Shown: positions 1-64,000 of the stretch, piece after piece | How positions within the stretch are numbered: position 1 is the first letter of the stretch | How the letters are laid out: the number at the start of each line of letters is the position of its first letter | Assembly: GCF_027924965.1 (NCBI RefSeq) | Contig: NZ_AP027056.1 | Coordinates: forward strand, 62,001 to 126,000 | Origin: Limnohabitans sp. TEGF004 | Lineage (GTDB): Bacteria; Pseudomonadota; Gammaproteobacteria; Burkholderiales; Burkholderiaceae_C | Reading direction: 5' to 3' | DNA length: 64,000 bases | Translations under genes and position numbers: made by a program | Notes under the pieces: generated by a model | The model's input: only the letters and a program-made list of their open reading frames with translations | What the model was told of the DNA's origin: nothing | Databases searched by the model: none

Positions 1-2
1 CC

Positions 3-1013
3 GTGGTCAAAGCCAACGCGTATGGCCATGGCATTGAGCGGGTGTTTGAAGGTTTGCGTGGCGCCGATGGCTTCGCCTTGTTAGACCTCGATGAAGCGCA
101 GCGCTTGCGCAGCTTGGGCTGGCGCGGTCCGGTGCTGTTGCTAGAAGGCGTGTTTGAGATGCGCGACCTAGAGCTGTGCTCACGCTTAGACCTGTGGCAC
201 ACCGTGCATTGCGATGAACAAATAGACATGCTCAGTCGTCACAAGACGCAAGTGCCGCACCGAATATTCCTCAAAATGAACAGCGGTATGAACCGCTTGG
301 GTTTCACGCCAACGCGTTTTCGCTCGGCATGGACACGCCTGAACCAATTGCCGCAGGTGGATGAAATTTCTCTCATCACCCACTTCAGCGATGCCGATGG
401 TGCCAAAGGCATTGCCGAGCAAATCGCGGCATTCAACAAAACCACCGAAGACTTACCCGGTGAGCGCAGCACCTGCAACAGCGCAGGCTTGTTGCGTCAC
501 GCGCATGACGCAACGGTGGCCGCTGATTGGGTGCGTCCCGGTATTGCGCTCTATGGCAGTGCGCCCGACTTCCCCGAGCGCAACATCGCGCAATGGGATT
601 TGCAACCCACCATGAGTTTGCGCAGCCGCATCATTGGCACACAAGACTTGCAAGCGGGCGACGCCGTGGGCTATGGCTCATCTTTCACCGCAGATACTGC
701 GATGCGCATCGGCATCGTGGCCTGCGGGTATGCCGATGGTTACCCGCGCCACTGCCCCACAGGCACGCCGGTGTTGGTCGATGGTGTGCGCACACGCACC
801 TTGGGCCGCGTGAGCATGGACATGATTGCGGTGGACCTGACCCCTTGCGATGCCGCAGGCCATGCGGCGGGTTTTGGCAGCGAAGTCACGCTGTGGGGGA
901 AGGCCAGCAACGGCGTGTTGTTGCCAATTGACGACGTGGCCCAAGCCGCAGGCACGGTGGGCTACGAGCTGATGTGCGCGGTGTCGGGCCGCGTGGGATT
1001 CACGCAGGACTGA
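3..1013 (+). CDS. alr: Alanine racemase, 5'-truncated by the window edge
   Basis: PLP-dependent enzyme that interconverts L- and D-alanine for peptidoglycan synthesis in the cytoplasm. The visible part is 336 residues and begins inside the PLP-lysine motif (VKANAYGHG), so only the first few dozen residues are missing. The C-terminal domain motifs GYADGYPR, which carries the catalytic tyrosine, and [12 protein letters not shown] are intact. The first codon shown (gtg) is internal Val, not a start. The gene ends 8 bp before a convergent tautomerase-like gene. Family and reading frame are clear; only the true start is unknown. Confidence 0.96.
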
Positions 1014-1021
1014 AGCGGCTC

Positions 1022-1426
1022 TCAGGGCTTGTTGAACAACGGGTGCAAATTGTTGTGAACGGCATTGAACACCTCATGCCCTTCATCAATTTGCAAGGTG
1101 ATCCCAATGGGGCGTTCGGCAAACACGTCTGCGAAATGGGCTTGGGTCGCGGCTAACAGTGATTGACCAACCTGTTCAATCATCTCGGGTGTGCGGCCTT
1201 TGGCGATGCGAAAGTTCAAATACACATAGGCATAGTCGCCGCTGCCATCGGCAATGACTGCGTGCGTTGTTGCAAATGCCAACACGCGCGTAGCGCCGAT
1301 GGGGAACACGGCTTTGCCATCCGGATGTTTGGCTGACAACATGGTGTTGCTCAAAGTTTGGCAAAGCTCAGCCATGTTGGTTTCGGCATCGAGTTGCGGG
1401 GTGTATTGAATGATGAGGTGGGGCAT
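1022..1426 (-). CDS. 5-carboxymethyl-2-hydroxymuconate isomerase-like tautomerase
   Basis: A 134-residue protein of the CHMI branch of the tautomerase superfamily. It starts MPHLIIQYTPQL, so the mature N-terminal Pro-2 expected to act as the general base is present. The family isomerises 5-carboxymethyl-2-hydroxymuconate in homoprotocatechuate breakdown. No other genes of that pathway are nearby, so the actual substrate here is unknown. The gene stands alone, convergent with alr and divergent from the hybrid kinase at 1533. The ATG at 1426 has only a weak ribosome binding site. Confidence 0.75.
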   Translation of the reverse strand: MPHLIIQYTPQLDAETNMAELCQTLSNTMLSAKHPDGKAVFPIGATRVLAFATTHAVIADGSGDYAYVYLNFRIAKGRTPEMIEQVGQSLLAATQAHFADVFAERPIGITLQIDEGHEVFNAVHNNLHPLFNKP

Positions 1427-1532
1427 GTGCCAAGTGTCTCGCAGCTTTTACGTCGTGTGAGCTTTTAAAAATAATAGAACTTAAATACTAAAATGCAATA
1501 TTAAAAATTCATGTCTGTGCCTGTACGTTGTT

Positions 1533-4220
1533 ATGAAAAATCTCAGCATCAAACTGCAACTGTCGTTGAGTGCCATCGCCGTGGGCTTTATCCTTTTATT
1601 GGCGCAGCTGGGGCTTCAGTTTTATGTGCTACGCGCAGACATCGTTCAACGCATTGAGAAAAATGAATTTCGCCAGCTAAGCGACTTTGCCAATAATTTG
1701 GATGAGCGGTTGCAAGACAGTGTGGCCATGCTCGCGAGCGTTGGCCTGAATGTGCCTGCGGAGCAGATCGGCGATCTGCCTAAGTTAGAGCGATTTCTGC
1801 AACGCGAGCATGCCTTGTTGAATGTCTATGACGACCTCTACATCTTTGATGCCAACGGCATTTTGCAAGTAGATTGGCCTGTCAAACCCGGGCGCCGTTC
1901 TTTGGATATGTCTGCGCGTGACTACATCCAAGGGGTGATTCAGACCCGTGTGCCTGTCATCTCCAAGCCCATCCTTGGTAAAGCGACCAAGCAACCCATC
2001 GTGGTGGTGGCCGCGCCGATCTTGGACAAACAAAACCGATTGGTGGGCATTTTGGGTGGGGTACTCAATTTGTACAAACCCAATTTGCTGGGCTCAATCG
2101 CGACCCAGAAAAATGGTGAAACGGGTTACTACTACTTGGTCACCAAAGACCGCATGCGTATTGCGCATCCTGATGCGAGCTTGATTTTTAAACCCGTGCC
2201 AGAGGGTAGCGGCAATATTCCTTTTGAAAATGCGATCAAAGGATTTGAAGGCACGCAGGAGGGCTACACCACGCGTGGTTTGAAAGGTTTGTTCACGTTT
2301 AAACGCTTGCAAGCCACAGATTGGATCGTGGCATCGGTGATTCCATCCGAAGAAGCTTTTGCCCCGATTGAGGCGTTGTACCAACGCATGCTCATCGTGA
2401 CGGCGCTGTTGATGCTGACGATGGTCCCGCTGTTGTGGGGGTTTGTTGCCAAATTGGTGCAGCCCTTAGGTCAACTGGCCTATGCGATGCATGACAAGGC
2501 AGAGCAAATGCGCAAGGGCTTGCAGGTAACGCCGATTGCAGAAATGGGTGGGCAAGAAATTAAGACGGTGGTGCTCGCCTTCAATGCGTTCATGGAAGCG
2601 AGGCAGCGCGCTGAAAATGAGCTCTCACTCGCGCGCGATGCCGCGCAGTCGGCCAATGAATCCAAGAGCAATTTTTTGGCAAACATGAGCCATGAAATCC
2701 GCACACCGATGAATGGCATCTTGGGCATGACGGAGCTGTGCTTGCAAACACGCATGACCACGGAGCAACGCAGTTATTTGGAGATGGTGTCGGCTTCAGC
2801 CAACTCCTTGTTGGTCGTCATCAACGATATCTTGGACTTTTCCAAAATCGAGGCACAAAAACTCTACTTGGATCCGCATGAATTTTCACTGCATGCGCTG
2901 ATTCGTCAGGCCTCGCGAACCCTGTCGTTGCGTGCATCCGAAAAAGAACTGGAACTCGTGTGCGATGTGGCCGTCGATGTGCCAGACATGGTGGTGGGCG
3001 ATCCCTTGCGCCTGCAGCAGGTGATCAGTAACTTGTTGGGGAACGCCATCAAGTTCACTGCGCAAGGTGAAATTGTGTTGACAGTGGCGTGTCGACAAAA
3101 CGCCTCAACGCCAGAAAGTATTGGTTTGTTTTTTCAGGTCAAAGACACAGGAATTGGCATTTCACACGACAAGCAAGCCTTGATTTTTGATGTGTTCACG
3201 CAAGCAGATTCCAGCACCGCACGCCGCTTTGGCGGATCAGGTTTGGGCTTGGCCATCAGCCGCAATTTGGTCCAAATGATGGGCGGCGAGATTGATGTGA
3301 GCAGCGAGGTTGGCAAGGGCAGCACCTTCAGCTTCACCGTACAGCTGCAACGCGCACAGTCCTCCCACATGACGGCAAACCAAATTTCGCCCAGTCTGCA
3401 AGGTCAGACGGTACTGGTGGTCGATGACACGGCCAGCAACCGCCATATGATGACCAAGCGTTTGACGTGTGCTGGTTTGCATGTCGTCGCCACAGACAGC
3501 GCTGCACATGCATTGCATTCCCCCCAATTGACGCAGGCCGCCCTGGCATTGGTGGATGTGAACATGCCCGACATTGATGGGTACGACTTGGTCAAGCAGC
3601 TGCGTCAAATCAAAACAGCCGCACAACTGCCCATCCTCATGATGGGCACCTTGAGTGAGCAAATCAGCCAAGAGCAGTTGGACCAGTTTGATATCCAAGG
3701 CTTCTTGGTCAAGCCCATCGATTCTTATGAATTGGTGGCATCGCTGAACCGTGTGTCTGCGGTGAATGTCGTGCACGATGAACCGGTTCGCGCACCACGA
3801 GACGCGGCTGCGCTGACTGCTACACGGCAAGTGTTGCTGGTGGAGGACACACCGATCAACCAAACCTTGCAGTCCATTTTGCTCAACCGCATGGGTTATG
3901 AAGTGACGCTGGCGAACAATGGCCTAGAAGGCTTAGAAGCGTTCAACACGCAAGCGTTCGATTTGATCTTGATGGACATTCAAATGCCAGAAATGGGGGG
4001 CATTGAAGCCACCCAATTGATGCGTGAACAAGAGCAGCTGCGACAGTTGAAACGCACCCCCATCATTGCGGTGACGGCGAATGCGCTCAAAGGCGATCGT
4101 GAGCGGTATTTTGAGGCGGGCATGGACGGCTATGTGTCCAAGCCGCTGTCTATGGACTCGCTCAAAACTGAAATGGAGCGCGTGCTCGCGCAAGCCAAGT
4201 TTTCGTTAGAGATGGATTGA
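1533..4220 (+). CDS. Hybrid sensor histidine kinase with periplasmic Cache-like sensor and two receiver domains
   Basis: An 895-residue inner-membrane kinase. Order of parts: TM helix (about 8-33); periplasmic Cache-like sensor (about 35-280) with a [20 protein letters not shown] segment; second TM (about 285-305); HAMP-like linker; HisKA with phospho-acceptor His387 in [11 protein letters not shown]; and HATPase with DTGIGI and GSGLGLAI. Two receivers follow. The first has VVDDTASN and the acceptor in LVDVNMPD (about 630-745). The second has VEDTPINQ and the acceptor in LMDIQMPE (about 768-890). There is no output domain and no adjacent response regulator, so it probably feeds a phosphorelay or acts by protein contact. 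The ligand is unknown. Confidence 0.9.
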
Positions 4221-4267
4221 ATTTTGGGTTTTACGACCACTGGCTATTTATCCAGTAATATTGGCGC

Positions 4268-5644
4268 ATGGCCAAAGAAAAAACCCAATACAACTGCACC
4301 GACTGCGGCGGCATCACCGCCAAGTGGTTGGGCAAATGCCCAAGCTGCAACGCGTGGAACACGCTGATTGAAACCGCGGTCGACAGTAGCGGTCCTGCCA
4401 AAAACCGCTATGCAGGCATGGCTGCTCTGGCACCTGCGTCCGAAGTGGCCATCCTCTCCGACATCGAAGCCCAAGACGTGGCGCGCACGCCCACTGGCCA
4501 AGAAGAACTTGACCGCGTGTTGGGCGGCGGCATGGTGGAAGGCGGTGTGGTGCTGATTGGCGGCGACCCTGGCATTGGCAAATCCACCTTGATCTTGCAA
4601 GCGATGGATGGCTTGCAACGCAGCGGCATGAGCACCTTGTATGTGACGGGCGAAGAATCTGCCTCGCAAGTGGCTTTGCGCTCGCGCCGTTTGGGGCTGG
4701 ACCACAGCCAAGTGCAAGTGGTGGCCGAAACGCAGCTTGAAAAAATATTAGCTACCGTCGACAAACTGCAACCCGCTGTGGTGGTGATGGACTCCATCCA
4801 AACCGTGTACTCCGACCAGCTCACCAGCGCCCCAGGTTCTGTGGCGCAGGTGCGCGAATGTGCGTCACACCTCACACGCATGGCCAAGTCCACAGGCACG
4901 GCAGTGGTGTTGGTGGGCCACGTCACCAAAGAGGGTGCATTGGCTGGCCCTCGTGTGCTGGAGCACATGGTGGACACGGTGCTGTACTTTGAAGGCGACA
5001 CACATTCGACGTACCGACTTGTGCGTGCCATCAAAAACCGCTTTGGCGCGGTGAACGAAATTGGCGTCTTCGCCATGACCGAAAAAGGCTTGAAGGGCGT
5101 GAGCAACCCCAGTGCCATTTTCTTGAGCCAACACTCCGAGCCGGTGCCCGGCAGTTGTGTGCTGGTGACGCTTGAGGGCACGCGCCCCATGCTGGTGGAG
5201 ATTCAAGCCTTGGTGGACAGCGGCGGCCCATCACCGCGCCGCTTGAGCGTGGGCTTGGACCGCGACCGTTTGGCCATGTTGCTGGCTGTGTTGCATCGCC
5301 ATGCAGGCGTGGCATGCATGGACCAAGATGTGTTTGTCAACGCTGTAGGAGGTGTGCGCATCAGCGAGCCTGCGGCTGACTTGGCCGTGTTGTTGTCCAT
5401 CCAAAGCAGCTTGCGCGGCAAGCCATTGCCACAAGGCTTCATCGCTTTTGGCGAAGTGGGATTGGCGGGTGAGGTGCGCCCTGCACCGCGCGGTCAAGAG
5501 CGTTTGAAAGAAGCGGCTAAGTTGGGCTTTACCGTGGCCGTCATTCCGAAAGCCAACGCACCTAAAAAGCCCATCCCAGGCATGACCGTGCATGCGGTGG
5601 AACGGGTGGATGAGGCGATGAGCTTGGTGCGTGAGCTGGGCTAA
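4268..5644 (+). CDS. radA: DNA repair protein RadA
   Basis: A 458-residue RecA-like ATPase that promotes branch migration of recombination intermediates. An N-terminal C4 zinc finger (CTDCGG...CPSC, residues 8-31) is followed by Walker A GGDPGIGKST, the RadA-specific KNRFG motif and a C-terminal Lon-protease-like domain. The length is typical. A TAATAT element about 10 bp before the ATG could be its -10 box, giving a very short leader. It ends 4 bp from the convergent DUF5666 lipoprotein gene. Confidence 0.97.
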   Translation: MAKEKTQYNCTDCGGITAKWLGKCPSCNAWNTLIETAVDSSGPAKNRYAGMAALAPASEVAILSDIEAQDVARTPTGQEELDRVLGGGMVEGGVVLIGGDPGIGKSTLILQAMDGLQRSGMSTLYVTGEESASQVALRSRRLGLDHSQVQVVAETQLEKILATVDKLQPAVVVMDSIQTVYSDQLTSAPGSVAQVRECASHLTRMAKSTGTAVVLVGHVTKEGALAGPRVLEHMVDTVLYFEGDTHSTYRLVRAIKNRFGAVNEIGVFAMTEKGLKGVSNPSAIFLSQHSEPVPGSCVLVTLEGTRPMLVEIQALVDSGGPSPRRLSVGLDRDRLAMLLAVLHRHAGVACMDQDVFVNAVGGVRISEPAADLAVLLSIQSSLRGKPLPQGFIAFGEVGLAGEVRPAPRGQERLKEAAKLGFTVAVIPKANAPKKPIPGMTVHAVERVDEAMSLVRELG

Positions 5645-5648
5645 TGCG

Positions 5649-7001
5649 TCAATCGTCGTCGCCGTGACCGCTGCCATAGCGACGGTCTTTCGCTTCGATC
5701 TTGATGACCTTGAAGGTGTTGCCTGTCAAATAGCCTTTGGCTTCGACATAGCCATTGACAATGGATTGATAGTCGTCCCAGCGCGCTGTTGACATGTCGG
5801 CTGTGTAGATCACAGCGCCGCGTGTCAGTGTGCAGCCCACATTGAGTGCTGAGCAACTTAGTTCACCGTAGATCTCAAAGCTGCGGTTGGCTTGAAGCTC
5901 GCTGGCCGTGTTGAGGGTGGACAAGCTGCGGTGATGCAAACCATCCGAGTCCGAATCATTCCAGTCATCTGAGTAGCCGTTGGAGGTGCTGCCTTCAAAC
6001 TCAATTTTGGTGGCATTCAATACACCGTTGCTCAACGTACCTTTGGCTTCCACATACGTGCCGTTGGCAATGCTGCTGCACAAAGCTGCACTGCTGGCTT
6101 GTACTTGAATGCCCTGAATCCTAAAAGTGCAACCCGTCACATTGCCACCGCTAGAAGTTGATGCTTTGTCGGAGACCGCGCCATACAACTCGTTGCGCTC
6201 GCTAGCCACACGCGTGGTGCCGCTGTAGTTGCTGGCATAACTTGTGTAGGTGCTGGCGGTGGCGCTGCGAATTTGCAGGCTGTTTGCGGCATAGGTGTTG
6301 GCCGTCGTGGTGGCCGACGACTTCACGACCACCACCGCGCCTGCCACCAGTCCGGTCGGGGGCGTGATGCTGGTGTAGTCAATCGTGATGGGTGTGGCAG
6401 AGGTGCCAAGCACCAAAGTTTGGGTACCCGTGTTGATGCTTTGCACGGTCCCGACCACTTGCACAGCGTGGGGTCCGACCTCGGCTTCTATCAAGGTAGC
6501 CAAAAATGAACCGTCAGCTTGCGGTAAACCGTAGACCTCCACGTTGAGGTTGTTCAGTGCAGCCAAGCTCGTCACAACCCCGTTCGCATCTAGCAAGATG
6601 GTGGAGGTGTCGGTGGTCACCGGTAGTCCAGCCACGGTGAGGCTGTTGCCTGCATAACTGGCTACGCCATGGATGCCGCTTTGCACCAGAATTTTTCCGG
6701 CGATGGGGCGCAAGGTGATGGGGTCGGTGCCGTTTTGTTCAACGCTCACGGTCATACCAATGCGCAGCGGCGTGGTGATGGCTGTGCTGCCATCGTCTGC
6801 ATCCAACACATTCGCGCCAACGGTTTCATAACGAATACCGTTCACGATGATGGAGCCTAAGCCGCTGATGGTCCCTGAGCTGACAACGTTCGTCGTGGGG
6901 ATGGCGCTAGCCGATCCACCCCCGCCCCCACATGCGGACAACAAGCCTGATGCTGTCAGCAGCAGCGCAAGTAACTTGGGTTTAAAAACTGTATGTGTCA
7001 T
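5649..7001 (-). CDS. DUF5666-type lipoprotein
   Basis: A 450-residue exported lipoprotein: signal peptide with lipobox LLSAC followed by a run of Gly. The body is made of repeated beta-rich units of about 70-80 residues with recurring patterns such as VEAKGTL, VEVYGLPQADG and IRYETVGA. This is the repeated OB-like module of DUF5666 proteins. The C-terminus is rich in Asp, His and Lys (RYGSGHGDDD), which could bind metal. The function is not known. It is divergent from the SHP/DHC cytochrome operon and shares a 131 bp spacer with two response-regulator boxes, so co-regulation is possible. Confidence 0.7.
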   Translation of the reverse strand: MTHTVFKPKLLALLLTASGLLSACGGGGGSASAIPTTNVVSSGTISGLGSIIVNGIRYETVGANVLDADDGSTAITTPLRIGMTVSVEQNGTDPITLRPIAGKILVQSGIHGVASYAGNSLTVAGLPVTTDTSTILLDANGVVTSLAALNNLNVEVYGLPQADGSFLATLIEAEVGPHAVQVVGTVQSINTGTQTLVLGTSATPITIDYTSITPPTGLVAGAVVVVKSSATTTANTYAANSLQIRSATASTYTSYASNYSGTTRVASERNELYGAVSDKASTSSGGNVTGCTFRIQGIQVQASSAALCSSIANGTYVEAKGTLSNGVLNATKIEFEGSTSNGYSDDWNDSDSDGLHHRSLSTLNTASELQANRSFEIYGELSCSALNVGCTLTRGAVIYTADMSTARWDDYQSIVNGYVEAKGYLTGNTFKVIKIEAKDRRYGSGHGDDD

Positions 7002-7045
7002 ACCAACTCCATTCGTAAACGATAGCGAAAGTGTGCGAGTTTCAG

Positions 7046-7094
7046 ATTAAGACAACCTTAAGAAGAACAGCATGCGCCTTAAGAAAACCCTAAG
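7046..7094 (+). promoter_or_regulatory. Two PmrA/QseB-like boxes upstream of the SHP operon
   Basis: Two copies of a direct-repeat box with the layout YTTAAK-N5-YTTAAK. Box 1 is ATTAAG-ACAAC-CTTAAG at 7046-7062. Box 2 is CTTAAG-AAAAC-CCTAAG at 7078-7094. They are exactly 32 bp apart, about three helical turns, on the same face of the DNA. This matches the known recognition pattern of PmrA/QseB-class OmpR regulators. A regulator of that class is the fourth gene of the operon starting at 7133, so autoregulation is the simplest reading. Possible -10 elements are TAGCAT (7105-7110) or TATTGA (7114-7119). Confidence 0.65.
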
Positions 7095-7132
7095 ACGCGA
7101 CCACTAGCATCGGTATTGAAAGGCTCAAAACC

Positions 7133-7513
7133 ATGCGTCACATAGTGTTCTCAATGTTGTTGTTCACCTCGCTTCAGGCAGCGGCGATCACGCCTGCTGA
7201 GTTGTTGTCTGGCTATACCGCGCAAGCAGGTCAACCTGCCAATGCAGCCCGCGGTGAAACATTTTTCAAAGCCAGTCACGGCCAAGAGTGGCAATGCACC
7301 AGCTGCCACGGCAAATCACCCATGATGGGTGGGCGTCATGCCAGCACCGACAAAGCCATTGAGCCACTCGCACCAGCGGCCAACGCCAAGCGTTTTACCG
7401 ACAGTGCCAAAGCCGAAAAGTGGTTTCGTCGCAATTGCAAAGATGTGCTGGCACGTGAATGCACGGCAGCCGAAAAAGCCGATGTATTGGCCTGGCTTAT
7501 CAGTGTGCGTTGA
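7133..7513 (+). CDS. shp: SHP-type monoheme cytochrome c (DUF1924)
   Basis: A 126-residue periplasmic cytochrome: signal peptide to about residue 18, one heme motif CTSCH in the middle, and a C-terminal WFRRNCKDVLARECT segment. In the sphaeroides heme protein (SHP) family the Asn of that segment is an unusual axial heme ligand and the two Cys form a disulfide; all three residues are present here. Members bind oxygen or NO in vitro and are oxidised or reduced through a partner diheme cytochrome. The next genes encode that diheme protein and a cytochrome b, which supports the call. Confidence 0.85.
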   Translation: MRHIVFSMLLFTSLQAAAITPAELLSGYTAQAGQPANAARGETFFKASHGQEWQCTSCHGKSPMMGGRHASTDKAIEPLAPAANAKRFTDSAKAEKWFRRNCKDVLARECTAAEKADVLAWLISVR

Positions 7514-7525
7514 TTGGAGATCGCA

Positions 7526-7996
7526 ATGAATTCAACTTTTTCAAATTCAGGTCGCGCTTTACTCATGGCAGTTTGGTTAGCAAGTACCAGCGCATGGGCT
7601 GACAGCTACAAGGGCCCCACACCGCCTGCGGTGTACACCCAAGAGTGCGGCAGCTGTCATTTGGCATTTCCGCCCAACTTGTTGCCCAAGGCGTCTTGGC
7701 AGCGCGTGATGAATGGCCTCGACAAACACTATGGCAGCGACGCTTCGTTAGACGCTGCTGCACAGAAGCAAATCGACACCTGGCTACAAACCTATGGCGG
7801 TCAAGGCAAGCGTGCACGTGAAGAGCCGCCACAAGACCGCATCACCCGCTCGGCTTGGTTTGAGCGCAAGCACCGCGAGGTGAGCGCGGCCACCTTCAAA
7901 CGTGCATCCATCAAAAGCCCAGCCAATTGCACGGCGTGCCACCGTGATGCGGCACAAGGTGACTTTGAAGATGACCGCGTGAGGATCCCCAAATGA
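7526..7996 (+). CDS. Diheme cytochrome c (DHC)
   Basis: A 156-residue periplasmic diheme cytochrome with a signal peptide (cleavage near ASTSAWA). Its two heme motifs, CGSCH (about residue 43) and CTACH (about residue 138), are widely separated, as in the DHC family. It is the electron partner of SHP. The ATG at 7526 was chosen because GGAG at 7516-7519 lies 6 nt upstream; a TTG at 7514 in the same frame directly after the shp stop is less likely. It overlaps the cytochrome b start by 4 bp (ATGA), so the two are translationally coupled. Confidence 0.88.
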   Translation: MNSTFSNSGRALLMAVWLASTSAWADSYKGPTPPAVYTQECGSCHLAFPPNLLPKASWQRVMNGLDKHYGSDASLDAAAQKQIDTWLQTYGGQGKRAREEPPQDRITRSAWFERKHREVSAATFKRASIKSPANCTACHRDAAQGDFEDDRVRIPK

Positions 7997-8607
7997 ACCA
8001 CACCGTTTCAAACCCCGCCCAAGTGATGGCAACAACTGCCACGCCTGTACCCACACAGCGCAAGCCCGTGGTTGATTTAGGTACACGCATGGCCCACGCC
8101 AGCATGGCTTTAGCATTTCTTATTTCTTATGTCACCTCAGAGTCTGAGTATTGGCGCTTGGTTCATGTGTACAGCGGCTACAGCTTGGCTGCGGTGTTGG
8201 CGTTTCGATTGGTGTGGGGTTGGGTTGGGCCTGCTTCAGCACGGTGGGGCTTGTTGCTGCGCCGCGTAGCCATGTGGCGTGTATGGGCTACCAAGATCAA
8301 GCAAGGCGAATGGCTCACACGCAACTTTTGGGTGGGTGCCAGCAGCTGGGTGCTCAGCGCTGCGGTGCTGGGTATTTATGCCTTCAGCACGGTGGCCATC
8401 GCCAGCGGGTGGGCTACCTACAATGAACTTTTAGGCGATGGTTGGTTGAACGATGCCCTGCAAGAACTGCACGAAGGTTTGGGCAACGCGGCCATGGCTG
8501 TGGTGTGTGTGCATGTGGGGTTGGTGGTGATGTTGCGCGTGTGGCGCGGCCCACAAGCTCTGCGACCGATGTGGCGAGGCTATGCGAATACTTCTGGCCG
8601 AGGATGA
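7993..8607 (+). CDS. Cytochrome b561-type membrane protein of the SHP cluster
   Basis: A 204-residue inner-membrane protein with about four TM helices and paired His residues in the first (TRMAHASMA), second (LVHVYSGYS) and last segments (LHEGLG, VCVHVG), as expected for a b-type diheme protein. It would pass electrons from the quinol pool or membrane to DHC and then SHP. It overlaps dhc by 4 bp and the response-regulator gene by 26 bp, so all are one transcription unit. The N-terminal 25 residues are soluble and Pro/Thr-rich. Confidence 0.85.
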   Translation: MNHTVSNPAQVMATTATPVPTQRKPVVDLGTRMAHASMALAFLISYVTSESEYWRLVHVYSGYSLAAVLAFRLVWGWVGPASARWGLLLRRVAMWRVWATKIKQGEWLTRNFWVGASSWVLSAAVLGIYAFSTVAIASGWATYNELLGDGWLNDALQELHEGLGNAAMAVVCVHVGLVVMLRVWRGPQALRPMWRGYANTSGRG

Positions 8608-9238
8608 TGAGCTGCTAGGCAGCGGCTTGCGTGCGGGCCTAGACCAGCGCGGGTTCCAGGTGGACTGGGTGCGCGATGGTGTGGCCGCTGAGCGTGAGCT
8701 GTTGGGTGCACAACACCAAGCCGCCGTGCTGGACATTGGCTTGCCGCGCCAAGACGGCTTGGCTGTGTTGAAGGCCGTGCGTGCGCGTGGCGTTGACACC
8801 CCCGTGCTGGTGCTGACAGCGCGCGACGCGGTGGCCCAACGCATTGAGGGGCTCAACCTGGGCGCTGACGACTATGTGGTCAAACCTGTGGATTTGGATG
8901 AGCTGGCCGCTCGCCTGCATGCTTTGGTGCGCCGTGCGCACGGCAAAACACAAACGCTGTTGCAAGTACGTGACGTGGTGATGGACCCCAGCGCACGTCA
9001 AGTCAGCCGAAGCGGCGAGGCTATCAGTCTGTCTACGCGTGAGTTTGATTTGCTGCAAGCCCTGTTGCTCAATGCAGGGCGCGTGTTGTCGCGTGAGCAG
9101 TTGGAGCAGCACCTGTACCGCTGGGGCCACGAGGTGGAGAGCAACACCATTGAAGTTCACATTCACCACCTGCGTCGCAAGATGGGCGCGGGTCTGATCG
9201 ACACCGTGCGCGGTGTGGGTTACATCGTCATGCCTTGA
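8582..9238 (+). CDS. OmpR-family response regulator, QseB/PmrA-like
   Basis: A 218-residue two-component regulator. The receiver domain (1-118) has the acidic pair in LAEDDE, phospho-acceptor Asp in VLDIGLPRQDG and the conserved VKPVD lysine. A winged-helix DNA-binding domain follows (about 128-217) with STREFDLLQALL and NTIEVHIHHLRRKM. The sequence is of the QseB/PmrA branch. It starts within the end of the cytochrome b gene and is followed by its kinase. Two boxes matching the recognition pattern of this branch lie upstream of the operon (7046-7094). Confidence 0.9.
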   Translation: MRILLAEDDELLGSGLRAGLDQRGFQVDWVRDGVAAERELLGAQHQAAVLDIGLPRQDGLAVLKAVRARGVDTPVLVLTARDAVAQRIEGLNLGADDYVVKPVDLDELAARLHALVRRAHGKTQTLLQVRDVVMDPSARQVSRSGEAISLSTREFDLLQALLLNAGRVLSREQLEQHLYRWGHEVESNTIEVHIHHLRRKMGAGLIDTVRGVGYIVMP

Positions 9239-9254
9239 TACGCGGACTCGCACC

Positions 9255-10598
9255 ATGTCTCAGAAATTTTCTTTGCAACAGCGCTTACTCACTCGCACTT
9301 TAGGCGCGGTGTTGGTGGTGTGGTTTGCCACAGCTGCGTTTGTGTGGTTTGAAGCGCAGCACGAAGTGGATGAACTGCTGGATGCCCACTTAGCCCAATC
9401 GGCCGCTTTGTTGGTGGTGCAACAAAACGCCACGCCAGAAGACGATGAGCCCTTGCTGGATGCGCCCACCTTGCACAAATACGCACACCGCGTGGCCTAC
9501 CAAGTGTTTGACGAAGACCGTTTGGTCATGCATTCGCCCAATGTGGCGCACACGCCCATGGCCCAGCACAAACAAGGCTATCAAACGCTGACCTTGGCCG
9601 ATGGCAAATCGTGGCGCATCTTTGCTGCCCCAGGTCGTGACCGCGATGTGCAAATTTATGTGGCCGAGCGGGTAGACAGCCGTGATGAAATTTTGCGCGC
9701 CGTGATGATGGGCTTTTTGCCGCCGCTCACCATTGCCTTGCCTTTGCTGCTGATCGGTTTGTGGTGGAACGTGCGATCGGGTTTGCAGCCTTTGCAACGC
9801 CTGCGCCAAGCGCTGTTGAAACGCGACACCCAAACCCTCACGCCCGTCAACTTGCCTGAGACGCCGCAAGAGGTGCAACCCATGCTGGATGCGCTCAACG
9901 ATTTGCTGCAACGCCTAGCCCAGCGCATGGAAACCGAGCGACGCTTTACGGCCGATGCGGCCCACGAGCTGCGCACACCCATTGCCGCGATTCGTGCCCA
10001 AGCACAAGTGGCGCTTACGTCCGCTACCGACGACCAAGTGCGCCAACACGCCTTGCAAGACACCTTGATGGGTTGCGATCGTGCGTCGCGTGTGGTCGAG
10101 CAGTTGCTCACCTTGGCCCGTGTGGAAGGCCCGCAAGATGTGGTTTCTGAGCCTTTCCGTCTAGACCAACTGGCGCAACAAGTCATGGCCGATCTCACGC
10201 CCGACGCCCTGCGACGTGGCCAAACGCTTGAACTGCTGGCGCCTGAGGCCATTGAGATCTATGGCCAAAGCACGCTGTGGCAAATTCTGCTGCGCAACCT
10301 GATTGACAACGCTTTGCGCTACAGCCCCGATGGGTCGGTGGTACGCATCGAGGCACAGCGCTTGGACCCACGCCATGTGCAAGTGACCGTGCAAGACACC
10401 GGCCCAGGCCTGGCAAGCGCGGACATGGCCCGTTTGGGCGAGCGCTTCTTTCGCGTGTTGGGCAATTCGGCCACGGGCAGCGGCTTGGGCTGGTCGATCG
10501 TGCGTCACATCGCCAGCTTGCAGCACGTCGATGTGCAGGTGGGCAAGTCGGCAGACCTGGGTGGTTTGCAAGTCACCCTGCGTTACCCGCACGCCTAA
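9255..10598 (+). CDS. Sensor histidine kinase, QseC-like
   Basis: A 447-residue inner-membrane kinase paired with the preceding regulator. TM helices lie at about 14-34 and 155-175 around a small periplasmic domain. A HAMP-like region, a HisKA with DAAHELRTPIAA and an HATPase with DNALRYSPDG, DTGPGL and GSGLGWSI follow. The ATG at 9255, 16 bp after the regulator stop, gives the usual MSQKFSLQQRLL start; a GTG at 9213 would overlap the regulator. The stimulus is unknown, but operon membership suggests it reports on the redox or respiratory state served by SHP/DHC. Confidence 0.88.
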   Translation: MSQKFSLQQRLLTRTLGAVLVVWFATAAFVWFEAQHEVDELLDAHLAQSAALLVVQQNATPEDDEPLLDAPTLHKYAHRVAYQVFDEDRLVMHSPNVAHTPMAQHKQGYQTLTLADGKSWRIFAAPGRDRDVQIYVAERVDSRDEILRAVMMGFLPPLTIALPLLLIGLWWNVRSGLQPLQRLRQALLKRDTQTLTPVNLPETPQEVQPMLDALNDLLQRLAQRMETERRFTADAAHELRTPIAAIRAQAQVALTSATDDQVRQHALQDTLMGCDRASRVVEQLLTLARVEGPQDVVSEPFRLDQLAQQVMADLTPDALRRGQTLELLAPEAIEIYGQSTLWQILLRNLIDNALRYSPDGSVVRIEAQRLDPRHVQVTVQDTGPGLASADMARLGERFFRVLGNSATGSGLGWSIVRHIASLQHVDVQVGKSADLGGLQVTLRYPHA

Positions 10599-10630
10599 AA
10601 ACTTAGCGCCGAGCCTGAGACAATAGGCGC

Positions 10631-11062
10631 ATGAACTTTCAAAGATATTTGGTGCCTATCGGCACAGTGGGCTTTACCGCGTGGGCCTGGCAAAGCTGGG
10701 GCTGGATGGGCATTGCCATGGTGGTGACCGGCGGCGTCATGTGGCTGCTGCTGTATTTCACGCGCTTGGTGCAAATCATGAAGCGTGCGAGCAACCGCCC
10801 AATTGGCTTTGTGGACAGCGCCGTCATGCTCAACGCCAAGCTCAAAGCAGGCGTCAGCTTGATGCACGTCATTGCCATGACCCGCGCTTTGGGACAACTT
10901 GAAACTGAAAAGGGCGCCCAGCCCGAGGTGTTCAGCTGGCGCGATGGCAGCCAATCGGTGGTGCGTTGCGTGTTTGTGCAAGGCAAGCTGCAAAGCTGGA
11001 CCTTGGACCGCCCGTTTCAAGCCACGGACGTCGAGCCCGTGAGCCACGCAGCCAACGACTAA
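10631..11062 (+). CDS. Small membrane protein of unknown function
   Basis: A 143-residue protein. The first 50 residues form two close hydrophobic segments (about 6-24 and 28-46, the second ending LLLYFTRLVQIMKRA). A soluble region of about 95 residues follows with a stretch resembling a beta-sandwich (EVFSWRDGSQSVVRCVFVQGKLQSWTLDRP). No family is recognised with certainty; homologues in related genomes sometimes carry an unsupported enzyme name. It sits between the QseC-like kinase and ilvE on the same strand, and an ACAATAG element before the ATG may be its own -10 box. Confidence 0.7.
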   Translation: MNFQRYLVPIGTVGFTAWAWQSWGWMGIAMVVTGGVMWLLLYFTRLVQIMKRASNRPIGFVDSAVMLNAKLKAGVSLMHVIAMTRALGQLETEKGAQPEVFSWRDGSQSVVRCVFVQGKLQSWTLDRPFQATDVEPVSHAAND

Positions 11063-11090
11063 CCGCCGAATGAGCGGTCTTCAGGCCCGC

Positions 11091-11148
11091 TAAAATGAGC
11101 CAATACGCCAAAACAGGCGACAACAACATCATCAGTCCAAAGGAAATC
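11091..11148 (+). promoter_or_regulatory. Probable ilvE promoter and ribosome binding site
   Basis: A TAAAAT hexamer at 11091-11096 is a good -10 candidate. It lies about 55 bp before the ilvE ATG. The ribosome binding site AAAGGAA ends about 5 bp before the ATG. No convincing -35 hexamer is visible at the expected distance, so the promoter call is tentative. Confidence 0.4.
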
Positions 11149-11150
11149 CC

Positions 11151-12092
11151 ATGAGCGTCGTGATCCCATCATCCATGTCTGACCGTGACGGCAAAATCTG
11201 GATGGACGGCCAGATGGTCGATTGGCGCGACGCCAAGATCCATGTGTTGAGCCACACCTTGCACTACGGTTGCGGCGCTTTTGAAGGCGTCCGCGCTTAC
11301 AAAACCGTGCAAGGCACCGCCATCTTCCGTTTGCAAGAGCACACCGACCGCCTGTTCAACAGCGCCAAGATCTTGCGTATGAACATCCCGTTCACCAAAG
11401 ATCAAGTGAACCAAGCCCAACGCGACGTGGTGCGTGAAAACAACTTGGAAAGCGGTTACCTGCGCCCTCTGACTTGGATTGGCGATAAGAAATTGGGCGT
11501 GAGCCCGAAAGGCAACACCATCCACTTGATGGTCGCGGCTTGGACTTGGGGTGCGTACCTCGGCGAAGAAGGTATGAAGCGTGGCATCCGCGTGAAGACC
11601 TCTAGCTACACACGCCATCACGTCAACATCACCATGACACAAGCCAAAGCGGTGAGCAACTACACCAACTCCATCTTGGCCAACATGGAAGTGACCGACG
11701 AAGGTTACGACGAAGCCCTGTTGCTCGACACCTCAGGCTTTGTGTCTGAAGGCGCTGGCGAAAACATCTTCGTCGTCAAAGACGGCGTGATCTACACCCC
11801 CGACTTGTCGGCTGGCGCTTTGAACGGCATCACGCGTAACACCGTGTTCCACATCGCCAAAGATTTGGGCCTTGAGATTGTGCAAAAGCGCATCACGCGT
11901 GACGAGGTGTACATCGCCGACGAGGCGTTCTTCACAGGTACGGCCGCTGAAGTCACACCCATTCGCGAACTCGACCGCATCCAATTGGGCGAGGGCAGCC
12001 GAGGCCCCATCACTGAAAAAATCCAAACGGCGTTCTTTGACATCGTCAACGGCCGCAATCCCAAGTACGCACATTGGTTGACAAAGGTTTAA
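11151..12092 (+). CDS. ilvE: Branched-chain amino acid aminotransferase
   Basis: A 313-residue PLP enzyme of fold type IV that carries out the last step of Leu, Ile and Val synthesis. Seen in order: HYGCGAFEGVRAY, the PLP lysine in TMTQAKAVSNYTNS, and FVSEGAGENIFVV and TGTAAEVTPIRELD, which bind the cofactor phosphate. Length and motifs are typical. It is followed 4 bp later by the small zinc-finger gene, probably on the same transcript. Confidence 0.95.
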   Translation: MSVVIPSSMSDRDGKIWMDGQMVDWRDAKIHVLSHTLHYGCGAFEGVRAYKTVQGTAIFRLQEHTDRLFNSAKILRMNIPFTKDQVNQAQRDVVRENNLESGYLRPLTWIGDKKLGVSPKGNTIHLMVAAWTWGAYLGEEGMKRGIRVKTSSYTRHHVNITMTQAKAVSNYTNSILANMEVTDEGYDEALLLDTSGFVSEGAGENIFVVKDGVIYTPDLSAGALNGITRNTVFHIAKDLGLEIVQKRITRDEVYIADEAFFTGTAAEVTPIRELDRIQLGEGSRGPITEKIQTAFFDIVNGRNPKYAHWLTKV

Positions 12093-12096
12093 GAAA

Positions 12097-12300
12097 ATGA
12101 GTAACCCAGTTGAACTCTTGGCCAAAGACCTCAATGGCAACGGCGGCGTGTACTGCCCCAGCGCCAAGGCCGACATGAAACTCTGGAACAGCCACCCCAA
12201 GGTTTACTTGGATGTGGCCAGCACGGGCGTTGCCAAGTGCCCTTACTGCGGCACCGAGTACAAACTCAAAGCCGGCGAGCACGTTGGCCACGGCCACTAA
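12097..12300 (+). CDS. CHCC-type zinc-finger protein
   Basis: A 67-residue protein of the zf-CHCC family, related to the NDUFS6 subunit of complex I. The Cys/His set is visible: Cys in GVYCPSAK, His in NSHPKV and the CPYC pair followed by GTEYKL. Bacterial members are common between ilvE and lipopolysaccharide heptosyltransferase genes in Burkholderiales; their role is not established. The C-terminus GEHVGHGH is His-rich. The coding end overlaps the probable waaF start by about 17 bp. Confidence 0.85.
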   Translation: MSNPVELLAKDLNGNGGVYCPSAKADMKLWNSHPKVYLDVASTGVAKCPYCGTEYKLKAGEHVGHGH

Positions 12301-13345
12301 AAACGCGCTCATCATTGCGCCTCAATGGATTGGGGATGCGGTGATGACCGAACCCTTGCTGCGCCGCTTGGCTGCGCGCGGCGAGCGCCTCACCGTCGCT
12401 GCCTTGCCTTGGATTGCACCTGTTTACCGCGTGATGCCAGGCGTGGCCGAAGTGATTGAGATGCCGTTCAAACACGGCGGCTTGCAGCTGATGGGGCGCA
12501 TCAAACTCGCTAATCAGTTGCGTGGCAAGTTTGACGTGGCCTATGTGTGTCCCAACTCCCTCAAGAGCGCTTTGCTGCCCTGGATGGCAGGCATTGCCAA
12601 GCGCGTGGGCTACACCGGCGAAATGCGTTTCGGTTTGTTGACCGACCGCTTAGACAACCCTGATACCGAAGAACGCCCGCCCATGGTGGAGTGGTATGCG
12701 GCTTTGAGCCTGGTGGGCCAAACCCGCACCGGCCCCATGAAGCTCGTGGGCGATTTGCGCCCCGTGCTCAAAGCGGGCGTGGGTTTGTTAGATGAAGCGC
12801 TAGAAGAGCTGGCCACCAACATGCCCACGCTCCCCACCCTCGCCAAACACAGCTATGTGGTGTTTGCACCGGGTGCTGAATACGGCCCTGCCAAGCGTTG
12901 GCCTGCCAAACACTTTGCCGAGTTGGCGAGCAAGATTGATCGGCCCGTGTTTTTGTTGGGCTCGGGTAAAGAGTTCGATATCTGCCAAGAAATTGCGACG
13001 ACTGCCAACGCCGCCAAACCCGGCCACTGTTTTAACTTGGCCGGTCAAACCAACCTGATGCAAGCCTTCGCATTGATTGCCTATGCACACCGTGTGGTGA
13101 GCAACGATTCAGGAATGATGCATGTGGCCGCAGCTTTTGGCGTGCCACAAGTGGCGGTGTTTGGCTCATCCAGTCCTGAACACACACCACCCTTGAACGA
13201 GCGTGCACGCGTGGTGTGGTTGCGTGTGGATAAAAACTACCAACCGCCACTGGCGTGTGCGCCTTGCTACGAGCGCACGTGCCCCTTGGGCCATATGCGT
13301 TGTTTAGAAGACGTGTCGGCTGAACGCGTGTACCGCTTGCTTTGA
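12284..13345 (+). CDS. waaF: ADP-heptose:LPS heptosyltransferase II
   Basis: A GT-B enzyme of family GT9 that adds the second heptose to the lipopolysaccharide inner core on the cytoplasmic face of the membrane. Motifs: IIAPQWIGDAVMTEPLL at the N-terminus, FAPGAEYGPAKRWP in the middle, the sugar-nucleotide site NDSGMMHVAAAFG and the Cys-rich CAPCYERTCPLGHMRCL near the end. The frame is open from 12212, but the conserved domain begins at about 12302. I therefore prefer the TTG at 12284, which overlaps the zinc-finger gene; no ATG is available nearby. Confidence 0.9.
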   Translation: MATATKNALIIAPQWIGDAVMTEPLLRRLAARGERLTVAALPWIAPVYRVMPGVAEVIEMPFKHGGLQLMGRIKLANQLRGKFDVAYVCPNSLKSALLPWMAGIAKRVGYTGEMRFGLLTDRLDNPDTEERPPMVEWYAALSLVGQTRTGPMKLVGDLRPVLKAGVGLLDEALEELATNMPTLPTLAKHSYVVFAPGAEYGPAKRWPAKHFAELASKIDRPVFLLGSGKEFDICQEIATTANAAKPGHCFNLAGQTNLMQAFALIAYAHRVVSNDSGMMHVAAAFGVPQVAVFGSSSPEHTPPLNERARVVWLRVDKNYQPPLACAPCYERTCPLGHMRCLEDVSAERVYRLL

Positions 13346-13407
13346 GATCCAAAAGTCAGAGTTCTGATGCCTAAAACGTAGACTCAGAGCATATAGAGAG
13401 AACGGTT

Positions 13408-14337
13408 ATGCATATTTGCTTGGTGATTAACGCAAAAATTCCAGTCCATAAATATGGTGGAACTGAGCGAATTGTTCAATGGCTAGCGAACGAATTTGTG
13501 AAGGCCAATCATCAGGTGACGCTGGTTGGTTTGCCTGGTTGCGATTTGCCTGGTGTGACTTGTATTGCTGCAACGAATGCGCAAGAAGCTCAGCAGGCAA
13601 TTCCAGACAGTGTGGATATTGTTCATTTCCATGCATGGGAGCCACAACACACGTTTCGGAAACCGTGGATTTATACCTTGCACGGCAACAGCACAACGCC
13701 TGAAACGCTGCCGAAAAATACGGTCTGTATCAGTGCAAATCATGCAAAACGCCATGGTCGTGAAGTTTTTGTTTATAACGGCATTGATCCAAATGAGTTT
13801 GTTTTTCAAGAAAACAAAAAAGATCATTTGTTGTTTTTCTCGAAGGTACGTCGGCGCGTCAAAGGTGCGCGCCGTGCCCTGAAATTGGCAAAGCAGCAAG
13901 AGCAGTCACTGGTTGTGGCGGGTGGCTATCGTTTGGATTTACTGAAGGTCGGAGGCTTGATCGATAGCTTGCGCCCAGGCGTTCACTTTGTGGGTGAAAT
14001 CGGTGGTGCAGATAAGGCTGCTTGTTTTGCGGATGCGAAGGCTTTGTTGTTCCCGATAGATTGGGAAGAGCCATTTGGCTTGGTGATGATTGAGGCGCTG
14101 ATGTCAGGTACGCCGGTGATAGCAACGCCGCGCGGATCAGTTCCCGAACTGGTCAATGACAAAGTAGGTGCGCTCTTTGATCGAGATGAAGACTTTGCTG
14201 CAGCGTTAGCACATGCCTCAGCATGCAAGCCAGAGGATTGCCGTGCGTGGGCCTTGGCTAATTTTTCATCTCAAGTTTGTGCAGAAAACTACTTCAAACT
14301 TTATCAGCGTGTTGTGAATGGAGAAATCGTTTTTTAA
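13408..14337 (+). CDS. GT4-family glycosyltransferase, AT-richer than its neighbours
   Basis: A 309-residue GT-B glycosyltransferase. The N-terminal Gly-rich loop is in KYGGTERIVQWLANE, the central lysine/arginine region in LLFFSKVRRRVKGA, and the EX7E donor site in EEPFGLVMIEALMSGTP. It probably adds a sugar to a surface polysaccharide or lipid; donor and acceptor are unknown. Codons such as AAA, AAT, GTT and TTT are much more frequent than in the flanking genes, which suggests later acquisition. It ends with a 4 bp convergent overlap with the next gene. Confidence 0.85.
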   Translation: MHICLVINAKIPVHKYGGTERIVQWLANEFVKANHQVTLVGLPGCDLPGVTCIAATNAQEAQQAIPDSVDIVHFHAWEPQHTFRKPWIYTLHGNSTTPETLPKNTVCISANHAKRHGREVFVYNGIDPNEFVFQENKKDHLLFFSKVRRRVKGARRALKLAKQQEQSLVVAGGYRLDLLKVGGLIDSLRPGVHFVGEIGGADKAACFADAKALLFPIDWEEPFGLVMIEALMSGTPVIATPRGSVPELVNDKVGALFDRDEDFAAALAHASACKPEDCRAWALANFSSQVCAENYFKLYQRVVNGEIVF

Positions 14338-15341
14338 CGAGATGGCAACAAACTGCCCGCTTGATCCGTGATTTTGCGAATTAAAGTTTCTGCAGTTGGG
14401 ATGTCGCGAATCAGTCCCACGCCTTCGCCCACCGTGGCGTGTGCACGTGTGAAGTCACCCGCTTTCACGCCGGCGTCATAGGCGGTGCGAGCTGTATCTG
14501 GGTTGGCTTTTAAGCTGGCGATGTCGTTTTCAAGTGCGCGGTGCAAGTCATTACGAATGGCGCGGAAGTCATAGGGTGCGGGCCAATTTTTGCGGCGCAA
14601 TATGTCAAACACCTCGCTACGCGCGGTGCCGTCGCCACTGGTGTGTGTGGCTTGGGTTTTTGCACCGGTTGCGGCCAAACTCTCAGTCGTGGCCCACAAA
14701 CGTGAACCCACCAACGCACCATCTGCACCCAGCATCAATGCGGCAGCTAAACCTCGACCATCCGCCACGCCGCCTGCGGCAAGTAGCAAGGTGTTGGGCG
14801 AGTGCGTGGCCAAGTAGTCGGCAATCTCAGGCACTAAAGTGAAGGTGCTACGGCCTTCGCGTGCATTCGCGCCGTGACCACCTGCTTCACCGCCTTGTGC
14901 CACGATGACTGCAGCACCTGCTTCAATAGCCTGTGCAACTTGCTCTAAGCGCTGCACTTGGCAAATCAGCTGAACACCCGCTTCAGCAATACGCGCCGCG
15001 TAAGGGCGAGGGTCACCAAACGACAGCATGATGGCGCACGGCTTTTGGGTCAGCACCCAGTCAAGTGCTTCGGCGTTTTCATCCAACTTCCAAGTGATGA
15101 AGCCGCAGCCCAAACGTGCGTGGCTAGCCGTGTCATTTTTAAGAAGTTCTTGCGCGAGCATGTATTCGCGTTGTGTCCATGCGAGGTCGCCATAGCCGCC
15201 GCCCACCAAACCCAGCGCACCTGCTTGCGCACAAGCGGCGGCCAATGCGCCGCCCGTGGCGAGCGCCATAGGCGCTAAAGCAATTGGGGTGCTCAGTTGA
15301 AAACGTTGGGTGAATCGGGTGTTCAGGGCGGCATGTGTCAT
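14334..15341 (-). CDS. Nitronate monooxygenase / enoyl-reductase-II family flavoprotein
   Basis: A 335-residue FMN-binding TIM-barrel of the NMO family. Visible motifs are APMALATGGALAAACAQAGALG at the N-terminus (shown in part), VAQGGEAGGH, which carries the family's catalytic His region, and LLAAGGVADGRGLAAALMLGADGALVGSRL for FMN phosphate binding. Members oxidise propionate-3-nitronate or act as enoyl reductases, and the substrate cannot be fixed from sequence. ATG 15341 is preferred over the TTG two codons upstream. It is a single gene lying between convergent neighbours. Confidence 0.8.
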   Translation of the reverse strand: MTHAALNTRFTQRFQLSTPIALAPMALATGGALAAACAQAGALGLVGGGYGDLAWTQREYMLAQELLKNDTASHARLGCGFITWKLDENAEALDWVLTQKPCAIMLSFGDPRPYAARIAEAGVQLICQVQRLEQVAQAIEAGAAVIVAQGGEAGGHGANAREGRSTFTLVPEIADYLATHSPNTLLLAAGGVADGRGLAAALMLGADGALVGSRLWATTESLAATGAKTQATHTSGDGTARSEVFDILRRKNWPAPYDFRAIRNDLHRALENDIASLKANPDTARTAYDAGVKAGDFTRAHATVGEGVGLIRDIPTAETLIRKITDQAGSLLPSR

Positions 15342-15360
15342 GCCCAATATTGTGACGCGA

Positions 15361-16587
15361 TTAGTCAGCCGGCAGCATCACCACAAACTGCGCGCCACCG
15401 CCCTCGCGGTCTTGACACTGCACGTGGCCACCATGGCGCTGCACGATGGCGCGCACCAGCGACAAACCCAGGCCCACACCGCCTTCGCGCTCACTTGCGC
15501 CGGGCAAGCGGTAGAAGGGCTCGAAGATGCGTTCGCGTAAATCGGGGGGCACACCTGGGCCACGGTCGCACACGCACAGGCGCACCCAGTGGCGGCTGTT
15601 CTTAGTCAAGCTAGACAGTTGCACCTTAATGTCTGAAGTGCCATAGCGCCGCGCATTCTCTAGCAAGTTGCGCAAGAGGCGGCGCAGCAGTTTGGCCACG
15701 CCCGGTACCACGATGCTGTGCGGTTCAAAGCCCAGTTCTAAGTGGGCATCGACACGGGCGCATTCTTCGCTGGCAAGGCCGGTCAAATCTACGGCTTCCA
15801 CAGTGCCTAGGTCGGCTTCTTTGGCATCGAGTCGGCTGGCCAACAAGATTTCGTCAATCAGTTGGTCAAGCTCACCCACGCTGCGTGAAATCTCGGCCTT
15901 CATAGCCGGCGAGGGTGAATCGCCCATCAGCTCCAGCCCCATGCGAATGCGCGTGAGCGGCGAACGCAGCTCATGCGAAGCATTGGCCAACAACGACTTG
16001 TGAGACGTGACGAGTTGTTCGATGTGTTCGGCGGCGTGGTTAAAGCGTTGCGCGAGATAAGCCACTTCGTCATTGCCTTGCTCGGCCACGCGGGCCGACA
16101 AGTTACCGGTGCCCCATTGCTCCACGCCCTTTTGCAAATTTTCTAAACGACGTGTCAGACGGCGCACGATGGGGTAGGTGCCCAGTGCAACGGCCAGCGC
16201 CACGAGACCCAAGGTCCATGCAAATCCAAACGGAGGGCGTGACCAGAAGCTGTGCGGTGGGCGTGGCAGATGCACATGCATCAACTCGCCGTTGTGCATG
16301 CGCACCATGAATTCAGGGCCCGAGCCAAAGTGACCCGGTGGGTGGCGCATGTCGGGCCCCATGAGTGGACGGGCCTCGATGGGCAAACCATCTGGTGGGC
16401 GCAAGCGCGCACGGCCTTGACCGACCAGTTCACCCTCGGCATTGCGCACCAGCACTTCGCGCAATGGCGGCTCCGCCGTCATGCGCATGACCCAGCCGGT
16501 GAGCAGTGTCAGTACAGCCACGGCCAACACCACCGCCAACCAAATACGCACATACAAAGGCAGATGAAAGGAACGTGTCGAGGGCAT
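15361..16587 (-). CDS. Sensor histidine kinase, CpxA/RstB-like
   Basis: A 408-residue inner-membrane kinase. TM helices lie at about 10-30 and 120-140; the short periplasmic domain between them is rich in Pro, Arg and His (PRPPHSFWSRPPF). A HAMP domain, a HisKA with LANASHELRSPLTRIRMGLE and an HATPase with ENARRYG, DRGPGVP and GVGLGLSLVRAIVQRHGGHV follow. Its regulator lies 5 bp upstream (16593-17300), so they are one operon. The basic, Pro-rich sensor suggests an envelope signal such as metal, acid or peptide stress, but this is an inference. Confidence 0.9.
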   Translation of the reverse strand: MPSTRSFHLPLYVRIWLAVVLAVAVLTLLTGWVMRMTAEPPLREVLVRNAEGELVGQGRARLRPPDGLPIEARPLMGPDMRHPPGHFGSGPEFMVRMHNGELMHVHLPRPPHSFWSRPPFGFAWTLGLVALAVALGTYPIVRRLTRRLENLQKGVEQWGTGNLSARVAEQGNDEVAYLAQRFNHAAEHIEQLVTSHKSLLANASHELRSPLTRIRMGLELMGDSPSPAMKAEISRSVGELDQLIDEILLASRLDAKEADLGTVEAVDLTGLASEECARVDAHLELGFEPHSIVVPGVAKLLRRLLRNLLENARRYGTSDIKVQLSSLTKNSRHWVRLCVCDRGPGVPPDLRERIFEPFYRLPGASEREGGVGLGLSLVRAIVQRHGGHVQCQDREGGGAQFVVMLPAD

Positions 16588-16592
16588 GGCGC

Positions 16593-17300
16593 TCAGTCTT
16601 GTTGTTTGGCAAACACATAACCCACACCGCGCACAGTGAGGATACGTTTGGGGGCTTTGGCATCGTCTTCGATGGCGGCACGAATGCGGCCCATGTGCAC
16701 GTCGATAGAGCGGTCAAAGGCTTCGAGTTCTTTGCCGCGCACGGCTTCCATGATTTGGTCGCGCGACAGCACGCGGCCCGCGCGTTCAGCCAACACCCAC
16801 AGCAGGTCAAATTGGTAAGAGGTGAGGTCGCACACTTGGTGGCGCACGCTGACGGTGCGGGCATCGCGGTCTAGTTCTAGTGAACCGAACTTCAAGGTCT
16901 GGTGTGTGTCGGTCGTAGCTTCACCGGGGGAATGACGGCGTAACACTGCGCGAATGCGGGCCAGCAATTCACGCGGTTCAAAAGGTTTGGGCAAGTAGTC
17001 GTCGGCGCCTAGCTCTAAGCCCACGATGCGGTCCATCGGGTCACCTTTGGCGGTGAGCATGAGCACAGGGGTTTGTGCCAAAGCACCTGGCAGGGCGCGT
17101 ATGCGTTTGCATACCTCCAGGCCATCGATGTCGGGCAGCATCAAATCGAGCAGCACCATGTCGGGGGCGATGTCTTGCAGGGTCTTGAGGCCATTCAAGC
17201 CATTGGCCGCGTGCTGCACCGAGAAGCCAGATTGTTCAAGGTACTCGCTCACCATGTGGGCGAGGCGGTGGTCGTCTTCAATCAAAAGCAAGGTATTCAT
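16593..17300 (-). CDS. OmpR-family response regulator
   Basis: A 235-residue regulator. The receiver has LIEDDHRLAHM, the acceptor Asp in LLDLMLPDIDG and PKPFEPREL. The winged helix ends SIDVHMGRIRAAIEDD followed by ILTVRGVGYVF. It resembles CpxR/RstA/OmpR regulators and is transcribed just before its kinase. ATG 17300 opens the canonical MNTLLLIEDD start; eight further in-frame codons upstream are unlikely to be used. Confidence 0.9.
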   Translation of the reverse strand: MNTLLLIEDDHRLAHMVSEYLEQSGFSVQHAANGLNGLKTLQDIAPDMVLLDLMLPDIDGLEVCKRIRALPGALAQTPVLMLTAKGDPMDRIVGLELGADDYLPKPFEPRELLARIRAVLRRHSPGEATTDTHQTLKFGSLELDRDARTVSVRHQVCDLTSYQFDLLWVLAERAGRVLSRDQIMEAVRGKELEAFDRSIDVHMGRIRAAIEDDAKAPKRILTVRGVGYVFAKQQD

Positions 17301-17363
17301 GGTGTGTTCATCATGCCTTGCCAAGTGTGTGCTTGTCTAAAGAAACGGTAAAGACGAGGTAAA

Positions 17364-18710
17364 TCATGGTTTCACAGGCAAGACGCGCGAAGCCAGCCAC
17401 ACCAGCAGCAGCACGGGGACTCCCAACCAAGCGGTGCCATGGAAGAAGGCCTCGTACCCATGCGCATCCACATACACGCCCGAGAAGCCAGCCAGCCACT
17501 TGGGTGCGAGCAACATCATGGAACTGAACAGCGCGTATTGCGTGGCCGAGTAATTCACGTTCGTCATGCTAGACAAATACGCAATGAACGCGGCAGACGC
17601 AATGCCGCTGGCCAAGTTGTCCGCTGAAATCACCCACACCAAGGCGGTCAGGTCGTGGCCGCGTGTGGCCAGCCACGCAAACAATAAATTGGTGAATGCA
17701 CTCAGCACGGCTCCCAACATGAGGATGCGCATCACACCCAAACGCATGGATAGCACGCCACCGATGAAGGCGCCCAGCAAAGTCATGATGACGCCAAACA
17801 CTTTGGTGACCGCTGCCACTTCGTCTTTGGTGTAACCCATGTCCACATAAAACGGATTGGCCATGATGCCCATCACCACATCGCTGATGCGGTACACCGC
17901 AATCAAACCCAGAATCAGCGCAGCTTGCCAGCGGTAGCGGCGAATGAATTCGGCAAAGGGCTCAATCAATGCGCCGCGCAACCACTCGGCCGCGTTGCGC
18001 GCGGGTGGCATGTCACGTGGTGCAGGTTCGGGCGATAGCATGACGGTCAACACGCCGAGGCTCATCGACGCCGCCATCACAAGGTAGGCCGTTTGCCACG
18101 CGGCGTGGAGGTAGGTCGTTTCGTCAGCCCCTGCCACGCGTGCTGCCACCCACAGCACGCCCGCACCCGCCCAAATCATGGCGAGGCGATAGCCCGTTTG
18201 ATAGGTGGCCGCCAAGGCAGCTTGGTGTTGTGCGTCGGCAGATTCAATGCGAAACGCATCCAGCGCGATGTCTTGCGTGGCCGAACCAAACGCCACCACC
18301 AAGGCGCACCACACCACAGGCTCAAGCGCCACTTGTGGGTCGAGCAAGGCCATGCCCACCAAGCCTGCCACCACCGTGGCTTGCGCCAACAGCAGCCAGC
18401 TGCGGCGACGCCCCAACCAGCGCGTCAGCAGTGGCACAGGCATGCGGTCCACCAGTGGCGACCACACCCACTTGAAGCCATAGGCCAATCCCACCCAGCT
18501 CAAAAAGCCAATCGTGCTGCGGTCAATGCCCGCTTCGCGCAAGCGAAAGCTCAGCGTGCCCAACACCAGCAGCAGTGGCAAGCCCGCCGAAAACCCCAAG
18601 CACAGCATGCGCCAAGAGGCGGGCTCAAGGTAGACGCGAAACGCGGCCAACCAACCCAGGTTTTTAACGTGTGTGGCAGGTGTCGTGGCTGGACTTGTTG
18701 TATCGTTCAT
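17364..18710 (-). CDS. AmpG-family MFS transporter (muropeptide permease-like)
   Basis: A 448-residue permease with about 12-14 TM helices. The N-terminal LGFSAGLPLLLVLGTLSFRLREAGI and FLSWVGLAYGFKWVWSPLVDR are characteristic of AmpG, which imports GlcNAc-anhydro-muropeptides for cell-wall recycling and, in some species, beta-lactamase induction. The open frame extends far upstream (to 19496) through the M48 protease gene. That part is an antisense shadow, and the start at 18710 fits the family. It is divergent from the protease, with 36 bp between start codons. No ampC or ampD is visible here. Confidence 0.88.
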   Translation of the reverse strand: MNDTTSPATTPATHVKNLGWLAAFRVYLEPASWRMLCLGFSAGLPLLLVLGTLSFRLREAGIDRSTIGFLSWVGLAYGFKWVWSPLVDRMPVPLLTRWLGRRRSWLLLAQATVVAGLVGMALLDPQVALEPVVWCALVVAFGSATQDIALDAFRIESADAQHQAALAATYQTGYRLAMIWAGAGVLWVAARVAGADETTYLHAAWQTAYLVMAASMSLGVLTVMLSPEPAPRDMPPARNAAEWLRGALIEPFAEFIRRYRWQAALILGLIAVYRISDVVMGIMANPFYVDMGYTKDEVAAVTKVFGVIMTLLGAFIGGVLSMRLGVMRILMLGAVLSAFTNLLFAWLATRGHDLTALVWVISADNLASGIASAAFIAYLSSMTNVNYSATQYALFSSMMLLAPKWLAGFSGVYVDAHGYEAFFHGTAWLGVPVLLLVWLASRVLPVKP

Positions 18711-18746
18711 ACCTCTATTTTCAGGCTTTCGCAAAGAGACTTTTTC

Positions 18747-19574
18747 ATGCTCACCAAACGCGCTTTTCTTTACGGTTGTGTTGGCTGCGCTTGCGGCCTT
18801 GGCAGCGGTGTGCTGCTGGCGCGTGATGGCGTGGAAGTCAGCAGAGAATCCTCTGTGTTTGCTGGCCTTGTGCCTGCAGCAGAGGTTGAGCAGTCGGCGC
18901 ATAAGCAATACGCCGACATGATGAAAGAAGCCGCCAGCAAGAACGCGCTCGGGCCTGACAACCACCCACAAGTGATGCGTTTGCGTCGCATCGCCAAAGA
19001 GTTGATCCCACACAGCTTTGAATGGAACCCTCGCGCCAAAGAGTGGAAGTGGGAAGTCAACCTTGTTGGCTCCAACCAAATCAACGCGTTTTGCATGCCC
19101 GGCGGCAAGATTGCTTTTTACAGCGGCATCCTCACACAACTGCAACTCACCGACGACGAAGTGGCCATGGTCATGGGCCATGAAATTGCCCACGCTTTGC
19201 GTGAGCACGCGCGTGAGCGTATGGGCAAAGCCGCAGCCACCAATGGTGTTGCCACCATTGGCAGCACGGTAGCTTCGGTATTTTTTGGTGTGAGTCCACA
19301 GCTCACCGACTTGGTGGCCAAGCAGGGCGCGAACCTGCTCAACCTCAAATTCAGCCGCGATGATGAAACCGAGGCCGATTTGGTGGGCATGGAAATCGCC
19401 GCACGTGCAGGCTATGACCCTCGCGCGGGCGTGACCTTGTGGCAAAAAATGAGCGCGGCCAACAAAGGTGCACCACCCCAGTGGCTCAGCACCCACCCCT
19501 CAGGCAATACGCGCATTGAAGAAATTCAGGCCAACTTGCCCAAGGTGATGCCGCTTTATGAGCGCAGCAAATAA
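18747..19574 (+). CDS. M48-family metalloprotease
   Basis: A 275-residue zinc protease of the LoiP/BepA-like group. The N-terminus (TKRAFLYGCVGCACGLGSGVLLA) is an export signal, possibly with a Tat-like or lipobox-like character because of the twin Cys. The zinc site is HEIAH (residues about 147-151), with the third ligand in DDETEADLVGMEIAARAGYDP. Such proteins degrade misfolded outer-membrane or periplasmic proteins. It is followed 9 bp later by a small outer-membrane-type protein. The ATG at 18747 is preceded by AAAGAGA. Confidence 0.88.
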   Translation: MLTKRAFLYGCVGCACGLGSGVLLARDGVEVSRESSVFAGLVPAAEVEQSAHKQYADMMKEAASKNALGPDNHPQVMRLRRIAKELIPHSFEWNPRAKEWKWEVNLVGSNQINAFCMPGGKIAFYSGILTQLQLTDDEVAMVMGHEIAHALREHARERMGKAAATNGVATIGSTVASVFFGVSPQLTDLVAKQGANLLNLKFSRDDETEADLVGMEIAARAGYDPRAGVTLWQKMSAANKGAPPQWLSTHPSGNTRIEEIQANLPKVMPLYERSK

Positions 19575-19583
19575 GGAGCTCAG

Positions 19584-20078
19584 ATGAAACACCTCAACCA
19601 TCGCGGGCTTGTGACAGGCTTGTTGTTTCTGGCTACCCAAGCCTATGCCGACCCCTATATGGGTGCTGAATACCAGCGTCTGTCTGGCACGCGTAGCGCC
19701 CAGGCGTACAGCACCAGCCAAATCAATGTGGTGGTTGGCTATGAGTGGCCTTTGGCGGCAGACGTCAAACACAGCGTGGAGTACACAGGACCCATCAGCA
19801 GCAGCACGGGGCAGTTGGGCTCCCAAAATGTGGAAACCACATTGATGAGCTTTGGCTACAAGTTCACCTACAGCGGTGTGTATGGCAAGGCCGCCTATGT
19901 CAAATTGGATCGCGACGACGCAGATTTAGAACAGGCCAAAGACCGCGCCATGCTATACAGCATTGGCTATGAGCACGCGTTGGATGACACCACCACGCTG
20001 CGTATTTCTCGCGACAGATTGCGTTCCAACGTCATCTCTGTCACGGGTTTTAGCGTGGCAGCGCTGTTTCTTTTTTAA
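19584..20078 (+). CDS. Small outer-membrane beta-barrel-like protein, unknown function
   Basis: A 164-residue exported protein. The signal peptide probably ends at AYA/DPYMGAEY. The mature part alternates hydrophobic and polar residues in about eight short strands (for example INVVVGYEWPL, TTLMSFGYKFTYSGVYGKAAYV, TLRISRDRL) and ends in Phe (VAALFLF). That is the pattern of a small outer-membrane barrel. The family is not recognised. GGAG precedes the ATG. Being 9 bp after the M48 protease gene it is probably co-transcribed and may be its client or partner. Confidence 0.7.
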   Translation: MKHLNHRGLVTGLLFLATQAYADPYMGAEYQRLSGTRSAQAYSTSQINVVVGYEWPLAADVKHSVEYTGPISSSTGQLGSQNVETTLMSFGYKFTYSGVYGKAAYVKLDRDDADLEQAKDRAMLYSIGYEHALDDTTTLRISRDRLRSNVISVTGFSVAALFLF

Positions 20079-20095
20079 GGAGTCGCAGGGGCGTG

Positions 20096-20128
20096 ATACA
20101 CCTGCGGGACTACGCCTGTGGGCGTATA
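20096..20128 (+). promoter_or_regulatory. Tandem palindromic operator-like element (copy 1)
   Basis: Contains TACACCTGCGGGACTA (20097-20112) followed exactly 14 bp later by TACGCCTGTGGGCGTA (20111-20126). The second unit is a near-palindrome with arms TACGCC and GGCGTA around 4 bp. The same two-unit arrangement with the same 14 bp step occurs at 23706-23735. A TATAAA -10 candidate follows at 20141-20146 and the GTG start of the next gene is at 20184, so the element could be an activator site covering the -35 position. The cognate regulator is unknown. Confidence 0.5.
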
Positions 20129-20183
20129 GATTTTTCGAACTATAAAAATTACCATCGCTGCAGTTTTTTACTTTGCAGCCGCC

Positions 20184-20453
20184 GTGATTTCCAAACTTTC
20201 CACCCAACGTACGCCATCGCCAACACGGTCTACCGAACCTACGGGTCCGCGTCTTGACCGCCTTCATACGCATCAGTTGCGTGCTGAGCGTCTCAATTAC
20301 GTGGCCATTGTGTTGGGTGCACTGGTCGCTTTGTATGTTGCGGTGACCATCATCCGCCCGCTGTTTGCCAGCACGCGCCCTGGAAAAATCACGCAAGACT
20401 TTGGCTGTATCTCTAAGTCAACCGTGAGCGACTGCTCTGCCAGCAGTCATTAA
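20184..20453 (+). CDS. Small single-span membrane protein, unknown function
   Basis: An 89-residue protein with a basic, Ser/Thr/Pro-rich N-terminal tail (1-38), one TM helix (about 39-60, YVAIVLGALVALYVAVTII) and a short exported tail with two Cys (DFGCISKSTVSDCSASSH). The start is GTG. No family is recognised. Its promoter region carries the tandem palindrome at 20096-20128. It ends in a 4 bp convergent overlap with the next kinase gene. The two Cys in the tail could form a disulfide in the periplasm. Confidence 0.6.
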   Translation: MISKLSTQRTPSPTRSTEPTGPRLDRLHTHQLRAERLNYVAIVLGALVALYVAVTIIRPLFASTRPGKITQDFGCISKSTVSDCSASSH

Positions 20454-21934
20454 TAAATCAAGTCATCGGTGGTGATCGGTAGCATCACTCGGAACGTCGT
20501 GCCTGCGGTGGCGCTGGTTTCAAAACTGATCGTGCCTTGATGTGATTCCACAATCGTGCGACTCAGCCACAGACCAATGCCCATGCCGTCGTCTTTGTTG
20601 GTGCGCAGCAGTTCAAAAACCGATGCCGCAATGTCGGGTGCAATGCCCGATCCGTTGTCTGTCACGGTCAGTTCTGCTGCCTCACCTTGCAAGCGTGTGC
20701 AAACCGTGATGTTCTTTTGTTGTATGCCGCAGTTGGTAAATGCATCAATCGCGTTGTTGATGAGGTTGAGTAATACCTGTTGCAGCTGAGACTTGTCGCC
20801 AGCGATGGTGAGCTCCCTCGGGTGCAACATCAGTTGGAGAGCGATGTGGTTGCTGGAGATTTTGGCTTTGCAAATCAGCAGCACCTCATTGACCAGCTCA
20901 TTCAAATTAAATGGCGTAATAGATTTACGGCCGCTACCAAACATGTTGCGTAACGTCTTGATGATGGTGGCGGCGCGTTGGTTGTCGTGCATCAAATCAC
21001 GCATCGCTTCTTTGGCAGTAACGCCGCTGTTGGTGCCGTCGTCAATCAATGCGGAATCAATCACTTCGGCATTGAGCTGAATGGCCGTCAATGGTTGGTT
21101 GAGCTCGTGTGCCAAGCTGGCAACCAAGGCACCCATGCCTGCCGTTTTGTTGAACAGCGCCAATTGCCGAATGATTTCTTCACGCTCTTGCAGCAGCTGC
21201 TTCAGCTCTAGGCTGGTTTTGCGCATGCCATCTGCGCGCTCGTTGGTGACGGCCAGCTCATGTGTCATGGCCATTTTTTTTCGTTCTGCGATCTCTAAAA
21301 AAATCCGCAAAAACGCGACGTTGCTCAAAGTGATGGCTGTGAATTGACCTGCCACCATGATGGCTTGGTCCCATGTGGGCGCATAAATGTCATGAATGTC
21401 GCCAAGCACGGCGACACCGAAAGTACGGATGGCCAAGGTGGTGGACAGCGTCAAGCCTGCCCACATCAACAGCTGCGCACCGAATGACGTGCGTTGTGTG
21501 CTGAGTTTTTTCCCAATCCGAAAGTAGTCAAAGCACAGCAAGGCATAAAAACCATTGAACAGCATCAAGGCTTCCCACTCGGCTTGGTGAAAATAAATCA
21601 AATAACAAAAGACAGCAAAGTAAGCCGTGTTCGCCACCACATAAACGCGATGGGCGCTTTGTTGTGGCGTCGGCAGCAGGTACATGCGCAAAGCCACCAT
21701 GCGCCCCCAGTTGCCAATCAGCATCAAGAGTTGAGCGACGTAAAAAAACACCACATCTGGCACGGTGTCACGTATCGCCAGCAACACCACGGCCACGCCG
21801 CTGATCATGCCGGACGCACACCACAGCTTGACCTGAAAGCTTCTGTACTCCAGCAGCGCGAGCCAAATAGCGCCGTGCAGCATCAAGTACACGAAGCAGA
21901 TCATGAAGATCGTGGTTTGTGTATCAAGGTGCAT
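20450..21934 (-). CDS. Membrane sensor histidine kinase with multi-span N-terminus
   Basis: A 494-residue kinase. The first 215 residues form about seven TM helices in the style of a membrane-embedded sensor. A coiled-coil linker (about 216-265), a HisKA with SLAHELNQPLTAIQLNAEV and an HATPase with NLINNAIDAF, DNGSGIAPD and GMGIGLWLSRTIVE follow. The HELNQPL form of the His box is typical of the FixL/DctB class, whose partners are often FixJ/NarL-type regulators. No response regulator is adjacent, so it is an orphan in this window. Confidence 0.85.
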   Translation of the reverse strand: MHLDTQTTIFMICFVYLMLHGAIWLALLEYRSFQVKLWCASGMISGVAVVLLAIRDTVPDVVFFYVAQLLMLIGNWGRMVALRMYLLPTPQQSAHRVYVVANTAYFAVFCYLIYFHQAEWEALMLFNGFYALLCFDYFRIGKKLSTQRTSFGAQLLMWAGLTLSTTLAIRTFGVAVLGDIHDIYAPTWDQAIMVAGQFTAITLSNVAFLRIFLEIAERKKMAMTHELAVTNERADGMRKTSLELKQLLQEREEIIRQLALFNKTAGMGALVASLAHELNQPLTAIQLNAEVIDSALIDDGTNSGVTAKEAMRDLMHDNQRAATIIKTLRNMFGSGRKSITPFNLNELVNEVLLICKAKISSNHIALQLMLHPRELTIAGDKSQLQQVLLNLINNAIDAFTNCGIQQKNITVCTRLQGEAAELTVTDNGSGIAPDIAASVFELLRTNKDDGMGIGLWLSRTIVESHQGTISFETSATAGTTFRVMLPITTDDLIY

Positions 21935-21945
21935 AGGTGTTCGAC

Positions 21946-22584
21946 TTAGGTGCCGCCCACATAAGGGTTTGTTTTGCGCTCACGACCAAACGTGCTTTCA
22001 GGCCCGTGTCCAGGAATGAACACCGTGTCATCCCCCATGGGCCACAGACGCTGCGTGATGCTGTTGATCAAGTCGTCGTGGTTGCCCTGTGGAAAATCTG
22101 TGCGACCAATGCTGCCCGCAAATAACACGTCACCCACAAACGCACGCTTGATCTCGGGTGAGTAAAACACCACGTGCCCGGGCGTATGGCCGGGGCAATG
22201 GCGCACTTGCAAAGTGTGTTTGCCCAGTGCCACCGTATCGCCATCATGCAACCAACGCGTGGGTGTGAAAGGGCGAGAAGGAGGAAAGTGATAGTTGGCA
22301 GCCGCTTGTGCCAAACCATCAATCCAAAACTGATCGCCTTCGTGTGGGCCGATGATGGGCAGATTCAGTTTCTCGGCCAAGTCGGCGGTGCCGCCGGCGT
22401 GATCGATGTGCGCGTGAGTGATCCAAATTTGTTCGAGGGTCACGCCCAGCTCTTTGCAGGCGGCTTCCAACACAGGCAGATCACCACCGGGGTCGATGAT
22501 GGCGGCTTTCATGCTTTCATCGCACCAGACGATGGAACAGTTTTGTTGGAAGGGGGTGACGGGAACGGTTTCGTACTGCAGCAT
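21946..22584 (-). CDS. Metallo-beta-lactamase-fold hydrolase, glyoxalase II-like
   Basis: A 212-residue zinc hydrolase of the short glyoxalase-II-like (YcbL) type. The metal motif THAHIDHAGG (about 56-65) and further ligands in HCPGHTPGHV, VGDVLF and PGHG are all present. Members hydrolyse thioesters such as S-lactoylglutathione; the exact substrate is uncertain. It lies 11 bp downstream of the ParA/HTH pair's ATPase on the opposite flank and upstream of the kinase at 20450-21934, all on the minus strand, but with separate start regions. Confidence 0.87.
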   Translation of the reverse strand: MLQYETVPVTPFQQNCSIVWCDESMKAAIIDPGGDLPVLEAACKELGVTLEQIWITHAHIDHAGGTADLAEKLNLPIIGPHEGDQFWIDGLAQAAANYHFPPSRPFTPTRWLHDGDTVALGKHTLQVRHCPGHTPGHVVFYSPEIKRAFVGDVLFAGSIGRTDFPQGNHDDLINSITQRLWPMGDDTVFIPGHGPESTFGRERKTNPYVGGT

Positions 22585-22601
22585 GCCGCAAATGGTAGCG
22601 G

Positions 22602-23378
22602 TTAAATCTGCGGCGATTTAAAAACAGACTTCAATGAAGCCTCATATTGCGCAGCCAGCTTGAGCAAGGCCTTCATGCGACTGTTGCTGTCGTTTGCTAG
22701 CTTGGCTTTGTCTTGGGTGATGAGTTCAATCGCCTCTAAAACAGCGCTGCCAAACTCGTTGAAAGAAGTGCCACAGGCGTCGGTCAAGTCGCACAAGTAG
22801 CCACGCTTGTACATCTGACGTGCAGACTGGCCTTCCAAAATAGCAGGTGCCAAGATCAAGCGAAACGGAAAGTGCTGCTTGAACAACGCCGTGTCCGACA
22901 TTTGGTCGTTATGAACACGTGTGGGGCTGAGTAAGAGCTTGGGTGGCGTGTGAATGGTGGATTCAAACACCCAGCGAAATCGCTCTAAAAAATCGGAGGT
23001 GGCATTCAACTCAATTTCAGAGACCGAGGTCGGCACAATCACCAAGTCGTATTCAAATAAAAGTTCAGCAGTCATGGAGTCACTCCATGTCAAATCTGAA
23101 ATCACGATGTCATTCGAGTAACACAACCTGCGCAGCTTTAGCTTGGCCTCATGGACGGGGCGTGTGCCACCAATTTCAAGTGGCAAAGGCTCGTGGTGAA
23201 TGTCAATGCCAATGGGCGGTGCACCCTCTAGCCATTTGCTGGATGAGCCATGCAAGTCGAAATCGAGCAGGGCCACTTTACGCCCCTGCCGGCAAAGATA
23301 GGCCGCCAAGTTGGCGGATACGGTGCTTTTGCCCACGCCACCTTTTTGACTGGTGATGAGAATTTTGAATTCAGCCAT
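22602..23378 (-). CDS. ParA/MinD-like P-loop ATPase, orphan
   Basis: A 258-residue deviant Walker-A ATPase. It begins FKILITSQKGGVGKSTVSANLAAYL, with the signature KGGVGKST, and Walker A' is in VALLDFDLHGSSSKWLEG. The Walker B region DIVISDLTWS is unusual because the common DxPPG form is missing. The middle part (VIVPTSVSEIELNATSDFLERF) is normal for the family. No ParB, parS-like repeats or plasmid genes accompany it. The start overlaps the end of a small AraC-type HTH gene by 8 bp, and CAGGAG 5 bp upstream serves as the ribosome binding site. This implies coupled expression of the two. The cargo it positions is unknown. Confidence 0.85.
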   Translation of the reverse strand: MAEFKILITSQKGGVGKSTVSANLAAYLCRQGRKVALLDFDLHGSSSKWLEGAPPIGIDIHHEPLPLEIGGTRPVHEAKLKLRRLCYSNDIVISDLTWSDSMTAELLFEYDLVIVPTSVSEIELNATSDFLERFRWVFESTIHTPPKLLLSPTRVHNDQMSDTALFKQHFPFRLILAPAILEGQSARQMYKRGYLCDLTDACGTSFNEFGSAVLEAIELITQDKAKLANDSNSRMKALLKLAAQYEASLKSVFKSPQI

Positions 23379-23649
23379 GATGGCTCCTGGAATCGATGCT
23401 AATGACTTTGTTAGAGCTCATGGATTTCACGAGGTGTTCGCGTTGCAGGCTGATCCATTGCATCGGACTCATGTTGTGATGCAACATGAAAACGCGATGC
23501 AATTCTTCATTCGACATTTTGGAGCGTTGAACCAACACGCCCCAGCCAATGCGGTCGTGCAGATGCTCTAGCAGCCATTTGCAGAGCTCATCTAATTGTT
23601 GCTTCTCGTTTAGGCGCACCCTGTCGAGTAGCGATTGAACAGCGGTCAT
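23371..23649 (-). CDS. Half-AraC helix-turn-helix protein paired with a ParA-like ATPase
   Basis: A 92-residue protein. Residues about 22-75 match the first helix-turn-helix plus linker helix of AraC-family DNA-binding domains: MSNEELHRVFMLHHNMSPMQWISLQREHLV follows the pattern S-xx-L-x-R-x-F ... SP ... R. The protein ends where the second HTH of a full AraC domain would start, and there is no ligand-binding domain. The gene overlaps the ParA-like gene by 8 bp. It could be a ParB-like DNA adaptor or a repressor of the pair. Its upstream region holds copy 2 of the tandem palindrome. Confidence 0.7.
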   Translation of the reverse strand: MTAVQSLLDRVRLNEKQQLDELCKWLLEHLHDRIGWGVLVQRSKMSNEELHRVFMLHHNMSPMQWISLQREHLVKSMSSNKVISIDSRSHHG

Positions 23650-23704
23650 GCTTCAACTTATCTACGTGGGGCGTGGATGCTAATTGGCGCGTGCTTCAGT
23701 GTGA

Positions 23705-23735
23705 ATACGCCTGCGGGTGTATGCCCTAGGCACAG
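23705..23735 (+). promoter_or_regulatory. Tandem palindromic operator-like element (copy 2)
   Basis: Unit one TACGCCTGCGGGTGTA (23706-23721) and unit two TATGCCCTAGGCACAG (23720-23735) are again 14 bp apart, as in copy 1 at 20097-20126. Unit one is a near-palindrome (TAC-CC...GG-GTA). It lies about 56 bp upstream of the half-AraC/ParA operon start at 23649. TAGATA at 23664-23659 on the minus strand is a possible -10 box. Together the two copies suggest one regulator acting on both the small membrane protein and the ParA pair. Confidence 0.5.
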
Positions 23736-23771
23736 TTGAAATCACGTTTGAAAATAGGCATTAAAAACGTT

Positions 23772-23791
23772 CCTATTTTTTAAAAAATAGG
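23772..23791. repeat. Perfect 20 bp AT-rich palindrome between convergent and divergent units
   Basis: CCTATTTTTTAAAAAATAGG is a perfect inverted repeat with no spacer. It lies 20 bp after the 3' end of the PAS hybrid kinase gene. On the minus strand it is followed by AACGTTTTT, so it could fold as a weak terminator for that gene. The A/T-only core makes the hairpin weak, and a protein-binding site is equally possible. Confidence 0.5.
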
Positions 23792-23811
23792 GCGTATTTA
23801 ATTTCTTCAGG

Positions 23812-25398
23812 TTAATTTTTCACAAAGGCATGAAATTGAATTTTGTTCAACAAGTCGTTTGCCTTGAACGGTTTTGACAAGTGGTCATTCATGCCGGCGT
23901 CGAGGCAGGCTTGACGATCTTCGTCCAAAGCCCCCGCCGAAACGCCAATGATTTTGATGGGTGATTTGGCGACTTGGCGCAGCACTTGCGTCAGCTCAAT
24001 GCCATCCATGTCGGGCATGCGCACATCGGCCAGCAACAGGTCGTAATGCTGGGCATTGAGTTTGTTCAGCGCCGTGTGCCCATCGGTGGCGAAGTCTACT
24101 TGCATGCCATTGCTCTTGAGCAAGCGGTACATGGCATCGCGTACGGCATCGTCGTCATCCACGATCAACACGCGAAGGCTGGTGAGGTCGCGGCGGGTTG
24201 CGTATGTATCAGCAGGTGCGTGCTGCACAGAGGTGCCCACCTGCTTTGACACGACAGCGGTGAACCAAAACGTTGAACCCTCTCCAGGCGCTGACGTGAC
24301 CCCTGCGTCGCCATGCATCAATTGCGCCAATTGCCTACAAATCGGTAGACCCAAGCCGGTGCCGTTCGTGTGCGATGTCTTGCTGTGTTCGCCTTGCACA
24401 AAACGCTCAAACACACGCTCACACATTTCAGGGCTCAAGCCTGGTCCCGAGTCCTGCACAGAAAATTTCAAGGTCACTTCGGTGGCGCTGCTTGCGACTT
24501 CTGCCACATGAAGACGCACAAACCCTTGGTCTGTGAACTTCACCGCATTGCTGGCTAAGTTCAGCAGAGCTTGTGTCAGTCGTGGCGCATCGCCCAGCCA
24601 CCGTGTTTGTGCATCGAGCTCAAACACCACCGAATAATTCAAGCCTTTGGTTTGTGCCGTGGGTGCCACAAGGTCGGTCACTGCTTGGGTGACTTCGCTC
24701 AGCACAAACGCATCGGTTTTGATGCTCAGCTTGCCTGATTCAATTTTTGAAAAATCCAGAATGTCGTTGATGAGGTGCAGCAACAGGTCACCCGATGTGC
24801 GTGCTTTTTCTAGCAGCTCGCGTTGTTCGGTGCGATCGGCACTCTGTATGGCCTGTTCCATGTATGTCAACAAGGCCGTCATGGGGGTGCGCACCTCATG
24901 GCTGATGTGTGCCACAAATTCACTTTTTGCTTGGTTGGCTTTTTCTGCAGTCTCAAGTGCAGCTTTGAGTTCGTCTTCATACAGCTTGCGCGCGCTGATG
25001 TCGCGTGTGACACCCAAAATTTCAATCAACGTGCCATCGGCCTCTGTCAGTGGAAACGCCAGCACTTCGGTCCAAAACGTCGAACCATCTTTGCGGTAGT
25101 ACTCCATGTTGCCTTTGAAGTTGGGCAACGTTTCGCCCTTTTGTGCCGCCGTCAGTAAATCAACAAAATATTGACCAGACACGGCTTGCGATGAAGGTGT
25201 CAAGGTTTGGTCCAAAGGCTGCACCATGGCCTCTTCAGGCGTGAGCCCACGCAGCTGAAATACCGCAGGGCTGATGTAAGTGATGGCACCGTCTAGGCTC
25301 ATGGTCCAAATCACATCGTTGGCATAGTCCGCCAACAAACGGTGGCGCTGTTCAGCCAAATGGTGCGAACGATGGTCAAGATGCAAAGTGCTTGGCAT
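23812..25398 (-). CDS. PAS-domain hybrid histidine kinase with C-terminal receiver
   Basis: A 528-residue soluble kinase with no TM segment. PAS domain with PAC (about 18-138, including ANDVIWTMSLDGAITYISP and GVTRDISARK); HisKA with His167 in FVAHISHEVRTPM; HATPase with DSGPGLSPEM and GTGLGLPICRQL; and a receiver (about 405-525) with LIVDDDDAVRD, acceptor Asp in LLADVRMPDMDG and LSKPFKANDL. There is no output domain and no adjacent regulator. PAS residues for heme or flavin are not evident. It probably takes part in a relay with partners elsewhere. Confidence 0.9.
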   Translation of the reverse strand: MPSTLHLDHRSHHLAEQRHRLLADYANDVIWTMSLDGAITYISPAVFQLRGLTPEEAMVQPLDQTLTPSSQAVSGQYFVDLLTAAQKGETLPNFKGNMEYYRKDGSTFWTEVLAFPLTEADGTLIEILGVTRDISARKLYEDELKAALETAEKANQAKSEFVAHISHEVRTPMTALLTYMEQAIQSADRTEQRELLEKARTSGDLLLHLINDILDFSKIESGKLSIKTDAFVLSEVTQAVTDLVAPTAQTKGLNYSVVFELDAQTRWLGDAPRLTQALLNLASNAVKFTDQGFVRLHVAEVASSATEVTLKFSVQDSGPGLSPEMCERVFERFVQGEHSKTSHTNGTGLGLPICRQLAQLMHGDAGVTSAPGEGSTFWFTAVVSKQVGTSVQHAPADTYATRRDLTSLRVLIVDDDDAVRDAMYRLLKSNGMQVDFATDGHTALNKLNAQHYDLLLADVRMPDMDGIELTQVLRQVAKSPIKIIGVSAGALDEDRQACLDAGMNDHLSKPFKANDLLNKIQFHAFVKN

Positions 25399-25428
25399 GC
25401 GGTGTGGTCCAGAGAAAGTGGCGGCAGT

Positions 25429-26316
25429 TTAATTTGAACGCAAGGCGTGCGCGAGGAAATCAATCAACACCGACACACGGTGTGGGATGTACCGGTTGCT
25501 GGGCAGCACGGCATAAATGCCCAGTGGTACAGGCTCAAACTTTGTTAACACCGCGACCACACTGCCGTTGTCTAAATAGGGTTGCGCCATGAAGTCAGGT
25601 GGACGTGTGATGCCCAGGCCTTGCGCCGCGGCTTGCAGCAAAGCTTCGCCGTTGTTGGCTGCTAGGCGAGGGCGAATGGGCACATTCACATCGCCGTCTT
25701 TTGAGCGGTAGCCCCACGAGGTCGATTGAAAGTCTTGCGAATACACCAAGCACGCGTGCTGCGTCAAATCGCGTGGGTGTTTGGGGCGGCTGTGTTCTGC
25801 CAAGTATTGTGGCGAGGCCACGGTGAGCAAACGTGACTCACCGAGCTTGCGCACGATGTCGCCTGGCTCTAAACGGCTGGTGATGCGAATCGACACATCA
25901 ATGCCTTCTTCAATCAGCTTGCTGCGCCGGTCTGAAAAATCCATCACCAATTCAATGTGCGAATGCGTTTGCGCAAACTCCAGCAGTGCAGGCATGAGGC
26001 GCTGCAAACCAAAACTCAACGGCAAGCCCAAACGGATGCGACCACGCGGCTCGGTTTTTTCTTCGAGCAAGCTCGACTCGGCTGCGTCCACCATGTTCAA
26101 GATGACGCGGCATTTTTCAAGGTAGGCCGAACCAGCGGTGGTGAGCGTGAGGCTGCGCGTGCTGCGCGTCATCAGCTTGATGCCCAGTTGTTTTTCGAGC
26201 GCCGAGATTTGTCGGGTCACGACCGAGCGCGCCACATCCAGTTGGTCCGCCACGGCGGTGAAGCTGCCGGTTTCTGCCACCCGCACAAAAAGTTGCATTG
26301 CATTGAGTTTGTCCAT
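25429..26316 (-). CDS. LysR-family regulator of the divergent dioxygenase operon
   Basis: A 295-residue regulator with an N-terminal winged HTH (residues 1-60: MQLFVRVAETGSFTAVADQLDVARSVVTRQISALEKQLG in overview) and a periplasmic-binding-protein-like effector domain. It belongs to the CrgA/DsdC-like group common in Burkholderiales. It is divergent from the DODA-type dioxygenase gene (start at 26410), the usual layout for a LysR regulator and its target. A palindrome TTGTTGC-N7-GCAACAA at 26316-26336 touches its own start codon and is the likely operator. The inducer is unknown. Confidence 0.88.
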   Translation of the reverse strand: MDKLNAMQLFVRVAETGSFTAVADQLDVARSVVTRQISALEKQLGIKLMTRSTRSLTLTTAGSAYLEKCRVILNMVDAAESSLLEEKTEPRGRIRLGLPLSFGLQRLMPALLEFAQTHSHIELVMDFSDRRSKLIEEGIDVSIRITSRLEPGDIVRKLGESRLLTVASPQYLAEHSRPKHPRDLTQHACLVYSQDFQSTSWGYRSKDGDVNVPIRPRLAANNGEALLQAAAQGLGITRPPDFMAQPYLDNGSVVAVLTKFEPVPLGIYAVLPSNRYIPHRVSVLIDFLAHALRSN

Positions 26317-26336
26317 TGTTGCTAATTTTGCAACAA
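26316..26336. promoter_or_regulatory. Palindromic LysR-type operator
   Basis: TTGTTGC and GCAACAA form a perfect 7 bp inverted repeat with a 7 bp AT-rich spacer, the right size for a LysR recognition site. It begins at the first base of the LysR start codon and lies about 74 bp before the dioxygenase ATG. Binding here could both repress the regulator and act on the divergent promoter. Confidence 0.5.
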
Positions 26337-26409
26337 ATAATTGAGGATTGGGTGCTTTTTCTATTCACGAATCATTTCTACATTACGTGCTCCAAACCCA
26401 ATCACTCGT

Positions 26410-27201
26410 ATGCAGACCTTTCGCAATGTCCTCTTTGTGCCGCACGGCGCTCCCACCTTTGCCCTGAACCCAGGTGCTGCGGGCGCAGCCATGTCGGAGA
26501 TGGTGCAAAAGCTGCCCACCCCGCGTGCCATCGTGGTGGTGAGCCCGCATTGGGACACCCGCATCCCCACCGTCAGCGTGGCCACGCAGCTGGAAACCAT
26601 CCACGACTTTCATGGCTTCCCCGAAGCGTTGTACAAAATTCAATACCCAGCCACGGGCTGCCCAGAAGTGGCCAAAGAAGTCGCCACTGCCTTGCGCAAC
26701 GCAGGCATGGACGTGGACGACAGCAGCCAGCACGGCTTGGACCACGGCGCGTGGCAACCCTTGCGCCAAATGTTCCCCGATGCCGATGTGCCCATCGTGC
26801 CCTTGTCCATGCAAACCCATGCAGGACCCGAGCACGCGTTTCGCGTGGGCCAAGCCCTGTCAGGGTTGGCTGCGAAAAACATTTGGGTGATTGCCTCCGG
26901 CAACATCACGCACAACTTGCGCGACTGGCATGTGGCCGCATCGACCCACGGCCAAACCCCTGCCTATGTGCACCAGTTTGCCGATTGGGTGGCTGAGAAA
27001 TTAAGCGCCCATGATGTGAGCGCTTTGCTCAACTACCGCCAACTGTCCGCCGAAGGCCGACAAGCCCATCCGAGTGAAGACCATTTGTTGCCGCTGTACG
27101 TGGCGCTGGGTGCCGCAGGTGTTGGCGCTACGCCCCAAGCCTTTTACCGTGGTGTGAGTGACTACGTCATCGCCATGGACGGCTATGCCTTTGTGAATTG
27201 A
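26410..27201 (+). CDS. DODA-type extradiol ring-cleavage dioxygenase (YgiD-like)
   Basis: A 263-residue class III extradiol dioxygenase. Metal and catalytic His residues are in FVPHGAP, VSPHWDT, SGNITHNL and HPSEDHLLPLYVALGAAG, the order found in plant and bacterial 4,5-DOPA dioxygenases. Bacterial members act on catecholic or unknown substrates. ATG 26410 starts at the conserved N-terminus; 23 further in-frame codons upstream are not conserved-looking. The next gene follows after 10 bp, so it heads the operon with cytochrome b561 and YceI. Confidence 0.87.
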   Translation: MQTFRNVLFVPHGAPTFALNPGAAGAAMSEMVQKLPTPRAIVVVSPHWDTRIPTVSVATQLETIHDFHGFPEALYKIQYPATGCPEVAKEVATALRNAGMDVDDSSQHGLDHGAWQPLRQMFPDADVPIVPLSMQTHAGPEHAFRVGQALSGLAAKNIWVIASGNITHNLRDWHVAASTHGQTPAYVHQFADWVAEKLSAHDVSALLNYRQLSAEGRQAHPSEDHLLPLYVALGAAGVGATPQAFYRGVSDYVIAMDGYAFVN

Positions 27202-27211
27202 GGAACCGCAC

Positions 27212-27763
27212 ATGAACACGACTTACACCACCACCGCCAAACTGTTCCATTGGAGCATGGCACTTGTTTTTGCAGGCCTCATCGCTTTGGGCTTTGTGAT
27301 GACCGACATGCCTTTGTCGCCAGAAAAGTTGCAGTACTACTCTTGGCACAAATGGGCCGGTGTGAGCGTGTTCGTGCTCGTGTGGTTGCGCTTGGTGTGG
27401 CGCGTGCTCAACCCGCCTCCTGCTTACCCCAGCACCATGTCGCCGCTGGTCAAAGCCGTGGTGCATCTGGGCCATGCCGCTTTGTACGGTTTGATGATCG
27501 TCATTCCCGTGTCGGGCTGGTTGATGAGTTCTGCCAAAGGCGTGCCCACCGTTTGGTTTGGCGTGCTGCCCTTGCCCGACTTGTTAGAGAAAGACAAAGA
27601 GCTGGGCCACTTGCTGCGTGAAGTGCACGAGGCGCTGAACTTTGTGCTGCTGTTCTTGTTGGCGGGCCATGTGGCCGCAGCCCTGAAACACCACTGGATA
27701 GACAAAGACGATATTTTGAAACGCATGCTGCCCACACGCAGCACACCGAAGGACAACACATGA
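27212..27763 (+). CDS. Cytochrome b561 (CybB-like)
   Basis: A 183-residue inner-membrane diheme cytochrome b with four TM helices. The heme His residues are in LFHWSMAL (about residue 15), WHKWAGV (about 50), LGHAALYG and VHEALNFV plus AGHVAAALKHH. The E. coli homologue moves electrons from ubiquinol, with superoxide:quinone activity reported for CybB. It overlaps the following yceI by 4 bp (ATGA), a conserved pairing. Confidence 0.92.
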   Translation: MNTTYTTTAKLFHWSMALVFAGLIALGFVMTDMPLSPEKLQYYSWHKWAGVSVFVLVWLRLVWRVLNPPPAYPSTMSPLVKAVVHLGHAALYGLMIVIPVSGWLMSSAKGVPTVWFGVLPLPDLLEKDKELGHLLREVHEALNFVLLFLLAGHVAAALKHHWIDKDDILKRMLPTRSTPKDNT

Positions 27764-28329
27764 AACACCTCTCGACCTTTTTACTCAGCACCGTGTTGAC
27801 CATGGGCGTGGCAATGACCGCCAGCGCCGTGGAATACAAAACCATCCAGCCCGAGAAAAGCAAAGTCACGTTTCAATACAAACAAATGGGCGTGGCCATG
27901 GATGGTCGCTTCAAGAAGTTTGCCGCTCAGCTCAACTTCGATCCTGCCAAGCCTGCTGCCGCCAAGGCAGACATCGAGATTGACCTCGCCAGCATCGACG
28001 CGGGCTCAAGCGACGCGGATGACGAAGTGGTGGGCAAGACTTGGTTCAACGTCAAAGCATTTCCGAAGGCCACATTTGTTGCCAAACAAATCAAAGCCAA
28101 CGGCTCGAATCAGTTTGACGTGACAGGTGTGCTCACCATCAAAGGCAAAAGCCAAGACATCAAATTTCCGCTCAAGCTGGTTGCACAAGACAACGCAGCG
28201 GTGTTCAGTGGTGGCTTTGTCATGCGCCGCGCAGACTTCGCCATTGGCGAAGGCATGTGGGCCAAGTTTGATGTGGTGGCCAACGACATCCAAGTTAATT
28301 TTCAACTCTCCGCCATTTCTGGCAAATAA
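27760..28329 (+). CDS. YceI-family periplasmic protein, copy 1
   Basis: A 189-residue secreted lipocalin-like protein: signal peptide ending near MTASA/VEYKT, then the YceI beta-barrel with EKSKVTFQYKQMGVAMDG, ADIEIDLASIDAG, KTWFNVKAFPKATF and VTGVLTIKGKSQDIKFP. YceI proteins bind long isoprenoids such as polyprenols or quinones. Coupling to cytochrome b561 suggests a role with the quinone pool. A second, divergent copy follows at 28351. Confidence 0.92.
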   Translation: MKHLSTFLLSTVLTMGVAMTASAVEYKTIQPEKSKVTFQYKQMGVAMDGRFKKFAAQLNFDPAKPAAAKADIEIDLASIDAGSSDADDEVVGKTWFNVKAFPKATFVAKQIKANGSNQFDVTGVLTIKGKSQDIKFPLKLVAQDNAAVFSGGFVMRRADFAIGEGMWAKFDVVANDIQVNFQLSAISGK

Positions 28330-28350
28330 CTTTTCAAAAGGAACTTTCAA

Positions 28351-28926
28351 ATGAAATCAATCAAACGCATCGCCGCCGCTTTGGCATTCACTGGCGCATT
28401 GGCATCTGCCGTGGCCGCACCTGTGACTTACGGCGTGGACGGCACACACACCTTCCCACGTTTCTCGTACTCACACTTTGGCTACTCCACACAGTTGAGC
28501 AGCTTCAGCAAAACCACTGGCAAAGTGGTGTTTGATGCAGAAGCCAAAAAAGGCTCGGTGGACATCGTCATCGACATGAAATCGGTCAGCACTGGCTTTG
28601 CTGATTTCAACGAACACATCCAAGGCGAAGACTTCTTGGACACCGCTAAGTTTCCACAAGCCACCTTCAAATCCACCAAGGTGATCTTTGAAGGCGACAA
28701 GCCGCAACTCATCGAAGGCCAGCTCACCATCAAAGGCGTGACCAAGCCTGTGACATTGACCGTCACCAGCTTCCAAGCCATGCCTCACCCCATGATGAAA
28801 AAGCCAGCCTTGGGCGCCAACGCGTTCACCGTGATCAAGCGCAGCGAATTCAACGCTGGCAAGTTCGCACCTTATGTGGGTGACGACGTGCGCATCGACA
28901 TCGCTATTGAAGCCATGGCTCAGTAA
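28351..28926 (+). CDS. YceI-family periplasmic protein, copy 2
   Basis: A 191-residue YceI protein with its own signal peptide (ALASAVA/APVTYGVDGTH). The barrel contains HTFPRFSYSHFGYSTQLSSF, VDIVIDMKSVSTGFADFN, FPQATFKSTKV and IKGVTKPVTLTV. It is closer to typical E. coli-like YceI than copy 1, and only distantly like it. AAAGGA upstream gives an independent ribosome binding site. Having two non-identical copies in tandem suggests different lipid ligands or sides of the same pathway. Confidence 0.92.
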   Translation: MKSIKRIAAALAFTGALASAVAAPVTYGVDGTHTFPRFSYSHFGYSTQLSSFSKTTGKVVFDAEAKKGSVDIVIDMKSVSTGFADFNEHIQGEDFLDTAKFPQATFKSTKVIFEGDKPQLIEGQLTIKGVTKPVTLTVTSFQAMPHPMMKKPALGANAFTVIKRSEFNAGKFAPYVGDDVRIDIAIEAMAQ

Positions 28927-28941
28927 CTATTTTCTGGCACA

Positions 28942-28971
28942 GTGCATCTCTTCATTTAGGAGATGTGCATG
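28942..28971 (+). promoter_or_regulatory. Hairpin covering the ribosome binding site of the LysE-type gene
   Basis: The arms CATCTC (28945-28950) and GAGATG (28960-28965), extended by wobble pairs on the outer side, form a 7-9 bp hairpin. The 3' arm contains the AGGAG ribosome binding site (28958-28962) and reaches close to the ATG at 28969. Folding would hide the site. This is a possible translational control or simply a coincidence of short arms. Confidence 0.35.
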
Positions 28972-29580
28972 ACGTTGGAATCATTGGCCATGGTGTTGGC
29001 CATCCATGCGGTGGCCTTGATTTCACCCGGCCCTGACTTTGCTGTGGTCACCCGCATGTCGCTTGTTTCAGGTCGACGCGCGGGTTTGTGGGCGGCAGCG
29101 GGCGTGGCTGCCTCGATTGGTATTTACGTGCTGGTGTGCGCGTTTGGCTTGTCACTCGTCATCACGGCGTTGCCTCATTTGTCGCACGTGCTGACCTTTG
29201 TGGGTGCCGCATATTTAGCGTGGTTGGGCATTCAATGCTTGCGTTCGACGGGCGCACTGCCAGAAGCGACGCAAACAGCGCCCCGTGCGAAATCGTTCGT
29301 CACAGGTTTGCTCACCAACTTGCTCAATCCCAAAGCCATGCTGTATTTCAGCTCGGTGTTGTCACAAGTGCTCACGTCAGAGCTCAGCACCACAGACACA
29401 GCCACCATTTGGCTGCTGCTGGTGTGCGAATCTCTGCTGTGGTTTGGCCTGGTGGCGCTGGTGTTTTCATCCACCCGTGTGCTGGCATGGATCAAGGGCA
29501 AGCTGGTGTGGCTAGACCGCGCGGTGGGCGTGGTGCTGATGGCGTTAGCGGCTAAGTTGGCTTGGGGTGCCACGCGTTGA
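28969..29580 (+). CDS. LysE/RhtB-family exporter
   Basis: A 203-residue inner-membrane exporter with about six TM helices. The N-terminus AVALISPGPDFAVVTRMSLVSGRRAGLWAAAG (in overview) holds the family signature with the conserved GPD, and LLTNLLNPKAMLYF is also diagnostic. Members export amino acids or homoserine lactones; the substrate is unknown. AGGAG at 28958-28962 is 6 bp from ATG 28969, so the in-frame ATG at 28963 is less likely. A strong terminator follows at 29620-29650. Confidence 0.9.
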   Translation: MTLESLAMVLAIHAVALISPGPDFAVVTRMSLVSGRRAGLWAAAGVAASIGIYVLVCAFGLSLVITALPHLSHVLTFVGAAYLAWLGIQCLRSTGALPEATQTAPRAKSFVTGLLTNLLNPKAMLYFSSVLSQVLTSELSTTDTATIWLLLVCESLLWFGLVALVFSSTRVLAWIKGKLVWLDRAVGVVLMALAAKLAWGATR

Positions 29581-29619
29581 AAATTATTTAGGCACCAAGA
29601 CTATTTACCCCCACAAAGC

Positions 29620-29650
29620 AAAACGCACGATGTTGAGATCGTGCGTTTTT
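29620..29650. terminator. Bidirectional intrinsic terminator
   Basis: A perfect 12 bp stem: AAAACGCACGAT, loop GTTGAG and ATCGTGCGTTTT, followed by T on the plus strand and preceded by an A run that gives a U tract on the minus strand. It ends the plus-strand dioxygenase-YceI-LysE transcript and the minus-strand panD transcript, which converge here. Confidence 0.88.
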
Positions 29651-29677
29651 ATTTGGAGGGGAGAGGGTTAATTCAGC

Positions 29678-30082
29678 TCAACACTCATCCGTCCCATGCC
29701 CCGGCGCAGCCTGAGTCGGCACATGGTGGCGCAAGCCCACTTGCTGGTTGTGTTCATCCACAAACACCAGTTGCGGCTCATGCTTGGCCACTTGGTCTTC
29801 ATGCACCTGTGCGAATGAGGCAATGATCAACAAGTCACCCACGCTGGCGCGACGTGCGGCAGAGCCGTTGACCGAAATCATGCCTGAGCCACGCTCGCCT
29901 TTGATGGCGTAGGTGATGAAGCGTTCGCCGTTGTTGATGTTCCAGATGTGGACTTGTTCGTTCTCACAAATGTTGGCGGCGTCCAGCAGGTTTTCGTCGA
30001 TGGCGCAGGAGCCTTCGTAGTGCAATTCGCATTGCGTTGTGGCAACGCGGTGGATCTTCGATTTGAGGAGGGTGCGGAACAT
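29678..30082 (-). CDS. panD: Aspartate 1-decarboxylase precursor
   Basis: A 134-residue pyruvoyl enzyme that makes beta-alanine for pantothenate. The self-cleavage site Gly-Ser is in [10 protein letters not shown] (residues about 24-25), giving the pyruvoyl group at the new N-terminus. The N-terminus [12 protein letters not shown] and the [16 protein letters not shown] segment are typical. The C-terminal tail (about 15 residues with [11 protein letters not shown]) is slightly longer than usual. panB and panC are not in this window. Confidence 0.95.
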
Positions 30083-30117
30083 GGTGAGAACGATTTAAAA
30101 ACTAAGCAATGCCCTAA

Positions 30118-31407
30118 TCATAAAGCGCAATGGCCCAAGAGCCGCGCTGCACCTAAGCCCGCCACGCGGCCACTGGCTAAACATGCGCTCAGTAGGTAGC
30201 CGCCCGTTGGGGCTTCCCAGTCCAGCATTTCACCGGCTACAAACAGGCCGGGCAGGGCGCTGGCCATCAGGTGCGCGTCCAGTGCTTCTAGGCGCACACC
30301 GCCTGCGCTGCTGATCGCTTCGTCCATGGGGCGGGTGGCCGCCAGCGTGATGGGCAGATGCTTGATGGCCGCTGCCAATTGCGCAGGGTTGTGCATGGCG
30401 TCTTTGCTCAGCACTTCGTGCAGCAGCGCCAAGTGCAAGGCCGTGAGATTGAGACGGCTTTTCAAATGGCTGCTGAGCGAGCGCGTGCCACGCGGGTGCG
30501 ACACCTCGGCCAACACGCGCTCTGGCGTGAAGTCGGGTTTGAGATCCAAGTGCAAGGTGGCTGTGCCGCTGCGTGCTATTTCGTCGCGCAACAACGCAGA
30601 GGCGGCGTAAACCAAGTTGCCTTCTACGCCCGTGGCCGTCACCACAAACTCGCCGCGACGGCTAAAGCTTTGACCTGCGCTATCGGTGAACGACAAAGCC
30701 ACCGACTTAAGCGGTGTGCCCGCAAACTGGCCTGACAAGTGGCTGCTCCAGCCGATGTGGCCATCGCGGCCTTGCACATCAAAGCCGCAGTTGCTGGGGC
30801 GCAGTGGCGATACGTCAATGCCCAAGGCACTCACCCACGGTTGCCATGCGCCATCTGAGCCGAGCTTGGCCCAACTGCCACCGCCCAGTGCCAACAGCAC
30901 GGCATCGGCCTGCGCCGTCTGTGCCCCTTGCGGCGTGTCAAAGCTCAATGTGAATTTTTTGTCCGCGTGTTGCAACGCACCGTTCCAACGGTGGCGCATA
31001 TGAAAGGTCACGGGCACGCCCTGTGTGGGGTGACGCAAACGATGCAGCCACGCGCGCAGCAGCGGCGCAGCTTTCATGTCGGTGGGGAAGATGCGCTGCG
31101 AGCTGCCCACAAACGTGTCAAGGCCTAAGCCTTTGACCCATTCGCAAATGGCGGCTGCATCAAATGCTTTGAGCCATGTTGCGCAAGCTTCGCTGCGTTC
31201 GGCATAGCGCGTGGTGAAAATGTCAAAAGGCTCAGCATGCGTGAGGTTGAGCCCACCCAAGCCTGCCAGTAAAAACTTGCGGCCCACCGAAGGCATGGCG
31301 TCATACACATGCACAGAAATGCCTGCGGCGCTAAGCATTTCAGCGGCCATCAGGCCGGCGGGGCCTGCGCCAATGACGGCGATTTTTTGGTTTGTATTTG
31401 TAGTCAC
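30118..31407 (-). CDS. BaiN/HI0933-family FAD-dependent oxidoreductase
   Basis: A 429-residue flavoprotein. The FAD Rossmann motif IGAGPAGLMAAEMLSAAG is at the N-terminus, VGRKFLLAGLGGLNLTHAEP is characteristic of the HI0933/YhiN family, and the C-terminus carries GLFVAGEMLDWEAPTGGYLLSACLASG. No substrate is firmly established for this branch. It is divergent from ureD with 32 bp between start codons, which leaves little room for a promoter between them. Confidence 0.88.
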   Translation of the reverse strand: MTTNTNQKIAVIGAGPAGLMAAEMLSAAGISVHVYDAMPSVGRKFLLAGLGGLNLTHAEPFDIFTTRYAERSEACATWLKAFDAAAICEWVKGLGLDTFVGSSQRIFPTDMKAAPLLRAWLHRLRHPTQGVPVTFHMRHRWNGALQHADKKFTLSFDTPQGAQTAQADAVLLALGGGSWAKLGSDGAWQPWVSALGIDVSPLRPSNCGFDVQGRDGHIGWSSHLSGQFAGTPLKSVALSFTDSAGQSFSRRGEFVVTATGVEGNLVYAASALLRDEIARSGTATLHLDLKPDFTPERVLAEVSHPRGTRSLSSHLKSRLNLTALHLALLHEVLSKDAMHNPAQLAAAIKHLPITLAATRPMDEAISSAGGVRLEALDAHLMASALPGLFVAGEMLDWEAPTGGYLLSACLASGRVAGLGAARLLGHCAL

Positions 31408-31439
31408 ACCCTAAGTGTAGGCGGCGAATACCCTGCATC

Positions 31440-32291
31440 GTGAGCGAAAATCAACGCATGACTGGTTGGCACGCACATCTCAAACTCGACTACACACTCA
31501 GCGCGGAGCGCACGGTGGCCAAGTTCGAACACGAGGGCCCGCTGCGTGTGTTGCAAAGCCTCTACCCCGAAGGCGATGCGGTATGCCACAACGTGCTGGT
31601 GCACCCGCCCAGTGGTTTGGTGGGCGGTGACGTGTTGGACATTCAGTTGAGCTTGGGTGCCAACACGCACGCGTTGCTCACCACACCTGGGGCCACACGG
31701 TTTTACAGAAGCGAACAAGGCTTGGCCACGCAACAAGTCAAAGCCCATGTGGGCGATGGCGCACGCTTAGAGTGGCTGCCGCTCGAAACCATTGCCTACA
31801 ACGGCTGCCACGGTTTGAACCACTCGGTGTTTGATTTAGCGCCCACGGCCGAGATGATGGCGTGGGACATCACAGCACTCGGATTGCCCAATGCCAACTT
31901 ACCGTTCGAGCATGGTCAGTTGCAGCAGCACATGGAGGTGTCGGGTGTGTGGCTAGAGCGCGGTTTGCTTGACGCGCAAGACGCACGTTTGATGGATGGC
32001 CCTTTGGGTTTGGCCAAGCAGCGATGTATGGCCACTTTGGTGTTTGCGTGTGGGGCCGATTTGCCGCGTGACCGGCGTGATTTCGCGCTGACCTTGGCGC
32101 GTGAACTGACCGAAGTTGCACCTGCGGGCTTGGTGGCGGGTGTCACATCGCCGCATCCGCGTGTGGTGGTGTTGCGTACCTTGTCGCCGTTGGTGGAGCC
32201 TGCGCAGAATTTGTTGCGTGGGGTTTGGGCTTCGTGGCGACGCGGCATGTGGGGCATGTCGGATGTGCCGCCGCGTATTTGGTCTATGTAG
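31440..32291 (+). CDS. ureD: Urease accessory protein UreD
   Basis: A 283-residue scaffold of the urease activation complex that binds apo-urease with UreF and UreG and tunnels nickel. Diagnostic segments are VLVHPPSGLVGGDVLDIQ, LTTPGATRFYRS, WLPLETIAYNGC and the C-terminal RGVWASWRRGMWG. The start is either GTG 31440 or ATG 31458; neither has a good ribosome binding site. It is separated from the other urease genes by the five-gene urt operon on the opposite strand and ends 4 bp before the convergent urtE. Confidence 0.93.
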   Translation: MSENQRMTGWHAHLKLDYTLSAERTVAKFEHEGPLRVLQSLYPEGDAVCHNVLVHPPSGLVGGDVLDIQLSLGANTHALLTTPGATRFYRSEQGLATQQVKAHVGDGARLEWLPLETIAYNGCHGLNHSVFDLAPTAEMMAWDITALGLPNANLPFEHGQLQQHMEVSGVWLERGLLDAQDARLMDGPLGLAKQRCMATLVFACGADLPRDRRDFALTLARELTEVAPAGLVAGVTSPHPRVVVLRTLSPLVEPAQNLLRGVWASWRRGMWGMSDVPPRIWSM

Positions 32292-32295
32292 GTTT

Positions 32296-33018
32296 TTAGA
32301 TAGCAACCAACTGACGCACGTTATCCCGATGCATATCCGAACCCAATCCGCGCGCAATCACCTCGCCGCGTTCCATCACCAAGTAGTCATCAGCCAGCTC
32401 TTCAGCAAAGTCGTAATACTGTTCGCACAGCAAAATGGCCATGTCGCCACGACTGGCCAACATGCGAATGACGCGGCCAATGTCTTTGATGATGCTTGGC
32501 TGAATACCTTCTGTCGGCTCATCCAACACCAACAACTTAGGCCCTGAAGCCAATGCCCTTGCAATGGCCAGTTGCTGCTGTTGACCGCCCGATAAATCAC
32601 CGCCGCGGCGGTGCAGCATTTGTTTCAGCACAGGGAACAGTTCAAACAACTCAGCCGGAATGTCTGTACCTGCGGGTTGCGTGGCGAGGCCCATGCGCAA
32701 GTTGTCTTCGACGGTCAGGCGCGCAAAAATTTCGCGGCCTTGTGGCACATAGCCAATGCCTGCGCGTGCACGTTCGTAAGGCGCGGCACGCTCGATGGAT
32801 TGACCGTTGAAGGTGATGCTGCCATCACGAATGGGCACGGCGCCCATCAGTGATTTGAGCAGTGTGGTTTTGCCCACGCCGTTGCGACCCAACAGCACAG
32901 TGATGCGGCCTAGGTTGGCCTCAAAGCTCACATCGCGCAGGATGTGTGAGCCGCCGTAGAACTGGTTGATGTGGGTGGCTTGAAGAATAGGTGTGTCGTG
33001 TGTTTGCATAGTCAACAT
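32296..33018 (-). CDS. urtE: Urea ABC transporter ATP-binding subunit UrtE
   Basis: A 240-residue ABC ATPase of the branched-chain amino acid (LivF-like) type. Walker A GRNGVGKTTLL, signature LSGGQQQQLAIARAL and Walker B LLVLDEPTEG are present. It is the last gene of urtABCDE, which encodes a high-affinity urea importer. The first ATG (33018) and the one at 33009 are both possible starts. The nearby TATDGIQPSI-like segment (EPTEGIQPSII) is typical of UrtE. Confidence 0.95.
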   Translation of the reverse strand: MLTMQTHDTPILQATHINQFYGGSHILRDVSFEANLGRITVLLGRNGVGKTTLLKSLMGAVPIRDGSITFNGQSIERAAPYERARAGIGYVPQGREIFARLTVEDNLRMGLATQPAGTDIPAELFELFPVLKQMLHRRGGDLSGGQQQQLAIARALASGPKLLVLDEPTEGIQPSIIKDIGRVIRMLASRGDMAILLCEQYYDFAEELADDYLVMERGEVIARGLGSDMHRDNVRQLVAI

Positions 33019-33023
33019 CAGAG

Positions 33024-33896
33024 TTAGCGGCCTAGGTACACCTCAATCACGCGCTCGTCGGCTTGCACTTGTGCCAACGTGCCTTGTGCCAACACCGAGC
33101 CGTCGCACAGCACGGTGACGATGTCGGAGATGGTGTTGATGAAGCTCATGTCGTGCTCCACCACCATCAGCGAGTGCTTGCCTTTGAGGGTCAAGAAAAG
33201 TTCTGCGGTGCGCTCGGTTTCAAAGTCGGTCATGCCAGCCACGGGCTCGTCGAGCAGCAAGAGTTTGGGGTCTTGCATCAGTAGCATGCCAATCTCCAGC
33301 CATTGTTTCTGGCCATGGCTCAGGTTGCCGGCTTGGTCGTTGACGCTGTCTTCTAGGTGAATGGTGTGCAGTACTTCGCTCAGGCGGTCGCGTTGCGTGC
33401 CGTTGAGTTTGAAGAACATGGAGGCTGCGACACCCTTGTGGGTTTTTAACGCTAGTTCTAAATTTTCAAACACGCTCAGATGTTCAAACACTGTGGGCTT
33501 TTGAAACTTGCGGCCAATGCCCAGCTGTGCAATTTCGGGTTCGTTGTGGCGCAGCAAGTCGATGGTGCTGCCAAAGAACACTTGACCCGAGTCGGGTTTT
33601 GTTTTGCCGGTGATGATGTCCATCATCGTGGTCTTGCCCGCGCCGTTGGGGCCGATGATGCAGCGTAGCTCACCCGGCGCAATGTCGAGCGACAAACCGT
33701 TGATGGCTTTGAAACCATCAAAGCTCACATGCACATCTTCCAAATACAAGATGCGGCCATGCGTCAGGTCCAAGCTGCCGGGTTCGTGCACGCGGCCGTA
33801 GCCTGCGCTGCGGTCACCAGAGGTGACATCGCTCACCGCACGCGCTTGGTGTGTGGCCAAGCGCTTCGTGCCTTCGTCAAACAGATCGGGGGTCAT
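33024..33896 (-). CDS. urtD: Urea ABC transporter ATP-binding subunit UrtD
   Basis: A 290-residue LivG-like ABC ATPase: Walker A GPNGAGKTTMMDIITGKT, signature LSHGQKQWLEIGMLL, Walker B LLLLDEPVAGMT. An N-terminal extension of about 45 residues before the ABC core is normal for UrtD. The start at 33896 overlaps the urtC stop by 4 bp; the open frame continues upstream only through urtC in another frame. It pairs with UrtE as the ATPase heterodimer. Confidence 0.95.
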   Translation of the reverse strand: MTPDLFDEGTKRLATHQARAVSDVTSGDRSAGYGRVHEPGSLDLTHGRILYLEDVHVSFDGFKAINGLSLDIAPGELRCIIGPNGAGKTTMMDIITGKTKPDSGQVFFGSTIDLLRHNEPEIAQLGIGRKFQKPTVFEHLSVFENLELALKTHKGVAASMFFKLNGTQRDRLSEVLHTIHLEDSVNDQAGNLSHGQKQWLEIGMLLMQDPKLLLLDEPVAGMTDFETERTAELFLTLKGKHSLMVVEHDMSFINTISDIVTVLCDGSVLAQGTLAQVQADERVIEVYLGR

Positions 33897-35023
33897 ACGC
33901 GCTCCTCTGCTTTTGTTTTGGCGCTGAGTTTTTGTATCAGGCCCACCACGCCTTGCGGCATGTACAGCGTCACGCCGATGAACAACGCGCCCAAGAAGTA
34001 CAACCAAAATTCAGGCGCCGTCACGGTCAACCAGCTCTTCATGCCGTTGACCAAAAACGCACCCACGATGGGGCCAATCAGCGACGCACGGCCACCCACG
34101 GCGGCCCACACCGCGATTTCGATGGAGTTGGCGGTGCTCATTTCGCTGGGATTGATGATGCCCACTTGCGGCACATACAAAGCACCCGCAATGCCGCACA
34201 TCACCGCAGAGATGACCCAGATGGTGAGTTTGTAGGGCAGGGGCGAGTAGCCCGAAAACATCACGCGGCTTTCGGCATCGCGAATGGCTTGCAGCACTCG
34301 GCCAAACTTGCTTTGCACCAACCAGCGCGCAAACAAATAGCTCATCAACAACGCCCAGCCGGTCAGTACAAACAAGGTCATGCGCATGGCCGGTGTGGCA
34401 ATGGGCAAGTCCAAGATGCGTTTGAAATCGGTGAAGCCGTTGTTGCCACCAAAGCCAGTTTCGTTGCGGAAGAACAGCAGCATGGCCGCAAACGTCATAG
34501 CCTGCGTGATGATGGAGAAGTACACCCCTTTGATGCGCGAGCGAAACGCGAAGTAGCCAAACACAAAGGCCAACACACCGGGCACCAGCACCACCATCAG
34601 CAGCGTGGCAACAAAGCTGTCGCTGAAGGTCCAATGCCAAGGCAAAGTTTTCCAATCAAGGAACACCATGAAGTCAGGCAAGTTGCTTTTGTAGTTGCCA
34701 TCGGTGCCAATTTGTCGCATCAGGTACATGCCCATCACGTAGCCACCCAGCGCAAAGAATAAACCGTGACCGAGCGACAAGATGCCGGTGTAACCCCAAA
34801 TCAAATCCATCGCGAGCGCACAGATGGCGTAGCACATGATCTTGCCCACCAAGGCCACAGCGTAGTCGCTCATGTGGAACACGCTGTCTGCGGGCACCCA
34901 CAGGTTGAGTACGGGCACCACGGCGCAGACGGTGATGAAGGCTGCCAAGAAAAGTATCCAGCCTTTGGTGCCCAACAGGGCCGGTGCTTCGGGTAGTTGC
35001 AAAGTAGAAGTGTTGTGTGTCAT
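33893..35023 (-). CDS. urtC: Urea ABC transporter permease UrtC
   Basis: A 376-residue LivM-like permease with about ten TM helices. Conserved stretches include DLIWGYTGILSLGHGLFFALGGY and ESRVMFSGYSPLPYKL, and the C-terminus reads LYFLGALFIGVTLYMPQG. ATG 35023 was chosen because GGAGG sits 6 bp upstream; a GTG at 35038 would place that site inside the gene. It begins 1 bp after the urtB stop. Confidence 0.95.
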   Translation of the reverse strand: MTHNTSTLQLPEAPALLGTKGWILFLAAFITVCAVVPVLNLWVPADSVFHMSDYAVALVGKIMCYAICALAMDLIWGYTGILSLGHGLFFALGGYVMGMYLMRQIGTDGNYKSNLPDFMVFLDWKTLPWHWTFSDSFVATLLMVVLVPGVLAFVFGYFAFRSRIKGVYFSIITQAMTFAAMLLFFRNETGFGGNNGFTDFKRILDLPIATPAMRMTLFVLTGWALLMSYLFARWLVQSKFGRVLQAIRDAESRVMFSGYSPLPYKLTIWVISAVMCGIAGALYVPQVGIINPSEMSTANSIEIAVWAAVGGRASLIGPIVGAFLVNGMKSWLTVTAPEFWLYFLGALFIGVTLYMPQGVVGLIQKLSAKTKAEERV

Positions 35024-35024
35024 G

Positions 35025-36680
35025 TCATGCCTCCGCACTGCGGCCTTTCATGGCAAAGATGCCCTGCGGACGTTTTTGGATAAACACAATGATGAACACC
35101 AACACCGCAATCTTGGCTAGTACGGCACCGGCCACGCCTTCGAGCAATTTGTTCATCAAGCCCAAACCCACCGCTGCGTACACCGTGCCGGCCAGTTGGC
35201 CCACGCCACCCAGCACCACCACCATGAAGGCGTCGACGATGTAGCTTTGACCGAGGTCTGGCCCCACGTTGCCAATTTGGCTCAGCGCACAACCGGCCAA
35301 GCCAGCAATGCCGCAACCAAGTGAGAACGCATAGGTGTCAATGCGTGCCGTGTTCACGCCCAAAGCCGACGCCATGGGACGGTTTTGTGTCACACCGCGC
35401 ACAAACAAACCCAAGCGTGTTTTGCTGATCAACAGCGTCATGCCCACCAACACAAACACCGCAAAGCCAATGATGATCAAACGGTTGTAGGGCAGCGAGA
35501 GGTTGGCCAGCAGTTGCACGCCACCGCTCATCCATGAGGGGTTTTCAACACCGACGTTTTGCGCACCAAAAATACTGCGCACGCCTTGCATCAACACCAA
35601 GCTGATGCCCCAAGTGGCTAGCAATGTTTCGAGCGGCCGGCCATACAAGTGGCGCAACACCAATCGCTCCAACACCGCGCCCACGAGCGCTGCAGCAAGA
35701 AACGAGACAGGTACGGCGACCAACAAATACGCGTCAAACATGCCCGGTAAATACTGGCGGAACAAACCTTGCACCACGTAGGTGGCGTAAGCGCCAATCA
35801 TCATCAGCTCGCCATGAGCCATGTTGATGACACCCATCAAACCGTAGGTGATGGCTAAACCCAATGCCACGAGCAACAAGATAGATCCGAGGCTAATGCC
35901 TGTAAATAAAGCGCCGAGTTTTTCACCCCAGTTCAACGCGGCCTGAATGGTGAGCAGTGAGGTTTGCAACTGCGCACGCACTTGCTTGTCTTCTTCTTGG
36001 CTTAGTCGTTGATTGAGCAAAAGTTGGGTATCGGGGGTTTGGCTGTCGGCCAAAGTTTTGGCCGAAGCCATGCGTTCGTCAGCCTTGTCGCTGTTTAACA
36101 AAATCGCAGCGCGTGCCAACAGCATTTGTTTTCTCACGCCTTCGTCGGATTCACTCGCGAGCGCTTTTTCAAGCATGACCAATTTGGTTGGGTCAGGTTC
36201 TTTCAGCACCGACTTGGCCGCTTGCACACGCAACGCTGCGTCTGGGCTGAGTAATTGCAAGGCAGACAAAGCGGCGTCAATTTCGCCGCGCATGCGGTTG
36301 TTGTTGATCACGTCTTCTGCGGTGCCGGGCAGGGCGGTGGCGTCACCGCTCACAGGGTCGGTGGCTTTGCCATCGCGCACCACCAGTACCTGTGTGCCAT
36401 TCACTTTCACGGCGTCATCGGCCATGGCTTGTAAGAAGGCGGCGGTTTGTGCGTCGGGTGAAGCCAGTGCTTTTTGCAGAGCGCTCACGCGTGCATCGGT
36501 GTCGCCCAGCGTGAGTGCGCGTGTTTGATCCGCGGTCAGCGCCCATGCGCTGGATTGACCGAGGAAGGCAATGGCCAATCCGCAAGTGATGCGCACAACG
36601 AGACCGCGACATGCTGCGCTGCGCTGTTGCAGCGTGGGCATGCGCGTCGAAATAGAAAAACAAGTCATCCAAATTCCCAT
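35025..36680 (-). CDS. urtB: Urea ABC transporter permease UrtB with N-terminal helical extension
   Basis: A 551-residue LivH-like permease. As in other proteobacterial UrtB proteins, a signal peptide is followed by a periplasmic helical domain of about 230 residues, rich in Ala/Leu/Asp (for example LGDTDARVSALQKALASPDAQTAAFLQAM), before eight TM helices with AITYGLMGVINMAHGELMMIGAYATY. The open frame reaches 36710, but those codons lie inside a terminator hairpin (36681-36708). ATG 36680, or 36668, is therefore the likely start. Confidence 0.92.
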   Translation of the reverse strand: MGIWMTCFSISTRMPTLQQRSAACRGLVVRITCGLAIAFLGQSSAWALTADQTRALTLGDTDARVSALQKALASPDAQTAAFLQAMADDAVKVNGTQVLVVRDGKATDPVSGDATALPGTAEDVINNNRMRGEIDAALSALQLLSPDAALRVQAAKSVLKEPDPTKLVMLEKALASESDEGVRKQMLLARAAILLNSDKADERMASAKTLADSQTPDTQLLLNQRLSQEEDKQVRAQLQTSLLTIQAALNWGEKLGALFTGISLGSILLLVALGLAITYGLMGVINMAHGELMMIGAYATYVVQGLFRQYLPGMFDAYLLVAVPVSFLAAALVGAVLERLVLRHLYGRPLETLLATWGISLVLMQGVRSIFGAQNVGVENPSWMSGGVQLLANLSLPYNRLIIIGFAVFVLVGMTLLISKTRLGLFVRGVTQNRPMASALGVNTARIDTYAFSLGCGIAGLAGCALSQIGNVGPDLGQSYIVDAFMVVVLGGVGQLAGTVYAAVGLGLMNKLLEGVAGAVLAKIAVLVFIIVFIQKRPQGIFAMKGRSAEA

Positions 36681-36708
36681 AAAAAAGGGGAGGGCAGTGC
36701 CCTCCCCC
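36681..36708 (-). terminator. Intrinsic terminator between urtA and urtB
   Basis: On the minus strand GGGGAGGGC, a 3 nt loop and GCCCTCCCC form a 9 bp GC-rich stem followed by TTTTTT. It lies within the 52 bp between the urtA stop and the urtB start. It should let only part of the urtA transcripts continue into urtBCDE, so that the binding protein is made in excess over the membrane complex. Confidence 0.85.
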
Positions 36709-36731
36709 AAGTCGATCCCTCGGAGAAAGGT

Positions 36732-38006
36732 TTACTTCTTCACGGGCTCATCGGGCTTGGATGCATTGCCTTCGATGAAGGGGCTCCATGGCTTGGCTTT
36801 CACAGGGCCTGGTGTTTTCCAAACTACGTTGAACTGGCCGTCGGCCTTGATCTCGCCGATGAACACCGACTTGTGCAAGTGGTGGTTCTTCTCATCCATC
36901 TTGCTGACGATGCCGCTGGGTGCCTTGAAGGTTTGGCCGGCCATCGCTGCAATCACTTTGTCGGTGTCGGTGGACTTGGCTTTTTCAACCGCTTGCTTCC
37001 ACATGTTGATGCCGATGTAGGTGGCTTCCATCGGATCGTTGGTCAAAGGCTTGTCTTTGTGACCTGCGATGTTCTTGGCCTTGGCGTAGGCAGACCACTT
37101 CTTGATGAACTCGTCGTTGGCTGGGGTCTTGATGCTCATGAAGTAGTTCCATGCCGCCAAGTGACCGACCAAAGGCTTGGTGTCCACGCCGCGCAGTTCT
37201 TCTTCACCCACTGAGAAGGCGACCACAGGCACGTCTTTAGCTTTCAAGCCCGCGTTGCCGAGTTCTTTGTAGAACGGCACGTTGGAGTCGCCGTTGATGG
37301 TGGACACCACAGCGGTTTTGCCGCCAGCAGCAAACTTCTTGATGTCAGCCACGATGGTTTGGTAATCGCTGTGACCAAACGGGGTGTACTTCTCGTCGAT
37401 GTCTTTGTCTGCCACGCCTTTGCTCTTGAGGTAGGCGCGCAAAATTTTGTTGGTGGTGCGCGGGTACACATAGTCGGTGCCCAACAAGACCCAACGCTTG
37501 GCAGCACCACCGTCTTTGCTCATCAAGTAGTCCACAGCGGGGATGGCTTGTTGGTTGGGCGCAGCACCGGTGTAGAACACGTTTTTGCTGAGCTCTTCAC
37601 CTTCGTATTGCACGGGGTAGAACAGCAAGCCATTCATTTCTTCCACAACAGGCAACACCGATTTGCGAGACACAGATGTCCAGCAACCGAAGATGACAGA
37701 CACTTTGTCTTGGCCGATCAGCTGCTTGGTTTTCTCTGCGAACAAGGGCCAGTTCGAAGCGGGGTCCACCACGACGGGTTCGAGCTTCTTGCCCAACACG
37801 CCGCCCTTGGCGTTGATTTCGTCGATGGCCATGAGCACGGTGTCTTTCAACACAGTTTCGGAAATGGCCATGGTGCCGGACAAGCTGTGCAGCACGCCCA
37901 CTTTGATGGTGTCAGCGGCCAGCGCTTGTGGCGCAATCACAAATGAGCCAACGGACAGTGCCGCAGCAGCGGCCAAAGCCTTCAGGTTTCCTCGACGATT
38001 CATCAT
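36732..38006 (-). CDS. urtA: Urea ABC transporter substrate-binding protein UrtA
   Basis: A 424-residue periplasmic binding protein with a signal peptide ending near APQALA/ADTIKVG. The Leu/Ile/Val-binding fold has ligand-binding segments in VGVLHSLSGTMAISE, GCWTSVSRKSVLPVVEEMNGLLFYPVQYEGEE, GTDYVYPRTTNKI and NDPMEATYIGINMWKQAV. ATG 38006 has GGAG about 10 bp upstream. It is transcribed from a sigma-54-type promoter (38075-38090), and a terminator follows the gene. Confidence 0.96.
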   Translation of the reverse strand: MMNRRGNLKALAAAAALSVGSFVIAPQALAADTIKVGVLHSLSGTMAISETVLKDTVLMAIDEINAKGGVLGKKLEPVVVDPASNWPLFAEKTKQLIGQDKVSVIFGCWTSVSRKSVLPVVEEMNGLLFYPVQYEGEELSKNVFYTGAAPNQQAIPAVDYLMSKDGGAAKRWVLLGTDYVYPRTTNKILRAYLKSKGVADKDIDEKYTPFGHSDYQTIVADIKKFAAGGKTAVVSTINGDSNVPFYKELGNAGLKAKDVPVVAFSVGEEELRGVDTKPLVGHLAAWNYFMSIKTPANDEFIKKWSAYAKAKNIAGHKDKPLTNDPMEATYIGINMWKQAVEKAKSTDTDKVIAAMAGQTFKAPSGIVSKMDEKNHHLHKSVFIGEIKADGQFNVVWKTPGPVKAKPWSPFIEGNASKPDEPVKK

Positions 38007-38074
38007 GGGGGTTCACTCCAAAAATTAAGGGTTGGTTCGGCGCTCGCGGTAACGGTGCGCTTCACAACAACCAT

Positions 38075-38090
38075 CGCAAAGCCTGTGCCA
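38075..38090 (-). promoter_or_regulatory. Sigma-54-type promoter of urtA
   Basis: On the minus strand TGGCACA-GGCT-TTGCG has the invariant GG and GC dinucleotides 10 bp apart and matches the -24/-12 consensus well. The predicted transcription start is near 38064. This gives a leader of about 58 nt with a GGAG ribosome binding site. The match agrees with nitrogen control of urea uptake through NtrC. Confidence 0.7.
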
Positions 38091-38153
38091 ACGTGCGTTT
38101 CTCCTAGGCGAAAAATGTCTTCGCTATAAGAAACATTTCAAGCATGGCGTCCA

Positions 38154-38262
38154 TGCACCAAGACAGTTCAATTCAAGGGCAATGCACCAAGGTGGCGCGA
38201 CTTGCGGTGCGCTTATGCGTGCACCAAGACGGGTTTCGTGCACCAAAGCATGCACTTGGTGC
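38154..38262. promoter_or_regulatory. Cluster of NtrC-like half-sites between urtA and ureA
   Basis: Four direct copies of TGCACCAA (38154, 38183, 38220, 38239) and one inverted copy TTGGTGC (38256-38262) lie within 109 bp. NtrC recognises GCACC-N5-GGTGC-like dyads. The first two copies have partner halves with one mismatch each: GCACC-AAGAC-AGTTC and GCACC-AAGGT-GGCGC. The last two halves form GCACCAA-N9-TTGGTGC. The cluster lies 60-170 bp upstream of each sigma-54-type promoter, as an enhancer would. Confidence 0.6.
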
Positions 38263-38282
38263 GTGTGGCTCAGCGCAAAAGA

Positions 38283-38298
38283 GGGCACGCAAGTTGCA
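38283..38298 (+). promoter_or_regulatory. Sigma-54-type promoter of ureA
   Basis: GGGCACG-CAAG-TTGCA matches TGGCACG-N4-TTGCW at all but one consensus position, with GG at 38284-38285 and GC at 38296-38297 exactly 10 bp apart. The predicted start is near 38309, only about 4 nt before the ureA ATG at 38313. It faces away from the urtA promoter of the same type. Confidence 0.75.
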
Positions 38299-38312
38299 TA
38301 GTCAAAACCACT

Positions 38313-38615
38313 ATGGAACTCACCCCCCGCGAAAAAGACAAGCTCTTGATCTTCACTGCCGCCTTGTTGGCCGAACGTCGACAAGCCCGTGGCTTGAAGC
38401 TCAACTACCCCGAGGCCGTGGCCCTCATCAGCGCTGCCGTGATGGAAGGCGCACGCGACGGTCAAACCGTGGCGCAACTCATGAGCGCAGGCCGCAACGT
38501 GCTGACCCGTGCCGACGTGATGGACGGCGTGGCCGAAATGATTCCTGACATCCAAGTCGAAGCCACTTTCCCCGACGGCACCAAGCTCGTCACTGTGCAT
38601 CAACCCATTGTTTGA
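38313..38615 (+). CDS. ureA: Urease gamma subunit
   Basis: A 100-residue urease structural subunit. It starts [14 protein letters not shown] and contains [21 protein letters not shown] and [15 protein letters not shown], all canonical. The open frame extends upstream to 38202, but the family start is at 38313. No ribosome binding site precedes it, and the predicted sigma-54 start is about 4 nt upstream, so it may be translated from a nearly leaderless mRNA. Confidence 0.96.
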
Positions 38616-38621
38616 AACGCT

Positions 38622-38789
38622 ATGAAAAAACTTCTCTCTCTTTTTGTTTTGTTGCCCACGCTTGTTTTGGCCCACGAGGGCCACGGCATAGAAGGCGCTT
38701 CGCACTACCACGCCACCGATGTGTGGGGCTTTGTGTCCATCGCTGTCGCGGCTGCGGTGGTGTGGTGGTTCACTGGTCGCGACAAATAA
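38622..38789 (+). CDS. 55-residue His-rich membrane protein inside the urease operon
   Basis: A short gene between ureA and ureB, 6 bp after the ureA stop. It encodes a signal-like N-terminus (MKKLLSLFVLLPTLVLA), a metal-binding-looking segment (HEGHGIEGASHYHATD) with four His and two Glu, one TM helix (about 34-50) and a short basic tail. If the first part is cleaved, the His segment lies in the periplasm next to the membrane. It could bind nickel or copper. The gene is not part of the standard urease set; no known family is assigned. A 12 bp gap to ureB and same-strand packing support expression with urease. Confidence 0.75.
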   Translation: MKKLLSLFVLLPTLVLAHEGHGIEGASHYHATDVWGFVSIAVAAAVVWWFTGRDK

Positions 38790-38801
38790 AGCGGGGCGCA
38801 C

Positions 38802-39131
38802 ATGACACCCGGTGAACTGTTGATTGACGAGGGTGAACACACCCTCAACCCAGGCCGACGCACGCACACGCTGGTCGTGCAAAACGCCAGCGACCGCCCC
38901 ATCCAAGTGGGCTCGCACTACCACTTTGCTGAAACCAACGGCGGCTTGAGCTTTGATCGTGAAGCCGCACACGGCATGCGCTTGAACATTGCATCAGGTA
39001 CAGCGGTACGTTTTGAGCCTGGCCAACAACGTACGGTCGAGTTGGTGGACCTGAGCGGCGATCGCCAAGTGTTTGGTTTTCGTGGCTTAGTGAATGGTGC
39101 GGTGGACGTGCCAAACAAAGGAAACATCTGA
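38802..39131 (+). CDS. ureB: Urease beta subunit
   Basis: A 109-residue urease structural subunit: [40 protein letters not shown] and [24 protein letters not shown]. Here it is a separate protein, not fused to UreA. The stop overlaps the ureC start by one base (TGATG), so translation is coupled. Confidence 0.96.
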
Positions 39132-40873
39132 TGGCAACCATCGGCAAACGCGCCTACGCAGAAATGTTTGGCCCCACCGTCGGCGACCGCCTTCGTTTGG
39201 CAGACACCAACTTGGTCATTGAGGTCGAGAAAGATTTCACGCTACAAGCCGGTGGCTATGGCGAAGAGGTGAAGTTCGGCGGCGGCAAAACCATTCGTGA
39301 CGGCATGGCGCAATCGCAGCGCACGCGCGACGGTGTAGGCACTGGCCCGCAAGCGGGTGGCGCGGTAGACACCGTGATGACCAACGCTCTCATCATCGAC
39401 CACTGGGGCATCGTCAAAGCCGACATTGGTTTGAAAGGTGGCCGCATCGTGGCCATTGGCAAAGCGGGCAACCCCGACACACAACCGGGTGTGGACATCG
39501 TCATTGGCCCTGGCACAGAGGTCATCAGCTGCGAAGGCAACATCGTCACCGCAGGTGGTGTGGACACGCACATCCACTTCATCGCGCCCCAGCAAATTGA
39601 AGAAGCCTTGACGAGCGGTGTGACCACCATGCTTGGCGGCGGCACAGGCCCAGCCACGGGCACGTTTGCCACCACCTGCACACCCGGCGCTTGGAACATC
39701 GAACGCATGTTGCAAGCGGCCGATGCCTTCCCCATGAACCTTGGTTTCTTGGGTAAAGGCAATGCCGCATTGCCCGATTCGCTGCACGAGCAAATCAACG
39801 CCGGCGCGATTGGTTTGAAGCTGCACGAAGATTGGGGCACGACGCCTGCGGCCATCGACAACTGTTTGAATGTGGCGGAAGCCACCGACACACAAGTGGC
39901 CATCCACACCGACACGCTCAATGAGAGCGGCTTTGTGGAAGACACGGTGGCCGCGTTTAAAGGCCGCACCATCCACACCTTCCACACAGAAGGTGCGGGT
40001 GGTGGCCACGCGCCCGATATTTTGAAAGTGGTGGGCGAGGCCAATGTGTTGCCCAGCTCGACCAACCCGACACGTCCGTACACGGTGAACACGCTCGACG
40101 AGCATGTGGATATGCTCATGGTGTGCCACCACCTCCACCCCGCGATTGCTGAAGACTTGGCGTTTGCCGAAAGCCGCATTCGCCGCGAGACCATTGCCGC
40201 CGAAGACATCTTGCACGACCTAGGCGCCATCAGCATGATGAGCAGCGACAGCCAAGCCATGGGTCGTGTGGGTGAAGTGATTATTCGCACCTGGCAAACC
40301 GCACACAAGATGAAAGCGCAGCGCGGCTTGTTGCCTGGTGACACCGACCGACACGATAACTTCCGCGTCAAACGCTACATCGCCAAGTACACCATCAACC
40401 CTTCCATCGCACACGGCATCAGCCACGAAGTGGGCAGCGTGGAAGTGGGCAAGTGGGCCGACCTTGTGGTGTGGAAGCCTGCGTTCTTTGGCATCAAACC
40501 CAGCATCATTTTGAAAGGCGGCTTCATCGCCATGGCCGCGATGGGCGATCCCAATGCGTCCATCCCCACCCCGCAGCCCGTGCACTACCGCCCCATGTTT
40601 GGTGCGTATGGTGGGGCGCTGCACCGTGGCTCGCTCACCTTTGTGTCGCAAGCTGGCATGGCCGCAGGCATTGGACAAAAGTTTGGTTTGCACAAAACCC
40701 TCAGTGCTGTGAAGCACATTCGCAGCGTTGGCAAACGTGACATGATTCACAACGACTACGCGCCGCGCATGGAAGTGGATGCCCAAACCTACGCGGTGCG
40801 CGCCGATGGCCATTTGCTCACCTGCGAACCCGCGGTGAGCTTGCCCATGACCCAACGCTATTTCTTGTTCTGA
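39131..40873 (+). CDS. ureC: Urease alpha subunit (catalytic)
   Basis: A 580-residue nickel amidohydrolase that hydrolyses urea to ammonia and carbamate. The full active site is visible: DTHIHFI (two nickel His), GLKLHEDWG with the carbamylated Lys, [21 protein letters not shown], the mobile-flap MVCHHLHP His and the nickel-binding Asp in [13 protein letters not shown]. It is slightly longer than the usual 567-572 residues. Large open frames on the reverse strand of this gene are shadows. Confidence 0.97.
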
Positions 40874-40882
40874 TTTTTTCTG

Positions 40883-41467
40883 ATGCTCACTTGTTCTAAA
40901 TTAATCGCTGGCGGCCAAGGTTTGGCCGCCGCCCTGGTCAAACGCGCCGCCACGGTGGAGCTGGACTGGGACGTACGCCAAAAAAGCCGCTTTGATGCGA
41001 CCGATTCCACAGGTCGCGCTTTTGGCGTTTTCTTATCTCGCGGCACCTTGGTGCGCGGCGGTGATGTGCTGGTGCTCGAAGACGGTTCTCTCGTGTGCGT
41101 GCAAGCGGCGCCACAAGAAGTGTTGCGCATCACCGCGTGTACGCAACACGGCTCAGCGTTTGACTTGACACGTGCTGCCTATCACTTGGGTAACCGCCAT
41201 GTACCGATTGAGCTGCAAGCCGACCATTTGAAAATTGAGCCCGACCACGTACTCGCTGACATGCTGCGCGCCATGCACATGACGGTGGTGACTGTGCATG
41301 AAGCCTTTGAACCCGAAGGCGGTGCGTACAGCAGCCATGGGCACGCACAAGGTCATGGCCACATCGCGCATAGCCACGGTTCAGAGGCGCATGGCACGCA
41401 CGCCCATTCCCACGATCACCATGCACACGACCATGTGCATGGTCCTAATTGCAAACATGACCACTGA
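40883..41467 (+). CDS. ureE: Urease accessory protein UreE with His-rich tail
   Basis: A 194-residue nickel chaperone. The N-terminal peptide-binding domain (about 1-75) and the metal domain with [11 protein letters not shown] and the core His in DHVLADML are present. The last 45 residues hold about 18 His in [15 protein letters not shown] and related stretches. Such a tail stores or delivers nickel and is longer than in many UreE proteins. It overlaps the downstream frame of ureF if the earliest ureF start is used. Confidence 0.94.
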
Positions 41468-41495
41468 TGTCGCATCGCTAGCGTTGGCTGAGCCT

Positions 41496-42185
41496 ATGAA
41501 TTCGTCTGCAGCGACACCCGCACTGCTTCAACTCATTTGGCTCGCGTCACCCGCGTTGCCCATTGGTGGCTTCTCGTACTCCGAAGGTTTAGAAGCAGCC
41601 ATTGATCATGGCTTGGTGCATGACGAACACAGCGCCGCTGAGTGGTTGGTGGACCAACTCCACCTCACGCAGTCGCGTGGCGATATGGCGGTGCTCGGTC
41701 AAATGATCACGGCATGGCAAGCTCGCGATGACGCGCGCCTAGAGGCCTTGAGTCAGTGGGTGCATGCCACCCGCGAGAGCGCTGAGTTGCGTTTGCAGAG
41801 TGAACAAATGGGCCGCTCCATGTTGGAGTGGCTGCGCAACCAAGACGCCATCGATGCAGACACCATTGCGATGTGTAACCGCTGGATACCCACCTACCCG
41901 TTGATGTTTGCCTTGGCTTTGTCGCGCACCGGCGCGTCGCTGGAGCAATGCTTGCAAGCCTATGCCTTTGGGTGGGCTGAAAACATGGTGCAAGCCGCCA
42001 TCAAGTCAGTGCCTCTCGGGCAAAACTCAGGACAACGCATCTTGACGAAGCTCGCTCAACACATCGCCCCCGCCGTCAGCCATGCCATGCAAGTGAACGA
42101 CGACACGCGCCAAGCTTTTTCTCCCATGCTGGCCATTCTTTCGGCCCAACACGAAACCCAATACTCACGACTGTTCAGATCATGA
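41496..42185 (+). CDS. ureF: Urease accessory protein UreF
   Basis: A 229-residue helical protein that acts with UreD and UreG as a GTPase-controlled nickel insertion complex. Diagnostic are [42 protein letters not shown] and the end [16 protein letters not shown]. The start is uncertain: ATG 41496 gives the usual length, while ATG 41457 would overlap ureE by 11 bp and add 13 residues. The end overlaps ureG by 4 bp. Confidence 0.92.
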
Positions 42186-42835
42186 AGCACTTACACGCCA
42201 TCGCCAATCGCACCAAAAAATTACCACCTCTGCGCGTGGGCATCGGCGGGCCTGTGGGCTCTGGCAAAACGACCCTGCTGGAAATGCTCTGCAAAGCCAT
42301 GCGCGACAAGTACGACCTCGTCGCCATCACCAACGACATTTACACCAAAGAAGACCAACGCTTGCTCACCATCAGTGGTGCATTGCCCGCAGAGCGCATC
42401 ATGGGTGTGGAAACGGGCGGTTGCCCACACACGGCCATCCGCGAAGACGCATCCATCAACCTTGAAGCGATCGACCGCATGTTGGTCGATTTTCCAGATG
42501 CCGATATGGTGTTCATTGAGAGTGGTGGCGACAACTTGGCTGCCACATTCAGCCCCGAGCTGAGTGACTTGACGATCTATGTGATCGACGTGGCGGCTGG
42601 TGAAAAAATTCCACGCAAAGGTGGCCCCGGCATCACCAAGAGCGATTTGTTTGTGATCAATAAAACGGACCTGGCACCTTATGTCGGCGCCAACTTGGAT
42701 GTGATGGAAGCTGACACCATTCGCATGCGTACCAACGCAAGTGGCTTGAAGCCTTTTGTCATGACCAACTTGCGTACCTTGGATGGTTTGCAAGACGTGG
42801 TCAAGTTCATCGAGACCAAGGGGATGTTGGTTTAA
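42182..42835 (+). CDS. ureG: Urease accessory GTPase UreG
   Basis: A 217-residue SIMIBI GTPase that drives nickel delivery to urease. The P-loop [10 protein letters not shown], the metal-binding [12 protein letters not shown] (Cys-Pro-His), [18 protein letters not shown] and the guanine-specific NKTD are all intact. It closes the ureA-X-ureBCEFG operon. Its end overlaps the convergent xth stop by 4 bp. Confidence 0.96.
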
Positions 42836-43623
42836 ATCAAACCTTCATACGCGATGGTGATGGGCGCATGGTCTGAAAATTTTTCGCCCTTGTAGATCGC
42901 TTCGGTGCGGGCCTTGGCTGCGATCGCTGGTGTGGCCAGGTGGTAGTCCAAACGCCAACCCACGTTGTTGGCATAGGCTTGACCGCGGTTGCTCCACCAC
43001 GTGTAGCAAGCATCGGTGGTGTCGGGTTGTAGCTGGCGATATACATCAACAATGCCGCCTTCGGTGGTGAGCTGTGTCATCCACGCACGCTCTTCGGGCA
43101 AGAAGCCGCTGTTCTTTTTGTTGCCCTTCCAGTTTTTCAAGTCGGCTTCGTTGTGCGCGATGTTGATGTCGCCGCACAGCACAAACTCGCGCTCTTGTTT
43201 CAAGGCGTTGAGGTGCGGATACATCGCGGCCAAGAAACGAAACTTGGCGTCTTGGCGCTCAGGGCCAGACGAGCCACTGGGAAAGTAGCTGCTGATGATC
43301 GACAGCTTTTGTGTGGGTGTGTCAAAACGCAGCTCGACGTAGCGGCCTTCGGCATCGAATTCGCCGCCATCAAACCCAATGATCACGTCGCTGGGCTCGT
43401 GCTTGGTGTACACGCCCACGCCCGAGTAGCCTTTTTTCTCTGCATAGTGAAAGTGGCCTTTCAAACCTGCCAAGGTGTCGAAGCTGCCTTCGACATCGGG
43501 GGCCTGGGCTTTGATTTCTTGGACGCAAATACAATCAGGGCTGGCTTTTTCGAGCCAAGCTTCCACGCCCTTGCGGGCGGCCGAACGAATGCCGTTGAGG
43601 TTGAGGCTGGTTAGTTTGAACAA
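42832..43623 (-). CDS. xth: Exodeoxyribonuclease III (AP endonuclease)
   Basis: A 263-residue base-excision-repair nuclease of the ExoIII family. Catalytic segments are [17 protein letters not shown] (metal-binding Glu), [20 protein letters not shown] and [11 protein letters not shown] with the catalytic His. The N-terminal ATG at 43623 lies only 11 bp from the divergent pyrE ATG, so the two promoters and ribosome binding sites must overlap each other's 5' ends. Confidence 0.94.
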
Positions 43624-43634
43624 GGAATTTCCCC

Positions 43635-44330
43635 ATGAGTCAGAGTGTGTCTGCCAACGATGCGTTGGCGCAAGAATTTGTGCAATTTTCGCTGGATTGT
43701 GGCGTGTTGAAATTTGGGGAGTTCAAAACCAAAGCGGGCCGCATGAGCCCTTACTTTTTCAACGCCGGTTTGTTCGACGATGGCGCCAAGTTGGGCAAGT
43801 TGGCCAGTTTTTATGCGCAGTGCATTGTCAACAGCGGCATCGAGTTCGACATGATTTTTGGCCCCGCCTACAAAGGCATTCCCTTGGGCGCAGCCGTGTC
43901 GATTGAGTTGGCACGCTTAGGACGCAACGTGCCGTTTGCCTACAACCGCAAAGAAGCCAAAGACCACGGCGAAGGCGGCAGCTTGGTGGGCGCCCCGCTC
44001 AAAGGTCGCGTGTTGATCGTGGACGATGTGATGAGCGCGGGCACGGCTGCACGTGAATCGATCGCCCTCATCAAAGCAGCAGGTGCCACACCGCACGCCG
44101 TGGCGATTGCGTTGGACCGCCAAGAAATGGCCACCGAAAAACAAGCCGATGGCTCGACCAAAGATGTGCCCTACAGCGCCGTGCAATACGTGCGTGAGCA
44201 ACTGGGCATGAGCGTGTGCACCATCGCCAAGCTGGAAGACTTGTTGGCCTATTTGGGCAAGCAACCTGACAACACCATGGGTGAGCATTTGGCTCGTACT
44301 CAGGCTTATCGCGAGCATTACGGCGTTTAA
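43635..44330 (+). CDS. pyrE: Orotate phosphoribosyltransferase
   Basis: A 231-residue enzyme that makes OMP from orotate and PRPP in pyrimidine synthesis. Motifs are YFFNAGLFDDG, FGPAYKGIPLG, AYNRKEAKDHGEGG and the PRPP loop VLIVDDVMSAGTA. Ribosome binding site AAGGA is 8 bp upstream and also overlaps the 5' end of xth on the other strand. Next to it, convergently, is a YitT-type membrane protein gene. Confidence 0.95.
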   Translation: MSQSVSANDALAQEFVQFSLDCGVLKFGEFKTKAGRMSPYFFNAGLFDDGAKLGKLASFYAQCIVNSGIEFDMIFGPAYKGIPLGAAVSIELARLGRNVPFAYNRKEAKDHGEGGSLVGAPLKGRVLIVDDVMSAGTAARESIALIKAAGATPHAVAIALDRQEMATEKQADGSTKDVPYSAVQYVREQLGMSVCTIAKLEDLLAYLGKQPDNTMGEHLARTQAYREHYGV

Positions 44331-44340
44331 GCCGTGAGCT

Positions 44341-44931
44341 TTAGGCGCCGTAGTAACGGTCGGCGCGGTGGTTGACGGCAATCACCAAATTCAACGCAAA
44401 TGCACCGAGCAATGACAGCAAGGCCTTGTGCGCATCGGTGAGCGCAAAGGCGGTCATCAAGATGCAAGCATCGATGGCCATTTGCACGTGGCCAGCGCGC
44501 CAGCCACGGGTCTTTTGCAAATAAACCGCCATGATCGTCACGCCGCCCAAGCTGGCGCCGTGACGAATCAAAATCAAAATACCCGTGCCCACCAACAAGC
44601 CCGCCATCAGTGCGGCGAAGACGGGGTCGAGGTGTGAAAACGCGATCCACTGAGGCAGCAACTCGACGTAGGCTGACAGCAAACCCACCGCCGCAAATGT
44701 TTTGAAGGTGAAGGTGTGGCCGAGCTTTTGCCAGCCAAACACGTAGAACGGCAGGTTGATCACAAACAACACGGCGCCTAACGGCCACCCTGCAAAGTAG
44801 TGCACCAAGAATGCAACGCCCGTGGTGCCGCCTGTAAACAAAGCCGCTTCGCGAAACATGCACACGCCGAGCGCGACAAACAAGGCGCCAGTCAACAGGC
44901 CTTGTGTGTCTTCCAACGCGCTGTGGGGCAT
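44341..44931 (-). CDS. YitT-family (DUF161) membrane protein
   Basis: A 196-residue inner-membrane protein with about six TM helices: ALFTGGTTGVAFLVHYF, GAVLFVINLPFYVFGWQKLG and GLLVGTGILILIRHGASLGG are the recognisable parts of the YitT N-terminal domain. The C-terminal DUF2179 domain of longer members is absent. Function is not known; related proteins were proposed to move small solutes. It ends 9 bp from pyrE, is convergent with it and lies 3 bp after gatB. Confidence 0.82.
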   Translation of the reverse strand: MPHSALEDTQGLLTGALFVALGVCMFREAALFTGGTTGVAFLVHYFAGWPLGAVLFVINLPFYVFGWQKLGHTFTFKTFAAVGLLSAYVELLPQWIAFSHLDPVFAALMAGLLVGTGILILIRHGASLGGVTIMAVYLQKTRGWRAGHVQMAIDACILMTAFALTDAHKALLSLLGAFALNLVIAVNHRADRYYGA

Positions 44932-44934
44932 CGC

Positions 44935-46410
44935 TTACCCCAGTTTCTTCATCAACAGCTCGTTGACTTGTGCGGGGTTGGCTTTGCCTTTGCTGGCCTT
45001 CATGATGGGGCCGACCAAACCGTTCAAGGCTTTGGCATTGCCCGCTTTGAACTCTTCCACGTTCTTGGGGTTGGCGGCCAGTACTTCGTCAATGATGGCT
45101 TCCAACGCGCCCGTGTCGTTGATTTGTTTGAGGCCTTTGGCTTCGATGATGGCGTCGACATCGCCTTCGCTACCGGAGGGGCCTTCTTTATTCCACAGAC
45201 CGTCAAACACCTGACGCGCAGCGCTGTTGCTGATGGTGTTGTCGCTGATGCGGCTGATCAACGCGCCCAGTTGCGCCGCGCTGACGGGGATGTTGTCAAA
45301 CGTCACCTCGCCGCTGTTCAAGCGGCGTGACACTTCGCCCATGATCCAGTTGCTGGCCAGTTTGGCTTGACCGCAGGCTTTCGCCGTGGCTTCAAAGTAG
45401 GCGGCTGTGGCCTTGCTTTGGGTCAGCTGCGTCGCATCGTATTCGGGCAGCGCGTAGTCGCGCACAAAACGCTCGGCCATGACACGTGGCAGCTCGGCCA
45501 TTTCGCTTCTCACACGCTCCACCCAATCGCGACCAATCACCAAGGGTGGCAGGTCTGGGTCGGGGAAGTAGCGGTAGTCGGCGGCGTCTTCTTTGGTGCG
45601 CATGGCGCGGGTTTCGCCAGTGTCTGGGTCGAACAACACGGTGGCTTGTTCGATGTCATGGCCGTCTTCGATTTGGTCGATTTGCCAGCGCACTTCGTAG
45701 TCGATGGCTTGTTGCATGAACTTGAAGCTGTTCAAGTTTTTGATTTCACGGCGGGTGCCCAAAGGTGCGCCGGGTTTGCGCACCGACACGTTGGCGTCGC
45801 AGCGGAACGAGCCTTCTTGCATGTTGCCGTCGCAAATGCCAATCCACGTGACGATTTTGTGCAGCTCTTTGGCATAGGCCACGGCTTCTTCGCTGCTGCG
45901 CATGTCGGGCTGTGTCACGATTTCTAGCAGCGGTGTGCCAGCTCGGTTCAAGTCGATGCCACTCTGACCAATGAAATCTTCATGCAGCGATTTGCCTGCA
46001 TCTTCTTCGAGGTGGGCACGTTCCAAACGCACAGTTTTGTGCACGGTTTCTTTGCCAACTTCCAAGAAGAACGAGACTTCGCCGCCTTGTACCACCGGAA
46101 TTTCAAACTGGCTGATTTGGTAGCCCTTGGGCAGGTCGGGGTAGAAGTAGTTTTTGCGCGCAAAGATGCTGCGCTCGGCAATGTGTGCATTGACACCCAA
46201 ACCAAACTCAATGGCGCGTTCGACTGCGCCGATGTTCATCACGGGCAAAGTGCCGGGCAGGGCCATGTCCACCGCGCAAGCTTGCGTGTTGGGCTCTGCG
46301 CCGAACGCCACTGAGGCACGGCTGAAAATTTTGCTCTTGGTGGAGAGCTGTGCGTGTGTTTCAAAGCCGATGACGACTTCGTAGCCTTGAACTAATTTGG
46401 GTGCAGTCAT
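44935..46410 (-). CDS. gatB: Asp-tRNA(Asn)/Glu-tRNA(Gln) amidotransferase subunit B
   Basis: A 491-residue tRNA-binding and kinase subunit of GatCAB, which makes Gln-tRNA(Gln) or Asn-tRNA(Asn) by amidation. Visible are [57 protein letters not shown] and the C-terminal YqeY-like helical domain. It ends the gatCAB operon (order C, A, B) on the minus strand, with 1 bp between gatA and gatB. Confidence 0.95.
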
Positions 46411-46411
46411 G

Positions 46412-47905
46412 TCAGATGCCCTCCGGTTTTTGGAGGTGATGGTCAGTGGCCAGTTGGTACTGGTGCGCTACGTTGAGCAAACGTGCTTCTTGCAAATAGT
46501 TGCCTATGAGTTGCATGCCCACTGGCATATGGCCTTCGCCAAAGCCCACAGGAATGCTCATGCCGGGCAAACCAGCGAGCGAGGCTGGCAGCGTGAAGAT
46601 GTCGGCCAGGTAGTCGGCCAGCGGGTCGCTGGCGTTGTTGCCAAGCTTCCATGCGACGGTGGGGGCGACGGGGCCGGCGATCACATCGCACTCAGCAAAT
46701 GCGCGTTGGAAATCGTCCGCAATCATGCGACGAATTTTTTGCGCTTGCAGGTAGTACGCGTCGTAGTAGCCGTGGCTCAACACATACGCGCCGGTCATGA
46801 TGCGGCGTTTGACCTCTTCGCCAAAGCCTTCGGCGCGGGTCTTTTTGTACATGCTCACCAGGTCTGTGTAGTCTTTGGCGCGGTGGCCAAACTTCACGCC
46901 GTCAAAGCGACTCAGGTTCGAGCTGGCCTCGGCGGGCGCGATGATGTAGTACACAGGAATGGCCAGTTCGGTGCGAGGCAGCGTGATGGGCACGAGCTTG
47001 GCGCCTTGGGCTTCCAAGGTTTTGAGTGCGGCATCAATCGCAGCGCGCACATCAGCGGCAAGGCCGTCACCAAAAAACTCTTTGGGAATGCCGATGCGCA
47101 GGCCTTGCAGGCTGTCGTTCAACTTGGCGGAGAAGTTTTCAGCTGACACATCGAGCGACGTGGAGTCACGGTCTAAATCAGAACCGCACATGGCTGACAG
47201 CAACAACGCACAGTCTTCGGCTGTGCGGGCCATGGGGCCAGCTTGGTCGAGGCTGGATGCGTAGGCAATCATGCCGTAGCGGCTGGCGCGGCCATAGGTG
47301 GGCTTGATGCCGGTGATGCCGCAAAAGCTAGCGGGTTGGCGAATCGAGCCGCCCGTGTCTGTGCCTGTGGCAGCGGGCGCCAAACGTGCGGCCACAGCCG
47401 CAGCGCTGCCGCCGGATGAGCCGCCGGGAACGCGCGAGGTGTCCCACGGATTGGTCACTGCGCCGTAGGCGGAGTTTTCGTTGGCAGACCCCATCGCGAA
47501 CTCGTCGCAGTTGACTTTGCCTAAAGTCACCATGCCCGCGCCCACAGCGCCATCGGCAAAGGTGCCTAGCTTTTGCACCACGGTGGCGTCAAACGGCGAG
47601 CGGTAGCCGCTCAAAATTTTGGAGCCAGCGGTGGTGGCGAAATCGCGGGTCACAAATACGTCTTTGTGCGCAATCGGCACGCCTTCCAATGCACCTGCGG
47701 TGCCAGCGGCAATGCGGGCGTCGCTGGCTTGGGCTTGGGCCAGCGTGACTTCGCTGTTGATGTCCAAAAACGCGTTGTGCGGGTTGCCTCCCGCGCGGGC
47801 CAAAAAGGCCGTGGCCACTTCGACGGCGCTGGCTTGCTTGGTTTGGAGTGTTTGGGCCAGTTGGGCCACGGTCATGTCATGCAATTGGGTAGCAGATTGG
47901 GTCAT
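46412..47905 (-). CDS. gatA: Asp-tRNA(Asn)/Glu-tRNA(Gln) amidotransferase subunit A
   Basis: A 497-residue amidase that releases ammonia from glutamine. The Ser-cisSer-Lys site is in [11 protein letters not shown] (Lys), the amidase signature [15 protein letters not shown] and [18 protein letters not shown] 47905 is chosen because TGAGG is 7-8 bp upstream; a TTG six codons earlier lies inside gatC and is less likely. It forms one operon with gatC and gatB. Confidence 0.95.
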
Positions 47906-47915
47906 GGTGTTGGCC

Positions 47916-48221
47916 TCACTCAATCACTTTGGGAACCAAGAACAAACCACGCTCCACGGCGGGGGCGCTGCGTTGGTTCAGGTCGCGTTGGTTGGGTTCG
48001 CTGGCCACGTCGGGGCGCAGGCGCAGTTCGATGTGGGCGCCTTGCATGGCGTCCACAGGATGGGCCATGGGCACCACGCCGGTGGTGTCCACCGCGCGGA
48101 TTTGTTCGACGATGTCGAAAAAGTCATTGATTTTGTGGCGCATACGGGCCTGTTCGTCAGGCTGCAGCTCTAGCCGGGCCAGGTTGGCGATGCGGCTGAT
48201 GTCTTGGTCATTCAGGGACAT
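47916..48221 (-). CDS. gatC: Asp-tRNA(Asn)/Glu-tRNA(Gln) amidotransferase subunit C
   Basis: A 101-residue structural subunit that wraps GatA and Gat[30 protein letters not shown] and MAHPVDAMQ. The frame is open well upstream but the conserved start is at 48221. It is the first gene of the operon and is divergent from mreB with about 90 bp between them, where both promoters must lie. Confidence 0.94.
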
Positions 48222-48231
48222 ACATATATGA

Positions 48232-49356
<1,125 letters not shown>

Positions 49357-49360
49357 TTAA

Positions 49361-50281
49361 GTGCCACTGGGCACCCTGGACCGCTCCCCCCCGGCCTTCT
49401 TCAAGCAAGGCCCGTCCGCCGTCTCCAAATTACTTTTCTTCAGCGCCTTGTCGGTGCTGTTGATGGTGGCTGACGTGCGGTTTGGTGTGACCCAGCCTTT
49501 GCGTGCCACGTTGTCTGTGATGCTGTACCCCGTGCAGTGGTTGGCCATGCGCCCGCAGGTTTTGGCCGAATACTCGTCTGACTATTTCGAAGCCCGCGAT
49601 GTGGCGCAGGCCTCAGAGCGCGACGCGCGTCAACAACTGTTGGTGCAAGCCCGACGCTCGGGCCAAGTGGAACAGCTGGCGCTGGAAAACAAACAACTGC
49701 GCGAACTCTTGAGTCTGAGCAAACGCTTGGAAACCAAAGGCATTGCAGCCGAGGTGCTGTACGACGCCGCTGACCCCTACACGCGCAAACTCATCATCGA
49801 CAAAGGCTTGCTCAATGGCATCAAGGCCAGCTCACCCGTGATGGATGAGCACGGCATTTTGGGGCAGGTCACGCATGTGTTGCCACTGGTCAGTGAAGTG
49901 ACCCTGGTCACCGACCGCGAGCATTCCATTCCTGTGCTCAACACCCGCACGGGTGCGCGCGGTGTGGCTTATGGTGAATCGGGCGGCGCACCTTTGTTAG
50001 AGCTGCGCTTCATGGCGACCAACGCTGACATTGAAGTGGGCGATATGTTGTCCACCAGCGGTGTGGATGGCATCTACCCAGCCGGTGTGTTGGTGGGCAA
50101 AGTGACCAAGGTTGAGCGCCGTGCTGAAACCGCGTTTGCGCGCATCTTGTGCGAGCCTGTGGGCCGCGTGCAGGGGGCGCGTCATGTGATGGTCTTGGAG
50201 CCTTTGAGCGACCAACTGCCACCTCGCCCGCAAATTGAAAAACAATTGCCAGTTGCTGCGCAAAGAGGAGGTCGCCGATGA
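49361..50281 (+). CDS. mreC: Cell-shape protein MreC
   Basis: A 306-residue bitopic protein: one TM helix (about 22-42), a coiled coil (about 72-110, ARDVAQASERDARQQLLVQARR in part) and two beta-barrel domains ending with VGRVQGARHVMVLEPL. It scaffolds the elongasome in the periplasm. The start codon is GTG at 49361, 4 bp after mreB. The C-terminus is short and basic, without the long Pro-rich tail of some relatives. The end overlaps mreD by 4 bp. Confidence 0.93.
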   Translation: MPLGTLDRSPPAFFKQGPSAVSKLLFFSALSVLLMVADVRFGVTQPLRATLSVMLYPVQWLAMRPQVLAEYSSDYFEARDVAQASERDARQQLLVQARRSGQVEQLALENKQLRELLSLSKRLETKGIAAEVLYDAADPYTRKLIIDKGLLNGIKASSPVMDEHGILGQVTHVLPLVSEVTLVTDREHSIPVLNTRTGARGVAYGESGGAPLLELRFMATNADIEVGDMLSTSGVDGIYPAGVLVGKVTKVERRAETAFARILCEPVGRVQGARHVMVLEPLSDQLPPRPQIEKQLPVAAQRGGRR

Positions 50282-50808
50282 TCATGCCTCGTGGCCAACA
50301 GTTGTTGTTGCCAGCCAACCCCATGTTTATTTTGTTCACGCTGTTGATGGCTTTGTTTGCCAACATGGTGGTGAACATCAGCCTCGTTGGCAACGCCGCG
50401 TGGATGCCTGATTTCTTGGCTTTGGTGTTGGTGTTTTGGTGTGTGCACCAATCGCGCTTGGTAGGGATTGGCGTGGCTTTCTTTTTTGGTGTGGCCACAG
50501 ATGTGCATCAATCGGCCTTGTTGGGTCAGCATGCTTTGACTTACACCGCATTGGGCTTCATGGCCATCTTGATTCATCGCCGTTTGCTGTGGTTCACAGT
50601 GCCGTCACAGGCCATGCAAGTGTTGCCCATCTTTGTCGTGGCGCATGCCCTAGAGCTGATGGTGCGCATGATGTCGGGTGCCTTGTTTCCTGGCTGGACC
50701 ATCTTTTTGGCGCCGCTGCTAGAGGCCCTGTTGTGGCCTGTGGTCAGCGTGTTCTTGTTAGCACCTCAGCGCCGCGCACCCAACCCTGACCTGAACCGAC
50801 CGCTATGA
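50278..50808 (+). CDS. mreD: Cell-shape protein MreD
   Basis: A 176-residue inner-membrane protein with about five TM helices, including ALFANMVVNISLVGNAAWMPDFLALVLVFW in overview, FFFGVATDVHQSALLGQHALTY and the C-terminal LLEALLWPVVSVFLLAPQRR. It completes the MreBCD complex. It overlaps mreC and mrdA by 4 bp on each side, so the four genes are translationally coupled. Confidence 0.93.
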   Translation: MIMPRGQQLLLPANPMFILFTLLMALFANMVVNISLVGNAAWMPDFLALVLVFWCVHQSRLVGIGVAFFFGVATDVHQSALLGQHALTYTALGFMAILIHRRLLWFTVPSQAMQVLPIFVVAHALELMVRMMSGALFPGWTIFLAPLLEALLWPVVSVFLLAPQRRAPNPDLNRPL

Positions 50809-52904
50809 GGGTGATTCGCGACATCGAGTCCGACCTGCGACGCTTCAGGTCGCGCATGGTGGTGGTGACGGGCGCGATTTTGATTTTGTTTGGCTTCCTG
50901 TCGATTCGCTTGTTTTATTTGCAAGTGGTGCGCTACGACGAGCTCAACGCACAAGCGGAAAACAACCGCACAGCCATCGTCCCCATCGTGCCCAACCGTG
51001 GCGTCATCATGGATCGCAACGGCATTGTGTTGGCCACCAACTACTCGGCCTACACCTTAGAAATCACGGCCTCCAAAGTGATTGCCCCGTTGGAAGATGT
51101 GATTGAGCAGCTCTCTGGTGTGATTGACATTCAGGCCCGCGACAAACGTCGTTTCAAAAAGCAATTGGGTGAATCGAAGAGCTTTGAGTCGGTCCCGATT
51201 CGCAACCGCTTGAGCGACGAAGAAGTGGCGCGTTTTGCCGCGCAGCGCTACCGCTTTCCGGGTGTTGAAATTCGCGCGCGTCTGTTCCGCAACTACCCGT
51301 ACAACCAACTGGCCAGCCATGTGATTGGCTACATCGGTCGTATCAATCCAGCGGAAAAAGGCAAGATTGAAGAGTCAGACGACGCGGGCAATTACCGTGG
51401 CACCGACTACATCGGCAAGCTCGGCGTTGAGCAAAGTTACGAAACGCAATTACACGGCACAACCGGCGTGCAGGAGATGGAAACATCGGCCGGGGGACGC
51501 GCAGTGCGCCGCCTCAACAGCAGCCAAGCGGTGCCTGGCAACAGCGTGGTGTTGTCCATCGACATCAAGCTGCAAAAGCTGGTGGAAGACCTGTACGGCA
51601 AACGTCGTGGCGCCTTGGTGGCACTTGACCCGAAGACGGGCGAAGTGTTGGCGTTTGTCAGCAAACCTACGTTCGATCCCAACTTGTTTGTGGACGGCAT
51701 TGACTCTGAAAACTGGGCTGCGCTCAATGAGTCCATCGACAAGCCTTTGTTGAATCGCGCCTTGCGCGGCACCTACCCGCCTGGCTCTACCTACAAGCCC
51801 TTCATGGCTTTGGCCGCGTTGCAAACCGGCAAGCGTGCGGAGAAGACACTGATTTCCGACCCCGGCTATTTCATGTTTGGTAACCACCGTTTCCGGGACG
51901 ACAAAGAAGGTGGCCATGGTGCGGTGGACATGTACAAGTCCATCGTCGAGTCGTGCGACACCTACTACTACACACTGGCGCGTGACATGGGCGTGGACTT
52001 GATGCACGACCAAATGAAGCCCTTGGGTTTCGGTCAGATCACGGGCATCGACATCTTGGGTGAGTCGCGTGGCGTGTTGCCCTCGACCGAGTGGAAGCGC
52101 AACACCTACAAGAAGCCAGAGCAGCAACGTTGGTATTCAGGCGAAACCATTTCTTTGGGCATTGGTCAGGGTTACAACAACTTCACCATGTTGCAAATTG
52201 CGCATGCGATGGGCACGGTGGCTAATAACGGCTTGAAGATGAAGCCGCATTTGGTGCGCGAAGTGGTGGACGTGGAAACCAAATCTTCCACCTTGGTGGC
52301 CAAAGAGCCGGTGGGCCAGCTTGCTTTGCTGCCCGAGAATTTGGAAGTCATCAAAAAAGGCATGATTGGCGTGAACGTCGAAGGCACATCAGCCACCAGC
52401 TTTGTGGGCGCGCAGTATGTGAGTGCAGGCAAGACCGGCACCGCGCAGGTGTTCACGGTCAAGCAAAACGAAAAATACAACGCAGCCACGATTGATGAGC
52501 GCATGCGTGACCACGCTTTGTTCGTCGCATTTGCGCCTGCGGATGATCCCAAAGTGGCGTTGGCCATGGTGGTGGAAAACGCGGGCTTTGGCGCACAAAA
52601 CGCCGCACCGATTGCGCGCCGTGTGTTTGACTTTGTCATCATGGGGCAGTACCCCTCGCAAGAGGACATTGAGGCAGTGCAAAAGGGCCAAGCCACACGT
52701 CCGATTGGCAAGTCGCGCCCAGTGGCCAGCGTGCCTTGGCCGCCGAAAGCAGCTGAACTGGCTGTGGAAGAGCCTGTGATGGCGGCCTCCGCAGCGGCAA
52801 AAGCCGCATCTGCGGCAGCCAAAGCCGCCTCTGCTGCGGGCAAGCCTGCTTCCGCTGCCGCGCCTGTCGTGGCTCAAAAACCAGCGGCCAGCGGCGCACG
52901 CTGA
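50805..52904 (+). CDS. mrdA: Penicillin-binding protein 2 (elongasome transpeptidase)
   Basis: A 699-residue class B PBP: TM anchor (about 20-42), pedestal with PNRGVIMDRNG, and transpeptidase domain with the catalytic Ser in PPGSTYKPFMA, second motif in SCDTYYY and third motif KTGTAQ. Its last 45 residues are an Ala/Lys/Ser repeat tail (AASAAAK-type units). That tail is not part of the catalytic fold and makes it longer than most PBP2 proteins. rodA, usually next, is absent here. Confidence 0.95.
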   Translation: MRVIRDIESDLRRFRSRMVVVTGAILILFGFLSIRLFYLQVVRYDELNAQAENNRTAIVPIVPNRGVIMDRNGIVLATNYSAYTLEITASKVIAPLEDVIEQLSGVIDIQARDKRRFKKQLGESKSFESVPIRNRLSDEEVARFAAQRYRFPGVEIRARLFRNYPYNQLASHVIGYIGRINPAEKGKIEESDDAGNYRGTDYIGKLGVEQSYETQLHGTTGVQEMETSAGGRAVRRLNSSQAVPGNSVVLSIDIKLQKLVEDLYGKRRGALVALDPKTGEVLAFVSKPTFDPNLFVDGIDSENWAALNESIDKPLLNRALRGTYPPGSTYKPFMALAALQTGKRAEKTLISDPGYFMFGNHRFRDDKEGGHGAVDMYKSIVESCDTYYYTLARDMGVDLMHDQMKPLGFGQITGIDILGESRGVLPSTEWKRNTYKKPEQQRWYSGETISLGIGQGYNNFTMLQIAHAMGTVANNGLKMKPHLVREVVDVETKSSTLVAKEPVGQLALLPENLEVIKKGMIGVNVEGTSATSFVGAQYVSAGKTGTAQVFTVKQNEKYNAATIDERMRDHALFVAFAPADDPKVALAMVVENAGFGAQNAAPIARRVFDFVIMGQYPSQEDIEAVQKGQATRPIGKSRPVASVPWPPKAAELAVEEPVMAASAAAKAASAAAKAASAAGKPASAAAPVVAQKPAASGAR

Positions 52905-52938
52905 TCCTGCGTCAGGCGCTGTCTAGCGCTGTGGCTGA

Positions 52939-53697
52939 TTAGCGCAAAAACGCGTCGTAGCTAGTTTTACAAATCAGCGCACTTACCACCACGATGAACA
53001 TGCCGCGTACAAATCCTGCGCCGTGTTGTAACGCCATACGTGTGCCCAACAAACTGCCGGCCACATTGGCCATGGCCAACGGCAGTGCCATGTGCCACCA
53101 CACATGGCCTTTGTAAGTGAACAACACCAAGGCCGCGATATTGCTAGAAAGGTTCAAGAGTTTGGCGGCGACAGACGCATTCAAAAAGTCATAGCCCAAC
53201 CAGCGCACCAACAAAAACACAAAGAAGCTGCCGGTGCCAGGGCCAAAAAATCCGTCGTAAAACCCGATCGTCAAACCGATGGTGGAGGTGGCCAGCAACT
53301 CCGCCCTGCCATGAAAGCGAGGCGAATGGTGACGCCCCATGTCTTTGCGCATCAAGGTGTAGATGAGCACGACCAACAAGACGGCGGGCAGCAAGCGCCG
53401 CAAAAATTCAGCTGACACCAGCGTGACCAACCAAGCGCCTAAAAACGCCGCCAACATGGTGACAGCTGCGGCAGGCAGCAATGCCAACCAACGCACCTGC
53501 ACGCGGCGGCTGTACTGCCAAGTGGCAAAGGCTGTGCCCCAGACCGAGGCGCTTTTGTTGGTGCCAAACAGCGTGGCGGGTGCGGTGTTGGGGTAAACAG
53601 CAAACAAGGCTGGCAGCAAGATGAGGCCGCCGCCGCCCACGATCGAGTCCACAAAGCCAGCCAAAGCGGAGGCGAAGGTGGTGAAGAAAAGTTCCAT
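52939..53697 (-). CDS. TSUP-family (TauE/SafE-like) anion permease
   Basis: A 252-residue inner-membrane protein with eight TM helices and two family repeats: FVDSIVGGGGLILLPAL at the N-terminus and LTIGFYDGFFGPGTGSFFVF in the middle. Members move sulfite, sulfoacetate or other sulfur anions; the substrate is unknown. ATG 53697 fits the family start; the frame is open 16 codons further upstream. A terminator stands 40 bp upstream of its start. Confidence 0.88.
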   Translation of the reverse strand: MELFFTTFASALAGFVDSIVGGGGLILLPALFAVYPNTAPATLFGTNKSASVWGTAFATWQYSRRVQVRWLALLPAAAVTMLAAFLGAWLVTLVSAEFLRRLLPAVLLVVLIYTLMRKDMGRHHSPRFHGRAELLATSTIGLTIGFYDGFFGPGTGSFFVFLLVRWLGYDFLNASVAAKLLNLSSNIAALVLFTYKGHVWWHMALPLAMANVAGSLLGTRMALQHGAGFVRGMFIVVVSALICKTSYDAFLR

Positions 53698-53736
53698 GCA
53701 GGGATTGTGGTCTGAAATACCAACCCTTAAAAAAGC

Positions 53737-53765
53737 AAAAGGCACCGGGGTGACCGGTGCCTTTT
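53737..53765. terminator. Strong intrinsic terminator downstream of the GMC oxidoreductase
   Basis: A perfect 12 bp stem AAAAGGCACCGG, loop GGTGA and CCGGTGCCTTTT. On the minus strand a further T-rich run follows, so it probably ends the mmsA/GMC transcript coming from the right. It lies about 156 bp after the GMC stop and 40 bp before the TSUP start. Confidence 0.85.
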
Positions 53766-53921
53766 CAGAGTGACGCCCCTTAGGAAGCGTCTGTTGTGTT
53801 TGTCTCCTCAGACCCTCGTGATACAGCGCTTACGCTGTTTCGAGTGCAGTAACTGTAAGCGCCACTTGGTCTTGTTTTGCCTAGGATTTTCCCTTGCGGG
53901 CTAACCCGAGGCGTATGAGGA

Positions 53922-55643
53922 TCAGGCTTGTTCGGCCTCGTGCGCCAGCCATTGCGCGGCCTTTTCAGCCATCATCAAGGTGGGGCTGTTGGTGTTGCCG
54001 CTGGTGATGGTGGGCATCACGCTCGCATCCACCACGCGCAAGCCACGCACCACGCCGCCGCGCCCATCGCGCACGCGCAACTCGGGGTCCACCACGGCCA
54101 GCGGGTCGTCGATGCGGCCCATGCGCGCGGTACCCACTGGGTGAAAGATGGTGGTGGCAATGTCGCCAGCTAAACGCGCCAGGTCTTCGTCGGTTTGGTA
54201 TTGCACGCCGGGTTTGTATTCCTCTGGCTTGTATTTCGCGAGGGCCGGTTGGGCAGCGATGCGGCGTGTCACGCGCAGGGAATCGGCCGCTACTTTGCGG
54301 TCGGCTTCGGTGCTCAGGTAGTTGGGTGCAATCTTGGGCGCATCGGCAAAGCTAGCGCTGGTGATGTTCACGGAGCCGCGGCTGGTGGGGTTCAAGTTGC
54401 ACACGCTGGCAGTGAAGGCGGGGAAGCTGTGCAGCGGCTCGCCAAACGCATCCAAGCTGAGCGGTTGCACGTGGTATTCGATGTTGGGGTAGGGTTGGTC
54501 TGGGCTGCTGCGTGTGAATGCGCCGAGCTGCGACGGGGCCATGCTCATGGGGCCGCTGCGCTTGAAGGCGTATTCCAAACCAATCTTGGCTTTGCCCCAC
54601 CAACTGCTGGCCAAGGTGTTGAGGGTGTCCACGCCTTGCACTTTGAAGACCGAGCGAATTTGCAAATGGTCTTGCAAGTTGGCACCTACGCCTGGCAGGT
54701 CAATGACGGGTTCAATACCGTGTTGCTTGAGCAGCTCGGCAGGACCTAGGCCAGAGAGCTGCAAAATTTGCGGCGTGCCAATGGCGCCTGCGCTCAAGAC
54801 AACAGACTGCTTGGCAGTGACAGTCACGTAGTCTTGCCCTGTCCACACGTCAACACCGGTGCAACGTTGTGTGCCATCGGCATCGGTGCTCATGACCAGC
54901 CTTGACACTTGGGCGGATGACCACAGTTCAAAGTTAGGACGTGCGTAGCATGTGGGGCGAATGAAGGCCTTGGCTGTGTTCCAGCGCCAGCCGCTTTTCT
55001 GATTGACCTCAAAGTAACCCACGCCTTCATTGCTGCCACGGTTGAAGTCGTCGGTGGCGGGAATGCCGGCTTCGACGGCGGCTTGTGCAAATGCGTCGAG
55101 CACGTCCCAGCGCAAGCGTTGTTTTTCCACGCGCCATTCGCCACCTGCAATGTGATGGCGCAAGGTTTCGCCGTACACGGTGTTGTCTGCCAGCAGCACT
55201 TCGCTTTTGTTGCCCTTAGCGCCGTGCGATGCATTCGCGCCTGCGTGGTGGTCTTCGTGGAGTTTGAAATAGGGCAGCGCGTTGTCCCAGCGCCAGCGCG
55301 CATCACCCGTGATGTCGGCCCATTGGTCGTAGTCGCGTGCTTGGCCGCGCATGTAAATCATGCCGTTGATGCTGGAGCAGCCGCCCAACACCTTGCCGCG
55401 CGGGTAGCGCAAGCTACGGCCATTCAGGCCTGCGTCAGGTGCTGTGTTGTAGAGCCAATCGGTGCGTGGGTTGCCAATGCAGTGCAGGTAGCCGACAGGG
55501 ATGTGAATCCAGTGGTAATCGTCTTTGCGGCCTGCTTCGATGAGCAGGACGCGTTTGCTGGCATTGGCGCTCAGGCGGTTGGCGAGCAAGCAGCCTGCGG
55601 TGCCGGCGCCGACGATGATGTAGTCAAACTGGGAATCACTCAT
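53922..55643 (-). CDS. GMC-family FAD oxidoreductase (choline/alcohol dehydrogenase-like)
   Basis: A 573-residue flavoprotein. The FAD motif DYIIVGAGTAGCLLANRLSA is at the N-terminus, GGCSSINGMIYMRGQARDYD is the first GMC signature, GAIGTPQILQLSGLGP the second, and the catalytic His region is HPVGTARMG near the C-terminus. Members oxidise choline or other alcohols. The substrate is unknown; the nearby mmsA suggests an alcohol-to-aldehyde-to-acid route. It has its own start 110 bp after mmsA ends. Confidence 0.88.
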   Translation of the reverse strand: MSDSQFDYIIVGAGTAGCLLANRLSANASKRVLLIEAGRKDDYHWIHIPVGYLHCIGNPRTDWLYNTAPDAGLNGRSLRYPRGKVLGGCSSINGMIYMRGQARDYDQWADITGDARWRWDNALPYFKLHEDHHAGANASHGAKGNKSEVLLADNTVYGETLRHHIAGGEWRVEKQRLRWDVLDAFAQAAVEAGIPATDDFNRGSNEGVGYFEVNQKSGWRWNTAKAFIRPTCYARPNFELWSSAQVSRLVMSTDADGTQRCTGVDVWTGQDYVTVTAKQSVVLSAGAIGTPQILQLSGLGPAELLKQHGIEPVIDLPGVGANLQDHLQIRSVFKVQGVDTLNTLASSWWGKAKIGLEYAFKRSGPMSMAPSQLGAFTRSSPDQPYPNIEYHVQPLSLDAFGEPLHSFPAFTASVCNLNPTSRGSVNITSASFADAPKIAPNYLSTEADRKVAADSLRVTRRIAAQPALAKYKPEEYKPGVQYQTDEDLARLAGDIATTIFHPVGTARMGRIDDPLAVVDPELRVRDGRGGVVRGLRVVDASVMPTITSGNTNSPTLMMAEKAAQWLAHEAEQA

Positions 55644-55752
55644 GCAGATGTCTCAACTCTTTGTTGTTGTGTGCACGGATGGTAGCTTGCTTGTGTGCGT
55701 CACAGCGCCCATGCACGCGCGCGGGCGCCAACCTCCGCAAAGAGCAACAAAG

Positions 55753-57264
55753 TTACTTCGATGTAGGCATGACGAACTCAGCGCCCTTACCAATGCTCTC
55801 AGGCCAACGTTGCATGACGCTCTTTTGCTTGGTGTAGAAACGCACGCCCTCTTCACCGTAGGCGTGCATGTCGCCAAACAAGCTCTTCTTCCAGCCGCCA
55901 AAACCGTGCCACGCCATGGGCACGGGGATTGGCACGTTGATGCCGACCATGCCCACTTGGATGTGGCGTGCAAATTCGCGGGCCACGTTCCCGTCGCGGG
56001 TGAAGCAGCTCACGCCGTTGCCAAACTCATGGGCGTTGATCAAATCCACAGCTTGGGCCAAGTCGGCGACGCGCATGCAGCTGAGCACTGGGCCAAAGAT
56101 TTCTTCTTTGTAGATGCGCATGTCGGGTGTGACGTTGTCAAACAAGGTGCCGCCCATCCAGAAACCGTTTTTGCAACCATCGCCAGCAGCGGCGCTGTCA
56201 AAGTTGCGACCGTCGACCAACAAGCGTGCGCCTTCTTTCACGCCTTGCTCGATGTAGCCGGTGATGCGCTTGTGCGCCACGTCGGTGACGATGGGGCCCA
56301 TTTCGGCGGCGAGGTTTTCGCCGTTGAGCACTTTCAAAGCCTTGGTGCGTTCAATCAGCTTGGGCATCAAACGGTCTGCCACATCGCCGACCAATACGGC
56401 CACGCTGATGGCCATGCAGCGCTCACCGGCTGAGCCGTAAGCCGCGCCAATCAAGGCGTCTACCGCTTGGTCAATGTCGGCGTCGGGCATGACCACCATG
56501 TGGTTCTTCGCGCCGCCCAAGGCTTGCACGCGCTTGCCGTGGTGTGCACCGGTTTCGTAGATGTAGTTGGCGATGGGGGTCGAGCCCACAAAGCTCACCG
56601 CTTTCACATCGGGGTGCACCAACAACGCATCAACCGCTTCTTTGTCGCCTTGCACCACGTTGAACACGCCGTCTGGCAAGCCAGCTTGTTTGAGCAACTC
56701 AGCCATGAAGAGGGCGGGTGTTGGGTCAATCGGGCTGGGCTTCAACACAAACGTGTTGCCAGCAGCAATGGCCACAGGGAACATCCATGCGGGCACCATG
56801 ACGGGGAAGTTGAAGGGCGTCACGCCTGCCACCACGCCGAGGGGTTGGCGCATGGTCCAGTTGTCGATGCCTGTGGACACTTGCTCAGTGAAGTCGCCCT
56901 TGAGCAATTGAGGAATGCCGGTGGCGAACTCGACGATGTCGATGCCGCGGCTGACTTCGCCTTGGGCGTCGGTGAACACTTTGCCGTGCTCGGCGGTGAT
57001 CATGTGGGCCAGCTTGTCTTTGTTGGCATTGAGCAGCTCCAAGAACTTGAACATCACGCGGGCACGGCGCAGGGGCGGCGTGTCGGCCCAAGCGGGGAAG
57101 GCCTTTTGGGCGGCGGCCACAGCCGCGTTGACATCGGCTACATTGGCCAAGCTCACATTGCCTGTGACGGCGCCTGTGGCTGGGTTGTACACGGGTTGGG
57201 TGCGTGTACCGCTGCCGTTAGCAACGGCGCCGTTGATGTAATGCGCGATGTGGGCTTGTGTCAT
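55753..57264 (-). CDS. mmsA: Methylmalonate-semialdehyde dehydrogenase (acylating)
   Basis: A 503-residue NAD- and CoA-dependent aldehyde dehydrogenase of valine and inositol breakdown that makes propionyl-CoA or acetyl-CoA. Family-specific are [42 protein letters not shown] and the catalytic Cys in [14 protein letters not shown] 57264 follows GAGAGACACC. It is divergent from a LysR gene that has a perfect operator-like palindrome in the spacer. The large reverse-strand frame here is a shadow. Confidence 0.93.
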
Positions 57265-57340
57265 GGTGTCTCTCGTGGTGTGAAAAAGATGACGCAGTGT
57301 AGGCAGGGCGAATGCATGAAACAAGCATCAAACCCTGAAT

Positions 57341-57366
57341 TGATTGTTCAAAATAGTGAACAATCA
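57341..57366. promoter_or_regulatory. Perfect operator-like palindrome between mmsA and a LysR gene
   Basis: TGATTGTTCA and TGAACAATCA are exact inverted copies with a 6 bp spacer (AAATAG). It lies 4 bp before the LysR ATG at 57371 and 77 bp upstream of mmsA. Each arm contains the LysR T-N11-A form. It is probably the operator through which the regulator controls itself and mmsA. Confidence 0.6.
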
Positions 57367-57370
57367 AACC

Positions 57371-58321
57371 ATGAACGATCAAAAAATCAGCGAACTCTGG
57401 CACCACCTGCATTGGCTGAGTGTGCTGGCTCAACAAGGCAGCTACACCGCTGCGGCTGCACGCCTAGGCGTGAGTAAGGCCGCCATGAGCCAGCGCATTG
57501 CTGAACTCGAACGTGCAGCGCGTGTGCCGCTGGTGCAGCGCACCACCCGCAGCGTGCGTTTGACGGAAGCCGGGCAGCGATTGGTGGACGACACGCGAGC
57601 CTCGTTTGAACAAATCGAACACAGCTTTGCCCAAGTGCGCGACTTGGCGGGTGTGCCCAGCGGCCTGTTGCGCGTCACCGCCCCTGTGGCTTTTGCGCGT
57701 CAACAGTTAGCCCCGCGTTTGGCAGACTTTTTACGCGAATATCCAGAGGTGCGCATCGAGCTAGACATGTCTGACCGACTCAGCAGCTTGGCTACCGAAG
57801 GTTTTGACTTGGCCATTCGTCATACGGCCCGTCCGCCGGATACCCACGTGGCGTGGACCTTGTGCAGCACGCATTCAGTGTTGGTGGCCAGTAAAACGTA
57901 TTTGCGCCGTGCGGGCACACCGCAAACGCCAGCTGATTTGCAAGCGCACAACTGCTTGCATTACCTGCGCGCGCAAGACACGCCCACGTGGACGTTGGCG
58001 CGTGTGAAGCCCAAAGCAAAAGACAAAGCGAATGATGAACGCATCACCGTACCGGTGACGGGGCAGCTGGCTGCGAATAACAGCGAAGCTTTAAGGGAGG
58101 CTGCGTTGACGGGGTTGGGCATTGCGTTGCTGCCCGACTTCAGCGCGCAAGCTGCTTTGCAGCAAGGCAAGCTGGTGCAGGTGTTGCCAGACTGGCAACC
58201 CGTGGGCGCGTTTGCCGAGCAGCTGTACGCCATTCGCCCGTATTCACCCCATGTGCCGAGAGCGGTGACGGCGTTTGTGGATTATTTGCGAAAGGCCTTG
58301 GCCGGAGGTTTTGCGGCTTAA
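57371..58321 (+). CDS. LysR-family regulator divergent from mmsA
   Basis: A 316-residue regulator: N-terminal HTH (residues about 5-62, QGSYTAAAARLGVSKAAMSQRIAELE) and an effector domain of the CrgA-like type with GLLRVTAPVAFARQQLAP and FDLAIRHTARPPDTHV. The divergent position and the palindrome at 57341-57366 point to mmsA as target. ATG 57371 is preferred over the in-frame start at 57344, which lies inside the palindrome. The inducer is unknown. Confidence 0.88.
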   Translation: MNDQKISELWHHLHWLSVLAQQGSYTAAAARLGVSKAAMSQRIAELERAARVPLVQRTTRSVRLTEAGQRLVDDTRASFEQIEHSFAQVRDLAGVPSGLLRVTAPVAFARQQLAPRLADFLREYPEVRIELDMSDRLSSLATEGFDLAIRHTARPPDTHVAWTLCSTHSVLVASKTYLRRAGTPQTPADLQAHNCLHYLRAQDTPTWTLARVKPKAKDKANDERITVPVTGQLAANNSEALREAALTGLGIALLPDFSAQAALQQGKLVQVLPDWQPVGAFAEQLYAIRPYSPHVPRAVTAFVDYLRKALAGGFAA

Positions 58322-58370
58322 ACCAACGTGCGTGACGGCACTCGCCCAAGCTCAACGTGTGTTTTTTGGC

Positions 58371-59117
58371 TTAACGCCCACCCGAAATTTCCATCAAGCT
58401 CATGGTGGTGTAACTCGCCGCATCGCTGAGCAGCCACACAATCGCTTGTGCCACTTCTTCGGACGTTCCGCCGCGCTGCATGGGTACCAAGTGTGCCAAG
58501 TCGCGCACGCGGTTGGGCAAACCGCCCGAGGCGTGGATGTCGGTGTCAATCAGGCCGGGGCGCACCGCATTGACACGAATGCCTTCAGTCGCCACTTCTT
58601 TGGCAAGGCCGATGGTGAAAGCGTCAATGGCGCTTTTGGCCGCGGCGTAGTCCACGTATTGGCCGGGCGCACCCAAGCGTGCGGCGGCGCTTGACACGTT
58701 GACGATGCTGCCGCCCGAGCCACCGTGTGCCGTGCTCATGCGCTTGACAGCTTCGCGCGCGCAGGCGAACGAGCCCAGCACGTTGATGCGCATCATGCGT
58801 TCCCACCGCGCCCAGCTTTGGTCTTGCACTTTGGCGGTCACATCCACCACGCCCGCGTTGTTGACGAGGCCTGAGATGCGACCCAGCTTGGCATCGACTT
58901 CGGCAAACATGCGCAAGATGTGCGCTTCGTCGCCCACATCGGCCTGCACCGCGATGGCGCTGCCGCCTGCGTCTTGAATCTGTTTCACCACGCGTTCGGC
59001 AGCCGCAGCGTTAGTGGCGTAATTCACGGCCACGGCCCAGCCTTGCTGCGCTGCTAAAACGGCAGTGGCGGCGCCAATGCCTCGGCTGGCGCCAGTGATT
59101 AAGAGGACGGGTTTCAT
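58371..59117 (-). CDS. Short-chain dehydrogenase/reductase
   Basis: A 248-residue SDR. The NAD(P) motif is TGASRGIGAAT, NNAGVVDVT follows, the catalytic Tyr-x3-Lys is YAAAK, and the end is SLMEISGGR. Length and motifs match the classical FabG-like group, so an oxidoreductase acting on a hydroxy- or keto-compound is likely. It stands alone, converging with the LysR gene and divergent from the dienelactone hydrolase. Confidence 0.9.
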   Translation of the reverse strand: MKPVLLITGASRGIGAATAVLAAQQGWAVAVNYATNAAAAERVVKQIQDAGGSAIAVQADVGDEAHILRMFAEVDAKLGRISGLVNNAGVVDVTAKVQDQSWARWERMMRINVLGSFACAREAVKRMSTAHGGSGGSIVNVSSAAARLGAPGQYVDYAAAKSAIDAFTIGLAKEVATEGIRVNAVRPGLIDTDIHASGGLPNRVRDLAHLVPMQRGGTSEEVAQAIVWLLSDAASYTTMSLMEISGGR

Positions 59118-59233
59118 GTCTGTCTCCTGTGTGCGTGTTTGACGAACGGATGAGCGGCACGATACATCGAAGTGTTTGAAAAACGAGTAACCTGTTTGAT
59201 ACTGACTTTTGAAAAATTTAAGAGGTGCTTGCT

Positions 59234-59917
59234 ATGACCGTTCGACTTCACGCCGCAGATGGTTTTGAATTTCCTGCTTATGTGGCCCAGCCCAAAGGCG
59301 CACCGAAAGGTGCCATCGTGGTGGTGCAAGAGATTTTTGGTGTCAACGCGCACATCCGGGAAGTGGCGGATGGTTATGCAGCTCAAGGCTATTTGGCAGT
59401 TGCGCCTGCCACCTTCCACCGTGCCAAGCATGGTGTGGAGTTGGGCTACACGCCTGACGACATGCAAGCTGGCATGGCATTGAAGACCGCGATCGAAGCT
59501 TTGCCATCGCCCGGTGTCATGGCCGACATTCAAGCGGCGGTGGATTACGCGGCCAAGACCAGCGGCGGCAAAGTGGGCATCGTGGGTTATTGCTGGGGCG
59601 GTTTGTTGTCATGGCGCGCGGCCGCTTTGGTGAAGGGCCTGAGCGCTGCTGTGCCTTATTACGGCGGCGGCTCCACCACAGACGAAGAAATTGCGCGTCA
59701 TCCCAATTGCCCCGTCTTGGCGCACTATGCCGAAGAAGACCATTGGATTCAGCTAGACACGGTGGAGAAGTTCAGCCGTGCGCACCCTGAGGTGGAGGTG
59801 CATGTGTACCCCGCCAATCACGGTTTTAACTGTGACCATCGGGGCGCGTACCAAGAGGCCTCAGCCAAACTGGCGCTGTCGCGAACCTTGGCGTTTTTTG
59901 CCAAGCACGTGGGCTAA
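59234..59917 (+). CDS. Dienelactone hydrolase-family protein
   Basis: A 227-residue alpha/beta hydrolase with the Cys nucleophile of dienelactone hydrolases in GYCWGG, the acid in EEDHWI and the His in NHGFNCDHR. Proven family members open dienelactones from chlorocatechols, but many act on other esters. ATG 59234, after AGAGGTG, is preferred over a TTG 9 bp upstream. No chlorocatechol genes are near it, so the true substrate is open. Confidence 0.88.
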   Translation: MTVRLHAADGFEFPAYVAQPKGAPKGAIVVVQEIFGVNAHIREVADGYAAQGYLAVAPATFHRAKHGVELGYTPDDMQAGMALKTAIEALPSPGVMADIQAAVDYAAKTSGGKVGIVGYCWGGLLSWRAAALVKGLSAAVPYYGGGSTTDEEIARHPNCPVLAHYAEEDHWIQLDTVEKFSRAHPEVEVHVYPANHGFNCDHRGAYQEASAKLALSRTLAFFAKHVG

Positions 59918-59919
59918 GT

Positions 59920-61670
<1,751 letters not shown>

Positions 61671-61696
61671 GCCCGACCTTGTGTCGGGCTTTTTTT
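61671..61696 (+). terminator. Intrinsic terminator before hemJ
   Basis: GCCCGAC, loop CTTGT, GTCGGGC and a run of seven T. It is a strong plus-strand terminator with no plus-strand gene just upstream, so it must end either an unannotated small RNA (61506-61670) or read-through from farther left. The hemJ start is 21 bp after it. Confidence 0.8.
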
Positions 61697-61717
61697 GAGC
61701 GCGGCTAAACTGGCTGC

Positions 61718-62149
61718 ATGCTTTGGATCAAATCTTTTCACATCATCTTCGTGGCCAGCTGGTTTGCGGGCTTGTTTTACCTGCCGCGCATCTTCGTGAA
61801 TTTGGCGTCCGTGCCTGAAGGGTCCGACGCTGAAGAAGCCCGCTTGCTACTGATGGCGCGCAAGCTGATGCGCTTCACGACTTTGTTGATGGTGCCTGCG
61901 GTGGCCTTAGGCTTGGTGCTGTGGCTGTATTACGGCATTGGCTTGGTTGGCGTGGGCAATGGTTGGATGCATGCCAAGCTCACCATCGTGTTGCTGGCAT
62001 TGGGCTACCACCACGGCTGCGGCCGCTTGTTGCGCAAGTTCGAAGCGCGCACCAACACGCGTGGCCACGTTTGGTATCGCTGGTTCAACGAGATTCCGGT
62101 GGTCTTGCTGACCATTGCCGTGATCTTGGTGGTCGTCAAACCTTTCTAA
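61718..62149 (+). CDS. hemJ: HemJ-type protoporphyrinogen IX oxidase
   Basis: A 143-residue inner-membrane enzyme with four TM helices. FHIIFVASWFAGLFYLPRIFV (in overview) contains the conserved His and the YLPR motif, and WMHAKLTIVLLALGYHHG the second conserved His/Lys. HemJ oxidises protoporphyrinogen IX to protoporphyrin IX in bacteria that lack HemG and HemY. Closeness to hemB supports the role. TAAACT near 61705 is a possible -10 box. Confidence 0.88.
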   Translation: MLWIKSFHIIFVASWFAGLFYLPRIFVNLASVPEGSDAEEARLLLMARKLMRFTTLLMVPAVALGLVLWLYYGIGLVGVGNGWMHAKLTIVLLALGYHHGCGRLLRKFEARTNTRGHVWYRWFNEIPVVLLTIAVILVVVKPF

Positions 62150-62164
62150 AACACGCGCTGGCCC

Positions 62165-63262
62165 ATGCGTAAAACGTCCGCTTGGCCCCTGTCGCAAATT
62201 TGCGTGGCGTTGATCGTCTACGCCAGTCTGTATCCGTTTGACCATTGGCGTGACCAAGGCATTTGGACGTGGTCATTTCTCACCGCACCTTGGCCCAAGT
62301 ATTGGTTGGGGTTTGATGTGGTGGCCAACGTCTTGGGTTACGCCCCGCTGGGCTTTTTCTTAACTTTGAGCGCCATGCGCATGGGCTGGCAAACCCGCGA
62401 GGTGTTGCTCTCCACGTTGGCGGCTGCGGTGCTGTCGCTCACGATGGAAGGCCTACAAAGCTACTTGCCAGCGCGCGTGCCATCGTTGCCAGATTTTTTG
62501 CTCAACACCTTGGGCGCTTTCATGGGTGCGGTGTTGGCCAATTCGCTCGAGCATTTAGGACTGCTGCGCCGCTGGAGCCAGTTTCGCGAACGTTGGTTTG
62601 TGCGTGACGCCTACATGGCCTTGGTGTTGATGGCGGTGTGGCCTGCCGCTTTGTTGTTTCCGGTGGCTGTGCCCCTGGGTTTGGGGCAGGTTTGGGAGCG
62701 TGTGGAAGATGCGTTGACCAGCGCTTTTGAAGCCACGCCGTTTGAAGATTGGATTCCGCTGCGTGCCTTTGAGCTGGAGCCTTTGCTGCCAGGCGCTGAG
62801 CTGTTGTGCGTGATGTTGGGCTTGCTTGTGCCGTGCTTGTTGGGCTTTGGTGTGATTCGCCAAGCGGGGCAGCGCTTGGTGTATGTGTTGGTGGTGTTGG
62901 GCATGGCGTTGGGCGTGAGTGCCTTGTCAGCCGCACTCAGCTACGGCCCCGCGCACGCGTGGACTTGGCTGGACTTGCCTGTGGTGCTGGGCTTGGTTTT
63001 TGGTTGTGTGGTGGCTTTGTTGTTCTTGCCGCTGTCGGCCCGCACTGCTTGGGCGTTTTTGTTGCTCGCGGTGTTGGTGCAACAAAGCGTGTTGAACCAG
63101 TCACCCGAGAGTGCGTACTTTGCACAGACCTTGCAAACTTGGGAGCAGGGCCGATTCATTCGCTTTCATGGCCTGGTGCAATGGTTGGGCTGGCTGTGGC
63201 CCTATGCCGTGTTGATGCTGGCGCTGGGGCGTTTGTCACGTGAGCGCAGCACGCAAAACTAA
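62165..63262 (+). CDS. VanZ-family membrane protein
   Basis: A 365-residue membrane protein with about eight TM helices. The N-terminal half has the VanZ pattern: YASLYPFDHWRDQG, GFDVVANVLGYAPLGFFLTLS and SLTMEGLQSYLPARVPSLPDFLLNTLGAFMG in overview. The C-terminal half is a hydrophobic extension of unknown role. VanZ gives low-level teicoplanin resistance in some Gram-positives; in proteobacteria the function is not established. Confidence 0.8.
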   Translation: MRKTSAWPLSQICVALIVYASLYPFDHWRDQGIWTWSFLTAPWPKYWLGFDVVANVLGYAPLGFFLTLSAMRMGWQTREVLLSTLAAAVLSLTMEGLQSYLPARVPSLPDFLLNTLGAFMGAVLANSLEHLGLLRRWSQFRERWFVRDAYMALVLMAVWPAALLFPVAVPLGLGQVWERVEDALTSAFEATPFEDWIPLRAFELEPLLPGAELLCVMLGLLVPCLLGFGVIRQAGQRLVYVLVVLGMALGVSALSAALSYGPAHAWTWLDLPVVLGLVFGCVVALLFLPLSARTAWAFLLLAVLVQQSVLNQSPESAYFAQTLQTWEQGRFIRFHGLVQWLGWLWPYAVLMLALGRLSRERSTQN

Positions 63263-63271
63263 AATCTCTTC

Positions 63272-63607
63272 ATGACTCAAAACTCGTACTACAAACATCA
63301 CATTTTTTTCTGCCTGAATCAGCGCGAGAACGGCCAAGATTGCTGTGCCAACCACGGCGCACAAGAAACGTTTGACCATTGCAAAGCCCAAGTCAAAGCG
63401 GCAGGCCTCGCAGGCGCGGGCGGCGTGCGGGTGAACAAGGCGGGCTGCTTAGACCGCTGCGCAGGCGGCCCCGTGGCGGTGGTGTATCCCGAAGGCGTTT
63501 GGTACACGGTGATGGATAAGAGCGATGTGAACGAGATTGTGGAAAGCCACTTGAAAAACGGCCAAGTGGTTGAGCGCTTGGTGGTACCCGCCCACGTGGG
63601 GCGTTGA
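63272..63607 (+). CDS. Thioredoxin-like 2Fe-2S ferredoxin
   Basis: A 111-residue protein of the NuoE-like 2Fe-2S ferredoxin group. The Cys ligands lie in HHIFFCLNQRENGQDCC and NKAGCLDRCAGGPVAVVYPEG, and the end EIVESHLKNGQVV is typical. It is a soluble electron carrier with unknown partners. It lies 10 bp after the VanZ-type gene and 8 bp before the alpha/beta hydrolase gene. Confidence 0.9.
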   Translation: MTQNSYYKHHIFFCLNQRENGQDCCANHGAQETFDHCKAQVKAAGLAGAGGVRVNKAGCLDRCAGGPVAVVYPEGVWYTVMDKSDVNEIVESHLKNGQVVERLVVPAHVGR

Positions 63608-63614
63608 GGCAGTC

Positions 63615-64000
63615 ATGAATTCACAAACCCAAAAAATCACCCTTGAAGGCGAAGCGGGCGTCATTGAAGCTTTGCGTGACGAGCCCGAGGGCGTGTCGCG
63701 TGGTGTGGCCATCGTGGCGCACCCGCACCCTTTGTTTGGCGGCACCATGGACAACAAAGTGGTGCAAACACTGGCGCGTGCCTTTGTGCAATGCGGCTGG
63801 ACGGTGGTACGTTTTAATTTTCGCGGCGTCGGCGCGTCGGCGGGCGAGCACGATACAGGCGCTGGCGAAGCGCGTGACTTTTTGCGCGTGGTTGAACAAG
63901 TAGCGCCCAGTGGTCTGTTGGTGATTGCAGGCTTTTCGTTTGGCTCTTTTGTGGCCAGCCATGCTTTGGCCGAGCTGCACACGCATCGTGCGATTGAGAA
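63615..64000 (+). CDS. Alpha/beta hydrolase, 3'-truncated by the window edge
   Basis: The first 128 residues of a hydrolase of about 210 residues in this family: VAIVAHPHPLFGGTMDNKVVQTLARAF, NFRGVGASAGEHDTG and the nucleophile elbow AGFSFGSFVASHAL, which holds the catalytic Ser. The acid and His are beyond the window. It follows the ferredoxin by 7 bp, and the pair is often found together in Burkholderiales. Substrate is unknown. Confidence 0.85.
   Translation, partial: MNSQTQKITLEGEAGVIEALRDEPEGVSRGVAIVAHPHPLFGGTMDNKVVQTLARAFVQCGWTVVRFNFRGVGASAGEHDTGAGEARDFLRVVEQVAPSGLLVIAGFSFGSFVASHALAELHTHRAIE

Follow-up and report, generated by a model that had tools for sequence, protein, structure and literature searches.

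In Limnohabitans sp. TEGF004 (genome size 2.77 Mb, two contigs), the genes for urea import and for urea hydrolysis are transcribed away from one another on either side of a short spacer. The question raised by this arrangement is whether the spacer controls both gene sets jointly and, if so, through which regulator. The window, that is, the whole stretch of DNA analysed here, is 64,000 nucleotides in length, and positions are counted from its first base.

Several published systems bear on this question. In Burkholderia cenocepacia H111, which belongs to the same class of bacteria, an ntrC mutant cannot use urea, and ureA, ureC, urtB, urtD and other genes fall strongly in expression; 95% of the genes changed in this mutant are also regulated by sigma-54 (PMC5491218). 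The genes are the same as those of the window, their NtrC dependence was found by RNA-seq (and by qPCR for ureC) and the urease cluster is among the common sigma-54 and NtrC targets; however, the locus numbers in the available tables of this paper suggest a single gene run rather than a divergent pair (PMC5491218). Herbaspirillum seropedicae resembles the window in having a sigma-54 promoter upstream of urtA, for which Ntr control has been proposed, but its urt genes lie upstream of ure and are not divergent from them (PMC3093359). In a sigma-54 survey, urease genes, chiefly of alpha- and betaproteobacteria, are among the predicted targets (PMC12316311), and a comparative paper lists ure and urt as NtrC targets in Alteromonadales, Oceanospirillales, Rhizobiales and Rhodobacterales, with betaproteobacteria unnamed in its available text (PMC5343134). 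The regulatory idea considered below is supported but expected, and is mostly known biology.

Genes and promoter elements of the spacer

The spacer (38007-38312) is 306 bases long and separates urtA (minus strand, start 38006) from ureA (plus strand, start 38313). The genes, promoter elements and predicted leaders are as follows.

36732..38006, minus strand: urtA, first gene of urtABCDE (urea ABC transporter); TIGR03407, 603.5 bits against a cut-off of 492.75
38007..38064, minus strand: predicted urtA leader, 58 nt; +1 placed 12 bases past the C of the -12 element
38090-38075, minus strand: urtA -24/-12 element TGGCACAGGCTTTGCG; GG 38089-38088, GC 38077-38076, 10 nt between
38283..38298, plus strand: ureA -24/-12 element GGGCACGCAAGTTGCA; GG 38284-38285, GC 38296-38297, 10 nt between
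38309..38312, plus strand: predicted ureA leader, 4 nt, without a Shine-Dalgarno (SD) sequence; +1 = 12 bases past the C of the -12 element
38313..38615, plus strand: ureA, urease gamma subunit, first gene of the urease cluster; NF009712, 175.7 bits against a cut-off of 123, match from residue 1

The initial annotation, made from the sequence alone, had assigned these genes to urtABCDE and a urease operon, and the assignment holds for all ten proteins scanned: UrtA, UrtB, UrtC, UrtD and UrtE as well as UreA, UreB, UreC, UreE and UreG score above the curated cut-offs of their own NCBIfam models. It had also placed two opposed -24/-12 elements in the spacer. Both are present, with GG and GC exactly 10 nt apart on either strand. 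With GG and GC fixed, the flanking positions are right at 7 of 8 sites in the ureA element and at 6 of 8 in the urtA element, and the TGGCAC-N5-TTGC core of the latter is perfect.

Chance expectations were taken from dinucleotide-preserving shuffles of this 306-base sequence. On the plus strand, an element equal to or better than that of ureA (at least 7/8, GG and GC fixed) occurs in 0.42% of 5000 shuffles; on the minus strand, one equal to or better than that of urtA (at least 6/8) occurs in 2.7% of 5000; and two opposed elements of at least 6/8 each occur in 2 of 5000 (0.04%). Genome-wide, the -24/-12 word with at most one mismatch has 258 + 277 = 535 matches, against 144 + 129 = 273 for the reversed pattern. 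A lone match is therefore weak in this genome, and conservation is the stronger evidence.

Two other parts of the urea locus can be noted. Between ureA and ureB, a 55-residue ORF (38622-38789, plus strand) begins like a signal peptide, contains an HEGHG motif and ends in a hydrophobic tail. Its match to DUF6732 is weak (21.9 bits, below the cut-off of 27), and it has tblastn relatives in 42 loci, a count that includes its own genome and some loci twice. In UrtB (35025-36710, minus strand), the N-terminal ~265 residues lie outside the 291-position UrtB model.

Half-site cluster and nitrogen regulators

Between the two elements lies a cluster of short repeats, given here with their conservation in the 16-genome clade alignment described below.

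38154..38161, plus strand: TGCACCAA copy 1, partner in a degenerate dyad (11/14); clade conservation 0.84
38183..38199, plus strand: TGCACCAA copy 2 (half-site 38183-38190) within the best dyad, TGCACCAAGGTGGCGCG (12/14); half-site conservation 0.79
38220..38227, plus strand: TGCACCAA copy 3; clade conservation 0.80
38239..38246, plus strand: TGCACCAA copy 4; clade conservation 0.66, with an alignment gap there in 5 of the 16 clade genomes
38255..38262, minus strand: inverted GCACCAA, CTTGGTGC then G; conservation 0.55

Four copies of TGCACCAA and an inverted fifth had been reported previously. The four stand, and all share one direction; the fifth, on the opposite strand, has 7 letters of the word right, not all 8, and is poorly conserved. 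The initial annotation had further cited GCACC-N5-GGTGC dyads as known NtrC sites; no perfect copy of this dyad is found in the spacer, and the genome's three perfect sites are all elsewhere. The dyad consensus of NtrC is TGCACCA-N3-TGGTGCA. Measured against it, half-sites are strongly enriched in the spacer and the best dyad reaches 12/14, with no perfect dyad.

The clustering is non-random. At least four copies of TGCACCAA/TTGGTGCA occur in 0 of 20000 shuffles (mean 0.045), and three of only four same-direction TGCACCAA pairs spaced 5-35 bases apart in the genome lie in this spacer. The word itself is common genome-wide (342 copies, against 84 of the reversed word), so single copies mean little.

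Upstream of the predicted ureA start, the half-sites begin at 155, 126, 89 and 70 bases; measured from the urtA start, also predicted, their far ends are at 97, 126, 163 and 182 bases. Copy 1 is nearer the urtA start and copies 3 and 4 are nearer the ureA start, while copy 2, which has the best dyad partner, is midway, with 126 bases to either start. Enhancers usually act over such distances. A single cluster for both promoters would fit this arrangement, and we infer that the cluster is shared.

The regulators that such a cluster would need are encoded in the genome. RpoN is present in one copy (TIGR02395, 426.3 bits against a cut-off of 277.35). NtrC (TIGR01818, 673.1 bits against a cut-off of 558.6) has receiver, sigma-54 activation and Fis-type HTH domains, NtrB scores above its cut-off (NF008293, 305.8 bits), and the gene order is glnA, NtrB, NtrC. 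A solved-structure search with NtrC matched NtrC-family relatives mainly over the receiver and activation domains and yielded nothing on DNA recognition. As a separate observation, the genome has many response regulators and a few other sigma-54 activators for its 2.8 Mb (29 NtrC-model stretches; L081-L088, G000).

The sole canonical NtrC target examined, glnA, is marked in a similar manner. Upstream of it are the dyads TGAACCATTTTGGTGCA (13/14) and TGCACCAAAATAAAGCA (11/14), together with TGGCACAGAAACTGCA; the dyads lie ~150 bases from a -24/-12 element. A canonical target in the same genome thus carries similar words, an internal control that does not depend on the urea locus. The glnA region differs from the spacer in that no second opposed element of at least 6/8 is seen beside glnA and in that its leader is of conventional length (~41 nt, worked out by hand).

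Another of the genome's enhancer-binding proteins could instead act on the cluster at the same sigma-54 promoters. Further proteins match the NtrC model over the activator domain (29 matching stretches genome-wide, with one protein over the cut-off), and the half-sites are in direct rather than dyad order. Nonetheless, such an activator is very unlikely given that the half-site agrees with the NtrC consensus, that similar dyads precede glnA and that NtrC governs the same genes in B. cenocepacia (PMC5491218).

Conservation in related genomes

Relatives were drawn from two sources. The first comprises the 80 best of a larger number of urtA loci in named genomes, 20 of them with ureA and 18 of these 20 with a spacer of less than 350 bases; the second comprises 61 genomes of the window's genus, its own included, 46 of them with ureA. 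Among the matches listed, the best-ranked urtA relative is that of Limnohabitans sp. T6-5 (95% identity), and the other high ranks are mostly Comamonadaceae. A spacer was kept if it was no longer than 500 bases and its divergent urtA reached 60% identity, which gave 58 including that of the window (18 named, 40 genus), of which 56 are distinct (identical pairs L030/L124 and L038/L131). Left out were four genus loci whose stretch lacks a divergent urtA (L101, L108, L133, L136), two in which the divergent gene is 44-45% identical (L102, L122) and two named loci with spacers of 1.6-1.8 kb (L002, L010).

The initial annotation had suggested comparing the spacer in related genomes, and the comparison favours its reading. 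When GG and GC are required, together with at least 5 matches at the 8 other positions, 58/58 spacers have a urtA element and 52/58 a ureA element (absent from G012, G051, G019, G027, G035 and G040). GCACCAA half-sites number 95 in the 58 spacers, against 5.7 expected from shuffles; 58 of the 95 fall in the 43 spacers outside the window's clade, and 10 of the 58 spacers have none. In the clade alignment (16 genomes, including G033, in which no urtA is found beside ureA), no other 16-mer of the spacer is as well conserved as the two elements. Mean column conservation is highest in the ureA element (0.93), followed by the urtA element (0.875), and is 0.57 in the stretch between them (38091-38282). 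Strings resembling -24/-12 elements are frequent genome-wide and could in principle arise by chance in intergenic DNA of mixed composition; this explanation has a negligible probability, being refuted, as far as sequence can do so, by the shuffles and by conservation in 58 spacers.

Retention of both elements in 52 spacers also bears on whether the cluster serves both promoters. One promoter alone may depend on it, the other having its own activator contact or being constitutive. The six spacers that retain a urtA element without a ureA element would fit this arrangement, as would the uneven distances of copies 1, 3 and 4 from the two starts, with only copy 2 midway. The joint retention of the elements nevertheless makes dependence of a single promoter unlikely, and a shared cluster is the preferred reading.

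The urtA element is associated with the divergent layout. Among the named loci, an element of at least 6/8 is found in 18 of the 20 with ureA in the stretch and in 5 of the 60 without (Fisher p ~1.5e-11, a value that ignores shared ancestry), which suggests that sigma-54 control of urtA goes with divergence from ureA in this sample. A general sigma-54 control of urtA in these relatives was rejected on the same 5/60 count. Within up to 2.5 kb upstream of urtA in loci without ureA, an element of at least 7/8 is found in 4 of the 57 loci with at least 1 kb available, one of them more than 1 kb away.

The predicted ureA leader and a model for the locus

The part of this analysis that is new is the predicted 4-nt ureA leader without an SD sequence, a length already implied by the start at 38309 in the initial annotation. 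The predicted +1 is uncertain by 1-2 bases. UreA has an AUG start, and no 4-base SD match is found at -20..-4. The urtA leader, by comparison, contains GGAG, an SD-like 4-base match ending 9 nt ahead of the ATG.

Predicted ureA leaders in the 46 ureA-bearing genomes of the genus are 1-4 nt in 16 genomes and 25-45 nt in 22, with no element scored in eight. In the 20 named loci with ureA they are 12-59 nt, with the exception of L070 (3 nt, from a weak 5/8 element). In a midpoint-rooted tree of NtrC, whose gene is far from the urea locus, 15 short-leader genomes form one group (support 100/99). The tree includes the 27 of 46 genomes with a near full-length NtrC among the loci retrieved, and the remaining 12 comprise 11 with long leaders and one without an element; the sixteenth short-leader genome (G004) has no orthologous NtrC among the matches and is absent from it. 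Within the clade, the bases from the element to the ATG are conserved at background level (0.55), yet there are always 11-14 of them. Three genomes with leaders of 25-26 nt (G023, G043 and G002) have a very similar element, so the simplest origin of the short leader would be a deletion of ~21-25 bases after the -12 element.

No 4-base SD match precedes ureA in 15 of 17 short-leader loci (exceptions G059 and G011) or in 35 of 41 long-leader loci. As the SD is missing in most long-leader loci too, its absence seems older than the short leader, and selection may have allowed the leader shift rather than favoured it. The 5' ends of the short-leader genes are less folded, with a median of -2.0 kcal/mol in 16 genomes against -6.25 kcal/mol in the 22 genomes compared with them. 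Since these ends are shorter as well, the difference is not taken as evidence.

Two observations were made in passing on the relatives' ureA starts. In the close relative G033 (locus L136), in which no urtA is found beside ureA, the ureA element and its 4-nt spacing are retained. In six long-leader loci (L001, L016, L017, L025, L032 and L009), a GCACCAA ends one base ahead of the ureA ATG and might be a further NtrC site.

Transcription of ureA could also, or mainly, start at an upstream sigma-70 promoter, giving an ordinary leader and making the near-leaderless mRNA minor or absent. By eye, some clade members have a CACAAT upstream of the -24 element, a possible -10 sequence, but it is missing from the window and its nearest relatives. 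Moreover, a longer transcript would likewise carry no SD match ahead of the window's ureA, and it is the -24/-12 element that is the best conserved stretch of the spacer. We regard the sigma-70 alternative as rather unlikely, though it is the most probable of those considered. From sequence, the conserved 1-4 nt layout predicts that the urease mRNA is driven by sigma-54 and has almost no leader.

Leaderless mRNAs are not rare in Burkholderiales: in Cupriavidus metallidurans, 4.67% of primary starts give a 5' UTR of less than 5 nt, and similar reports are cited for B. cenocepacia (PMC7563307). Translation of leaderless mRNAs is not inhibited by kasugamycin (PMC5230787). The predicted ureA leader would resemble those of C. 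metallidurans in length, but nothing in the available text of that paper ties leaderless mRNAs to sigma-54 promoters or urease (PMC7563307). A transcription-start paper on S. meliloti describes leaderless transcripts and RpoN motifs separately in its available part. No report of a near-leaderless sigma-54 urease start was found in the literature on leaderless mRNAs with NtrC or sigma-54, a weak absence since most subscription journals lie outside the coverage.

The genome was also scanned for other near-leaderless sigma-54 genes (GGCAY-N5-TTGC with an ATG after 11-17 bases; ATG starts only). This gave 27 matches, none of which, besides ureA, combines a 7-8/8 element with a convincing gene start. 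Three candidates with 7-8/8 elements (L171, L191 and L193) were discarded, their ORFs comprising just 3-12 codons. L171 (G000:C1:606117-606132) is an 8/8 match, TGGCACGCGTCTTGCA, with an ATG at near-zero-leader distance and a 12-codon ORF.

A model for control of the locus can be proposed. Under nitrogen limitation, NtrB phosphorylates NtrC. NtrC~P would bind the TGCACCAA cluster at 38154-38246, ~70-180 bases from both starts, and activate the sigma-54 polymerase poised at both of the opposed -24/-12 promoters, such that urea import (urtABCDE) and urea hydrolysis (ure) would rise together. For ureA in the window's clade, the mRNA would start about 1-5 nt ahead of the ATG and be translated without an SD, nearly leaderless, whereas the urtA message would keep its ordinary 58-nt leader.

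With a probability of roughly 0.85, then, the spacer is a two-way nitrogen-starvation control region in which NtrC and sigma-54 govern urt and ure jointly, with a predicted near-leaderless ureA message in the clade. The elements, the non-random clustering, the conservation, the presence of RpoN, NtrB and NtrC and the similar sites at glnA are direct in the sequence; from them we infer NtrC binding, activation and the service of both promoters by one cluster. The NtrC and sigma-54 control of urt and ure put forward in the initial annotation thereby gains support. Against the main reading, there is no perfect dyad, the four strong half-sites share one direction, and conservation is poor at copy 4 and at the inverted copy.

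More tentatively, and with the odds somewhat against it, the ureA promoter moved once against the start codon in this clade and was kept there by selection, so that starvation yields a near-leaderless urease message beside an SD-led urtA message. If true, import and hydrolysis share a transcriptional switch and differ in translation initiation, and urease output would be tied to the ribosome pool of starved cells. Related species with predicted leaders of 1-4 nt and of 25-45 nt would be natural replicates for the effect of near-leaderlessness on a starvation enzyme. In the Comamonadaceae, the sequence of this locus supports the view that NtrC and sigma-54 jointly control urea uptake and urea use where the two gene sets are divergent.
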